NCBI RefSeq assembly: GCF_964204645.1
Contig: NC_134034.1
Coordinates: 13,211,962 to 13,275,961, forward strand
DNA from: Tubulanus polymorphus
Taxonomy: Eukaryota; Nemertea; Palaeonemertea; Tubulaniformes; Tubulanidae
Length of the DNA: 64,000 nt
Direction: 5' to 3'
In this document: positions 1-64,000 of the stretch, in pieces
Layout: each line of letters opens with the position of its first letter
Numbering within the stretch: position 1 is the stretch's first letter
The notes under the pieces: generated by a model
Database searches by the model: none
Seen by the model: only the letters and a program-made list of their open reading frames with translations
Told to the model about the DNA's origin: nothing
Program-made: the position numbers and the translations under genes

Positions 1-803
1 TACTCGAATATCGGTTTAGTTTTCATGAATAATTGAAAATAGTTATGTTGAATCTCGGATAACAAAATGAACGCCAAAATTCACAATATTGTAATTGTTA
101 TTTCGAAACGCTAATATTGATGACGTAGCGCACATCAACACTGACACAGAACCCCTTAAATAACACATACTATAGGTATCACTGTATGTAAACATTGTAA
201 CGGTTTTAATGGCGTTAAAAAAGCATTTGTTTCTACAAAGCAAATTGAACAACTAAATCAAGGATTTACTCCAATCCTCTTCCAATTCCCTTTCGCGGTG
301 TCTGACAAGAAATACTCATCTTGATATTTATGAAAACGATTCGGATATTTCCGCCGGCAGACGAATCGAAATAAATCACTCTCGACTGCTTTCGTTGTCA
401 CTCGCGCGCGGCGGTTTGTTTTGTTCGCCGTGTCGCGGAGACGATCTGAACATAATTAGTTTCTCCTCTCCCCCTGTCGACCGATTAGTCTGTTGGCCGA
501 TTAATAACCCCCCCCCCCCCCAAACAAACAAACGCCCCGTCAATCGATTAGTTTCTCATCCCCTCCTCCCCGCCGAGCGACTTTCATCAGTTCTAAACGC
601 CCTCGATCAATCGTCTAATCTTTTTTATTAACTTCGTGTCAACGACGAGTTTTATATCGTGTTAACACTGCCGCAGCGGGTTCTGCACCGGAGTCGCTAC
701 ATATACGAGTTCAAGTCCATTATTTCTAGGAGAAAAAGATGTGTAACGAAATCTAAAAAAAAACACAAGATTATATGACGTATGAAATCATGCACAATTA
801 CGC

Positions 804-920
<117 letters not shown>

Positions 921-2741
921 CGTTCTGTTCTGTGCGCTTCACGCAAAGCTTTCAGTAGATATATATATATATATAGCTAGGCAGCTATATTTTCCCACTA
1001 AACTAACCACAATTCAAATCTGTATCGATTGCTGTTTCGGTGTCTGACAGAAATTACTTATGGGCGCATTTTTCATCGAAATAATGAAAATGAATTATAT
1101 TTGTGGGAAAACATTATGCGCTTAACCGCCCTTTGTTCAAATGTTAGATTCGCACTTGATTCGGTCAAACTTATTGCAACGAAACCAACATTTAATTCAT
1201 TTATCCACAGATGATACTCTCAATCGAGGACCCTTCGTCAAGTACCGTCCCCGGAATTAGGTACGTTGCGATGGATTCGGCTTTATTGTGTCGTGCCGTA
1301 TCTGCTAGGCGGCGTAACTAGTACCACGTATGATGTACGTGACTTGTGTCGCACGTGTTGCGCGAGAAGTGTCACAGTAGTGTTTTAGATCGCTGTACTA
1401 TCACTGCACTGCGCATTTGATGGCAATACGCCAGCCGCGCGCACGCTCGCCGACACTAGCTAACGGTTCCGGACCGTCTCACTGGTTTTAGATAGAGCCC
1501 CTGACAGGATTACACATACAAACACGTGTTACTGGTTTATTTATCGTCCGTAAGTAATTAAACGCAATAGATAGGGGGATTCGTCGAAATTGATAGGGGA
1601 TTAGCAATTGACAGGGGATTTGTTTTTATTTGAATGTATTTATTCCGCTCGGTATTTGTGTCATTTAGTGTTTTATACGTTAGGTGTAGAGAGGACTAGA
1701 TAATGTTTCTGACTAAGGTAACGCGTTATTTGTGTTTCATCGATAGATAATGCAAACCTTGCTACGATGACTAATTGAGAATTATTGCGACTCGTTTGAA
1801 GAGATCTATTATTCGTTAAAAAAAATATAAAAATATAATGATACTCTCAAAATCGGAACATTTTTTTTTGCATGTTAAATACTATCTTTTATATAAGAAT
1901 ACTTTGATTTTTGTTGAAAACAACTGCGATTTTAGAGATATATCAGGTGATCAGTTCTTAATAATGGCCTTAATTACTCTTTTTTAATTACGACCCCAAT
2001 CTAAAAATGACGAATACTGAAACATTCTTTCCGGATTATTTTCTTCCGAAATTGTTGCTTTTCTAAACGTCGTTTATCTGCGAATTAAGAACCACTCCGA
2101 TTTTCGACTTACATCAGTTTTTTTTTAGGGTGCGACGCTCTGACCCCTGCATGCAATCGACCAACTGTTTCTGATATTCAGTATTTTGTAACCATTTTGT
2201 CACGAGAAAACTGATTACTGATTCGTTTGACGCGAAATGATACAGAAATGTGAACTGAGTGTTACTGTGCGTCTTTTATTGAATAATTTGAACATTTATA
2301 CTTCATATTTATACGAAATGTTCCGGCACCCGTCCAAGTGTTTGGCCTCGCTGGATCCATATAGTTCCACTGTTTGTGATTTAGAATTCACTCTAAGTTC
2401 AAGCGAGTTCATTTTCAACGAGAAGTTTAATTTTCACCTCTGACCTGGTGAATTGTAATCGATGGTCGCTATTATCGTGGTATATGATTATATAATACCT
2501 TTCAAAAATGAAAACATATTCCACGCTGGAATCAGTAAACTGAAACCTCTTATCCTGAGAAAACCAGTCCGGTATTCCTGTCCGTCTTACTCGTAGTCCC
2601 TACGACTCCTTACTGCTCCTTCAAAACACGGAAAGTACGTTTAAAGATGCTTGAAAATCCTTCGAGCAAAACGCCCGAAACCCTTTTAAAACTCCTTCAC
2701 TTTTTTAAGAATAGGTTATTAGAAACGTTTGTATAGTTGTA

Positions 2742-2922
2742 CAGTTAGACTACGCCTAAATCGGTACAGTTAGGACATGGATTTTTTTTACCTAATTAGG
2801 CGGTTACCAAAATAGAAATCGAGCTCAGTAGCGCTTTAGATAAAAATTGCTTACAAAACCACCGAATTAATCATGGTTTACTGAGATCAGCAGTACCGAT
2901 TTAGAAGGAGCCTACTGTTTAA
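2742..2922. mobile_element. Weak foldback element
   Basis: A 12-bp perfect inverted repeat (CTAAATCGGTAC and its complement) lies about 150 bp apart, with looser similarity outside it. It could be a decayed inverted-repeat transposon, but the arms are short and no target-site duplication is visible. Confidence 0.3.
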
Positions 2923-3378
2923 TGTGGGTTTGGTAGTGATGCTTCGAATTTGTCTCCTTGATAACTCCTTATATCCATGAATGACTGCTCTGTTAGGGAT
3001 CCTATATTATACTGTATTATGATAGCGAGAAAACGCATTTTAAGGTTTCGTTTATGCGTATGAAAATTTCCTTTACGCGTCGCAAATAGACCACCATAAA
3101 TATTAATGTACCAGGTACGTACTAGCTTTTTAAAAATTTATCAGACCATCACGACGAGCATCATCCATCATAATTAGGTATGGACTGGTAAAACGACTGT
3201 GTCTCTATCGGCAATGGGACAATTTAACTCTGATGAACGTTGTTGTTGCTGACTCACGCGGCGTGGAGAAAATTCGTATGGGTTCGTTTTAAACTTGGTT
3301 GATGGGGTCGGAATTTTGGAAACTTCGGTGTCAAAAATTTCGGAAGATTTATGCCTAGATTGATTCCCATCGATCGGC

Positions 3379-3733
3379 ATCGTCCCCGGCAGACATTCGA
3401 ACCTGGTGATATCGAGACTCATGTACGTACGAAACCCTGCCACACTTGACCGAGTGCGCAGCTTAGATGATGTCATTGTTAGCCAATCAGAGATCCCGTT
3501 CTATTTTATCCAGGGGTATCAATTGATAGTTTATCTGCGGAATTTGCCTCAGCCATTATACAACGGGCAATCCGATTGGTGCCTCGTGTTTTCGTGCGGC
3601 AAACCTCCGCGCATCATGTACCTGCGCACCCGGTTTTAGTGTGGCAATGTTTCGTGCCGTGGCTGAGTCTAAAGCGATGCCATCCGTTCCCCACCAGGCG
3701 CCATCAGGTTCGAATCCCTGCTGGGAAAGGATG
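3379..3733. mobile_element. Foldback element with tRNA-like arms (family T), copy 1
   Basis: This element shares its ends and interior with copies at 46003, 48799 and 58407. Its right arm, read outward, has a box-A-like TGGCTGAGT and a perfect box B GGTTCGAATCC; the left arm is an inverted, more decayed version (CGAACC followed by a CCTGCCACACT block). The interior carries the shared AGATGATGTCATT and CCAATCAG motifs. The box A to box B distance is longer here than in the other copies because of an insertion of about 18 bp. It is non-coding. Function is unknown; mobility would have to be supplied in trans. Confidence 0.7.
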
Positions 3734-4062
3734 ATTGATCGAGGATAAGTGTGAACAAATTTGTATATGCATATGCGTGTATTATATTCGTTGTTATAGT
3801 TAGAAGTATAACGTTAAAGCTCAGGCCTGCAGTTTAAAAATAAAAATCGAATTGGGAGCGTCATTCGAATGTGGTTGTGTATATAATATATAATACATCT
3901 GTTTCGATACGTTGTACTCGTAATCGGGGATTAACTTCATAGTTCTAACCGTGAAGGACTCGCTATTGAGTCGATAGTTTTGTTTGTTCTAACAGATATT
4001 TCTGATAACCCGCACCGTGAGGGCTTTTTCCTTTTGTAACACGAATGCTTATCGGTAGCCGG

Positions 4063-4246
4063 TAGGAGGCTTAAGTCACGACTGTGCAACTAGCCCCTGG
4101 GGCCGGTTGCATAGTCATGGCTTAGACCTAAGACCAGTCTAAGGCCAACTTAGTTCTATAGCCAATCTAACAACTTAAGACCGGTCCAAAGAGTTAAGAC
4201 TACTTTTGGACTTAAGTCACGAACGACTGTGCAACTAGCCCCTGGG
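4063..4246. mobile_element. Foldback MITE, family B, copy 1
   Basis: The element is bounded by a CTGGGGCCGGTTGCATAGTC arm and its inverted form ending in GCAACTAGCCCCTGGG. The interior is rich in CTTAAGAC and its complement, so the whole element can fold on itself. A partial extra right arm abuts the left side at 4063-4099, suggesting tandem or nested insertion. Related copies lie at 11190 and 63734. It has no coding capacity, as expected for a non-autonomous DNA transposon. Confidence 0.75.
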
Positions 4247-4247
4247 T

Positions 4248-4380
4248 CAGTTGCTCAAAACTTGATCGGATGATAACCGGCGTAAAAAAGGCCTACCTTA
4301 GTAACAATGAACTTTTCGTTGTCACCGTGTTAACTATCCACAGGTTAACTCATATAAAATCGATTGTCAACCAACTTTCC
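4248..4380. mobile_element. Foldback MITE, family C, degenerate copy
   Basis: The arm GTTGCTCAAAACTTG at the left and the decayed GTCAACCAACTTT at the right match the ends of the better copy at 11961-12090. The interior AGTAACAATGAA / GTTGTCACCGTG / AACTATCCAC also matches it. The element is inserted directly against family B. Confidence 0.55.
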
Positions 4381-6034
4381 AGATTTTTTCGGGGGTCACG
4401 CTGAGACCTAAGATGTAGAAATATCGTGAGATAATAAGCCTCATCAATATTGAAGTAGACGTTGCGTATTTTTTTGTTGGCTTTTCATTTCCACAAAAAT
4501 TAGTTCAATCAGGTCGCATTCTGATGAAACAAAAAGAACCGTCATGACAGTCTGTGTCGATTGCTCTCGACGTAATTAAAGCTAATTAAGATTGCATCGA
4601 TGTGTATCGTCGCGCATGCGCTGTACGCATGAGCTGTGAGCAATCGACTGCGGCAAGCGAGGTATTCCGTGCAATTATCGATCGTCGGTATAGCCTATGT
4701 AATTACACCTTCCGAACTGTTTTAATCTATTAGGCAGTTAATTACGCGCGCAGTCTTGATTAACCCGTTAATTGGTGTTAATTAGCTCAAGTGCGGCTAT
4801 TAGCATTGTCGACATCGTTTTTAATCTGCATCTCAGTCTGTCAGTCAAACTCATATTTCGGATAACATTGCTGTATTATTTTTGTCACACATGAACGGTG
4901 TCGTGTAATCTTGGATAGATATTAGCCTTGACTATCAACTATCAACTATCCAAAATACAATAGAATTTCGAAAATATACTTTTGTGAGCAATAGAATATA
5001 TAATATATTCTATTCGGCCTGTCAGTCAGCCAGTCAGCCAGCCTGTCAGCCAGCCAGTCTTTCAGGGTTCGAATGTTTAAACCTTGGCAGTAGCAGCCAA
5101 ACGGCGAAGTTTTATACGTACTCGTAAACGCATGAAGCTATAAGCGAGTGGAGCAAAAAATATTATTGCGATTTTTAAGAGTCATTTGTCTCGATATGAG
5201 CGCGTTCGAGTGGTCACCAGACAGCTCAATCCGGGCTCTAGTCTTATCATAAACACTTATCTGAAATATCAATATCAGATATAGCTCAGATATCACAGCC
5301 AGTTTTACAATATTATTCCGGTATAATCTAGAACGGTGTGACCTCCTTACTTCTCTATTAGTCATCCGTTTAATCGAATGGAAGTTTTCAGGAGGCAAAG
5401 TTAAAGCTTTCCTCGCCGGATTTTTTTTCGGGTTTAATTATGGAATGAAAAATATGCTCAAAATTTCACCATTTTGTAAACAAAAATCTTGTTGAGAAAA
5501 TGCCAAAGTCGATCGGTCGTAAAACGGGGGTCTGCAACTGTTTGGTGAGCGCGTTGAGAGCTGGATCGGAGTGTACACGTGATAGGAGTGTAGCAAACAG
5601 ACGAGTCGAGGAAATGCGTCCTTGACTCCATGGACTCTAATCTGTTTAGAGTCCGAATCCATTTCTATTGCAGCTGTAACGAATAGTTATAACGTTTGAT
5701 TACATTCAAATATCTAAAAAGCATTCGACCGTCATCTGCGTTGTTGCGGATATATCAAGTGGTCACTAATTGAAGCACTTGACACCAGATGTCACCTGCG
5801 TGTTGTGTGTTGCGTGTGTGACAATTAGCCCGGATAAAAATTGGCACTACCACCAGTACTACTGAAGTTCAACTCATTAGCCCGGTTTTTGTTACGAAGC
5901 AGATATCTCAAATATCGGGTGAACTAATGTACGCTAAATGCCGCATATCTGATAGTGAATCGAAACCGATATTCTAATCTTCGTGAAAATAAAAATAACG
6001 AATAATTGATTGTCGTGGATGGCAACAAGGGCTG
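4381..6034. other. Gene-free stretch
   Basis: No coding exon is supported. A short imperfect CAGC/CAGT repeat lies at about 5015-5065. The rest shows no structure that I can name. Confidence 0.55.
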
Positions 6035-6112
6035 GCAGTCTGGTAGGGTATCGTGCCGTGGCCGAGTGTAGCGATCGGCGATCAGGTTCGAATCCCTGCC
6101 TGGTGAGGATTG
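6035..6112 (+). mobile_element. Solo arm of family T (tRNA-like)
   Basis: Only the right arm of family T is present: GTGCCGTGGCCGAGTG (box-A-like) followed by box B GGTTCGAATCC and CCTGCCTGGTGAGGAT. No left arm is found nearby. It could be a truncated copy or the progenitor-type SINE-like unit. Confidence 0.6.
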
Positions 6113-7265
6113 GGGAAAAGCGTACGTTTTCGGAAGGTGTTCGCTGTAGAGATGTGTTCAGAACGGACTGTTTACCTGTACGAATATAACATACTATGCG
6201 CATTAACTGTGAAATAAAAGATGACACCCACATTTATACAATAGGTTTTCAGGGCTTTTATCTATATGTGATATGCGTGTATGTATGACTGGAACATGTG
6301 TTGCGTAATAATTTCATTTTGATGTTATTCAATTTCATATCGATGAAATAATTTGTGGAACAGCTTGTAGTTAAGGGTGAACAAACGAATTTATGATTAT
6401 CCGTTCTCATAATCTAATCGGATCGGTGATTTTAAATCGTGCCGCGGAATATAAACCGTGACTGCAGATTTTGTTTATTGCGTTGAAATTTTGGTTTCCT
6501 GTAACGAAGGAATGCTCGACAATTTCTAATTCGTGTGTATGTTGTTAGGGGCTGTCCACAGGTGAGGGGGTGGGGGTTCATGAATTTTGGAATAAGAAAA
6601 ACCATTAATTCGCATGACTGGATATTTTGATGTCTTTGGCTGCTTTTTTCCGATGGATTAGGGTCTGATTGAGGGAGGGGTGCAACCCCTCCCCCCCCAA
6701 AGAAATAAATAAGGCATGTCATCAAAAGGACGTCCCGTATAAATCTCATTGGAAAACCTGGAAATACAGAAAACATGTTTTATATGAATCCAAATTTTTT
6801 TAGGGAATATTTTTAAAAATCTAAAGGCGATATTTTTAACGGAGTGCGCGCGCACCCCTGGCTCCTCCGCTACTAAACTCCGAGTCAAACTTATTTTTCA
6901 ATTGACATACTTGAATTCTATAAAAATCAAAAATGTTAATTACTGAGCTGCTATAATCATAAAATCAAAACGTAACTCGGAGCCCATTTTATACTGAAAC
7001 GCTCTCAGATCGGAGACCATGGTAACGATCATATATAGGACTGTAAGCAGTAAATTTGAATTTCAAAACATATTGCGAACGATTATTCAAACATTATGCT
7101 TTGCTATATCAATGATATCGTTTTGTTGCCTGTTGAAATCCCTTGCAGCTTCAATAGAAGGGGATATCACATTTCTAGAATATTGAGCGCCTCCCTGCTG
7201 TCATATTATACCCGTTGAACCGAACGGCGGTCTGCGCGCGGTTATTATAGTTTTTCCGATATAGT
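6113..7265. other. Gene-free stretch with decayed repeats
   Basis: No exon is supported. G-rich and C-rich blocks at 6545-6700 (GTTAGGGGCTGTCCACAGG, then a CCCC run) and CCCCTGGCTCCTCCGC near 6855 resemble ends of hAT-type non-autonomous elements, but I cannot pair them reliably. Confidence 0.4.
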
Positions 7266-7670
7266 TTCCGACAGGTGCGAATTTAATTTGACTCAACTAA
7301 GACATAGTTCAACAGTTGTGTATTTTTAATTTGACTCCGGACCCAGTTCCACAGTTGTGTAGGTTTGATTTGACTCCGGATTCAGTTCCACAGTTGTGTG
7401 GGTTTAATTTGACTCTGGACTCAGTTCCACAGTTGTGTGGGTTTAATTTGACTCTGGACTCAGTTCCACAGTTGTGTGGGTTTAATTTGACTCCGGATCT
7501 AGTTCCACAGTTGTGTGTTTTTAATTTGACTCCGGACCCAGTTCCACAGTTGTGTTTATTTGACTCTGGATCCAGTTTAAAAGACGCAAAGCCGACTCTG
7601 TGCGGATCCTTGAATTTTGACCCAGGGATCCAGTTCCACAGTCTTTTGTGTTTCAATTTGGTTCTAGTCC
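7266..7670. repeat. 39-bp tandem array (array 1)
   Basis: About ten imperfect units of 39 bp, each built around CAGTTCCACAGTTGTGTG and a TTTGACTCCGG block. Successive CAGTTCC motifs at 7383, 7422 and 7461 give the 39-bp period exactly. Because 39 is a multiple of three, both strands stay open and give 13-residue peptide repeats, which I regard as an artefact. The unit core equals the tip of foldback family D (12111, 12442) and recurs, inverted, in a second array at 42441-42930. Confidence 0.92.
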
Positions 7671-7810
7671 AGGGCTAAATTTGATCGGGAAACTTCATAC
7701 GATCTACGACTCTCGAATAGCCCGCGTGTTCTTTGTACCGTCCAGTCCCTCCACCTAGCGGTCGCGTCATAATCACTGGCTCTTGTTTTATCCTGCAGGT
7801 GGTGCATCGG

Positions 7811-7817
7811 TATAAAA
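7811..7817 (+). promoter_or_regulatory. Candidate TATA box upstream of ZC3H10
   Basis: The sequence TATAAAA lies about 1.2 kb before the ZC3H10 start codon and about 125 bp before a strong GTAAGT splice donor at 7941. It could define a non-coding first exon. The alternative is that TCCTGCAG at 7791-7798 is a splice acceptor and this is an internal exon. Confidence 0.3.
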
Positions 7818-7841
7818 CAGAACCAGGAAGTGAATGGAACA

Positions 7842-7940
7842 ACAATAGAAGTAGAAAAACAACAACAACAACAACAGTTGAAGAGGGCGTCGGGGACAAT
7901 TTGAGGCAAAGGAGAAGCATTTCTACGAAATAAATACGAC
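7842..7940 (+). other. Candidate 5' untranslated exon of ZC3H10
   Basis: A purine-rich, CAA-rich stretch ends at a consensus splice donor (AC|GTAAGT at 7941). The next good acceptor is TATTTCAG at 8692-8699, directly before the ZC3H10 exon. The start is placed about 25-30 bases after the TATA-like motif and is approximate. The open frame through it stops before the donor, so it would be untranslated. Confidence 0.35.
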
Positions 7941-8214
7941 GTAAGTTAAGGACGTTGAGTTAATGTGAATGTAGGGATGATTTGTTGGGGACAAATGAAT
8001 GAAAGCTGATGTATTTTGTTGAAGAAGAGAAAGAAACCACCGAAATTCAATCGATTCATCAGCCTAGGGTTACACCTCTGGCTCTGAAAATGAAAGTGAA
8101 TGAATTATCACCCACCTTTCATTCTTACTGCCCCTCAATTTGGAGATTCAATCTTATCTAATCGTGTAGCCTACTACAGTACACCGGACTGGTTTAAACT
8201 GGACTGTCATTGCA

Positions 8215-8303
8215 GTTTACTTGACCATTAGACTGCAGTTTAGTCAGTCACTGGACTGTGGTATAGTCAGTCACTGGACTGTGGTTTAGTCAGTCACTGG
8301 ACT

Positions 8304-8306
<3 letters not shown>
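8215..8306. repeat. 30-bp tandem repeat, three copies
   Basis: Three close copies of a unit containing TTTAGTCAGTCACTGGACTG. It lies directly before a TA microsatellite, within the probable first intron of ZC3H10. Confidence 0.85.

Positions 8307-8382
<76 letters not shown>
8307..8382. repeat. (AT)n microsatellite
   Basis: About 38 uninterrupted AT dinucleotides, within the probable first intron of ZC3H10. Confidence 0.96.
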
Positions 8383-8384
<2 letters not shown>

Positions 8385-8699
8385 CTATCATTATATATCA
8401 TCATTATCAATTACTAATATTATTACTTAATTGATTACTATCACTACATATATTGCTATAGTCCCCTATTCTTGAATCGCACCGTAGCGCCCAATAACTG
8501 GCCCAATCAGAATCAAGATGGCTGTGGCCATTTTTGTTATGAACATTTGACTCGGATTTTCTTTCTCAAATATCTACGAAGATTCGCGGAAATTTAGTCT
8601 GAATGGCCCCCATCTTGTCATTTGGACATCCCCTACAAACTCCTGGATCCGCACCTGAAAACCGAATGATAATGAGATTTAAATTTGTGTATATTTCAG

Positions 8700-8707
8700 G
8701 GCGTAGC

Positions 8708-8750
<43 letters not shown>

Positions 8751-9012
8751 CAGCAATCGAAGTCCGGGCGCAGCGAATTGGATACTAACAACGAACGCGC
8801 GTAGATCTTTCCGGACTGCAATTCTGCCCCGCTGCGGAGACGCGCTTCAAAAATAAACCGAAAATTTCGATTTAAGACCGCTTTCCCGATATCGTCGTGC
8901 TTTGAGCGCACGCTAATTCGAAAAAGGAAATTAAGAATTTCGTCTTAAGATTTTGCGCTTGACCGATCAATCGGGGTCGCATAAAAAAACGTCATCCCTA
9001 GAGGTGTCGCAA
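8700..9012 (+). other. ZC3H10 5' UTR part of coding exon
   Basis: The exon probably begins after the acceptor TATTTCAG at 8692-8699. The leader includes a CAG-rich run at about 8709-8755 interrupted by TAG codons. The frame of the protein meets a TAA stop at 8932-8934 and has no ATG before 9013, so this stretch is untranslated. The CAG run is therefore an RNA-level repeat, not a glutamine tract. Confidence 0.6.
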
Positions 9013-10536
9013 ATGAGCAACAGCGAGTCGAGCGCCAGCAGTGACTGCGACAAGTTCTCAAACGGCAGCAACATGTCGGACAACAACAGCGACGGTGGCG
9101 GCGCTTCCGACGCCAAATACGACGATATCTGTCGCGACTATCTGCGCAACGTGTGCAAACGCGGCAAGCGATGCCGTTACAGGCACCCGGGCAATCAGTC
9201 GGACAGCGGCGCAATATCCGGCGGCGCGGGCAACGGTGTCAATTGCGTCATAAACGGCGCCACCAACCATAACAATAATAATCACAGCAGTAGTAATAAT
9301 AATAATAATAATCATAATAACAATAATAATAGTAAAAAGGCTGATTATACGTTTTGTCATGATTTTCAGAATACGGGATGTCGGCGTCCGAGTTGTAAGT
9401 TCATACACTGTACGCGTGAAGAAGAGGATTATTACAAGGGCACCGGGCAGTTGCCCGTACGTTTACAGCAGGCGGCCGCCCTCGGGCTCGGCGTGCAGCC
9501 CACCGAGCTACCGCTGATGAAAGGCGAGGTGCCGATTTGCAAGGATTATTTGAAAGGCGACTGTAAGCGCGGCGCGCGTTGTAAATACCGCCACATCTCG
9601 CCGACCGAGTACGAGTACGAGCTGCGACGTCTCGAACGCCGCGGTCGCAGTTTGATATCGACGACGCGATTCGACACGTACGACTCGTTCTGCGACCGTT
9701 TCGAGTTCGAGAGCGCGACGTCGTCAGCGACGGCGGCGGCGGCCGCGGTGGCCGTGAAACGACGCCGCGTCGAATTAGACGACTTCGAACACCACCACCA
9801 TCACCACCACGCGGCGGCCACCGACAGCATCTACGCGAGCATCGTGCGACCGTCGGCGGCGCTGTCCGATTATAAACTACTCGAGGAGGAGAACATCTTA
9901 CTGCGACGGAAAATCGACGAGTTGCGTAAACAGTGCTGCGACCTGGTGGCGACGAATGAAGTTTTGTTGGAACAGAACGCGCGGTACCGCATCGCGAAGT
10001 CGAACGCCGTCTCAGTTCAGGCGGTGACCAGCGCGCCGACGATGGTGACGGTTAGTCGCGTCGTCACGCCGGCTTCGACGCCCGCGCCTTTGATGTCGTC
10101 GGTGAACGCGCCGCTGTCGACCTGTAACATGGTGAACCAGCTACCGACGAGCATGCCGCAAGCGATCGCGCTCAACACCGACTTGGTATCGCAGCAGGTG
10201 ATGCAGCAGATCGCGCAGGCCGACATCGCGTCTCAGCAGGCGGCTAGTTTACCGCCGCCGCAGCAAACTCAACTGAACCACGCGACGCCGGTGACGATCG
10301 TACCGCCCGTGTCGATACAGCAGGCGGCGTTAACCGGCGCCGGCGGCGTTACATTGGCGTCTCAGGTGTCGTCGGTGCAGCAAACGCAGAATCTACCGCC
10401 GGCCGCCGTCGTCAGTATGTCGGCCAGCATGCCGCAGATATCGATACCGAATCAGACGCCGATGGTCTCATATCCGATAGTATCGCACACGCAGACGATC
10501 GCGTCGCAACACGCGCCAACTCACGTGCGCCAATGA
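9013..10536 (+). CDS. ZC3H10: Zinc finger CCCH domain-containing protein 10 (ZC3H10-like)
   Basis: This single coding exon encodes 507 residues with three CCCH zinc fingers. Finger 1 uses C40, C48, C54 and H58. Finger 2 uses C115, C123, C128 and H132. Finger 3 uses C176, C184, C190 and H194. The spacing C-x7-C-x4/5-C-x3-H, the three-finger arrangement and a leucine-rich coiled coil at about residues 286-326 match the ZC3H10 family. Family members bind RNA; vertebrate ZC3H10 has been linked to microRNA processing and mitochondrial gene control. An Asn-rich linker (about 86-107) and a seven-His run (about 259-265) look lineage-specific. The C-terminal 170 residues are Ser/Thr/Gln/Val-rich and probably disordered. 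The start is the first ATG after an in-frame TAA at 8932. The protein is somewhat longer than the vertebrate one, mainly through low-complexity insertions. Confidence 0.93.
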   Translation: MSNSESSASSDCDKFSNGSNMSDNNSDGGGASDAKYDDICRDYLRNVCKRGKRCRYRHPGNQSDSGAISGGAGNGVNCVINGATNHNNNNHSSSNNNNNNHNNNNNSKKADYTFCHDFQNTGCRRPSCKFIHCTREEEDYYKGTGQLPVRLQQAAALGLGVQPTELPLMKGEVPICKDYLKGDCKRGARCKYRHISPTEYEYELRRLERRGRSLISTTRFDTYDSFCDRFEFESATSSATAAAAAVAVKRRRVELDDFEHHHHHHHAAATDSIYASIVRPSAALSDYKLLEEENILLRRKIDELRKQCCDLVATNEVLLEQNARYRIAKSNAVSVQAVTSAPTMVTVSRVVTPASTPAPLMSSVNAPLSTCNMVNQLPTSMPQAIALNTDLVSQQVMQQIAQADIASQQAASLPPPQQTQLNHATPVTIVPPVSIQQAALTGAGGVTLASQVSSVQQTQNLPPAAVVSMSASMPQISIPNQTPMVSYPIVSHTQTIASQHAPTHVRQ

Positions 10537-10761
10537 CGCCAGGTCGATTTGTAGATAGATGGATGGACGCTCGTTGCGCCGAACTAAATCTAACCGATTT
10601 GAAAGTCTCGAATGTATATAGATAATGCATGATCTGTTTTATGGTATTTTTATTATGTTTTTCGAATTTTCTTAAAAGAAAAACAAAAGTTTGTAAGTTG
10701 ACTTGAAAGTTTATTAGAATATAGAAATATTAAGTTAGGCTTAAAAAAGTGGATCCTGTAG
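10537..10761 (+). other. Probable ZC3H10 3' UTR
   Basis: An AT-rich stretch following the stop codon. I see no canonical AATAAA before the hAT-like element that begins at 10762, so the true end of the transcript is not defined. Confidence 0.4.
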
Positions 10762-11060
10762 CAGGCGCGGATCTAGGGGGTCTTATAGGTCTGGGAGACC
10801 CTCAAAATTCTTAAGTGCCATCAAAAATTTTGCTCGCAAAACAATTTCACGACTCAAAATGCAGGAAACGGCTTCAAATCAGTGCTGGAATCTCAAAATT
10901 TTCTGGGGGGCCTCAAAACCTCCCCCCCCCCAGGGAGGGCTTCATGCTGAAGCAGTGTTAGCCTAGCGCTGCGCTCGGTGGGTTATCAGTGACCTTTTCT
11001 TTTAGGTATGTCCCTAGAATTCTGAGAAGACCCTCAGATATACCCCTAGATCCGCCCCTG
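10762..11060. mobile_element. hAT-type MITE
   Basis: The terminal inverted repeats are CAGGCGCGGATCTAGGGG on the left and CCCCTAGATCCGCCCCTG on the right, matching with one mismatch. CAGGGGCGGATC ends are typical of non-autonomous hAT elements in animal genomes. The interior (about 300 bp) is non-coding. The flanks (CTGTAG and TGTATTAG) show only a partial duplication. Confidence 0.8.
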
Positions 11061-11189
11061 TGTATTAGTATCCCAATCGGATTAATCTAGATTTTCATCT
11101 CGTACGGATGTTAATTACAGTTTACCTATTGGCCTAGATACAGAAATGAAATATGGTGCGTATAATCTATGAACTAGATTAATTTCAAT

Positions 11190-11330
11190 CCTGGGGCCAG
11201 TTGCATTGTCGAGACTTAAGTCCAAAAGTGGTAATCTTAAGACTGGTCTTAAGTTGTTAGATTGGCTATAGACTAAATTGGTCTTAGACTGGTCTTAAGT
11301 CCAAGCCATGACTATGCAACCGGCCCCTGG
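11190..11330. mobile_element. Foldback MITE, family B, copy 2
   Basis: This is the cleanest family B copy, 141 bp. It starts CCTGGGGCCAGTTGCATTGTC and ends with the inverted form GACTATGCAACCGGCCCCTGG. The arms extend inward through GACTTAAGTCC and the CTTAAGACTGG interior, so nearly the whole element forms a hairpin. Confidence 0.85.
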
Positions 11331-11960
11331 TTTAAGTCAGGTCTTCGATGAACTGATTATTCGGTCACCTGAAGTTCGTTGTCACAAGGTTCTACTCTAT
11401 ATAGAATAGTAAGTTATAACGAAGGGATTTTTTTTTGTCCTGAACTTCGTTGAAAGGAGGTTCAACTGTAAGGATTTCATGCTGGATGTTACGAACTATC
11501 GGTATAGCAAACATGAAACATTTCGATGGATTTATAATATAAGTTCAGAGAGTGCACCCTTCCCTGGTTAGACCCTATTCTCTCGTGTTTACAAGTGACA
11601 AGAGCGATTATGTAATCAATCACGCTCAAGCTGAACACCTGCCACCCAGATACCCCGCCATGAATTATAGATTATGTTATTAGATTATGTTGAAACAATC
11701 CTCTGTCGGTTTATTATTTGAAGTCACAGCAGCAGCAGCAGCAGCTGCTGCAGTTTGAAATAATCGAAAACACGAGACATTAATCACGGTTTTTCGTGTG
11801 TGGAAATAATAGTATCGTAGCGAATATGAAATCTTCCGCAGACGATGAATTGAAAATGTGGCTTTATTTACCGCGCAGGTGACTCCGGCATTTTCATGAA
11901 GTAAAATTGCCGTACAGTCGGTTTGCCAGTTCTGGGGCCAGTTGCCGCTCGATACCATCA

Positions 11961-12090
11961 GGGGGCCGGTTGCTCAAAAGTTGGTTACAGTTAACCAGTG
12001 GATAGTTGATATGGTGACAATTGAAATTTCATTGTTACTATGGTATTTAACGGCCGGTTATCTTTAACCAACTTTTGAGCAAATGGCCCC
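11961..12090. mobile_element. Foldback MITE, family C, intact copy
   Basis: The left arm GGGGCCGGTTGCTCAAAAG continues to TTGGTTA, and the right arm TAACCAACTTTTGAGC ends in AAATGGCCCC. The length is 130 bp with a short interior. A fragment of another GGGGCCAGTTGC end directly precedes it at 11934, which suggests nested insertions. Confidence 0.85.
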
Positions 12091-12110
12091 AGATGTAGTG
12101 TTTACAATAC

Positions 12111-12229
12111 GGGACCCAGTTCCACAGTTGTGAGTTAGAGTTAACTCTGAATTCGCGTTAGTTCATTTGTTTCAATGAGTAGTTAACTCTGTCAAATCTG
12201 AACTCAAAACTGTGGAACTGGACCCAGAG
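12111..12229. mobile_element. Foldback MITE, family D, copy 1
   Basis: The left arm GGGACCCAGTTCCACAGTTG and the right arm CTGTGGAACTGGACCC are inverted copies. The inner part repeats GAGTTAACTC. The arm tip is the same sequence that forms the core of the 39-bp tandem arrays at 7266 and 42441. Confidence 0.85.
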
Positions 12230-12441
12230 ACCTAGTGCGTACCTAATAAAGTCTATTTCAACCTGACTTGAGAGTACATCAGGTGGCCTAGCTCCTGATT
12301 CAGGTCTTATTAGAACCAGAATGCACTGGCAGTTGACCTAAAACATATTTTTTAATCCATTTGAAACTGTTTCGAAGGATATCCAAAAAGTCTGCATTAA
12401 AAGGGTTCATGGGAGGAAAGAGACTCCATTATTTAAAAGCC

Positions 12442-12553
12442 TGGGTCCAGTTCCACAGTTCTGAGTTAAGATCTGACTCTGGGTTAACTCATTGAAAATG
12501 AACTAACTTAAACTCAGAGTTAACTCTAACTCACGACTGTGGAACTGGGTCCT
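12442..12553. mobile_element. Foldback MITE, family D, copy 2
   Basis: This element runs from CTGGGTCCAGTTCCACAGTT to ACTGTGGAACTGGGTCCTG, with an interior of inverted GAGTTAACTC motifs. The pair of family D copies only 212 bp apart suggests local transposition. Confidence 0.85.
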
Positions 12554-15500
12554 GCATATCAAACTTCAGTTGGTAGGTATGGAAACAAATTGTTAAATGA
12601 TATCGAACATACGTATTTTTGGTTATATGCATTGTCGATCCCCGCTTGCCAGGGGTCCGCTCCCTGAAGTCGCTTCCACCAGTCCCGGGGCATCATGCGA
12701 TGCTAGCTTCAATTCGGCCCCTGCATTTAAAGTGGTCACAGATCTCGGGGCCCAGGGACGAACATCCGCCCCCATACGTAAATTTTCAGGGGCCCAACCT
12801 GTCAGAACTCCAAACCCGGCGCTCGCTGGTGAGCCATTTAATTATTTAACCTTTCCAGACTATAACAGAATTTCCCATAGATCCGCCCTTCAAACGACAA
12901 CACTTTGAAACCGGTTTTCTATGAAATCAATGCCCGCAGTCAGGTGAGTCTATTGCTATATACAGAGACGTACAATTTATGTTGTAATCGGTACAATGGA
13001 TATTCGTATTAATGTATTGTTATATTGTAAATAGTCGAAATACCTCGTAGTAGAGTTGAGTTGATTTGTGTTAAAACGAAGTACAAATAAAAAGATTATG
13101 TTTCGTAAATAAAAAGTTATAAAATAAAACGAAATAAATATATGAGATATTGTATGTAATATGCGAGGTGTGTTTGTCAATTGGTTTGGGTTTTTACCCC
13201 TGGATGAGGAAGGTCTGGAATCTGCACTGACTGAATAATCGTCGGCTCAGCCCTGTTTGGCAGTATATAGCCGAATGCCCCGAGCCCTCGAGTAAAGCTC
13301 GTATCACAATGGCGATCTCTTCCGACTGCCATCGCTGCGAGTTTGCTGAAAGCCCGAACTTTAAGCGACACCTAGCGGATCCTGGTTCGAAACGTACTCA
13401 GTTCTGAGTACCCCAACTGCGCACTATCGACGCATGTACTCGTTTTGAAGTATGGTAGGCCTACTCGGCACATTTATCCAAGGGTGTAGTGGCCTTACCA
13501 GGCTCTAGAGCGTGTTAAGACTGAGTATACCCGAGACAAGAAAATGGCGGCAACTCATTTGCAGTTCGGCTATACTTGTTGCTCTACAAAAATCAACAAA
13601 TCCCATTCATCCACAAGGGATACTCGGAATTGAGTACCCTATACTCGTCGAGTACCGACCCGGTATTAGGTACGTGTCGATAAATTCGCCACAATAGTTT
13701 GAAAAGTTGCCGTGGCTTTCATATCGGGGAAAGTTTCACAGTCGTTTCTATCTGTAACTTGTTTCACAGACTTTTGCAAAAACCCGTTCGGAAGTTTTTC
13801 ACGATCTGGGACGGTTGTTCGCAAGTTTGTTAACTTAACGTTTTGATTTGGTGTCACTTATGAACGCACCACACCTGCCGGGAGCGCAACGGTTTAATTA
13901 TGAAATCGGAAATCGAATTACAGAGTAGTTGTGCGATCGGCGGTCGAATTTACAGAATTTGTTATTGTTGTTTAAATCGAAGTATTTAATTGGTTCATTC
14001 AAACAATCTCCCAACCAGTCTGAACCGGCAAACGATTGATTGGGGTTAACTTTGTTGGCTGCCTAATTTAATAAATCGAGACTTTGGAAAAGACTTTATC
14101 CTACAACGATGAGGATGATTTTGTCAATTTTTATATTTCTTGTCGTTTTCCAAAGTTCTACGTTAGTCAACGCCGTTAAACTTTAGGCCTAGCTGTTTTT
14201 ATTCTCAGTTTTTGGAATCATTCCGCGCTAAATGAGATCCAGTTCTAAAAATGCCTTGAACGTTTAATCGTTGTTTTCCTGGAACTCCATGAAGCGAACA
14301 CCATGAATGAAGGTCTTCTAGTTTTTTTTTTTATATATCGAATCGAGTTTGTTACCGAAATAATCTATTCATAGTCGGCCAAGTGGGCGTATTGTACAGG
14401 ACCGGAAAGGACTGAAAAAGAACAGAAGCTTTCTGTGTGGGCCAAGCAAAGCCTCAAGGCCCCTGTCGCAAGCGCCCAGTAAAAAGGGAAAGGTTAAAAG
14501 AAAGAGGAAAAATGAGAATTGTTAAAATTCGTAAATCTATAAGGAGAGTATAGCTGGAAAGTCTCAGGATCTAGTCACCGCGCCCATATACTGAGAGACA
14601 ATATAGGCCACCGTTAAGAATGAACAAATAAGAAGTTTTAATTCACTTTTCGTGCGACAACTATTCATTAATGTATTCACGGAATGCACTTATGACCGGG
14701 AGCTGTCTATACTTCATTATATATATATATACCAGAACCCGTACGGCAAGGTGCGACGACAATCATATCGAGTTTTATTGGATCGGGTCAGAATAGTATA
14801 AGCCACACTACATATTTTTTACGTAAGTAAAAATAACCTATACATAATAAATTTACTAGAGAATATATGGACCTGTGGAACGTGTTCAAATACGATAGAT
14901 TGTAGTCGTTTGAAGGTGAGAATTTTGAATTAACTGCCGCTGTGTATCCCAACGAAAACTTGCAAAGACGATTTAAAGGTTGCTTATATGATTGTGAAAA
15001 AAATGCTAGAATGCGAATCGATTTAGGCCTTAGTCATAGAGCTGTTTATGTTATTCCACTCATCCCGAATTTTGGAATATACAATATTACACAAATCTTG
15101 ATCATTTTTTGAAACTGGTATAATGCTTGTTATATATGTATGAGTACATATGAAACTACTTTTCCAACATCTTTAACACCTTATCACACAGGCCGTTTTC
15201 TTAATAACTAGGGTACTGAGTACGGATTCATTTCAAGACAAACGATGAACGCAGGGGTGAAAACTAGAAAAAAAAAAAAATATCTTAAAATTAAAGGAAC
15301 AAGAAAAAACAGAAATGAAATCGGTTGTTTACTATTCGAGTATTTTCCCACGCTAGAATCTTGGAACGGTCAAAATTCAAAACTGGTGGAAATTTTGATG
15401 AAATGAATTAAAACGAGGGAAGCGATGATGAATACTTTAAATCTTTTTTCGCGAATAACTAGATTGAAAATTAAGTCAAAATAACTAATTGAAAATTAGT

Positions 15501-15629
15501 TTGATGATTATTGCGCGGAATTTCGGGGGACGGGCTCCGTACCCCCAAGCAATCAAAACAAAGACCCCGAGCTAACTGAAACCTCAAAACCGCTTTTTAT
15601 GAATATATCTTCAGAAATCGCCGCAGACA
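12554..15629. other. Gene-free stretch before SLC23
   Basis: No exon is supported. CGCTTGCCAGGGGTCCGCTC at about 12646 resembles the SINE-tail motif found at 22995 and 55129. A motif near 13646-13690 (GTCGAGTACCGACCCGGTATT) recurs in diverged form near 1236. The promoter of SLC23 should lie in the last part, but I see no clear TATA box. Confidence 0.5.
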
Positions 15630-15662
15630 ATGGCTGATAACCCGGCTTTCGAGCGAACTGAG
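15630..15662 (+). CDS. SLC23A1: SLC23 first coding exon (11 codons)
   Basis: The exon encodes [11 protein letters not shown] and ends at GAG|GTACGT. It joins in phase 0 to the exon at 16474. It is the least certain part of the gene because such a short exon has little coding signal, but the ATG, the donor and the phase all fit, and acidic N-termini of this kind are usual for SVCT proteins. Confidence 0.75.
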
Positions 15663-18600
15663 GTACGTATACGTGTTTATTACACCGATCTAGAAAACTA
15701 AGAGTGAAAGATAAAAATTAACCACTTGAAATGTTTGAATAATAAATTCATGAATTCATGAGTATGCTAATATGCTAAACGCCCGTCTGTCGAGCTATGC
15801 AAATTTGCTTTGCAAATAAGGAAAAACTATTTGGAATTGTAGTGTAATTGATATCCATGTTCACCCAATACACACAATCTTTTATATATCGTTAATTTTT
15901 TCCTGTGCTCTAGGCAAATATTTTCGATTTTTAATTCGGCCAAAAGATCAACTATGATTCTAAGGCCATGCGAAACAAATCGATAGGTAAAAATAAAAAC
16001 TCGCCGCCCAAAAATGGCTGATGAGAAACTAGGGTGTTTCTTTGCGTAGCCTTAAACATTAGCTGAAGACTGAGTGACGTTTGATTGAGAGTTGATGCAA
16101 ACTCAATATTAGTCAATTGATTAACTAATTGTCTGAGTATTTGATTTACATAATTATGAGTACAGCCTAATTTAATCCTGCCGCGGCTTGAAGGAGTGTG
16201 AATAAGAAGGGGACTAAGGCAGATTTGTTGTCATTATCTCAAATTGCCGTAGAACGACGTAACATGTCAGACAGTGATAGCTTCCAAAATGGAACTTCGC
16301 CAACATCAACTCTGCTGGTAATGATATGTAGAACAACAACTAGTTCGTCTGATCGAGCTAGAGTATTTGGGTTCGATTCCCAATTTAATTCACAAGAACA
16401 ACATTGAGCTGTTCTTTTTTTTCGAACGATATACTATCGAGCATTTCTAATTTTCATGATTCTCGTTTTCCAGGACTTGGACGCGGTCAACGGTGGTCCT
16501 TCCATCAAAAAAGATAAAGACGAGTCGTCGATTGACGGTGTTAACGATCCGCCGCCTCACGTCGCATATGAAATACGTACGTAAGGCGAAATAAACTCGA
16601 ATGAGAAAAAAAACGATATTTTCGAAAAAATTATGATTTTGAAAAATATCGAAACTTGAAACTGCGAATTTCATTTTGAAATGAAAAAAGCGATCGTTTT
16701 TAAGTTTCGGATGTTTAGTTCCTGGCCCAGTTCCTCGGCTGACTCGTCGTGTCCTGCAGAACTATCGATTCGAATATCACGTGTCCATTTTCATCGTCGT
16801 AAATCATCTATCGACGACGCGATTTTGTATTTTACAGGCGACGCGAAAGATGCTCGAAAGGCGGAATCTGACGTCAAAGAAACAAACAGCGATAAACTGT
16901 CATACAGCATTGAAGAGTGTCCTCCTTGGCACACGTGTATTCTGTTAGGCTTTCAGGTACGGAAACTAACCGCACGTTCTGTATATTTCACAGAAAATCC
17001 TTTAGAAATATGATTAAAAGTCTCAGCTATCCCAATAAGTACCCATTATACATTATATCTATATGGTTCCTATTTATTTGACGCACGAGTTTTCGCTAGA
17101 AATGTATAGAAGCTGCACCTGATGAAGCTTTTATACATTAGTAGCGGAAACTCGTGCGTCAAATGAACTAGTTAACCTATATACTACTACTTGTCTCGTT
17201 GTTCATTATTTCTGCTTGTAACAGCTCTCACATCACACACATCTGCGAGGGGGGGGGGGAGGGAGTTCAAACAATAACTCATGTGGTCTACTGTTCCCTG
17301 TAACAGCTGTGAAGACAATCAAAACAACCAATTTATCTGTTCTACTCGCCTTTCTCCGGAGCGGGTTCACCACTTGGATTGGACCCATGCTCTCCCGGCA
17401 CAGCTGGGAAGAGAGAGGTTTATCAAAAGAACCAAAAATGTGTCTGTTTGGTCTGTTAGCTGCAATTCGCACAATTCTTCCGTTACTGATGGCATTTAGC
17501 GTGATGAAATTCTTCTTGCAGCACTATTTGACCATGTTCGGGGCTACGATTGCCATCCCGATGTTACTGGCTAAACCACTGTGCATGGCTAACGACCATT
17601 TAGCGATAGCGGAAGTCATCGGCACGATATTCTTCGTTTCCGGTCTGGTCACGCTGTTACAATCGACGATAGGAAGTAGGTCAGTAGGTCATACCATGTG
17701 ATTTAACGCCCTCTATTGGCGTATGAAAAGGAAAATATGCATTTCTCGATTGCTCCGATAAGGCTTTTGACGATAATGAACCTTGAATTGAATTGAATTG
17801 AATTTATTTTGCATTTCAAAATTACATTATAAAATCTAAAGTTTTTATGACAGATTAGGCTTGCGATGAAATTTACCTAGTCCGTCAAGAGCTTAAATTA
17901 GCAATGGGTTTGTCTTATATCTAAAAAAGGGTTGCTGTCTCTGGACAGTTGTGACTGACGCTGATAAAATTTCATAGTATCAAATATTTTGGTTAAAAAT
18001 GTAAGGAGTAAGAGTTTTTAGAAATACTGTGATTGACAATTTTACCACGGTAAAGTTGAGATTGGCAAAAATCATTCTACCCCGATTTGGTGTCAAATAC
18101 CGAGAGTTTGAGTTTAAGTTTAGATATGCAGTAACATTCTACCCCGAATAAGCCTCAAATGTGCATGAGTTTGAAAATTGGAACCAAAATACCGAGTAGT
18201 AAATATGAAATGTGTATATGTAATTCAAAATGTGGGCCCGGCGAAGTGGATTTTCAAAAGGGGGTCTATAATAACGTCATCATTTTTTTCAGACTGCCTA
18301 TTATTCAGGGAGGCACGTTCTCATTTCTGGTTCCCACGTTCGCAATTCTAAGTCTTCCCAAGTGGAAATGCCCCGCTGGAAGTAAGTGTGTCTTCGATTA
18401 GAATACCGGAACAAACCCCATTACACGACGGTCGAACTTGTTGATGTCCTTTTTTCGTTTCCGAATTCTAGTGGAACTCCTTACAAACAAAACACAAATG
18501 GAAGAAATTTGGCAGCCAGCAATGCGCGAGGTAACCAATACTGTCTATAGCCGCGATCACACGGAGACGATTTGGCCCGGGCCAAATTGACACGGATCAG

Positions 18601-21600
18601 GCCCGTGCCTAATCAGAGAGCGCGTTCACACGCAAACCATTCACTCGATACTAAACAATGCTCAAACAAAGCGAAGTGGATCATTTCCGGTACCAGTTGG
18701 TATTCAAACGTAATCATTATTGTCTGGTGCTAAAATTTGGCTCGGGCCTGGTCCGACGTTTTTGGTCGGGCCAAATTTGGCCCGGGCTAAACAGGTTCAG
18801 GCCCATTTGGCACCCGTGTGAACAGTTGTTCCGGGCCAAAAATGCTCGTGTGATTGCGGCTTTATAAGCACGAGCACAACATCAGAAATCTAAGCTATCA
18901 TTTAGGTTATTAATAGGATGTTTGTGACGAGTTAAAACCTCGTAACAAACCTTCAATTCATTACCTGATTGGCGTGTTTATGAAATGGGTTACAACCATA
19001 CCTGTATCCGTGTGATCGCAGCTCATAACAAATATTGCCGCATATATAGATATCTTAATCTAATACCGATTTCAGACATTTCTTTCATATCTTACAGATT
19101 CAAGGGTCCATAGCCGTGGCGGCTTTGTTTCAGGTTGTTATCGGTTTCACGGGAATTATTGGAATCATGTTGAGATTCATAGGACCGTTGGCTATTACTC
19201 CGACGATAGCTCTAGTTGGTTTATCGTTATTCGAAGCTGCAGCTGGTTTCAGCTCGAAACAATGGTGGATCGCACTTCTGTGAGTATACATCTAAATCAT
19301 CTGGATTTTATACGTTTCAACAGTCCAGTTTCCAATAGCTTGCTTTCACTAGTGAAAATAGAACAATTCTACCCAAATACTGAGAAAGAGGTTTGGATAT
19401 ACAGTAGACTATGTCCCGAATGAGCCAGACCGTATATACGGTAGACTGTGAAGCGGAAACAAGGTATCAATTTTGTTATCCTTATGATTTATTTAATTTC
19501 AGGACGATCGCATTGATCGCTCTGTTCTCGCAGTATCTCAGACGTATTCAGCTCCCATGTTGTAAACTGGTCAAGGGTCAAGGTTGTGTCAGACAGGGCT
19601 TTCCGTTGTTCACTCTGTTCCCGGTAAGTAGTCGTCCACAAGGGCACTTTGCACGTCAGTAAGTAGTGGGTTTTTATCTTATTATCCGTTCACCACGTTT
19701 GAGTGTGTTTATTGTGTTTTCTTCCCGACTCAGTTTCTTCCTTATCTCTTCTTTCATCGAGTACAACGAAATCGTTGTTTTTTATTTCAGGTAATTCTAT
19801 CGATAGCTATCGTTTGGTTACTCTCTTATGCACTGACGGTCACTGACGTTTTTCCGAAAAACGAGACAATGTGGGGCTACGCGGCACGCACCGACGTGCG
19901 CAGTCAGGTTTTACAATCGTCAAAATGGTTCCGATTTCCATATCCAGGTATGTATATATAGTTCTTGTTCCACCTATTACTGGCCAACTTCAACATGTTG
20001 ACGATTTTTGCCAGGTACGGACTTTTGTTGTTAAATCCGTGAGTCAACCGGCACTGATATGTGTCCTATCTGAATGCATGGTTTCACTAGGATTCGAACC
20101 CTCAACCTCTCAGTTGTGAGTCAAACACCTTATCCACCATGCCACAGGACTGGACATATATATTATTTTAAAATGTACAGGGTAGACAGGCGGCCGGTCG
20201 GGTGAACTTTTGAGCTCAGCAGAAATTAGAAGGAAGGTATCAATTTTTAGCCTACACACTACAGCATACAATGCACATATTATACGGAAACAACGAAATC
20301 AAATCCGTTCCATTTAATATGAAATCCAAATTTAACCCCTCATTTTACATATATACATTATGTATAAGAGTCGGCTTTTAGTAATACCCGGATTATGCAA
20401 ATCCGAATAAAGTGGGTTAAGAGTGTCTGATTTATTACTAAATCGAGAGAGAGAGTCTGGATTAATCAAATAATGTAACAATATATTTGAGGGGAGGGAT
20501 CAAAGGTGAATAATGATCGATGATAATCTCAAATAATCTAAATCCCCTGATTTTAACGTGATAGTACCCGGATTGTAAGTTGACTTTAGGTTGAATACGG
20601 TTTGTTCGGAAAACCTTTTAATTTCTCCAATCACTCTAAATGTTGAAATACGGTCCAAAATATCGCGGCGTGCACTCATAACACAAATGGTTCTTCGGTT
20701 GCCTGAACCTGTCCAAGAAGGTTCTTTGAAAAACCCCATCCGGAAAAGTTCTCCAAAGAACCCATCGCTTTGTTCTTTATAGAACCTTTGGGTTCCTATT
20801 TACCTTACAAGGCATAGGTAGACTTTCAATGCTTCGTTGTCTCATTGCGAAGAAGTTTCGATTTACCAAAGACTACCTTGTAGTGTATACATTAACGCAT
20901 ATTTAACGGGTCAAGAAGAACTCGCACATTACCGGGTACTTATGCTAGGTTCACACACACGATTTTTCGTCGAGGAATCGAGCAACTCACAGTCGAGGAC
21001 AACTATTTTGAAGTGAGTCATGTGTGTGAACGAAAAAGTTTCCTCGACACAACTCTAGTCTCGACTAGTTGAGAGAAATAGAACATGTTCTATTTCTCTC
21101 AACTCAGTCGAGGAGTTGAGAGAAATCTAACCAATCAACATGCAGTATATTCGCGCGCATTTTAATAGTCTTCCTTTCTGGTAAGAGAGGGCAATATATT
21201 TCTACAATTTCTACAATAAAAGAATAAACCTTTAAAATCTCATCAATCGCATGTCTATCAGATAATTGATATATGAGACTCATGAATTCTCTATAAAATT
21301 TCTGGAGTCAGGCGGTACCAGGATCCCCTAACACCGGGCATGATATATCCATATGGATGCTGGATAGGCCAAAGTCGTTTTATCACAATTATCTTTTTGA
21401 TTTCTGCTTAAATTGCAATTTCTTGTTCATCCTTCTATGCCTTCTATGCACTGCTGCATCTACGCCCAGCTGGAGTTGTGTGAATTAAGCTGTGTGTGTG
21501 AACACACATTTTGACACAACTTTGTTTATTTATCTAACCGGGTCAGAAGTTGAGAAATCGAGAAGTTGAGACAACTTCTCAATTTTCTCTTCAAAAAGTT

Positions 21601-24240
21601 GTGTGTGTGAACCCAGCATTAATCAAATTTCTCATATGCAATTCAAGTACAATACTTAATAAATGATCTTTTAGTCTTTTTTGAATTCTATATTAAATTC
21701 TTGAACGATTAGCCGGGAGGGTGTTTTGAATAATGATATCCGTCATTTCTTTCATCTTCTTAATTTCAGGTCAGTGGGGTTTACCGACGGTCAGCGTGTC
21801 AGGAGTGTTCGGAATGCTTGCCGGCGTTCTTGCTTCGATGATCGAATCCGTCGGTGATTACTACGCATGCGCGCGATTGGCGGGAGCTCCTCCTCCGCCG
21901 GTGCACGCCATTAACAGAGGTAAACTATACTACACCGGGCCGGGTCCAAGGGGGTATAGACGGTCTATAAAAAAAATCAAACAGTTTCCGTCTATGTGTT
22001 ACGTATTTGACTGTGTGTTAATCGATTGGGTTCTTTAGCAGACCTAGTAAGGGGAACGTTATGATTATACATGTCAGGATATAGTCAGGGTCATCCTGAA
22101 TATGAAATCGTATAAATGTAAAATTCGATTTCAGGTATCGGTATCGAAGGAATAGGATGTGTACTAGCGGGATTGTGGGGCAGCGGGAATGGTACAACTT
22201 CTTACAGCGAGAACATAGGCGCTATCGGTATCACAAAGGTGAGCATGACTCATATTGGCCTACAATCAATGTGATAGGCCCTCAATGGATCAAGGTCGAC
22301 CCTGATGCTGACCTGACAACGTTTCAGCATCGATTCACTCATTCTTGAACTAGTTCGAGAATGTACAATATTTCTGCTATAATACAAGTAAAGGAAATTG
22401 AAAATGGTTTTCTAGGTCGGAAGTCGGCGTGTTATACAAGTCGGTGCCGTATTCATGATGTTGTTCGGTATATTCGGTAAATTCGGAGCTTTGTTCGTTA
22501 CGATTCCAGACCCGGTTGTCGGCGGAGTATTCTTCGCCATGTTCGGTAAGTGTACGTCACTTCCTGTCTACTTTCCGATTTTCCAATCCGGTAGATGGCG
22601 CTACTCGATCTTATACGTTGTGTCATAATAAGTTTATTTTGTTTGTTTGTTTTCATTGTGGGATTTCTCTCGTAATTAATTCTGCTTCATTTTGTCTTCA
22701 TTCTTAAGCGTTTAGCATTTTGTTCTAATTCTGCATTCTCGGCGTACGTTAAAACGAAATTTTGAATATGTCGATTTCAGGTATGATAACGGCCGTGGGG
22801 CTTTCTAATTTACAATTCATCGATTTGAACTCGACCCGGAATCTGTTCATATTGGGATTCTCGTTGATGTTCGGTATTGCATTGCCTCAGTGGATGAAAT
22901 CGCAGACGAATCCAATAAATACTGGTACGTATCTGAGCGGGAATCTGTCCGCCTTAGAAATTTTGGGCGTTGCATTGGACCAATGACGAAACTTCCGCGG
23001 GTGGGAATCGAACCCTGGCAAGCGATAATGTAGTGAGGTGGGGAAAACCTCCGATTTATTAGTTAATTTATTGAACCAGTTAATCATCAAAAGCAAACCA
23101 ACATTATCGTTTATTTCGACTCCTGAATATAACCCACTAATGCGATAGCCGGTCGTGTTCTAGTATGTTTTCAGTATTATTTTGATTAATTCGTATAGGA
23201 AATGAAGTGATCGACCAGATCTTCACCGTGTTGCTTTCTACATCGATGTTTGTCGGTGGTTTCATCGGATTTGTTTTGGATAATACTGTACCAGGTAATG
23301 AACACAAGCCTATTTTTTCATCTTGAAAAGGGAATTTACTGGGCCGATTTTACATACTGGTGTTATCTTTAACCGGGGGGGGGGGGGGGCTTACTCGATT
23401 CATTTTCAATCGACTCGACCCCCAGGTGGAAGCTAATAACAGTCTATAGAATTGGCCCCAAGAGTCAATAAACCATTTGACATTAGCAAGTCGCCATTTT
23501 GTTTTGTTGAAATCCCTGGTGTCACCCATGGTGTCTCTATTATAGTAATTTTCTCGACGTAGCTTGTTTGCTAATCGATTGATATTCTCTTGCTGTTGCA
23601 AATCTCCGGCTCAGGTTTAGTAAGTTGCAGCCAAAGTTTTTGTAGTTTAAAGAAAAGTTAATCTAAATTGAATAATCAATTAATTTAATTGTTAGCATTT
23701 TTATTATCGATAGCATTATTGATTTAAGTATTACTGCACCATTCCCCTACAGTCTGCACAAGGTTACAGCGCCTTTATTATATAGTACAGCCTGTTGGGT
23801 TGCACTGGATGCCTCGTAACCATACTATGTAATTTGTTAAAAGTATTAACTGTTCATGTAACTATATGCATCATGGTTCACGAAATAACATTATTATTAT
23901 CATTAATATCTTGTATCTAAGAACGATGAATATACCCTAATATGGCTGCTGTTTGAATCGATTCGAAATGTTTTTTTATGATTTCGGATATTTTCTAGGC
24001 ACGAAAGCCGAGCGCGGTCTGGATCGATGGAAGAAACAACTGGAAGGCTCCGAAACGGGTGCTTCCCTGGCGTGCTACGATTTTCCGATTGGCATGTCGC
24101 TGGTAAATCGAAGCAGTTTCTGCCGATATCTGCCATTCTGCCCCCCGTTCGCCGGGGTTGGCGAGTGTTGCCGAAAACAAGATGGCGACGGATACCGTGA
24201 AAATAAGGCGCCCGAGGTCAAGGTTGAAACTCAATTATGA
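15630..24240 (+). CDS. SLC23A1: Sodium-dependent ascorbate transporter (SLC23, SVCT-type)
   Basis: I resolve fifteen coding exons: 15630-15662, 16474-16576, 16838-16956, 17522-17679, 18293-18381, 18472-18530, 19098-19279, 19503-19623, 19791-19947, 21770-21919, 22135-22238, 22416-22545, 22781-22924, 23199-23294 and 23999-24240. All junctions are GT-AG, every phase agrees, and the total is 1,887 nt, or 628 residues plus stop, which is normal for SVCT proteins. The family co-transports Na+ and L-ascorbate across the plasma membrane through a 12-14 helix UraA-type fold. Supporting motifs are QHYLTMFG at 85-92, [10 protein letters not shown] at about 363-372 and the nucleobase-ascorbate signature [10 protein letters not shown] at 416-425. 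The C-terminal cytoplasmic YDFPIGM block is also typical. Possible N-glycosylation sites (NKT, NET) lie in loops. I cannot separate an SLC23A1 from an SLC23A2 origin; an invertebrate gene may be co-orthologous to both. Confidence 0.95.
17076..17164. repeat. 33-bp-arm hairpin in SLC23 intron 3
   Basis: The left arm (17076-17108, beginning ATTTGACGCACGAGTTTTCG) and the right arm (17132-17164, ending CTCGTGCGTCAAAT) are inverted copies with a few mismatches. The 23-base loop contains CACCTGATGAAGC. It may be a small foldback element. Confidence 0.85.
17783..17850. mobile_element. Probable retroposon tail in SLC23 intron 4
   Basis: A TTGAA-type tail (four copies of TTGAA/ATTGA) is followed by an AT-rich block. 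The same tail occurs at about 40366-40384 and in shorter form at about 59556. Such short tandem tails mark the 3' ends of some non-LTR retroposons; the body is not recognisable. Confidence 0.4.
18038..18150. repeat. Dispersed satellite-like monomer (intron 4)
   Basis: The motifs CGGTAAAGTTGAGATTGG, ATTCTACCCCGA and TTGGTGTCAAATAC appear in the same order as in the 92/94-bp satellite at 38305-39695, but diverged. It appears to be an isolated relative of that array. Confidence 0.65.
18545..18868. mobile_element. Foldback element, family E, in SLC23 intron 6
   Basis: The ends are TATAGCCGCGATCACACGG and CTCGTGTGATTGCGGCTTTATA, inverted, flanked by TATA-like bases. Inner arms carry TTTGGCCCGGGCCAAATT and CGGGCCAAATTTGGCCCGG, which are themselves palindromic. 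The length is about 324 bp and it is non-coding. A fragment of a similar end (CGTGTGATCGCAGCTCATA) is at about 19008-19026. Confidence 0.8.
19346..19448. repeat. Dispersed satellite-like monomer (intron 7)
   Basis: It contains AATTCTACCCAAATACTGAG and ATACAGTAGACTATGTC, matching in order the 92-bp satellite unit at 38305-39695. It is directly followed by a fragment of MITE family A. Confidence 0.55.
19449..19482 (+). mobile_element. MITE family A, end fragment
   Basis: GAAACAAGGTATCAATTTTG matches the right terminal repeat of family A (compare 47780-47818). Only the tip is present, 20 bases before the SLC23 exon at 19503. Confidence 0.5.
20081..20150 (-). mobile_element. tRNA-derived SINE head in SLC23 intron 9
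   Basis: On the minus strand this reads as a tRNA-like 70-mer with a box-A-like TGGCATGGTGG and a perfect box B GGTTCGAATCC. The anticodon-like loop would hold CAC. The acceptor stem does not pair properly, so I call it a tRNA-derived SINE or pseudo-tRNA rather than a working tRNA gene. Confidence 0.6.
20172..20253 (+). mobile_element. MITE family A, right half
   Basis: It contains ACAGGGTAGACAGGCGGCCG, TTTTGAGCTCAGCAGA and AAGGTATCAATTTTTAGCC, which match in order the right half of the copy at 47597-47818. The left half is missing. Confidence 0.75.
20942..21620. mobile_element. Foldback element with CACACAC ends in SLC23 intron 9
   Basis: The left end ATGCTAGGTTCACACACAC and the right end GTGTGTGTGAACCCAGCAT are inverted. 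Inside lies a perfect 38-bp palindrome at 21067-21104, and sub-terminal blocks with GAGTTGAGAGAAAT and TCGAGAAGTTGAGACAAC recur on both arms. The length is about 680 bp without coding capacity; it looks like a non-autonomous DNA transposon. Confidence 0.8.
22995..23020 (-). mobile_element. SINE-like box B motif in SLC23 intron 13
   Basis: GGTGGGAATCGAACCCTGGC is, on the minus strand, GCCAGGGTTCGATTCCCACC, a tRNA T-arm-like box B. The same motif flanks an exon of the GCNT gene at 55129 and 55579. No complete tRNA fold is present. Confidence 0.45.
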
Positions 24241-24342
24241 ACGCTCAGCGATGAAAGTACCGTGCAAGTTAATCCACCAGAAGGCGTACGTGAAATTAGG
24301 ACAACTGGATCTAAATGTAGTTTGTTTTTGATATGTGATAAT

Positions 24343-24547
24343 AAGGCTAAAAAGATTGATACTTTGCTCCTCCTTTCTGTTGAACCCATAAGGTGTCCCG
24401 ACTAGCTGTCTATCTACCCTGTACATTACTTTCTTTTTAAATCATGATATAGCTTTACCTATAGAAGCTAAAGAAATGAAATGATAACAAATTGTATCGC
24501 TGCTAACTTAAAGTGACCCCGCCAGAAACGAGGTATCATTTTAGCCC
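24343..24547 (-). mobile_element. MITE family A inside SLC23 3' UTR
   Basis: The ends are AGGCTAAAAAGATTGATAC and GAGGTATCATTTTAGCC, inverted. CTATCTACCCTGTACATTAC in the middle is the complement of the interior of the copies at 26690 and 47597, so this copy is in the opposite orientation. It probably forms part of the transcript. Confidence 0.75.
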
Positions 24548-24808
24548 GATTATACAAACAGGGTTGAGTTGAGCAAAGTTAAGTTTGGACTGGTTCCATC
24601 TATCCACGTGAGGACCAAATACCAAATCAAAAAGTCTGCAGTTGCCACCAGCCACCTCTTTGTTAGGGCCCACCGTTAAACTTAAAAATACTATTGCACC
24701 GTTTGTATTCTTTGGTGTAGTATCTTTGTGAATCCCATTGGATGCTCTGGGACACCTGCTGGCAGGTGTTTTTAATGTAATCAATATTTCTTACGAGCCT
24801 TTGTTTTA

Positions 24809-24814
24809 AATAAA
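24809..24814 (+). terminator. Polyadenylation signal of SLC23
   Basis: AATAAA lies 569 bases after the stop codon, followed by AT-rich sequence and a TG/T-rich stretch at about 24840 (GTTTGTTTTACG), as expected near a cleavage site. Confidence 0.55.
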
Positions 24815-24830
24815 ATATTTTATATTCTAT

Positions 24831-26689
24831 TTAAAAGAAGTTTGTTTTACGCATAACTTGTTCTCATTTCAATTGCGGTAAGCTCTCGGAAAATGTATCT
24901 TTTCGGATGTGCTTTGTGGGAGATCAGATTATGAAGCTATTGTCCGTTACACGTGTGTGGTCCGGTATATGGCGCTAACTACTGGTATTTGTGATGCAAA
25001 TGAATAGGAAATGACGTCATAGAAATGTCTCCGTCATACTGGATGGAGCTCATGCCGAGCGTTCAATCGCTGATTAATTAGGACAAAAACAAGTATATGG
25101 GAAATGTTGGTTGACGAAGAGACGAAACCTTTGATAAAGAAAGACATGTACATTTATGATCAGCACTTTCTCATTCCGAGAGTTCCATATTTAATTCCTT
25201 TGTCATGAGTGTGGGCTTTTGCCTGTTGTGAACAAACAAATGCTCGAAGTTCCATTAGTTAATCGACAATGGGAGCGGGAGGGGTTAGTTTTTGGTGCCC
25301 TGAATTTCGATATGGTCAAACGACGTTTACAATCTAGAACTTATGTAGCCATGGTCATATAGATTTCGTACGGGAACTATTGACGTATTTATGTCGAACG
25401 CATCCTTTTTAGTTTAAGATTTTGCAAAGTGTCCTGACAAAACACCCATAGGCTAAATTTCATAGATGTGGAAGAAAAGTAGATCGTGGGAACATATTAA
25501 AATTTTTCAGTAAAAACCATTTTTTCTCATTGTTGCTACGGTGGTTGTTACCCAGATTGAGAATTTACCCCTAAGGATAACATTGATACTCAGTCTATGA
25601 AACCGGGCCCAGGTGTTTGTAAACTGAAAAGTTCCTTTAAGAATGGGAGGTGAAGTTAGTGCTGTCAGTGTGCTGATAAAATGGCTAATGTTCACAAGTC
25701 ATCCTTATTTGGACATGTCTCAGGTGAACTGAACACATGTGAAGTGAGGATGATCAATTTGTGAAAGTTTGCAGAAGAATATCTAATGTTTGGTGTTCGT
25801 AGTTCATTTCCATGTGGTGACAAAATATCAGTGGGACAGACCTAAGCCTAGTTAATTCCAAAGTTCAGCTAACATATCTTCACAGGAATTCTAACTTGCC
25901 ATGTGAATCGAATATTGTTTCCAGAGTATTTTATCACATCAACCAAATTCCCCGTGATTTCCCTGAATACATGCAGAACCCGGCGTTATTCCTGTTTTCG
26001 ACAATGGTGCTCACAAGCAAGCCATCTAGGAATATTTATCGATAGTGTGTATTGAAATTGTACAGACGTCGGTGGATGAAATGATTCGCAAGGAGTAGTT
26101 TACACCTGATGATGATGCGTTGAATGAGAATATACACGAAAGTAATGTCCGTGTAGTGCGATGACTTGTTGTTTATTCGAGGATGTTGAAGTGTCTGTCT
26201 ATGCTTTTAGCATCGAGTAAACAGATTATCCATTTGTTGTTACACGAGCGTACATCCTTTGCTTTAAGATCAAGTAGCGCTTGAATAGTTGATGTTTTTA
26301 ACAATGGATAATGTAACATGATAATCATTCTGGAGAAATTCTAGCTGTAATGGGTGATGTATTACTGGAATATAAACCGATTGAAAAGTGTTAATTTGAA
26401 GGAATTTTTTCATCGCGTAGTAGACGGTGCTGATGATGACGCAATAAGGGCTACATGCTGATTTCCCGTCAGCGCGAACTCCTAGCTACATATCGATATT
26501 CAACGGTACCCAAAGTTTTAGTTGTCCCATTTGCTAAAGGAGGTCATCATATCGCGTAGACTAGCTACGTGTTAGGGTTATCTACTTTTGCTGTAATATC
26601 CGAATACAAAATGGACACAGGATAAAGTTATTGAAATTGTTCTATTTGGGATGAAATTCTGGAATTGTAATAAGTGATAAATCGTTATA
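24831..26689. other. Gene-free convergent intergenic stretch
   Basis: No exon or recognisable repeat is supported here. It separates the 3' ends of SLC23 (+) and the glutamine-rich gene (-). An AATAAA on the minus strand occurs at 26172-26177. Confidence 0.45.
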
Positions 26690-26907
26690 GAGCTAAAATA
26701 AAATGATACCTTTATTTCGCCATATCGTACGGGTTACTTCTGTAAAGTGCGATGAAATGTAATATCAGTTGATTTCTATGGTTGCCGGGTCAGTTAATAG
26801 CCTGATCACGATTAAAAGAAGGTTATGTACAGGGTAGATAGGCGGCCAGCCAGGTCAAATTTCACGCAAAGCGTAAACGAGAAACAAGGTATCATTTTTT
26901 CTAGCCT
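26690..26907 (+). mobile_element. MITE family A, full copy
   Basis: It runs from AGCTAAAATAAAATGATACC to GAGAAACAAGGTATCATTTTTTCTAGCCT. The interior GTACAGGGTAGATAGGCGGCC and GGTTGCCGGGTCAGTTA blocks match the copy at 47597. Its minus strand supplies an AATAAA at 26711-26716. Confidence 0.8.
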
Positions 26908-29692
26908 AACCGAGGTTTCACTGTGGGTGAACGAAATAAAAAAGAATCAAACAACAAACCAATTTCATCGTTCTCTAGTCTATTATAACTCTATATAAAA
27001 CTTTTTTCCTATCAAATTTTCAAAAATAAAACCTTTTACATTTAATGTTGACAGTTACACAGTTACAAGTTGCTTTACTGTGAATACGGATTTCCACATT
27101 TCCACGCCCCGAATTCCGAGAAGGCCAACCTCGTATCATCTGAGTCCGTACGATCCTTTGTTCTCGAATAAACATCATGTATTCCGCGACGAACAAAGAA
27201 ACACGAACGACTCACCGTGGCATCGCCGGGTCTTCTGAAGTCGGGAGAGTCGAATAACGAGCAAGAGTTTGACGCATAAAAACGCTGCCTTTACAAAGTG
27301 AAATTGGGATGATTGAAGTTTGAGAAGGTAGACTCTGCCAGGCTCAGTGGTCGGCTATAAGCACCGCATTCAAAGGGCCTCTGCGACGAACCACCCATAG
27401 ACACGTACATATTAGAAGTATCCGCTTCGCCGATCAAGCGCACTTTAGAAAGGACATGTTCATCTTGTATAGAACATCGGTCTATTGCTGCCCCAGTAGC
27501 AGTATTGTATGGGTGTTTACTGTAATACAAAATGGTTGTTATTCAGCAATTGAAAAAGTTCGTCTATCGGAGAATGGAGAGTTTCGCCAGCAGCGTTTTA
27601 CGAGTACGCGAACGTGTGACGTACGGCCTTTTTCTCGTGACGTCACGGTTTTGTGCGCGGTAATTCCCGTGCTAGCGAGCCACAGGAATGTACGTCCACT
27701 ACGCGTGGAGGCAGACGCGAGTACGTGAATGCGGGTATTTAGACGTTCGCCTACTCGTAACACATGGTACCGAAACTCTTTAAGATCGATTTCAACTCGA
27801 AACTTCAAGTATGTTGTTGACGTGTTAGTAATGTACCGTGTAACCTCTAAGGCTCTGAACTGAGGGAAATCCATATTCACAAGCAACTAAAATACGTACA
27901 TGTTCTAGATATAAAATATACTTTGATTCGCGTTGTTTTCGGTGTCCATACGTGAAGTCATAAAAACACACGAAATCAACGTACATTATTTACACACACG
28001 GTTAGAAAAAATTACAAAAAAGGAAAACAAATAACGAAATAAGCGGCGTCGCAAACTTGCCAATTACGAAAAACAGGTTATCGAAATACAGTAAACCTCG
28101 CCTTAGGACGTTTTACCAACTCGGACAAAACCGCGATCATCTTTCGAACATGTTTCCTGCCTTTAAACTCGGACTTCGCTTACCTCGCTTTTGATGGTCC
28201 CAGTTTGCCAGCGAGTTAGGCCAGGCTTACTGTATTCTTTTAGACGACCCGGCTCCTCCACACGAACTCGGGAATGATCAGGTCGGTAGATCACTCTCAG
28301 TTTCAGATGAGAGGTTTCTGAATACTCGACGTATTCACCCGATGCTTGCCCAACTCTATCAATAATGCAAAGCCTTTAACCGATTCATCTTTTATTAACA
28401 TGGACGCGCGATATGAGGTCCAACCTTTCGTTTCGAACTCCGATCTAAAGATGTAGAACGTCATAACGCGTGCTGAATTACACAAACCGTGCAAACGTAC
28501 ATAGAAAAACCTCACGCGATAACACTAAACTATCAATGTAACATAGAACTTCCAATTCACAATTTGCAACTTTGCCAACGCGACAGGTTTTTAAAAACGT
28601 ATTTGACAAGGCACTCTGTACGAGCTTACCCACAAAACCGGCTCATACAAAGGACTGAAAACAGCTTTACAAATACATTAACCACAGCGTTACGTGAGTT
28701 CGTGCATTGTACGCGGACGAAACTGATTGCCTTAATCTGAATAACTAGCGCTGGATGAATCGTCCAGTTTTAGAGACACCAGCTACTATAACAGTGTACA
28801 CGGACAAGTTTTCGACAGTCGCGCTGACTGCATAGACTTCAAGAAACGAAAACAATGTTGTAGTCGTAGAAGTCATACCATATACATGTGTACATCATTG
28901 ATTTTGGGAGAAAATGTGAAAGCGAGTTCTTTCTTATCGACAGATCAAAAACTCAAATACAGATCAATAGACTTTATGCCTTCTTTAATGTTCATAGTCG
29001 TTATTCGCTTCCAGCTGGAGGTTCTGGACCAACGGAGTAAGGTGGAATTCCGCGACGCACTCAGGTTCCATCTAAGTAACGCATCGAGTTTACATCATTC
29101 GCAGTGCGGACGACGCTTTATGAAGTCATCGGATACAGCAGTAACCAATGCGTGACGAGCTGGATGCTCTTACAATCTCTACGTTACTTTTACAATCACA
29201 ACGTTATTCGCCGTGATATGTTACACGTTCACGCGATATTGAGAAACAAAATGAACGTGCAGTAAATTGCTTTCGATCACAAGAAGAACATACATTGTTA
29301 AATAGTGTGTAGACCTTCGCGCCAGTTTGCCTGGACTTAGTACAGTAGGAATAGCTTGACTTTAAACACAATTTTCTCTCCTTCGAATTATTTTTCAGCA
29401 CATTGCAAATGCATATTAGGTAACAGACAAGCGTACGCTTCGACCATTTAAAGCTACGTGACAGCCACAACCATTTGCCAATCTAATACATGCACTTTAA
29501 GTTAATAACATAATACTGTTCTCACACGGGATAAAATGCTACGGCTTAATACACTCAGTCGGTACGCAATGTGTGGTGTGGCAATGGTATAACTACCATC
29601 GCTGTAGTTGAGATGTCTTCTGAGATATACCGTCAGCGACCAGTCAGATCTATACGAGGTTAAATGCAATCAGTGGTTGACTTAGGAACCGT
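26908..29692 (-). other. Probable 3' UTR / downstream region of the Gln-rich gene
   Basis: The stretch follows the proposed stop codon at 29693-29695 on the minus strand and has no exon that I can support. A minus-strand AATAAA lies at 28391-28396, and others lie at 26711 and 26172. A foldback element sits at 28086-28235. How much of it is transcribed cannot be seen from the sequence. Confidence 0.35.
28086..28235. mobile_element. Foldback MITE, family H
   Basis: The ends ATACAGTAAACCTCGCCTTA and GAGTTAGGCCAGGCTTACTGTAT are inverted with a few mismatches. The length is 150 bp. CAGT-AACCTCG ends resemble Tc1/pogo-type non-autonomous elements and family G at 54360. Confidence 0.7.
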
Positions 29693-29748
29693 TTAGCGCC
29701 GTGACGACTTGCTGGTGAGCTCCGCGGAAGCGTACGGCGATCTGAGAT
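29693..29748 (-). CDS. Proposed last exon of the Gln-rich gene
   Basis: On the minus strand a T-rich tract and CCAG acceptor precede 29748. Joined in phase 1 to the long exon, it reads DLRSPYASAELTSKSSRR and then TAA, with GC-rich third positions like the main exon. A second AG seven bases later would give a different, longer tail ending at another stop. If the donor at 30461 were unused, the protein would end after KYQDIYFST at 30430. Confidence 0.5.
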
Positions 29749-32700
29749 CTGGAAAAAATGTTCGACGAACGTACAACGATTGTGAAACAAACTCAACAAT
29801 AAGCATGATAATGTGATCAGCGCGTTACATATACAACTATGATATTATAGTCCAACTCGCTTATCACCTAAGTTGTCCCAATTTTAAGTCCAAATTCGTA
29901 TTTCCAATTCACTGTACTAATCTATATTTCGAGTACCAATTTTGTGTTTCCAATTTATTGAACTTCCTAAAAATATCTCGGCCACTTCGATGTCGCCAAT
30001 ATAATGGCGTCCATACTACGACAACTTAAAGAAGCGAGTTTGACAGTTCAGAACACCCTACAGCTTATATCCTACTACATAACAGATGTATTTCTCCATT
30101 TGGAGAAGTGTCATATGGCCTCAATTGATCCTGGTTGAAGAGAGGCAAAGAATATGTCTCTCGTCAAACGACACGATAGGAACAATTGGCCTAGCATACC
30201 AGAGACGATTTTCACACCTAACCTAAGACACTCAGGCCTATACCTACGCAGGTTGGTCGATTACCCGCCATCTCATTGGGGTTGCCCTCTTCGCTAAGAC
30301 AGAGATCTCGGATATTGCATCTTTCAGGATGACTAAAACCGAGGGTGGGACTCATTTGTTGCACTTTTAGGAGTAGCTGCATTTTCCCACGTATTTAAAA
30401 CCCACACCACTTGCCTAGATCCACCCCAACTACGTACTAAAGTATATATCTTGATACTTACCGGAGAACTTAATTTTGATCGGAGGCGTTTTTACGTCTC
30501 TCTTCGGGTTTAAATCGATGGTCGGACCCTGTTTTCCTCCCACGGAAATAGTCAACTTCAACGGCGCGCACCTCTCCAGGCAATCGCCGTTAGCCGTACC
30601 ACCGGTGCCGCTGGACGACGTCTTATTTTTCAGGTTCTCCTTGTCGGCCTCTTTAGTCGTAGTGGACGACGATCGGTAAGTTTTAACGCGTGCAGTAACG
30701 CGACTACGGCCGTTCATCCTGGCCGCGGCCGACGACAAAGTCAACTCGTCCTCACTGTCGTCCGAACTCGAGTCCAACGGACGGATGATACGTTTGTGCG
30801 ACTTTTCCGACGATTGCGATGCCTTGCGTTTCTTGCGTCGTTTCGCCTTCTTGAAATCGCCGAGGTCGTCGTCGCTTTCCAGTTTGCGTTTCTTGTTGTG
30901 CCGTTTCGTCGTCGTCGACCGATTCGAGCTCACTTCGCTGCTGTTGCTCGTTTGTCGTTTCGAGCGTTTTTTACGCGCGTCCAAGTACAATTTCAACGCG
31001 TCGTTGACGCACTTCTTGCGGGGACGTCCCCGGCCTCTTTTCGACGACGACGCCCGGCTCTCGGCGCCCGATACGTAATCATCGGGCACGATAAAATCGT
31101 TCATATCCGACGACTCCGAAATAATACTCGACAAGTCGTCGTCGTCGCTATCTTCATAATCGGTATTGTCGTACGAGTTCATCGTGTCTTTGGAATTGGT
31201 GCGTCTCGTTCTAGACGCCGCGGGCGGTTTGTACTCCTTTTGTCGTCGACATCTGATCGCCTTCTTTCTGCAGCCGCGAACGTGGCGGTTATACGTCGCC
31301 TTGCGCACGAATATAGTGTCGCAGTATTGGCACTCGATTTCGTAGAAGTCCTCTTCGCAATAGTCGTACTCGTCCTCGCCGTCGGACACGCGCCATACGT
31401 TGTTGCCGTTCGTCAGCGGAAGACGGTTGAGCCGGACGGTACACTTCGGGAATTCGATTGCGGTCACGAACGAATTGGCGCATTCGACGTCCTGAATGCC
31501 GTGCTCGACCATAATGTGCTGCAGCATGTTCTTTTCGCTGCACGAGAAGAAGTTCACGTTCAAACTTTTGCAAATCGGGCAACAAAGCCAGCAATTGTGG
31601 TTCGAATCGACGCCCGGGGACATCGGAGCCGTCGTCGCATTAGTGTCACCTGCAGAATTATCCGGCGGTCCTGAAGCGATCGACGGGTTGGCGCTTTCAT
31701 CGATGACCGCTTGAATAGCCCTAACACTGTCCATAATCACTTTGCTCATGTCTAGTCCATTGTTCGGAACGGTTTGCGTATCGCCTGGCTCATCCGCGCT
31801 ATCGGTCTCGGCTTTCGGATTATCTTTTTCGGACGCAGTCGTTTCGACAGCGACATCGTCCACCGTATCATCAACATCATCATTAGCATTATCAGCAGCA
31901 GTATCAGCAGCATCTTCCAAAATCGGGCTCGTCTCGACGGCGCTGTCCAAAACCGAATGTTGTTGGCTTAGTGGTTCGGAAGCGATTTCCTCGCTATTCA
32001 GATTCGTCAGCTCGGCTATGTTATTCCGAGTCGCTCGTTCGATTTCGTTGCGCGTGCGCACGATTTCCTCCGCTAATTTCAGCATTTCTCTTCGCGTCGC
32101 TTCGACTCGCTCGGCGTGCTCGCGCTGTTTGTTTTCGCGCGCCATTCGCTCCTGTTCCAGCCGCTCGGCTTCCAAGCGTTCGCGTTGTTCGCGCCTTTCG
32201 CGCTCGACGATCTCCGACCTGTTGTCCTCTTCGGAGTACTCCTTTATACGCATAAAGGCCGTGAAACAGTTCGTGCCGACATTCAACGACGGTTTATAGT
32301 AGTTCTGCGTGATCGGCTGTCGTCGCGATGGAGTCACGTTAAACACCGCGTACTTCTGATTCATCAGTTGTCGATGGCTGGTTTGTTCTTTCTGTATCTG
32401 TTGAGTTTTCCCGCTGACGCTGACAGCAGCTTGCTGCGCAGTCGCACCGGCCGGCGCTTGTTTTCGTTTTTGTTGTTGCTGCGCCATCATGCTCTTCAAG
32501 CTGTCTTTGTGTTTTTGCAGTCGCTGTTGCAACAACATGTCGTTTCTGAGCTGCTGCTGGCGGGAGTTTTGCTGATGTTGTGCTTGTTTCTGTTGAGCCT
32601 GTCTATTCACCTGGTTCTGCTGTTGCTGCTGCCTCAGCAGTTGTTGATGCTGCTGTTGCTGCTGCTGCTGTTGCCTCGAAGCGGACTCGTGTTGCGACTG

Positions 32701-33936
32701 GACGCTAGTCGCGTATTGACCTGCGTGTTGTTGATGTTGTTGCTGTTGTGTCGGCGGTGGAGGCTGTTGTTGTCTCTCCGTTTGTTGCCTCTGCCAGGAA
32801 GCGTACTGACTGGACTGTTGTAATTGCTGGTGGAGTATACTCGAGAATGACGATGAAACGGTCGTCGGTTGAGTCGGAGCATGTTGCAGTTGAGTTGGTT
32901 GTTGAGGTGCTTGTTGAGGCAACTGATAAGAATTCAACGACTGATAAAGTCTTTGCTGTTGAGAATGTGACTGCGCTGCTCGCTGCTGCTGCTGCTGTTG
33001 CTGCTGCGACTGCTGCTGCTGCTGCTGCGACTGGTCCGCCTGCTGACGATTGCTGGCGGCGAGACGTTTCTGAAATTCACTGATTATTTGTCGGTTTTGT
33101 ATTTGATCCGACTGTACGCACTGGCGCAAGGCGGTCGCGTAATCCGGTAATGCCGCGGACGCCGGCTGCGCTAAGATGCGATTGGTCGCCGAATCGACGA
33201 GGTAACCTTGCTGCTGCAAGCGCAACTGTTGCTGCTGCTGCAACTGGGCTACCTGTTGCTGTTGCGTGCGTTGAGCTTGTTGTTGCTGCTGCGTTTGCTG
33301 GGCTACTTGCTGCTGGTGGGAATGACCGACGCCCTGAGCTTGTTGTATCTGTTTCATTAGATTCGCGCTCAGGTGATTGCACAGAATCTGCAGACGCGGT
33401 TCTCGACGGCTGACCTGATCGAGAAAGTACAAGCCCTCTTTGTACTTCTTCTCGCATTTGAACTGATTGAAATTGGCGATGACGTGCTCGCGGAGTTGTA
33501 GCACGTTTCCACCCGGGTTGAGCGACGCCAATGATGCGGCGCTGTCATTCGTCTGAACAGCACTGGCACCGGCCGACGTCACAGAAGTTCCGGCGTAGTT
33601 CACGTACGCGTGAGTCATCGGTTGCAGGTTGGGGATGGACGCGTGCGCTTGTGTAGCCGTTTGCGTGTGAGCGACGGCCGGCTGGGCGACCGGAATACGA
33701 ACGAGAGGAGGAGGTCCCGGTAGACCTCTAGACGAGGCCTGCATGTTGACGTGCGCCATCGTTCGAGTGGCGGTAGTTGCGGCCGGACTCGTGCAGTAGT
33801 CCAACACGATTACGGCGTCGTCATCGGCGCTAGCGGAAGCGGCGGCGGATGTTGTTGTCGTGGCTGTGCGTTGTAGTTTAGAAGCGAAAGTATCGTCTGC
33901 GAATACAGCAATCGTCGGGCATTCATCGTCGTCCAT
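29693..33936 (-). CDS. Glutamine-rich AT-hook zinc-finger nuclear protein, function unknown
   Basis: The long exon runs 33936-30462 (1,158 codons plus one base) and ends at TCCG|GTAAGT. With the proposed exon 29748-29693 the protein is 1,177 residues. The ATG follows an in-frame TGA at 33943-33945 (minus strand). In order it has an acidic N-terminus, a predicted helical block at about 150-200, and a polyglutamine region at about 195-515 encoded by mixed CAG and CAA. A charged Glu/Arg coiled coil follows at about 564-640, then an acidic Asp/Ala region. A C2H2 finger uses C786, C789, H807 and H812; a C2HC finger uses C869, C872, H885 and C889. An AT-hook-like RGRGRPRKK lies near 960-970, followed by several basic nuclear-localisation clusters and Ser/Asp acidic patches. 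These features suggest a chromatin or transcription cofactor. I do not recognise a named family. Confidence 0.85.
29851..30044. repeat. Foldback in last intron of Gln-rich gene
   Basis: TCCAACTCGCTTATC and the inverted AAGCGAGTTTGAC bound a 194-bp AT-rich element. The arms are short; it may be a decayed relative of families G and H. Confidence 0.4.
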
Positions 33937-35377
33937 TATCGTTCAAATAAACAACTGAAATATATAACACAAATACACGTATACAATCGCCATTTCAGAT
34001 TGAAGTAGGTCCACTTCGAGTTAGTCGACTACCAGTTGAACCTCGTTTATACGATTCCTGTTAAACGCGTTGATAACGATGATTTCCAGCATGTTAATAT
34101 CTATAGATATTAATATCAATCAAAATTTGGATAATACGAGACCCGTTTAACCCTCGACGATTTCATATTTGCCAGTAAGATTCAGTATGTCAGTCAGTCG
34201 AAACTATAGTCCGGAAATAGCGAACCACGTGGTAGCTGTAGACCAGACCTAGTTCCAAGATGGCCGAAACAGCAGGAATACCGAGCTATAGTATTTATAC
34301 TGATTACTAGTCAAGACATCAGATCTCGGAATCAAGTTCGAACTCCGAAATTACTATACCTAAATTCCAATTGCATCGTGTTATGTTGTACCTAAGGCCA
34401 ATAGGTAAATTTTGTCAAGCCGACTTTTTGGATATCGACCCCGTTCCTCAATTAAGGAAGTCATCTTCAAGGTCATGATGCTGAAAACAGTTTTGCCTAG
34501 CTCAGCCACTAGGTGGTGCACTGAGCCCATATACTTTGCACTGCACAACTAAACCCCCATACTGACTAATCCTAACCCCCACACTAATATTGTTCCCAAA
34601 ATCCATCAAGAGCGACCCACTTTTAACGAAGCTGAAAGAGAGACACAGTTGTGAGTAAGAGTTAACTTTGTGAGTTGAAATTAGCTCATTTTCCTTGAGT
34701 TTAAATAACCTCAACTCACTGTGAAACTGGATCCTGATACGTGGCATTCGCACCATTTAGCAACTGGCGCCGATAAGGTGCTATTCGAAACACGAAATAT
34801 TCAAACAACCATTTAGCAAACGACCCCCAAAACCGCGGCGTTAAACGATTTAAAACCAATAAATCATAGATCGCATTACTTTCGAGGAGAGTATAGAAAT
34901 TAACGATAAAAATACGGAAATACAAAGCTTGCCTGTCTGTCTCGCCATTTTATAGCCGCATGCACGATGTAACCTAAACATATGCGCCACAGGTTGTTCA
35001 GCGATATCGATCATTACAGAGCTCGAAATGCGAGATCGACGAGACTGAAGTGTAATCGAACTCTCGAATTTCAAAACAGCTGCCCGTCGTCATCGTAGGT
35101 ATAGTTTATCTCGATTTACCCATTTCGTAACGCGCCTCGTCGATAACTTGTGTAAATAATTCGCGCGTTGTGCGAGTTTGATATGCCGTGTCACCTGCTA
35201 CCGCGAGTCACTGACACATACGGCGTTGCTCCCGTCTCGTCGCGAGCAGCTGTAGCTAAAACTCTCGTTGATCGTGAGAGCGAAAACACGAAGAACCTAC
35301 TCCCGTCGACTATTGACAACGGTGAAAGCCCGTTATAGAGCTATCGCTTGCGCTTAGAGAAACATATAGCGTTACAA
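33937..35377. other. Upstream region of the Gln-rich gene
   Basis: No coding exon is supported. The CpG-rich stretch at about 35100-35300 could be the promoter of the minus-strand gene. No TATA box or 5' splice donor could be fixed with confidence. A family D foldback lies at 34643-34735. Confidence 0.35.
34643..34735. mobile_element. Foldback MITE, family D, decayed copy
   Basis: ACACAGTTGTGAGTAAGAG at the left and CAACTCACTGTGAAACTGGATCC at the right are inverted, with GAGTTAACTT-type interior motifs as in the copies at 12111 and 12442. Confidence 0.7.

Positions 35378-35461
<84 letters not shown>
35378..35461. repeat. (AAT)28 microsatellite
   Basis: Twenty-eight uninterrupted AAT units. 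The apparent polyasparagine frame is not supported as a gene. Confidence 0.97.
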
Positions 35462-38304
35462 TACAAAATGAATTTAGCGCCTCACATTTTAGTAAATCTT
35501 GAGGGTTATACGAAATACAAGCACCGAATTTCTTTGTTCCATTCTCGCTGGTTTGTTCTTACATATTATATTTACGTTATCGTCGAATCGATCACATTTT
35601 ACGAATTGTAAAAATAATTGCATTAAAACGCTATTCGATCGTAATAAAAATCTAAGCCCGCTTGTTCAGATACTTACTAAATTCATGGTCGGCCATCTTG
35701 AATGACGTCATAACCTAGTTTGGTCATGCGATTGGTCATACCAGTTGACATGTGAACTATCTGGAAAACTTTTGAGTTGATGAGCTAGATTTATGATTTC
35801 AGAATCAAAGATGGCCGCCATGGATGACATCATGACCTACTTAAATCATACGATACAACATTCCATTTCACATTCTCCTATGGAAAATGAAAGCTCTACA
35901 TCGAATATTACTGCACTTGCAGAATCCAAGATGGTGGCGGATAAATTTTCATTGAAACGTACAAGGAATTGAAACGCGGAAAATCTATTAAGTAACTACT
36001 AGCGGCACCTGGTGAATTTCCCTGGCCACGATAAAAGCGTTACCGGGAACTTATAAACTTTAGCCTAACGATGACCCAATTAGCAGTTAATCGACACGGT
36101 ACTTGAACTTTGGATTCTAATTTCGACTGGTAATCTGTGCGCGCATTATAACAACCGGCAATTGACCTTCGGAATTGTTTTTATATCGCAATTAACCGCG
36201 CGCGTGACCTACCAGGAAGTTCGATGATAAACCAAGAAGTCGTCTGAGATTGTTCGTGTATGACTCACTGCATACGCGCAATGTCGGTCGAGCGAAATAT
36301 AGATAAAGGATATAAAGTCGCTATTGAATACCTCGCGTGACGAGGTCAGATAGAAGTCGTGTACATAGGAGTCGATTACATTTATACACTCTCGACGGGG
36401 GCCGCGCAATTAGGTCACCAAATGCCATAGTGCACATCGTGGGCGCCCCAGGACTTACGAAAGGGGGAGAGTCGAATTCTTTTTTTTTAAGGGACAAATC
36501 CACCTCATTCTTTAACACACTGCCATTCGAACGAACAAATAGGTTAACCGTCTCGGGGCTGTAGATCTAGATGTACGAAGTTTATAGCACATTGCGAAAT
36601 TAAACGAGAAAAAATTTTTTCCATTATTTTAAAAAAGGTTGCTATCGCCCTAAGGGGTCTTTGGTCTCAGGGGGTTTGAACATCGCCAATCATCTAAAAT
36701 AGCTTTCGGCGGTTCGACAAAACCTCGAAGGCATTTCGATGAAAAAAAATCTTCCGTTCGCAAGACGGCTGCGCGTAGGTTGGACATAAGTCAAATCAAA
36801 ACGGAAATCCGGTATACGATCAAAGCAGACGAGTTTCCATGGCAACCGCGATCCGCCGAGATCTAGGAAAGTGGTAATAATGAAAATACCCCGTGTAGAT
36901 TGGTTTAGCGGGTTCATCGCTACACTGTTTGTTGCCTGCTAGCGTGCGTGCGTCATCGATCGATAAAATCAGTGTATATATATACACGTACAAAGAGCTG
37001 TCAGTGTTCGCACGACGTAAATTACCCCGGTTGCCGTGGAAACGCGAGATAAAGGGTAGTAGATACCAGCGAGCGACGGGAAGTCATACGAAAGATGTTA
37101 AAAACACGAAAGGATTATAAGGAAGATAAGAAGCGCGACGCCGGGGAGAACAGGCAGGCGCCAGACGCAACCCGATATCCGGTATCGGCGCTCACCAGAT
37201 GGCGCAACAATACACTGCTTTTATAGAAAAATCCCACACAATCGTGCCCACAATTATAGATATGTTGAAATACTTTGTAAACGAGTAATTTCATGTTTAT
37301 TAACTACATGTATTCTATATATCGATATCATCAGTGTCAGGATGATCTTAACCATCTAAAAACTGCTAAATAGATAAGTCATGTTGGTCTCAAAAAAACT
37401 GAATGAAGCATTTATCCTTTTCAATGTTGTTTCACGCCAGCAAAATTTATTGTTCACTTTCGTACCAATTCGTCTTAATACATAGTACCAAAAGTTGTGG
37501 TTCTCCATAGTGATCTTCTATCATATGAAATCTGAACTTGATTTTCAGGCGCCGAAAAACCCGAATACTATCAAACACGTCCAGATACATGTAAGATATG
37601 ATTTTTTTCGTTCCGTATATGGAATAGAATCCACTGAAAATCGATATACTAACGAGAAAAATTGAGATGCATTAGCGGTTAAGGTTTAAGGTTTAAGGTT
37701 TATTTTCGCTCTAACCAAACATTGGTACATAGAGGTTACAAGAATTTGTACAATAAAATTTATAATTTACAAAACTTAAAAACAATCTTTACACTAGCGA
37801 CACCTGGTGGATCATCGCTGAATGAAATAAATTTGAACTCGAACTTGAAATTGACGCACAATGGCGTTGCCAGTGCACTAATCCTATTGCATCTACGCAC
37901 AAATAATGCCGAGATAATTACTCGAATCCTCGAGATAGTTACTTATAGATTCAATTCATCCGCGTATTATCGCGATAGTGACGCGGCGCTACTCCGGGTC
38001 GATTACAACCGGTTGTATCGGTTCCATCTGACGCATGACTCGTAATCCGCTTTATATCAACATTTAAAAAAAAACGATATTCAAGCGGATATTCAAAATG
38101 GCTGCCATTCGGCGAACGAACGGAGATAAATGTATTGCTTTCGGACGAGACCGTTCTCAATCGGAAATCGAAGCCGATTTTTCGGCGGTTGGTGGGTTCG
38201 GCTTTACTGGGAAGGGGAGAATTGCTTATTGCCTGTCACTCGAGGAAACATCGCGTTCTGTTTCCTTAATGACAGATTGCAGTCATTACTTGAAAAAAGA
38301 AGTT
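35462..38304. other. Gene-free stretch
   Basis: No exon is supported. One CTCF-like CACCAGATGGCGC lies at about 37193-37205. YY1-like AAGATGGC motifs occur near 35812 and 35933. A (GGTTTAA)3 run lies at about 37680-37700, followed by an AT-rich block that may be a retroposon tail. Confidence 0.45.
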
Positions 38305-39695
38305 GAGATTGGTAAAATTCTACTCCGAGTTGGTGTCAAATACTGAGTAAGAGTTTGTGAAATACAGTAGACTCTGTCTCTTACTGCGGTAAAGTTGAGA
38401 CTGGTAAAATTCTACCCCGAGTTGGTGTCAAACTATTGAGTAAGAGTTTGTGAAATACAGCAAGACTCTGTCTCTTACTGCGGTAATGTTGAGACTGGTA
38501 AAATACTACCCCGAGTTGGTGTCAAATACTGAGTAAGAGTTTGTGAAATACAGCAAGACTCTGTCTCTTACTGCGGTAAAGTTAAGACTGGTAAAATTCT
38601 ACACTGAGTTGGTGTCAAACTATTGAGTAAGAGTTTGTGAAATACAGCAAGACTCTGTCTCTTACTGCGGTAAAGTTAAGACTGGTAAAATTCTACACTG
38701 AGTTGGTGTCAAACTATTGAGTAAGAGTTTGTGAAATACAGCAAGACTCTGTCTCTTACTGCGGTAAAGTTAAGACTGGTAAAATTCTACACTGAGTTGG
38801 TGTCAAACTATTGAGTAAGAGTTTGTGAAATACAGCAAGACTCTGTCTCTTACTGCGGTAAAGTTAAGACTGGTAAAATTCTACACTGAGTTGGTGTCAA
38901 ACTATTGAGTAAGAGTTTGTGAAATACAGCAAGACTCTGTCTCTTACTGCGGTAAAGTTAAGACTGGTAAAATTCTACACTGAGTTGGTGTCAAACTATT
39001 GAGTAAGAGTTTGTGAAATACAGCAAGACTCTGTCTCTTACTGCGCTAAAGTTGAGACTGGTAAAATTCTACCCCGAGTTGGTGTCAAATACTGAGTAAG
39101 AGTTTGTGAAATACAGTAGACTCTGTCTCTTACTGCGGTAAAGTTGAGACTGGTAAAATTCTACCCCGAGTTGGTGTCAAATACTGAGTAAGAGTTTGTG
39201 AAATACAGTAGACCCTGTCTCTTACTGCGGTAAAGTTAAGACTGGTAAAATTCTACCCCGAGTTGGTGTCAAATACTGAGTAAGAGTTTGTGAAATACAG
39301 TAGACTCTGTCTCTTACTGCGGTAAAGTTGAGACTGGTAAAATTCTACGCTGAGTTGGTGTCAAATACTGAGTAAGAGTTTGTGAAATACAGTAGACTCT
39401 GTCTCTTACTGCGGTAAAGTTGAGACTGGTAAAATTCTACGCTGAGTTGGTGTCAAATACTGAGTAAGAGTTTGTGAAATACAGTAGACCCTGTCTCTTA
39501 CTGCGGTAAAGTTAAGACTGGTAAAATTCTACCCCGAGTTGGTGTCAAATACTGAGTAAGAGTTTGTGAAATACAGTAGACTCTGTCTCTTACTGCGGTA
39601 AAGTTGAGACTGGTAAAATTCTACGCTGAGTTGGTGTCAAACTATTGGGTAAGAGTGAAATACAACAGACTCAGTTTTTTGAGATTGGTAAAATT
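38305..39695. repeat. 92/94-bp satellite array, about 15 units
   Basis: The unit contains GACTGGTAAAATTCTACCCC, GAGTTGGTGTCAAATACTGA and TCTGTCTCTTACTGCGGTAA. GTT(G/A)AGACTGG phase marks at 38394, 38488, 38581, 38675, 38769, 38863, 38957, 39051, 39143, 39235, 39327, 39419, 39511 and 39603 give the periods. The units from 38581 to 39050 are 94 bp and practically identical; those from 39051 are 92 bp. Isolated relatives lie in SLC23 introns at 18038 and 19346. Confidence 0.96.
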
Positions 39696-40299
39696 ATACC
39701 GCCAGTGAGAGTCGAAGGGCGGCAACGAGTGAACGAGTACATCCATCAAGAATTTCATCATCACAGAGCATTTTCATTGACAAGAACAGTTAAAACACAA
39801 ACTAAGCCGAATGGGCGGAGTTAACAGCGAGTGTGCAGCAGTACAACACCGGCAGTACCTTTTACATATAGTTTTATTTATAACGCGAGTCGGATGTATG
39901 TATGAAAGTGAACACATAGTTTCCGAGTTCCTCCTAGTACTTCTCGTTGGTAGTGTGGTGTGTGTGGATGGAAAGGAATGTGGAATGTGGAATGTGGAAA
40001 CAAAACACTTCATATTCCCAGCTATTTGTCCGAGATAAAAACGACAGAAAAAATTCCATAATAGAGAATCCCAAACTGAATTGAGTCAGGCTCGGATTCA
40101 GACGGTCGCACTGTAGGCACGAAAATCTCGCCGTGACCCTTTTTTTCATGCCCGAAGTAGAAAAGTGCACATTTTTACAAGACGTGTAGTTTGAAATAAT
40201 TAATGGGTTAGCAGCTTGCAATGTCTGAAAACGATAATATCTATGAGCATAATCTGTCTTCAACTGAGGTGTTTATGCAGTCCATTTCATAATTACCTC

Positions 40300-40386
40300 G
40301 CAAGGGTCGACCGGAGGAGCGGGATCAGGACTTGCGCAACTACAAATCTACGTTCTAGACAAATAAACTTTGAATTGAATTGAATC
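40300..40386 (+). mobile_element. Non-LTR retroposon 3' end
   Basis: A GC-balanced block (GGTCGACCGGAGGAGCGGGA) leads into GACAAATAAACTTTGAATTGAATTGAAT, that is, a polyadenylation-like signal followed by a TTGAA-type tail. This layout is typical of truncated LINE 3' ends; no reverse transcriptase is present. Confidence 0.5.
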
Positions 40387-41070
40387 CCAATAGCTATCGT
40401 TTAGGATACTGTAAAAAAAAGACTCAAGTACACGAAAATTAAAACCACAAAACTTACCTCAGTCCGTAGTGATGAGGCCTGCCTGCTTCGATGTATGAGA
40501 TTACAACGGGCACGAAACATATAGAGCGAGGCCGCAACCTTCAAAACATCGTTAAACAACACTTACAAATGACGGCAGGAATCTGGTTTTGTGTTGGGTG
40601 TGCTATATACATTTTTACTGAAACGTAAATTACGATTGTAGGCCAGAGGCTTGACACGAAACGACCGTTTTACCTTCTCATTCTGCGTATATAAACAACG
40701 CAGACGTATAAGAACAGAATCTACCGACAACCCTATTTATGGAATCATCCGACCTTTAGGCTAAACAAATTTATTCCTGGTTTCTCATGTCCGCCCGGAG
40801 CTTCGAAGTTGACCCGGTGCACATTACTTTGTTTTCAAAAATTATGATCAAGCTTAGATCATTCGTTTATTGTACGCATAAGATTTGAATTTTTCATCCC
40901 CCTCTCAGTCCCCCTAGTAAGCATATTCGGTCATCTTTTCATATACACAGTATGAAATTGCACTTACCCCCCCCCCCCCCCCCCAATACGTACGTGAACG
41001 GCCCCTAACAGACCCGCTAGTTAATATAGTAATAAACTGACTACGAATCTTAATGCAGTTTACAAAATTA

Positions 41071-41106
41071 GAAAAGAGAAACAAGGTATCGTTTTGTGTT
41101 TAGCCT
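41071..41106 (+). mobile_element. MITE family A, end fragment
   Basis: GAGAAACAAGGTATCGTTTTG followed by TTTAGCCT matches the right terminal repeat of family A. No left end is present. Confidence 0.55.
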
Positions 41107-42440
41107 TATACAATGAATTCCCTTTAAACATTCAGATTAACCTTTTAACCGAAACGTTCATATCTTATCTCATCTAAACGAATACGTACGTAGCCTCTGA
41201 CTCATACATAGAAATGCCTGATCAGGTCCAGTAATCACGATCGATCGCCGTACTTGATCGAATTGATCAAATTCTGTCAACACACGCTTATACAGACGGA
41301 TCCGGACATTGTATTTTCGATTTCTAGAAATTTTTGACGCCGTAAAAACCGTTTCGAAAATATGATTCTATTCGAGGGGTAGCGATCGATGTGTACTACG
41401 TCATCGATAGCGGGCCGTTTCGATATGACGATTACACGTGCGTTCACGTAGTTATATCATAATTGAATAAATTTCATGACACTTGTTTTTTTTTCTATTT
41501 CATACATTTTTCACGACATTCTATTGTCGTGCGACCGGGAGGGGGGAGCCCGAAATCGCTGTGGGAGAGCGCCGCTATGTCTTATGCACTTCCCCTCCTG
41601 TCCTGCACGGCGATGTAGAAACCAGAGACCAGAAATAACCGACGCCTCAACTCGGGTTGATAAATGATGCAAGGATTCTATTGCATGAACTTTAACAAAT
41701 GACAACTGACAATATCCTATTACCCTTACCCCGCGTGTTGCGCTGCCTCTGCTCTGCTCCGTCCGATGGTTGCCACCAATGTTGCTCGCCCTGTTTGTAC
41801 CCTGCATTTTATTCTATAAATTTATCGTTATCTAATTCCGGGTTTTATTAGAAAGCTTTTAATTATTCCATAATTACTAAACAGGAATTGTCCCACGAGC
41901 TGGAGATAATAGCAGAAAGTGATACGTAGTTCAATTGATTAAAATTCCTATGTCACAACACTAATATTGAAATTTTCTGGCAAAATTATGCCAGTGCGTG
42001 ACGTCAGAGTCGATGCGCACCACGTCGTCAATCTTGCGACTAAGGACCGGGCGAACTTAGCTTAGGTTTCCGTAGCTAGTCGACAATAGTGGTCGCAACC
42101 GTAGCAACAGGTACTAGTGAAAACGAAAGATTTTCGCGTTAGAGCCCATGTCGGAACTAACAACCGAACGCGCTAATCGTCGGCCATCTTGGAAACAGCT
42201 ACAGCGACCGTGCTCAGTCACGGGGTCGAACACGGAATCGAGTTTCGAATAAATAACTATTAACATTCAGTTTCAAGTTCGTATACGTTGCCTGTACTCA
42301 ATACCTATTGAAAATACAGCGCTTCTGTAATCGAATGTGACAGATGGCCCGATATGAAACCGGTGGCGGCGGCCTCATCTAAATAAGTCTTTTTTTACCG
42401 AATATTTTATGCCTGGGAAAATTTTCCGTCTGGTTTTTCA

Positions 42441-42930
42441 GTCAAATTGTACTCAACTGTGAAACTGGGTTCAATTAAACCCACACAACTGTGAAACTGG
42501 GTCCGGAGTCAAATCAAATCCACACAACTGTGGAACTGGGTTCAATTAAACCCACACAACTGTGAAACTGGGTCCGGAGTCAAATCAAATCCACACAACT
42601 TTGGAACTGGATCCAGAGCCAAATTAAACCCGTACAACTGTGGAACTGGGTTCAATTAAACCCGTACAACTGTGGAACTGGATCCAGAGTCAAATCAAAC
42701 CCACATAACTGTGAAACTGGGTCCGGAGTCAAATAAAATCCACACAACTGTGGAACTGGGTTCGAGTCAAATCAAGTCCACACAACTGTGGATCTGGGTT
42801 CAGAGTAAAATTAAACCCATACAACTGTGGAACTGGATCCAGAGTCAAACTAAAACCAACACAATTGTGGATCTGGATCCACATTCGATTTGAATCTACA
42901 AAACCGTAGAACTAAGTCTAGAGTCAAAAT
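42441..42930. repeat. 39-bp tandem array (array 2)
   Basis: About 13 imperfect units with core CACAACTGTGGAACTGGGTC and a GGAGTCAAATCAAA spacer. CACACAACT motifs at 42482, 42521 and 42553 show 39-bp units and a 32-bp variant lacking part of the spacer. It is the reverse complement of array 1 at 7266-7670 and shares the tip of foldback family D. Confidence 0.93.
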
Positions 42931-43321
42931 GAAATATTGATTGATATCGATGGAAAAAGATCGACTGACAGCACGTCAGGACTTCAGTGGTATTTACATC
43001 GCTACTGGTGAACCGCACTAAACACAGCAGATGATCAAACAAATAAATTAAGCTAATCAATAGATTGAAAAGATATTCAAATAAATAACTCGACACCAAA
43101 TAGAAAGCGATAAAACCAATATTGAAGCAACGGCGTAAAGAATATACACGCAACATCTGTTTCGCTTATTCAAATATACAAATGGCTGGCTGACAATGCG
43201 AGTTTCAATAGACAGCGTCAGCGTCTAATTTCATTGATGAATGAATGACAGATCGTAGAATCGAGTGGAAACCCCAAATAATCTCGTTAATAATCTCTTC
43301 ATATCGTGGAGTGGTCTTTCA

Positions 43322-43444
43322 GGGCCCGGTTTCACAAAAAGTTAAACTTTTGGTGTAATTGCTAATGGTTACTTCATTTTTTCGATGAGGACGACAATTC
43401 AAACTTAACCGTTTTAGGCTTAAACTTTTTCGTGAAACCGGGCC
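43322..43444. mobile_element. Foldback MITE, family F
   Basis: The left end GGGCCCGGTTTCACAAAAAG, continuing TTAAAC, is the inverse of the right end GTTTAAACTTTTTCGTG, continuing AAACCGGGCC. The length is 123 bp with a short interior. A decayed relative lies at about 52990-53040 (TTTAACTTTTTCATGGGAT). Confidence 0.85.
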
Positions 43445-43648
43445 GAGCTGACAATATGTTTATTCATTTATGACAAAATGACAATATTTGAAACTACGCG
43501 CATCTGTAACCTACAACAAACAGTAATAACTGAATAGATCCAATTACGAAAAATTAATGAATTATTTTCGAACCCGGTAATCCAACAAAAAAAAACACGA
43601 ATAACCAAACAGATGACAGTTAAGTGGCGATATTTTGCAGCGATTACT

Positions 43649-44112
43649 CACTAGATGGCGCTGGCCGACATGTCCGAAGATCCGCCAGATGGCGCCGACT
43701 CAGAACAAAACGGAATAAAACCCGTAAGAGGCGGCTGGGAATGACTCACAGATGGCGTGACTGTCAGCAAGTATTGTTTATGAAGTTTTAAAAGCTTTTA
43801 TTACCGATTATGTAATGAATTGTGAATAATGTTTTATCCCCTGTATACCGGTACTAAATATTCGTATTCGTCCGATCCACACCAGATGGCGCGACTGTTA
43901 CGAGCAGCAGTTGTGGTGTGGATATCTGCAAACAAACCCCGCTAGATGGCGGGCCCTTGTGAGCTACTTAAATTTCAAACGTTTATCTACCAAAAAATTG
44001 GCAAGAATGAAATATATATTGTGTATACGCCATATTGGAGCCACGTTTATGCAAGTAAATCCCGCTAGATGGCGCGGACCTCTGTTCGAAAACTGGCCGC
44101 CAGATGGCGTGA
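43649..44112 (+). promoter_or_regulatory. Cluster of seven CTCF-like AGATGGCG motifs
   Basis: (C/T)AGATGGCG occurs at about 43652, 43686, 43749, 43883, 43942, 44066 and 44101, always on the plus strand. CACTAGATGGCGC and CCGCTAGATGGCGC agree closely with the CTCF consensus CCASYAGRKGGCRS. The YY1 core (AAGATGGCGG) is an alternative. The flanks of the motifs at 43942 and 44066 are similar, so at least part of the cluster arose by duplication. No gene is visible inside. Confidence 0.5.
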
Positions 44113-46002
44113 TCTATTCCGCGTTCCATACGCGTATACAATACATAATCAAATATGTGTCTATATAAACGGATCAAAACGCGCTTATAATCGTTAATCA
44201 TAAATAGCATTCCTCGACTCATATAATAACCGAATCGGGGTTCAATAAAATTCATATTCACATTCGTTCGTGCGTGTGTGAGTTATAACTACAATATGCG
44301 ACGCGACGCCGATAAAAAACCAATAAAATATGCACTGACCTTGCGCTGAACGAACCATCGTGTATGAGCGTGCGTGTGTGTGTACATGTGTGTGCATTGT
44401 GTATACACCATACACACAACGCGTATACGATTACACGCGACGAACACTCGCGTTACCGTGGCAACCATGCAGACGAGATCCGCTTCGAACCGGTTCTACT
44501 GTCTACGCGGACAGACGGCTTTTAACTACACTTTGTGTAATCGCGCAGTTCCTAATCCGGTGCCTATTATGATTAATTCGTACGATGTTTCATTGTAATT
44601 ATAGTTAGTACGACAGACAGCCAGACACAATCACCAGCTGCTTGTAAAACACGCCTACGATACCGATCGCGACACAATAGATTACACATATAATTGTATG
44701 TTAATCTAGGTAGACTGATGATGAGACTGGGAACGCATGGGAAAAGCCGCCGCGCGACAAACAAGCTAATATTGATTGTTCACGTATAAGGGAGTGTCCC
44801 GATAGATTAACATAAATATACATTTATAGGTATATCCCGCGATATGTAGGTCAACCCCAAAGTGTAGAACACAAAAGTCAATATAGACGAATCCTCCAAT
44901 ATACATTTACATAGGTCAACCCCAATCGCAGAAATTAAGAATGGTTAACCGCTTATAGTAGGAAACGACCACAGGACGCCAATCCACAACAAGATCATTA
45001 ATTTTTCATTTTTCCGAGAAGATAGATGAGACAAGGTTCACGACTTACGTGAATTAATCGGTCGAGTAAAACACATTCATTTAAATTGAGTAAATTCGTG
45101 AGTTCGAGTTTAAGTGAGCGAGATCGTTGCGAGTATACAACGAACGTTTTTATATATGCTCTAATCAAATGAGAATTAATTTCACACTAAACAGCTGAAC
45201 TAATGCGACCTATTCAAACTGTTGATGATGCGTTCATCTACGTCGATACTGCAGCAGATGTGAGGGATACATTGGTTAACATAATGACGTTAGAGAAGTC
45301 GTTGGTTGGTTACCAGCCCACCGGCGTCGGAGATTAGTCGCACGTAATTACAGAAGATAAATATAGCTGCAAAGCAGCGATAACGGTCAATTCATAAACG
45401 TCGTTGATTTGTTATGTAAATAATCGACAAAATGGCGTCATCACGTGATAAAAGTGCGTAATTGCGCGACCTCTACAGGCGTGGCGCGTAACTAGCCGTT
45501 TCGCAAATTCGAACAGATCGGGTGAAGCATCACGAATGAGCACGCGGTATACACACCAAAATCACTTCATACCTACTTGTTATTGTACGTTGAGATAGGT
45601 TTACCTTGGATGCAGCTGTGGTGCAGGATCCAATCGATTCGCAAAGCGTACTTGACGTATACAAATGGAAATGGAAATTAAAACCGATGTACACAATAGT
45701 TTTCAGACGCGAGCTACGTAGCAGTACTAGTCCAAAAATCGAACTAGTAGATACATGCGCGCCCTATGCGTTCTGTTCGAACTCGTTTATATCTATCTCA
45801 TGAATACATATCTCATTATCCGATCGGGGATTGAAATTGCGGTTGAAATTTAAATATATTGCCCGGTTAAAATGCGTAATGTGCATATGGATCATGCCTA
45901 TGATAATAACCGTGATTTGCCGTATATATTAAGTCCTACCGTTATAAGACTAATTCGCTGGCCGATTATTGGACTTTTTTCAACAAACGCATATAACCAA
46001 CA
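44113..46002. other. Gene-free stretch
   Basis: No exon is supported. A GT/CA-rich stretch lies at about 44365-44430. Nothing else with clear structure is seen. Confidence 0.5.
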
Positions 46003-46325
46003 ATCCTTCCACGGCAGGGATTCGAACTTGATAGCATCGCTAGACTCAGATACAGCACGAACCCCTACCACATTTTACCGGGTGTGTTGATTCGTGCGCA
46101 GGTTTGCCGCACGAAAACTTGTGACACCAATCAGATCGCTGAGGCAAATTTCGCGGAAAATTATAAATGGACCAAAATAAGATTTGATACATGCATCTGA
46201 TTGGCTAGGGCTAATGATGACATCATCTAAACTGCGCATGTAGCTGCGCAGTCGGGCTAGTGTGGTATGGTCTCGTTCCATGGCGAGTCTCGATGCCACC
46301 AGATTCGAATTCCTGCTGGGGATGA
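46003..46325. mobile_element. Foldback element with tRNA-like arms (family T), copy 2
   Basis: The left end ATCCTTCCACGGCAGGGATT carries the inverted box B (GGATTCGAAC...). The right arm ends CAGATTCGAATTCCTGCTGGGGAT, in which box B has one substitution. The interior TCTGATTGGCTAGGGC and ATGATGACATCATCTAAACT is shared with the copies at 48799 and 58407. Confidence 0.8.
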
Positions 46326-46432
46326 CACCATACGGTGTAGAGGTCATGGCGGCCACGCGTTCGGGTAACATGATGACTCATATTGGCGGACAAACACAAT
46401 ATGTGACAGATTAACACGACACTGACAGATAG

Positions 46433-47460
46433 CAGTAGTTTCTAAATCCCCATTATTCTAATGATGATTCACACAAACAGAAACGTTTAGTTTAAAGATC
46501 ATTAACATGAACGATATTCTACTAGTTTCTAAATCCCCATTATTCAACGGATGATTCATACGACAGAAACGATTAGTTTAACGATCATTTGCATGCAATG
46601 TACACTAGGCATAGTTTCTAAATCCCCGTTATTCTAATGATGATTTGTACGACAGAAACGATTGGTTATAAAAATCATTTACGTGAACGATATTCTAATA
46701 GTTTCTAAATCCCCATTATTCTAATAATGATTCATAGGACAGAAACGTTCAGTTTATAGATAATTTGCATGCAATGTACGCTTGGCCTAGTTTCAAAAGC
46801 CCCATTAATATACGGATGATTCATACGACAGAAACGATTAGTTTTAAATGATCATTTACATGCAAGGTATACTAGGCCTAGTTTCTAAATCTCCCGTTAT
46901 TCTAATGACGATTCAGATAGTTCACACGAACGATATCTGAAGGTTATTATAATTCTAAACACTCAAGTATTGGTGTATGAAACTTATACAAGCTAGAAAA
47001 GAAGATAATTCAGAAGTTGTTTCTATATCGCCATTGATGTGTTGTAAGATGGCAGTAGTTTCAAAATCTCCATTAATATGCTAATGTTGGTCAGATGCCA
47101 GCAGTTTCTATATCTGCAATGTATCTATAATAAAGATAATAATCTTTTCTAGCAGTTTCTTTATCCCCATAAATAGAATATGTTTGACGGAGGCAGGTGT
47201 TTGTGTATACCCTCATCATTCGAATAATTATTCTAATGATAATAATAACGATGATAGCTTAATCATCATTATCATTAAAATCATTATTATAACTTGATTC
47301 TACCCTTGATTTATGACAGATCCTCACGACAAATGCCAGCAGTTTCTACATCCCCTTAGCAATCATAATTGATCAATGCAAAAATCCATTTACTGCTCTA
47401 CTTTATTTCTATGTGACAGGTGCAAGCACATTTAGCTGACTGTTTCTACATTCCCATAAG
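46433..47460. repeat. Degenerate tandem repeat of about 89 bp
   Basis: TAGTTTCTAAATCCCC recurs at about 46434, 46524, 46612, 46699, 46789 and 46879, with shared GACAGAAACGATTAGTTT and GATCATTT..CATG blocks. Beyond 46930 only the GCAGTTTCTA(T/A)ATC core recurs at irregular distances up to about 47450, so the array decays to the right. Confidence 0.8.
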
Positions 47461-47596
47461 CATAATTAATGGGTTTCGATTTTGATAGGCCTATGTAAGT
47501 ACATATCTGGGGTTACTACAACCCCGCCGTTACATTTAGACCTAAAAATGATTTACTACACTGATCCCAATCTCCAATTGTAAGTGAATTTTAGTT

Positions 47597-47818
47597 AGGC
47601 TAAACAAAAATGATACCTTGTTTCTCCGCAGCGGCCGGGTCATTTTTGTAAAATATGATAAAATGTATAAACAGTTCATTTCTATAGCGGCCGGGTCTGT
47701 TATGGTAAAATTCATCACGATTTTAAAAAAAGTAATGTATAGGGTAGATAGGCGGCCGGCCGGGTCAACATTTAAGCTCAGCAGAGCGGAGAAACAAGGT
47801 ATCAATTTTTGTTAGCCT
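47597..47818 (+). mobile_element. MITE family A, best copy
   Basis: The inverted ends are AGGCTAAACAAAAATGATAC followed by CTTGTTTCTCCGC, and GCGGAGAAACAAGGTATCAA followed by TTTTTGTTAGCCT. The interior has GCGGCCGGGTC twice plus GGGTAGATAGGCGGCCGGCC. The length is 222 bp and it is non-coding. The flanks read TTAGTT and TAATTT, without an obvious duplication. Confidence 0.88.
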
Positions 47819-48736
47819 TAATTTGGTAGTCGACTTAGTAAGATTGCTCTGTCGACAACCTGTTGTCCTATTGAAAAGCATTGAATAAATCAAAAAATTT
47901 TTTCATTGCCTTACATTTTAGCATATGAACGGTGTGTGTTTGCCAGACAATAAGGCTCGTTGCGCGCTATCAATCCCCCATCCCTAGTAATACAGAACGC
48001 CGGAAATGTGCACTTACTTCACTGCCCTCAAAACATGTTCAAGGCATATTGATATGTAAGTCGTGAATACAATGGAACATTTCAACGTACTTCAGAACAC
48101 TAGAAAATCTGTTCGTTATAACAAAAAGGTTCCACATACAGTTGAACAACCTCCTTACATTCGTGTTGACAAAACCGAGAAATTCATCCCAGATTTAGGA
48201 CAAGTTTGATGATTTCATACTGAATATAACGAACTGTCGGTAAAACGTGTGTCGGAAGTTGAGTTACTACGATCAACCACTGAATAATGTAATCATAAAT
48301 TTACGTTATAAATTCAGGCCGCATATATAATGTATTAGTTGAAAGGGACCCTGTAACCGGCCACGGAATCAATAACAGTGCAAACAGCTGCTGACAATCC
48401 CAACGAACGAGATTGGCACCGAGCCAGAGAACGCGGCCATTAGCGGGGACTCCCTAACGAGTTCGGTCGATATTCAACGCAGTTGTCTTTATCATGACTG
48501 GCATATATTTGCCAGATCGTGGTAGACGCCTACGGGCAAAACTGAATCAAATTGTTAGGCGTTATCAAATCAATTTACAATATTGTTGAAACCTATGCGA
48601 GAATGGCATTTGGGACTAGTCACAATCGAGGCTAAACCTGTGATCCTTATCAATATTCATAAAGCGGCGAAATGAACGGGCCAGTAGCTGAAAATAAAAT
48701 TGCAAATCGTCACTGAGGTACTTGCCCACTAGGAAC

Positions 48737-48793
48737 CTGGTTCGCAGTTGAGCCCTGAAAATGAACTCCACTCACTACACTGTGGAGCTGGGC
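48737..48793. mobile_element. Foldback family D, fragment
   Basis: CCTGGTTCGCAGTTGAGCCC and CACTGTGGAGCTGGGCCCAGG resemble the two ends of family D with the middle shortened. It directly abuts a family T copy at 48799. Confidence 0.5.
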
Positions 48794-48798
48794 CCAGG

Positions 48799-49065
48799 CA
48801 TCCTCCCTTGGCTGGGATTTGAACCTGATGGCATCGCTACACTCACAGGCACGGCACGAACCCCTGCCACACTAGACCGGGTGCGCAGGTACATGCGCAG
48901 CTTTACCGCACGAAGACTTGCGGCACCAATCAGATTGCTCGTTGTATAATCGCTGAGGTCAATTTCACGGAATAACTATAAATGGGAAAACCCGAGCTAA
49001 AATAAAACGGGATATCTGATTGGCTGATAATGATGACATCATCTAAAATGCGCGTGTAGCTGGTG
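48799..49065. mobile_element. Family T, copy 3, right arm truncated
   Basis: The left arm has GGCTGGGATTTGAACCTGATGG (box B complement with one change) and the CCTGCCACACTAGACCGGGT block. The interior GGGATATCTGATTGGCTGAT and ATGATGACATCATCTAAAAT matches the other copies. The right tRNA-like arm is lost after GCGCGTGTAGCTG. Confidence 0.75.
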
Positions 49066-49589
49066 GGTTACCGCGCTTCAATTCCTTCCGGAAATCAAAT
49101 CAATTGAAATCGACTTTTCTCATCATAGAATCAATTTTCAGTGAAGTCTATACCATCAGCTGAGTGAGAACAACTTGTTTGATCATTTTCGATGCCTGAA
49201 AATCGAATCAAAATTTCATCGAAAATCGAACTTATTTCCACTACGATTGACCAAGATTTCTCGACTGAAGCTGGTCAAAAATTCATTCATTTCCTCCAAA
49301 AGTTACCCCACGCCCCCCCCCCCCACTCACAATGTAGAAAACAAATCCAGACACTATTTACAGTTAAATACAATTCAGTGTAATATTATTTCAAGCATTA
49401 GAACAATAGACTATTATATTAAACCACATGCAGAAATCAACCCAAAATTCTGTTTCTATCTTGATCTCGATAATCTTTGCCATTTCGTGTGACCTAAGCT
49501 AAAATACGATATAAGAAGTTCTAGTCATCACAAATCCGGTTTTGTCGAATTTCTCGAAGTCGATTTTTCCTTAAATCCGCGATGCGCGC

Positions 49590-49736
49590 CTAAGGTCAAG
49601 GCCGTTTCAACGTGACCTTGACACGCATTCGCCGGAAACGGCCGCCGAATACGTCCGCACGAATCCCCGTCGAAACGGCGGCGAAATCTAAGTCGTGACC
49701 TTGGGACTCAAGGTCATACACGAAGGTCAAGGTCAC
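49590..49736. promoter_or_regulatory. Cluster of AAGGTCA half-sites
   Basis: Within 147 bp there are six AAGGTCA/TGACCTT sites: TAAGGTCAAGG (49591), GTGACCTTGA (49611), GTGACCTTGG (49694), TCAAGGTCAT (49709) and the overlapping GAAGGTCAAGGTCACG (49722). Extended TCAAGGTCA half-sites are bound by ERR, NR5A and ROR-type nuclear receptors. The block lies in gene-poor DNA and could be an enhancer; this is inference from motif density. Confidence 0.45.
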
Positions 49737-52001
49737 GCGATTAGATCGATAATGCGCACGTGCTATAAAATGAAAACGAAATCGAACACTCTACTCGTTA
49801 AACTAATACCTATATCATGCCAACCTTTCTGTTCGTATTCTTACCAACTGACGGTCTTGTATTCTGCGAACGACGTTCTACCTCGGCTTGTTTGTTGCGA
49901 ACTTTGGGGGAAATATGAGTAAGGTGTTCTACTCGCTCTACCGACGCGCACATTGCATACAAATGAGTCACTCACACGGAGGCATCGTGATGGAAAATTA
50001 CCCCGCACGCAGTGTTCAATTCTAGCCAATCAGCCGCGAGCATTTCTCGAGTAGATTGGCTCGGTTCCAAGCGCGCATACATTATTAATATTATGCCCAG
50101 ACGTGTCTGCGAGCGCTGTGCAAACAGAGACATAATATAATTGATCGCGTAGATAAATTTGCGCGGCGTTCATATTACGCGGAATCTTAATTTCGCGGAT
50201 CAGACGCGGCGTGTTTATCGACTGACGGTTTTAATAACAGCTGCGTTTGTGTACGCGCGCTCGCGAGCGCTATATCCGAGCGCTGTACGTGAATAACCCG
50301 CGCATTCTACAGCAACGAACGCACCGCTGATTATGAGAAAATGTTAAAAATACACGTTTCGTGAAAAATAAAAACCCGACGCTTTTAAAAGTATCGATTG
50401 TCAGGATCGTTATACAAAATGAATGCGCCCCGCAGCTGTCACGTTGTATTATTATTAATAATGGGTTCTATTATTAACGCTGGCGGTGTACCGTGTGCAT
50501 AAAACCGTGTGCATGGGGAATGTTTAGAGTGATCGCTAATCGTAGTCGGTCTGATCGTAGTTTACAAACAGGATGTTTACGCAATAATGCGCGTAGTTAC
50601 TAAGCGCAAAGCTATCTAAAGTTCAACACTTAAAACGTTAAGGCCGACGCCGCCAATTAGGCTACGTCAAGTGTTGTGACTAGGGGCAGCGGGGAAGCAC
50701 GTGCGAACGGAACTGAGTCCAAAAGAAATTCGCAATATTTTCTGATTTTCTTTTTTTTTCACCCAAAAGATGTTATAGCCTTTTAGAAATCGCAATTCAC
50801 TTCAAGGAGTTTCCATCGCTGAACCCGAGTAACGTTTTTTTTTCTCGTAAAATCGACAGGGTACGTACGCGAGTGTTCGTCGGCCTTGTAAGATCTACCT
50901 GCCAGGAATAATGCGTGGTAATAAAACATGGTACGGTTAAGGTCTGTAGGTTTATAGGCGGTTGTAAATAAAGCGGCACATTAAACACCACGCACACAGG
51001 CGCGGGTGATGATAATATACTATAAATCGCTAATTTCACTTATTCAATGTTCAAAGGCGCTTTTAAAGTAGTAATCCAGTAAATAAGGTAAGAGTCTTTT
51101 GAATATATCCAGATCGGGCTCAAGACGGATATTTTCAGGTAGAGCATTTGCAAAGGATGAGGAAATGTGAACGGCTTTTTTTTAAAATTTGTACATCGTG
51201 GATTTTCATCACATCATCTATTCTGTATGTTTGGGTGTAGCTATTCTAAAGCTCTTTATAAAGCCTGGTTTTTGGAACACATAAAACATCGATCAGAATA
51301 AGCCTTTTTACAGTTTCCAGGCGCCATTTTTTGGGTACCCACCGGGTCCGCATTATTGATTTTTTGCATTTTTTGTCTCTGAATTGGATTAAGATAGAAA
51401 CAAAGTAAAATTATCGATGAACTCAGCAGTTGATAATTAACTTTTTTATCTTAATCATTTATAAAGTTAATGCAACAATGCGCGCTGGTGAAATTATAAA
51501 CATTGATATCGTCTTCCCGGTAATTCAACTTGAATTATCACTCATCTCATTCAAAAGTTCGTAATTCTTACCAATTTTATAAGAAGAGCTTTTCTTTCGG
51601 GTTCGGGGCCTGTTTTTATTTATATGTACCGTGTTCAAAGACTAAATTGTTTATCACAAACACCGGTGAGCTAGTAGTAGTCTACAGCATTCTCGAATTA
51701 GAACGCCATCGCTAGATTTGACGTCATGATTGAAGGGGCCAGTCGCACAGTCGTGGATTTTAAGATGGGTCTTCGACTGGTAGTTGTTTTGTTCTCATTG
51801 TTCCTCTGACAATTCGATGTGTCTTAAAAATAAACCCACTCCATCCCCTGTTTTTTTTTGTTGTCAATATTTGTCAAGTATACGCATTATTTCACACTAT
51901 GGGTTAAATCATGGACTCAAAAAAACGTAAATTCTTTTAGACATTGTTGGATTTCTTAAATCGTGGAGTCCATGGTTATGGAAGACGTTGTGAAATGAAC
52001 G

Positions 52002-52245
52002 CAGGGGCGGACCCAGGGGTGACATGACATTTTTACGAGTCTATCAAATATCTTTGAGTGCATGTGGTGTTTTTCAGCGGGAGTGCGCCTAATATTGCCC
52101 CTTTCGACATCAAAGTGCCCTTTGAAGACTTGACAAGTTCTTTAAAATAAGCCTCTCTGCGCGGGAGTACACCTTAAACTGGGCCTGGGTCCATTGCCGT
52201 TTTTGGACACCAAAGTGCCTTTTTAGGATGTGACAATTTATTCAA
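52002..52245. mobile_element. hAT-like MITE, one end recognised
   Basis: CAGGGGCGGACCCAGGGG is a hAT-type terminal repeat like that at 10762. Inside, a GCGGGAGT(G/A)C and CACCAAAGTGCC-type block occurs twice in tandem. The matching right end was not found. Confidence 0.5.
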
Positions 52246-53470
52246 AATTAATTTGATAAATTTAATTAACCAAACACAATATAATATTACCGGGCAGACC
52301 GCAAAAATCCTGAGAAAATTTTTTTTTTAAAGACAATTTTGAAAAACAATTTTACCTACATGTTATAATAGAGAGGAGAGTCGTTAGTTGAAATCGGTCT
52401 CACGCGGGCCGCTCTCCCAGTGGTTAAACAAAGTACATGCAATAAAGGCATCGTCATCTGGGAAAGCCGAACACGTGTGCGCGAACCAGGATGAAAACAA
52501 GGTACGAAACGGCCAGGGCACCACCATCAAACCACAACTGCCAGCTGGCCTATATACAGATATGCGGTGTGAGTTCAACCTTTGAGAAATCAGAGTAGTT
52601 CAATCTGATTACTCCAAGGTTCAACAGACTTGTGCTCAGCGTGATTGCTGATTCGATTGATTAGTGCCATATCAAAGCCTGTGTGCCTTAAATCTACGAG
52701 CTATAATCTCGATTGATCCTAAGCCTGAATCCATATAGCCATGCGAATCCAGTTATTGTTACAAGGCTCAGAGACCACCCATCAGAAAAGGTCGACATTT
52801 TTATGTGAAATTCTGTGCATAGCATTCCCGCTGTGCGGAAGCCACACGAGTTATATAGTTTTAAATCGCTTCGGGCGAATATATCTCACATTTGCTGAAT
52901 TAGGGCATCCATCTTTTCATCAAGGGCTTTACAATTAAAGCCCAACTTGTTCTTGACTATAGGCCTAATAGCAACTTTTCCATGTTTTGAATGCGAATTC
53001 AAACTTTACCGTTTCAGTTTTAACTTTTTCATGGGATCTTGGTTGACGCAAGGTAGTATAAGCTATTGGAATCTTCATATATAACATAACTATACCTACG
53101 TTTTGCCTTTTGAAGGCCCAAGCAGAGGCAATTCTAACAATAGACACGGTTAGAATTCCTCACAAAGGAAACGCCATGACTACCTGATTTATGGAACAAT
53201 GTCGATCGTTAAGTTTGAACTGCAGTGCATAACCACGACTATTTCTCCATCTAGCGGATAGATCATAAAATGACAGAGAAACAAATCGCGTGAAAAACAA
53301 ATTAAAACATTAGCGTATTTTAATATCAAGGATATATACCAAACTTCATTTTTATGGTAAAAACCAATTATGACTCACTTTATAAATATCTTTTTAAATA
53401 TAATATCAAGTTTGTACATCCGCAAAATATTTTTGATTATAAATGCGAGTTTGCGGACTCTTTCCAACAT

Positions 53471-53543
53471 GCCCGGTTAGCTCAGTCGGTAGAGCATCAG
53501 GCTTTTAACCTGAGGGTCCTGGGTTCGAGTCCCATACCGGGCG
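53471..53543 (+). tRNA. tRNA-Lys(UUU)
   Basis: This 73-base sequence folds as a full cloverleaf. The acceptor stem GCCCGGT pairs with ACCGGGC, with discriminator G. Box A is TAGCTCAGTCGG and box B is GGTTCGAGTCC. The anticodon stem TCAGG/CCTGA encloses the loop CTTTTAA, whose anticodon TTT reads Lys codons. There is no intron. A TTTT Pol III stop follows at about 53550. It lies 368 bases beyond the stop codon of the opposite-strand GCNT gene. Confidence 0.97.
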
Positions 53544-53910
53544 ATTGTGTTTTCTCATTGATTTTTTTCACGTGTCACTACGTTCGGATCAAGTTTCTCG
53601 GGTAGATATTTATGCTCGAGCATCATGTGGACGCTTACCATTTTGCCCATCGCTCTATCCTCTAAGTAGGCTTTGATTGTTTTCAAGTAGGCTACCATCG
53701 TACGTTGCCCTGAGTTGACCGAATGTTTTTTATCGGGGAACGAAATGTTTTTAAATAAATCGTTCCCACGAAAAACTTTTCGTTCGCGGAAAATTCGGGT
53801 TGCGGGTCGGTCGCGACGTTTATCTAAGTTCGTGATCGTTTACGCGGCTGTCGAACGCGAGAGTTTTCCGAGATGCTTAGATAAAAAACGCCTCACGACT
53901 GTGGTCGTAT

Positions 53911-56766
53911 TTACGTGTGGTGGAGCACGAACGGCAACGATTCGTAAACCATGAAATTATACGACCGTCGTGAGGCCGGCGTCGGCGCGTAATCGTCACG
54001 CGTGTGGTTGAAATGTAGCTCTTCCAAACAGTCGTACGCGAGCGGGGAGTGCTCCGGTAGGAACTTGTTGGCGAACAGCTCCGGGCGACGCGACAAGATC
54101 GGTAAATCCCCGATCGATAACATGCAAATCGATCTACGCCGTCTGCCGCCGGGACACGGATAGGCGAACGGATAACTGCCCCAGTTTTTGAACCGGGTGA
54201 TGAACGGCAATTTGACTGGATCCGTTTCGTGTTCAGGGCCTGAAAAATATCAGATAGAACAAAATTGGATCATTAGTGATAACATAATGATATTTGAATA
54301 TTCTATAGCGCTTTTTTCACTGAGACAATGTTCAACGGCGCTTTCCTTTAAATCGGTACTACAGTGGAACCTCGTTACAGCGAACAACAAGCTCGTTATA
54401 ACCGATTAGTTCGTTGTAAATCCAGTATGAAATTAACTGGATTTTCCCACTTGGGACATAATTCTATATCTGTAATATCTGATGAATCGTTGTAAATTCG
54501 AGTTCGTTAAAACGAGGTTCCGCCGTGTTATCAACCACCAGCCTATAACCATATCAGTCATCTCTCTCCATGGCTGTCAATCTGTACAAACCGCGTGTTA
54601 TGGGGCAATTTATTTCTACTTAGAAAAAATGTGATTAGATTTCATGACGCTTCCTGCTTACTGCGCTGTTCGTGTAGATGTGTGCATCCAGGAAGTCGCG
54701 AACCTTAATCGACAATCAGTCCCGAAAACGTTTTTATAATAACGCTTCATATCACGAGCGGGAGATGCTTATTCCTTTGTAGAAATTATCTGTTTATACC
54801 GAACAGTGAAAATGTTGTCCGAGATTCTAGACTTCGTATCTGATTCCTTTCTTCTGGACCCCTGTCTTCCACATATATGTGGAAGGCAGAAAGAAACGGG
54901 ATTTTTTTGGTCACTCGTCGTAAGTCTCTTGTTGCCCTGGGATACAGCCCTCCCCTACGTTCTAGGCGCGGCTGTATCCGGTATAGAATGCTGGAGTAAC
55001 CGCCGGTCTAGGTCACAAACGCAGCTGCTGGTCCTTCACATAGACTGGTGGGCACTGGGCGCCCAAAAGATATCGTGCGGTGTAACAGTATATTGCGGCC
55101 AGTGACTGCGATGGCGCGAGCTACGACGGGAGGTAATCAAACCCTGGCAAGTGAGGCTGTACTTACCGGTATAGGCGCCAGGCGTTCCTAACTGCGGGTT
55201 ATGTTGTAACGTAGAGAAAAGCGCCTCGTCGGGTATGCGTGCATGTGACAACCAGTCGCGTAGTTGAATCGCTTTTTTGTCACCGATGACGAATTCGACG
55301 AACGCTCTGGACGCCGTGATGTGTACGCTTCCTTTAACCAGCGTCACGTTTATCGGTACCGGGTGGTCTTTGGCGTAGGAAAAACGTTGAACGTTTCGTC
55401 TGAAAGTTGAAGACGGTCTCTTGAATATTTTGTTCATTAGAGAAGTCTCGAGATAAGCAGAGAGTTCAGACGAGGGTAGGGAGGCGAAGAGAGGTTGGAG
55501 CTGGGCAGAGAGAGGCAGGGAGCAGCATTATCATATAGAAAATGGAGTCATGGCTGCAGCCACCTTATCCCACCCTTGCTTGCCAGGGTTTGATTGCCTT
55601 CCGCCTAACACAAACAGAAACACATACCCTTCATTAGGCTATTACATTGCCCAAGACCTTTGAGCGGACTGGTTGCCCCGAGCGGCCAACAGTCTATGTA
55701 ATAGACCAATCAGATGCTTGTTATTCACCGGCAGATAGACTGGTGGCCGCTGAGCGGTAACCTGTCCGTCCAAGAACTCTTGGAGCAACGTTATCGATCG
55801 ATGGAGGAACCGTGGCCACAGGGTTTGTGTTGGCGTGAGCTTCAAACTCTGGCAATCGAGGATGCCTTTTCTTGAAGTTTCTGTAGTACAAGAAATTCGA
55901 CCAAGGCATGTATTCTATTATGCGATGTCATAAGGGGTGAGGAAGCAACGTTCTTAGATGGGTCTACACAGATAATTGGTTGGATGCGGGTAATTTAAAG
56001 TGGATATTTATCGAGGGTGTGTTATATACCTTTTAATCGTGCCTTCCACGTCATTAGCGCCGTTGTAGATTTTCAATATTTTCACCAGTTCGTAGTTTGT
56101 TTTAAGCGGCGCCTCCTGACCGGTTAGATTGATGAAATACTTCCATCGTTTAGAGACCCGTAACAGGTCGCGCATGCAGCGCAAATCGGCATCGAGCACG
56201 GAAATCTCGCCCCATCGTACGTCGTAACGGCGAGACGACAGAAACACGTTCGGGAAACAGCCGGCGATATCCGTGACGGCTGCCGCGAATTCGCCGGGCG
56301 ATTTCGCGTCGACGTGCACGCAATAGTAATTCTGAGGTCGGTAGATCATTCTGAGCAGGCGTTCGAAACGTTCCAGGTCTTTATAGATGAGTATACTGAA
56401 CGCGATCGGGAAGGCGGCCTCCTCGTCGGTGATCGGATCAGTTATGTATCGTCTTTCGCGTATGAAAGTTTCGCACGAACTTTTGTCGCACCGGTTCGTT
56501 AGGAATTGCTCGACTTCACGCGAGCGCCTGTTCGCCGTCTGGCGCTGCTCGGCGCGTTTCCAAAACTCCGCGGTGGCGCCATCTTTCTTTCGAAATAAGG
56601 CGCGGCAGTGCTTGAAACCGTTTTCCTCGTGCACGTCGGGAAATCGAAGGCTGCCAGAACTCGGCCTTCTTGGTTGCATCCGCGACATGAAATGGAAGCC
56701 CAAAATGAAGGAAGCAACGAGCATCGAATATTTGACCAGTGAACGGATGTGGAATCCGAGTCGCAT
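53911..56766 (-). CDS. GCNT1: Core-2 beta-1,6-N-acetylglucosaminyltransferase (GT14, GCNT family)
   Basis: Three exons on the minus strand, 56766-56030, 55399-55167 and 54239-53911, join in phases 2 and 1 to give 432 residues, close to the 428 of vertebrate GCNT1. The enzyme adds GlcNAc in beta-1,6 linkage to O-glycan cores in the Golgi. A type II signal-anchor helix lies at about residues 9-28, followed by a stem region. GT14 blocks include AFSILIYKDL, YCVHVDAKSP and YFINLTGQEAPLKTN in exon 1, then VKGSVHITASRAFVEFV and WLSHARIPDEALFSTL in exon 2. Glu304 of the PDEALF block is the expected catalytic base. Exon 3 has SICMLSIGDL, LFANKF and DCLEELHFNHT, the usual C-terminal blocks. A splice acceptor (TGTTTTAG at 56777 on the minus strand) 10 bases before the ATG shows at least one upstream untranslated exon, which I could not place. 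Assignment to GCNT1 versus GCNT3/4 is not possible. Confidence 0.94.
54360..54528. mobile_element. Foldback MITE, family G, in GCNT intron 2
   Basis: ACAGTGGAACCTCGTTACAG at the left and GTTCGTTAAAACGAGGTTCC at the right are inverted ends. The 169-bp element is AT-rich and non-coding. The ends resemble widespread Tc1/pogo-type non-autonomous elements. Confidence 0.75.
55129..55151 (-). repeat. SINE-like motif, left of GCNT exon 2
   Basis: On the minus strand this reads CTTGCCAGGGTTTGATTACC, a diverged box-B-like motif. It is the inverted partner of 55579-55602 on the other side of GCNT exon 2. Confidence 0.6.
55579..55602 (+). repeat. SINE-like motif, right of GCNT exon 2
   Basis: CTTGCCAGGGTTTGATTGCC continues with TTCC. 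It is inverted relative to 55129-55151, so GCNT exon 2 (55167-55399) sits between two arms of about 23 bp. The motif also occurs at 22995 and, diverged, near 12646. Confidence 0.6.
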
Positions 56767-56777
56767 GTCGTTATATC

Positions 56778-58406
56778 TAAAACACAGATCGCAATATGCA
56801 TTAGAGAAATAAGCCCCAGAAAAACCCCTATGACGTCATCGGGGTACCAAGTGACTGGATATAGACCTTAGAAAAAAAACCGCCTCCGTATCGCCAAGTA
56901 GCCTAGCGACTCATCTAGAAAAGATACCGCCGAGTAGAAGCGCCCTGTGACGTCATCAGGTTACGATGTGAGAGGCTAATGGATCTATTGGGATCTGAAC
57001 ATTTTTTTTCAAAATAGGCGTATTATTGGAATCAACCCAAATTCATATTTTGAGTTATGATGCGTGTGTTCCAACCCTAAAACTCACGAAATTCTGCCAC
57101 ATCAAACAATTCAAAAATTTAAAATTATCTTGAATCGTTTTGAGGCATAAGAGGCGCCACCTAGGTCCGCGGCGTGGTACTTACAACTAGCCTGTTTGAA
57201 ATGACGTCACGACACTGTTGGCACTGTTTCGATTCGCAATGTTCTGGAAAGAGTTAAAGTTAGGAAGGAGGTCCCCTTGTTCAAATTCTCAGATCACTTG
57301 ATAATAAAAAAGTGTCTACATCTCGAAATGTCGTGGTTTGCCGCGCGCAAGATTACGGAAGCGCTCTTGGGACATATCTATTCTTAAAAAACAATTCTAG
57401 GTTTACTCCGAGTTTGTGACTCGGGATAGAATAGGATTTTAGACCTTCGAATATCTCTTTTAACTGAGAAATTAAAACTAGTTTTATTCGGAGTAACGTA
57501 TTTCGCGTTACAAACTCGGATTCAATCTCCAAAACCAAATCACTTTTAACTATTTGATATTATCTAGATTCAGTAATTTTAGAATTAGTTAAATTAACTG
57601 TAAACTCAAGGAGATGGGTGGAAGGATTCCTCCAGAAATTTAACGAATAAAACAATACCAATTGCGTTGATCAATTATGTTGTTGGTTCCCATAGCCAAA
57701 TGATCGATATCAATAAAGTGAACACAAACCCACAACAAAAAAAGCCGAGAAGATAATTTGATATTTAGGCACAATTCTATGAGCCATGATCGAATTTATT
57801 GAACAGTTTTATTATGATACGCTACCCTCTGACTCGGTTGTCAAAACATCAGATTATTTCCTATTTTCTTTCATTTTATTGTGGGTTTTTACATGTCATT
57901 ACATTGTGGATTTTAGCTCAGTGACGGCCAGCCATCTTCCACTAAAGACGTTGGCCGTGTGCCTGTTATTTTTATTGTATTGTCCCAGTAGGGCGATATT
58001 CATGTGTACGCGCAATCTAGTCTAACTAGATTGCGCGTATAATCCTACCGTTTCAGTGAAAAGGTTCGGCCTGAGGGAGAAATACTTACAAACTATTTCA
58101 ATTGAAATGAAGAAAACCAGGGTTTTCCATTTATACCATGGGTTTTTTTTTACTTTATTGATATCAGACAGTCATCCTGTCTGTCGAAAACAGCACGTGA
58201 AAAGATCTAAATTATCTAAATCATTGAACACGTGAGTAGACATTGTTCAGATTATTAGCGTAGAAACGACACCGGTAAAAAAATCTTGCGTGTCACGAAA
58301 ACCTCCGATGTACGATGTCCGTGGGGAAACATCTTGTACTAACCGAATTTCGTAATGATAAAATTACCAGTTTGATAAAAACAAATCCATAATTGCCTGA
58401 AAATAC
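56778..58406. other. Gene-free stretch upstream of GCNT
   Basis: The missing first exon and promoter of the GCNT gene may lie here. I could not place them. A perfect 15-bp hairpin is at 58007-58039. A CTCF-like complement (GGCGCCACCTAGG) occurs near 57150. Confidence 0.4.
58007..58039. repeat. Perfect 15-bp hairpin
   Basis: TACGCGCAATCTAGT, a three-base loop CTA, and ACTAGATTGCGCGTA. It is not followed by a T run, so it does not look like a terminator. Confidence 0.9.
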
Positions 58407-58758
58407 CCATCCTTCCACGGCAGGGATTCGTAGGGACCTGATGGCATCTCGCTACACTCAGCCACGGCACGAACCCCTGATACAGTAGACCGGCTGCGCA
58501 GGTACGTGCGCAGCTTTGCCACGCGAAAACTTGCGGCACCAATCAGATCGCTCGTTGTACAATCGTTGAGTTGAATTTAACGGAAGAACTGTAAATGGGA
58601 AAACCCGGGCTTAAATATAACGGGATATCTGATTGGCTAATAATGACATCATCTAAGCTGCGCGTGTAACTGTGCGCACTCGGTCTAGTGTGGCAGGGTT
58701 TCGTGCCGTGACATTCTCGATGATGCCATCAGGTTCGAATCCCTGCCGGGGAGGATGG
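58407..58758. mobile_element. Foldback element with tRNA-like arms (family T), intact copy 4
   Basis: This is the best copy, 352 bp, running from CCATCCTTCCACGGCAGGGA to its inverse CCCTGCCGGGGAGGATGG. It is flanked by a direct repeat AAAATAC (58400-58406 and 58759-58765; eight bases if the shared G is counted), which indicates transposition. The right arm reads outward with GTGCCGTGA-CATTCTCGATG and a perfect box B GGTTCGAATCC. The left arm carries, on the minus strand, GTGCCGTGGCTGAGTGTAGC (box A) followed by a box B copy with changes. The centre has ATCTGATTGGCTAATAATGA and ACATCATCTAAG. There is no coding capacity. Confidence 0.88.
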
Positions 58759-58765
58759 AAAATAC

Positions 58766-60080
58766 TGCACTAAGCTGCTGCTGGTATTCTCTGTAACTAT
58801 CAGACACCTATACGTGCTGGATATTCAAACGACGCATAGATAATGAGTACGACTCCAACTTAAAAACATGCGGGAACTCATTATGAACCATCGCGTTAAG
58901 CGTGTTTATTTACTGTACAAATATTGTATCGTCGAATTTTACATCGGATTAAACCACCGGGGATTTCATATTAACGCGATCGTACAAAGCAAACATTTTT
59001 CTTACATAGGAAAATGCTACAAGAAAAGTCGGGAATTCGTAAATTCGCGGGTATTACTGTGAGGTTAAACCGAAGCGTACTAAAACGAGGTTCGACTGCG
59101 CTCGGTTACATAAACCACGCAGTAATAGCGAAATGTATGTTTAATTCATTCGGTTGATGATAAGTGATAAGAAGTATTTGAAAATATCGAAAACCAATAT
59201 TCTAAGTATCTATTTCTAAAAATGTTATCACGAGAGGAATAATAGCGTTGCCTGTGCCTGATGTACGAACTACGCGCCTGTTGTAACATGTCGGTATTGA
59301 AACTGATATGATGATAATTTGTTTTTGGGGATTATCGCTATCTGTTGATCATGAACTAGCCGGTTCGAGCAAATCGAAGCTATCAGCATGCATAATTCAC
59401 GAAGACACTCATAACAAGAAAACTTACTTGAAAGTTTGTTGCCGCCTCGAAAAATAGCATATATTGTACAATACCGTCGACTGTCGTGAACGATAGTAAT
59501 GTAAATTATAAAGTACTAATGGATCAAGGAAGTTATTTTCGATTTGAGTTTATCGATAATTGAATTGAATTGACCGACAACCAGTCTAGCCCGGATATAT
59601 TGATAACGAAAGCGCTCATCCTCGCAAAAACAATGATCGAAATTTATCAAAAACAAGACTTATGAAATATTTCTTTTTTTATAACAAAATAAAAACAATT
59701 TACTCTTATAATGATTGTTTTGAAACGGCAATATTGATGACGTAGTGCACATCGACGGACGGGTATTTCAACGATGTAAACAGACGCATTGCCTATCCGT
59801 CCTATCTTACTAACGATAAACGAAGCATTCAAACCTTACGTTTCAAGTATGAAATGTCACCTGGCCCCCAGGCTTACCGGGATTAAACAAAGCTATTGTG
59901 TTTTAGATAATTAGACATAAACCGGTTGCTATCAGCAACGAGACACGAATTAAATCATCTTTGAACGCTTCCTCTTTCACTTCGTGTATGTGAATTATGA
60001 TGAGTATGTATATAATATGTGGTTACTATATTATAGCCTACATGACGGTTCGATCATTAGGACTCGGTTTTTCGCCATGA
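58766..60080. other. Gene-free stretch
   Basis: No exon is supported. The motif TTGATGACGTAG(T/C)GCACATC near 59736 also occurs at about 117-136, which may mark a diverged dispersed repeat. A short TTGAA tail-like run is at about 59556. Confidence 0.4.
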
Positions 60081-60836
60081 TCTTCGTGTTGTTTATCTTC
60101 CTTCGTGTTGTTTATCTTCCTTCGTGTTGTTTATCTTCCTTCGTGTTGTTTATTTTCCTTCGTGTTGTTTATCTTCCTTCGTGTTGTTTATCTTCCTTCG
60201 TGTTGTTTATCTTCCTTCGTGTTGTTTATCTTCCTTCGTGTTGTTTATCTTCCTTCGTGTTGTTTATCTTCCTTCGTGTTGTTTATCTTCCTTCGTGTTG
60301 TTTATCTTCCTTCGTGTTGTTTATCTTCCTTCGTGTTGTTTATCTTCCTTCGTGTTGTTTATCTTCCTTCGTGTTGTTTATCTTCCTTCGTGTTGTTTAT
60401 CTTCCTTCGTGTTGTTTATTTTCCTTCGTGTTGTTTATCTTCCTTCGTGTTGTTTATTTTCCTTCGTGTTGTTTATCTTCCTTCGTGTTGTTTATTTTCC
60501 TTCGTTTTGTTTATCTTCCTTCGTGTTGTTTATCTTCCTTCGTGTTGTTTATTTTCCTTCGTGTTGTTTATCTTCCTTCGTGTTGTTTATCTTCCTTCGT
60601 GTTGTTTATCTTCCTTCGTGTTGTTTATCTTCCTTCGTGTTGTTTATCTTCCTTCGTGTTGTTTATCTTCCTTCGTGTTGTTTATCTTCCTTCGTGCTGT
60701 TTATCTTCCTTCGTGTTGTTTATTTTCCTTCGTGTTGTTTATTTTCCTTCGTGTTGTTTATCTTCCTTCGTGCTGTTTATCTTCCTTCGTGTTGTTTATC
60801 TTCCTTCGTGTTGTTTATCTTCCTTCGTGCTGTTTT
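60081..60836. repeat. 19-bp tandem array, about 40 copies
   Basis: Unit TTCGTGTTGTTTATCTTCC, nearly uniform, with C/T changes at single positions (TATTTTCC, GTGCTG). Because 19 leaves a remainder of one when divided by three, all three plus-strand frames read the same 19-residue peptide in rotation and all are open. I regard these long frames as artefacts. Confidence 0.98.
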
Positions 60837-62368
60837 GCCAGGGCGGTTATGTTCGAATGATTCAAGATAAAACATTGAGTCTCCCGCGTAACGACGTAAG
60901 ACCGGTCCCAGCTCATTACGATTCTCGCCAGTTTGAACTCATTTAAGTTCTGTATCCAATCTAACAACCGAAGACTTGTCTCAGCTCATTTTGGTTCTAA
61001 AGCAAAACAACTTATAACAAGATCAGTCTATGTTCGGTTCTGAACCCAAGCTTACAACGTATGCAGCTGTCGATTTCAACTCTGTCGAATATGCGTCTAC
61101 TTTTTGATTATAGGTCTTTAGAAAAAGGTCGTTAACCTGTCGGTCTGTAGAATGTGATAATGGTGATCGTCTGGCGTCCAATACTCGGAAAACTAGTGAT
61201 CGCGCGATTAAAATGAATTATACTCGCGAGCGGTAAAGAATGACCGTCGGAAAACGTGTCGTCGGATCAAAAATCATTTATATTTTGAGTCGGGGTTCGA
61301 AACCCCACAAGCGAAGATCAATGGGTTAAACGAAAACGAAACCATCTTGAAAAATAAGAGAGCAATCTAACAACAATTTAAGACCAGTCTTACCCTATTT
61401 TAGTTGCCAATCTCAGAACTAATCACCAGTCGAAGCTCCGTTTGTTTTTGTTTTTTTTTTGTAACCGATCTTAAGGAGAAGTGAAACATTAAACAAGTGA
61501 GTCACGTCATCATACCTCACCGCCGCTCGACCAGTTTTCGTGAATAGTTTCCCGACTGGTATACGCCTACGTTTAGAATCGGTAAAAATCGCCCTTCTAA
61601 AGCGCTCGAAATCCCGACGCTGCTCTACACGGCTCTACGCTACAACTCGTCACGAAGTTTATCGCGTCCTGAAGTTTTATGAAGCTGTTTGTCACGCGTG
61701 CGAGCTTCAAACAATGATGCCGGTGAAATTATCTGCAGCATTTTGTGTCGGGTTGCGAACACTACATGCAACAAACACACCCCCCCCCCCCTTCATATTT
61801 TTTTCTTAAAAACGGGAATCGGATACTCACTTATATCATTTGCACTGAATCTCACTTAACTCTGTATAAGTCCAACAAAAAAAAAACATCGTGCATTTTG
61901 ATATAACGGCCATTGTGTATCTGATTTGCGCATATAAATCGTGCACCGAAATCTTCCAACCCATGTGGACGTAGGCCTATATGATGCATTGCCTTTAGAA
62001 TCCTTTCACGTGAAACGTATTCCTCGTGCAAGAGCTGAAGTGTACGGGTTTAATTACCCTCGTGTGAAAAATCTCTAAAATCTGCGAGAATTCGTAAATC
62101 TGCCCTTCTTTATTCAATGTCGTCGCCGAATAGAAAACAGGCGATGATGCAACGCGTTCACTGTTGACATCGATTGGTCGTCATGGAGATGGGGGGAATC
62201 CCCACTTTCTTTTTTATGTGGTTCTTTAGAAAATGGCCTACAAACGAAAAATTGTGAATGTGTGGGGGATTCACGAAGATTCCGGCCTATCGCGAGCCTT
62301 GAATATGAAATCTTATATGGAACATTATAGGAAATTTAACAACGGCAACCGGCGAAAATATAGGAACT
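60837..62368. other. Gene-free stretch
   Basis: No exon is supported. Diverged pieces of family B (AAGACCGGTCC, ATCTAACAACCGAAGACTTG near 60898-60980 and ATCTAACAACAATTTAAGACC near 61365-61390) are scattered here. A C run is at about 61780-61791. Confidence 0.45.
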
Positions 62369-62714
62369 GTGAGGATGAAATCATTGGGACCATGAGGGTG
62401 GAAACATTGGGACAATGAGAGTGGAAACATTGGGACCATGAGGGTGGAAACATTGGGACCATGAGGGTGGAAACATTGGGACCATGAGGGTGGAAACATT
62501 GGGACCATGAGAGTGGAAACATTGGGACCATGAGAGTGGAAACATTGGGACCATGAGAGTGGAAACATTGGGACCATGAGAGTGGAAACATTGGGACTAT
62601 GAGAGTGGAAACATTGGGACTATGAGAGTGGAAACATTGGGACTATGAGGGTGGAAATATTGGGACCATGAGAGTGGAAACATTGGGACTATGAGGGTGG
62701 AAACATTGGGACTA
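62369..62714. repeat. 23-bp tandem array, about 15 copies
   Basis: Unit GTGGAAACATTGGGACCATGAGG with G/A and C/T variants. Unit starts at 62463 and 62486 confirm the 23-bp period. Variants with ACTATG cluster at the right end. Confidence 0.96.
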
Positions 62715-63733
62715 TTGGGCAGCTGGTACAGGGACGGCGTATCTAGGTAAATAGAAATGGGATAAAGCTGTAAACAGGGTTCAATTCCCGACCATTTTTA
62801 GAATCTTAAATTTTGTAGAGATACTATTCAATTCCCTCCGTGACACAGTTAGGGTAATGCCTCTGGAGCCACCACAAATAATCCGTAAGCCACGTTCACG
62901 CATGTCTGCGCCTTACGTTCACACGTAAAGAGTCATTTCGAATTTCAGACGATTCTCGACAGATGAAACTAACAACAACGATATCTTTTGTTTTACAGAG
63001 CATTTGGTCAGATTTTATAATTTCGTTTATTTACAAACATATAGATTATTATCAATAGACAACAGACAAACGTGACATTAGATATTAGCATAAAATACAA
63101 TTCTGAATAGATTCCAGTCCTGAGTATGAAAAACCATCGTTTCAAGGAGATATGCATAGAGATCACGTGAGAATTTCTGACCCGGATGTCAACACTGTTC
63201 ATATACTGGTACCAAATAAACCCGTGGCGCAAGGGTTGAATTTGCCCGACCAAAAAGCGTCGGGCCCAGGCCGGTGCCAAATTCTAGCGTGGTTCATAAT
63301 ATGGTTGAGCGTGAATGCCAACTGGTTCTGGAAATACCACAGCGTCTAATTATTAGGTCTATTATCTCCGTGCCATCACGTGGTAATGGTTGACTATATG
63401 CGTAGGCCCTGCGATCCCGGTTGGTCGGATGCAGCCACGAGTAAAAGCTCCAGCGAAAGAAATATTTCATCTTTTCCCGTCTGATTCGCAGCCGACATCC
63501 GAATCCAACTGTTTATCGATGAATCGATACGTGACGACTTTGACAACAGCCTGTATGAAATAAAACAACATCATATTGAATGTGATGCGCATTTCGTGTA
63601 TACTTTTGTGTAAACTTACAAAACTTCTATGAATGAGAAGATGAGCCGTATAAACCTGGGCTCGGTTTTATAGACTGGCATTAGCTTTAAGCTCGGGGCT
63701 AACTCAATTGGAAAATGTTTTAGGTTGGCCTTC
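62715..63733. other. Gene-free stretch
   Basis: No exon is supported; no clear repeat is seen apart from a box-B-like GGTTCAATTCCCG at about 62779. Confidence 0.45.
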
Positions 63734-63962
63734 GGGGGCCGGTTCCATAGTCAAGACATAGTCATAGTCCAAAAGTGGCATTAGATCTTAAGACTGGTTT
63801 TAAGTTGTTAGATCTTAAGACTGGTTTTAAGTTGTTAGATCTTTAGACTGGTTTTAAGTTGTTAGATCTTAAGACTGGTTTTAAGTTGTTAGATTGCCTA
63901 TAGAACGAAGTCGCTCTTAGAACGCTCTTGAGTCTAAGTCTTGACTATGCAGCCGGCTCCAG
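63734..63962. mobile_element. Foldback MITE, family B, with expanded interior
   Basis: The ends GGGGGCCGGTTCCATAGTC and GACTATGCAGCCGGCTCC are inverted. The interior has four copies of a 27-bp unit containing GATCTTAAGACTGGTTTTAA (starts at 63784, 63811, 63838 and 63865), which is single-copy in the other family B members. The element has therefore grown by internal tandem duplication. Confidence 0.85.
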
Positions 63963-64000
63963 GTTAAAGGTATAACCAGTCTATAAAACCTGGTCCTGAT

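What the first reader, a model, noticed from the sequence alone, without database searches (positions are those of the whole stretch)
58407..58758. Foldback transposon whose two inverted ends each carry a tRNA-like Pol III promoter (family T)
Each arm, read outward, has a box-A-like TGGC(T/C)GAGTG and a box B GGTTCGAATCC only about 20-25 bases apart, ending in CCCTGCCGGGGAGGATGG. The arms are inverted around a conserved core (ATCTGATTGGCTAATAATGA, ACATCATCTAAG). One copy has a 7-8-bp target-site duplication (AAAATAC), which points to cut-and-paste DNA transposition. SINEs normally have one tRNA head and a retroposition tail; here the tRNA-like parts are the terminal repeats and no A-rich tail is seen. 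Three more copies and a solo arm lie in the window. It may be a MITE that captured or converged on a tRNA promoter, or two SINEs frozen head to head and then mobilised as a unit.
Basis: partly seen in the sequence, partly recalled or inferred. Interest (0 to 1): 0.75.

Follow-up and report, generated by a model that had tools for sequence, protein, structure and literature searches.

The report
Abundant foldback MITE with 9-bp duplications
This is a short, gene-less DNA transposon with inverted ends, present in roughly a thousand or more copies in this 268-Mb eukaryotic genome; its ends contain one motif that looks like half of a tRNA-gene promoter, but not a whole promoter, so it is mostly an ordinary cut-and-paste parasite.

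Summary
The element is real. Window 58408-58757 (350 bp) starts CATCC, ends GGATG, and is flanked by GAAAATACC/GAAAATACT, an imperfect 9-bp target-site duplication (TSD), not 7-8 bp. The genome holds 2,463 matches to a 30-nt arm-end pattern (reversed control: 0). Of 21 loci sampled from these, 20 carry the arms as an inverted pair. Of 42 copies with good ends and unique flanks, 33 have a TSD (27 of 9 bp, 6 of 8 bp), against 0 of 8,193 mispaired flanks. It is a non-autonomous DNA element: a foldback-type MITE, most likely moved by a Mutator-like (MULE) transposase. No MULE with these ends was found at the 32 of 56 MULE matches examined.

The claim that each arm carries a Pol III promoter is not supported. 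Box B (GGTTCGAATCC) is tRNA-grade in both consensus arms. The proposed box A is in the left arm only (38 of 40 copies; right arm 0 of 40), 24 nt before box B against 43-45 nt in 19 tRNAs of this genome. In the window copy neither arm has both boxes. Rfam and ARAGORN see no tRNA. Copies with tandem arms or without the core also have TSDs, so the arms appear to be the mobile unit.

The parts
58399..58407 (.). left target-site duplication GAAAATACC
   Evidence: 8 of 9 identical to the right flank
58408..58757 (+). whole foldback MITE (350 bp; family consensus 340 bp)
   Evidence: 40 copies aligned
58408..58516 (-). left inverted arm (read outward on the minus strand)
   Evidence: inverted match to 58655-58758, 77%
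58455..58464 (-). box-A-like word TGGCTGAGTG, left arm only
   Evidence: consensus TGGCTGAGTGTA scores 5.8 against 5.6-20.4 for 19 real tRNAs; 24 nt before box B in the consensus
58419..58440 (-). left-arm box-B region, disrupted in this copy (CAGGTCCCTACGAATCCC in place of CAGGTTCGAATCCC)
58517..58654 (+). core, including CCAATCAGAT, TGTAAATGGG (consensus TATAAATGGG) and ATCTGATTGGCTAATAATGACATCATC; missing in palindromic copies
58655..58757 (+). right inverted arm
58732..58742 (+). box B GGTTCGAATCC (right arm, intact)
58758..58766 (.). right target-site duplication GAAAATACT
3378..3733 (-). older copy of the same family
   Evidence: 75% to the window copy; flanks match 7 of 9
46002..46324 (+). 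older copy (71%); no TSD seen
48799..49062 (+). right-truncated copy (84%)
6037..6110 (+). solo arm (remnant)

Best explanation
A non-autonomous, high-copy DNA transposon: a foldback-type MITE with a 340-bp consensus and arms of about 100 bp or somewhat more. A transposase supplied in trans binds the two inverted arms, excises the element and inserts it with a 9-bp (less often 8-bp) staggered cut, which makes the TSD. The 8-9-bp TSD and long inverted ends point to the Mutator-like (MULE) superfamily. Shown: ends, TSDs, pairing of the arms, copy number, copies without the core and copies with extra tandem arms that have TSDs. Inferred: cut-and-paste, MULE as the helper, and the arm motifs as transposase-binding sites. 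The tRNA-like word GGTTCGAATCC is part of the end sequence; on present evidence it is not part of a complete Pol III promoter.
For: 2,463 arm ends against 0 for the reversed pattern. 48 of 56 sources with a near-full-length match have both ends within 2 mismatches of CATCCTCCC/GGGAGGATG; after dropping shared flanks, 33 of 42 have TSDs (27 of 9 bp, 6 of 8 bp), 0 of 8,193 in mispaired controls. 20 of 21 sampled loci hold the arms as an inverted pair. Core-less palindrome L080 (177 bp) has an 8 of 9 TSD and the 671-bp composite L065 an 8 of 8 TSD. L022 has four extra 63-bp units outside its own left arm, all inside a perfect 9-bp TSD. The genome has 56 matches to the MULE domain PF10551. MULEs typically have 8-10-bp TSDs and TIRs over 100 bp, and Aedes Muta1 has 8- or 9-bp TSDs, 145-bp TIRs and over 300 putative non-autonomous derivatives (PMC5225508, passages).
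Against: No element that encodes a transposase and shares these ends was found: 34 loci covering 32 of the 56 PF10551 matches showed no credible arm, and some of these loci had only about 1.5 kb on each side. The MULEs whose ends I could see have other TIRs. TSD length alone does not exclude other superfamilies with 8-9-bp TSDs (Merlin; recalled). 9 of the 42 copies, and the 8 sources dropped for poorer ends, show no TSD.
Confidence: 0.72

Rival explanations
1. The arms are working Pol III (type 2) promoters: the MITE captured or evolved tRNA-like promoters, and each end is transcribed outward.
For: Box B is a perfect tRNA-grade match in both consensus arms (score 18.1; 19 real tRNAs 13.8-18.0; 3 of 4,000 background 135-mers reach it; 1 of 3,000 dinucleotide shuffles of the left arm has an exact B box). 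The left-arm consensus also has TGGCTGAGTGTA, a box-A score at 15-39 nt that 47 of 4,000 background 135-mers reach, and that word is the best conserved stretch measured (0.99).
Against: The right arm has no such box A (0 of 40). The left box A is 24 nt from box B, against 43-45 nt in 19 tRNAs of this genome, and scores 5.8 against 5.6-20.4. At 40-60 nt only weak words occur (2.6 and -0.5; 127 and 420 of 4,000 background 135-mers do as well). No tRNA match in Rfam at E <= 10 in the window copy or 20 loci; 0 ARAGORN genes in 34 loci. Box B is no more conserved than the element (0.93 and 0.98 against 0.94). Neither arm of the window copy has both boxes.
Confidence: 0.08
2. A tRNA-derived SINE family, or two SINEs fused head to head, moved by retroposition.
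For: Only the B box, plus box-A-like letters in the left arm.
Against: TSDs of 8-9 bp, precise symmetrical ends, no tail, arms in inverted pairs in 20 of 21 sampled loci, tRNA covariance negative.
Confidence: 0.02
3. A MITE of another cut-and-paste superfamily with 8-9-bp TSDs (for example hAT, P or Merlin type), not MULE.
For: 6 of 33 TSDs are 8 bp; the helper has not been seen; ends beginning CA and ending TG are not peculiar to MULEs (recalled).
Against: 27 of 33 TSDs are 9 bp, whereas hAT and P make 8 bp (recalled). The 8/9 mix is the pattern of Muta1 (PMC5225508, passages). MULE domains are present in the genome. Other superfamilies were not searched for.
Confidence: 0.2

Closest known systems
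Muta1 and its derivatives (MULE of Aedes aegypti; PMC5225508, passages read)
   Same: 8- or 9-bp TSDs; TIRs over 100 bp; over 300 putative non-autonomous derivatives with often truncated TIRs and variable internal sequence; variable numbers of repeats in the TIR
   Different: Muta1 TIRs contain 12-bp tandem repeats and its transposase is known; here most arms seen are single units of about 100 bp or more, and no helper was found
Tetris/DAIBAM (foldback element and MITE of Drosophila virilis; PMC4079207, passages read)
   Same: non-autonomous foldback with 8-10-bp TSDs, no helper found, tandem units of arm sequence that can expand, a MITE with the same ends
   Different: Tetris arms reach 1.7 kb with about 220-bp units and three structurally complete copies; here a 340-bp element with roughly a thousand or more copies and 53-69-bp tandem units in occasional copies
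tRNA-derived SINEs (recalled)
   Same: contains GGTTCGAATCC, the B box
   Different: no tRNA head by covariance, no A box at normal spacing, no tail, TIRs and 8-9-bp TSDs

Membership tests
MITE (non-autonomous TIR DNA transposon) | short, gene-less, precise terminal inverted repeats, TSD, high copy number | tested here: met
   340-bp consensus; 2,463 arm ends; 33 of 42 copies with TSD against 0 of 8,193 controls
Mutator-like element (MULE) superfamily | 8-10-bp TSD | tested here: met
   27 of 9 bp and 6 of 8 bp among 42 copies; definition from PMC5225508 (passages)
Mutator-like element (MULE) superfamily | long terminal inverted repeats (over 100 bp) | tested here: met
   arms of about 104-110 bp; arm-to-arm matches run from 69 to 85% identity; 77% in the window copy. 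Imperfect repeats.
Mutator-like element (MULE) superfamily | moved by, or sharing ends with, an element that encodes a MULE transposase | tested here: inconclusive
   no credible arm at 32 of the 56 PF10551 matches; 24 not examined
Foldback transposon | long inverted arms with internal or tandem repeats | tested here: met
   inverted arms in 20 of 21 loci; tandem arm units in L022 (five starts 63 bp apart), L025 (three, 53 bp apart), L065 (two right arms, 69 bp apart); only a minority of the copies seen carry them
tRNA-derived SINE | tRNA-related head | tested here: not met
   no tRNA in Rfam at E <= 10 in the window copy or in 20 loci; ARAGORN 0 in 34 loci
tRNA-derived SINE | tail and retroposition-type TSD of variable length | tested here: not met
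   ends CATCC/GGATG, TSDs of 8-9 bp only among those found
Pol III type 2 promoter | box A and box B at tRNA-like spacing | tested here: not met
   box B met; box A in the left arm only, spacing 24 nt against 43-45 nt
Pol III type 2 promoter | transcripts or TFIIIC occupancy | not testable with these tools
   no RNA or ChIP data available

The most novel reading that the evidence does not exclude
The transposon's ends are lone B boxes that bind TFIIIC (extra-TFIIIC-like sites). A DNA transposon has then scattered thousands of tRNA-grade TFIIIC sites, mostly as inverted pairs, through the genome, which could serve as insulators or could help the element to insert near, or be shielded like, tRNA genes. 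Alternatively the transposase and TFIIIC converge on the same palindromic TTCGAA core.
Probability: 0.1. Interest if true: 0.65.

Novelty: new member of a known kind. Interest (0 to 1): 0.27.

Why it matters
As it stands, it adds an abundant, well-delimited foldback MITE family with clear TSDs, and a natural series (full length, core-less palindrome, tandem-armed) suggesting that the arms alone are enough to move. If the B boxes were shown to bind TFIIIC, it would be a DNA-transposon source of Pol III factor sites, a role usually discussed for SINEs (recalled).

Tried and rejected
Box-B-like end near a MULE (L084:895-922 = L086:7895-7922, E 5e-4): rejected. The word lies inside another high-copy repeat that continues past it (39 of 40 scored places 96% identical), and the supposed left end at L086:535 has one match in the genome, itself.

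L071's variant core as a lead to a longer element: its middle 80 bp belongs to a different high-copy repeat. The older window copy 46002-46324 as a query: the 40 places scored are copies of about the same size.

The inner word TAGTGTGGCAGG (within GGTCTAGTGTGG) of the right arm as a better box A, 43 nt from box B: looks like a tRNA-Glu box A (recalled), but its score against this genome's tRNAs is -0.5, reached by 420 of 4,000 background 135-mers, so not accepted. Two earlier versions of that scoring were wrong: one search had tRNAs in the wrong orientation (L107, L113, L121) and one truncated (L125); still had L116 reversed. One search replaces both. The BLAST of arms against tRNAs quoted in the report was run only, with that faulty set.

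first gave TSDs as half 8 and half 9 bp; this was an alignment shift of one base at the right end, corrected by anchoring on GGATG.

Four contig ends for host identity: I recognised no telomere repeat by eye; host not identified. A 26-nt arm pattern in viral contigs: 0. Literature: no paper linking MITE ends to Pol III boxes stood out in the listings (listings and abstract starts only; one of these papers, PMC11893794, was checked by passages and concerns a transposon-derived protein at 7SL genes); the library is open-access only.

Full report
WHAT IS THERE. The window lies in a 268-Mb eukaryotic genome of 77 contigs ('eukaryotic' is inferred from size and content). At 58408-58757 there is a 350-bp element that begins CATCC, ends GGATG, and is flanked by GAAAATACC on the left and GAAAATACT on the right. 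Its two ends are inverted copies of each other: 77% identity over 113 aligned positions. Arm-to-arm matches within the other copies listed run from 69 to 85%.

IS IT MORE THAN CHANCE. The word GGTTCGAATCCCTGCC occurs 13 times in the window with up to 3 mismatches, 0.26 expected. A 30-nt arm-end pattern (28 specified letters, up to 3 mismatches) occurs 2,463 times in the genome; the same pattern read backwards occurs 0 times. With two arms per element this means roughly 1,200 elements; diverged arms are missed, and tandem arms are counted more than once.

ENDS AND TARGET SITES. I fetched the 39 best other copies and 21 loci that cover 23 of the 34 zero-mismatch arm ends listed on contig C1 (one search lists only the first 100 places of the genome). 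Of 61 sources including the window, 56 had a near-full-length match; 48 of them had both ends within 2 mismatches of CATCCTCCC/GGGAGGATG; dropping copies that share a flank left 42. Of these, 33 have a TSD with at most one mismatch: 27 of 9 bp (19 perfect) and 6 of 8 bp (all perfect). Mispairing left and right flanks gave 0 in 8,193 trials. 41 of the 42 begin exactly CATCC and 41 end GGATG, but this set was chosen for good ends. None of the 8 sources dropped for poorer ends shows a TSD at those ends, nor do 9 of the 42; old or rearranged copies are the likely cause. The 9-bp target sites look weakly symmetrical (G at position 1 in 11 of 27, T at 3 in 16, A at 7 in 11, C at 9 in 12), as one would expect of a paired transposase; this was not tested against chance. 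The 40 copies aligned differ from their consensus by 3-10%; they were selected for similarity to the window copy.

ARMS COME IN INVERTED PAIRS. In the 21 sampled loci, 20 have both arms inverted (some with deletions) and one (L072) has a single, truncated arm. The sample was drawn from arm ends without mismatches, so it favours young copies.

THE ARMS ARE THE MOBILE UNIT. L080 is two arms with no core (177 bp) and has an 8 of 9 TSD. L065 is a 671-bp composite (a cut-short element, a whole one and a second right arm) bounded as a whole by an 8 of 8 TSD. L022 has five left-arm starts 63 bp apart, the innermost being the element's own arm, and the whole 591 bp lies between two copies of GGAAGCGAG, a perfect 9-bp TSD. 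L025 has three units 53 bp apart (no TSD found). L078, a 110-bp palindrome, shows no clean TSD. This is foldback behaviour, as in Tetris of Drosophila virilis (PMC4079207, passages). Whether the tandem arms were there before insertion or grew afterwards is not known.

IS THERE A POL III PROMOTER. I scored the arms with boxes taken from 19 tRNA sequences of this genome (20 fetched from the 60 listed; the partial L125 dropped). None of the 19 appears to be a Leu or Ser tRNA, whose A-B gap would be longer (recalled). Box B of both consensus arms scores 18.1 (tRNAs 13.8-18.0); 3 of 4,000 background 135-mers from the window do as well. Box A is poor. It scores 5.8 (tRNAs 5.6-20.4; 47 of 4,000 background 135-mers do as well at 15-39 nt) and starts 24 nt before box B, where all 19 tRNAs have 43-45 nt. 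Between 40 and 60 nt the best words score 2.6 (left; 127 of 4,000) and -0.5 (right; 420 of 4,000). In the window copy the left arm's box B is broken and the right arm has no box A, so neither arm has the promoter described. Rfam's tRNA model gives nothing at E <= 10 in the window copy or in 20 loci of 25,336 bases; ARAGORN finds 0 genes in 34 loci. By BLAST the arms share only the T-arm region with tRNAs (best 23 bp, E 0.07, in which three of the tRNAs were reversed and so could not match). Conservation of box B across copies (0.93 left, 0.98 right) is that of the element (0.94); the left box-A word stands at 0.99, which is high and speaks mildly the other way, but covers 10 letters only. Read outward, such a promoter would transcribe the flanking DNA, not the element. 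I therefore take box B as a real, non-random word of the ends with no shown Pol III role. A lone B box could still bind TFIIIC; that is the novel case.

WHO MOVES IT. Long TIRs (over 100 bp) and 8-10-bp TSDs are given as typical of MULEs in the Muta1 paper, where all 14 Aedes families have 8-9-bp TSDs and 13 of the 14 have derivative non-autonomous elements (PMC5225508, passages). [quoted passage not shown] A survey finds complete MULEs in 222 of 4,268 arthropod species, 3 of them Hymenoptera (PMC13359780, passages); I have not established that this host is an arthropod. The genome has 56 PF10551 matches. I looked at 34 loci covering 32 of the 56: no credible copy of these arms. Where ends of those MULEs were visible they were different, with tandem-repeat TIRs and in two cases 8-bp TSDs. 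The helper may sit at one of the 24 unexamined matches, be lost, or not be a MULE.

VERDICT. A foldback-type MITE, probably MULE-driven, of a known kind; observation partly confirmed, TSD corrected to 9 bp, tRNA-promoter claim reduced to a lone B box.

Noticed in passing
window 59954-60946: Long minisatellite open in several frames (repeats of FVLFIFLRVVYLPSCCLSS).
   Followed up: no
window 7301-7678: A second, shorter protein-level tandem repeat (PQLCGFNLTLDSV units) open on both strands.
   Followed up: no
L086:4374-7346 and L131:323-2991: PF10551 MULEs with GCCGACCAGC minisatellite TIRs (ends GGCTCCTACTAAAAG) and 8-bp TSDs (GAATTAAT; GTTGTCGG): a different foldback MULE family in the same genome.
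   Followed up: partly
L021, L024, L027, L034, L035, L038, L043: Seven of the best copies share flanks (right flank GATGCCTCTACT): the MITE rides inside a larger duplicated repeat, five of the seven at C10:13.94-14.17 Mb, the others on C6 and C7.
   Followed up: no
L071:709-789: The variant core contains an 80-bp unit of another high-copy small element, inverted at some places (613 candidates, 40 scored).
   Followed up: partly
L086:7560-8101: An abundant repeat (39 of 40 scored places 96% identical, 1,108 candidates) with several CCAAT-like words that carries TAGCTTAGTGGGTTCGAATCCC, a box-A-like word directly next to box B.
   Followed up: partly
window 58466-58479 and 58692-58707: Each arm holds a second, inverted, diverged copy of the terminal motif (left GGCACGAACCCCTG; right GGCACGAAACCCTGCC; against GGTTCGAATCCCTGCC), possibly a second transposase-binding site; not tested.
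   Followed up: no
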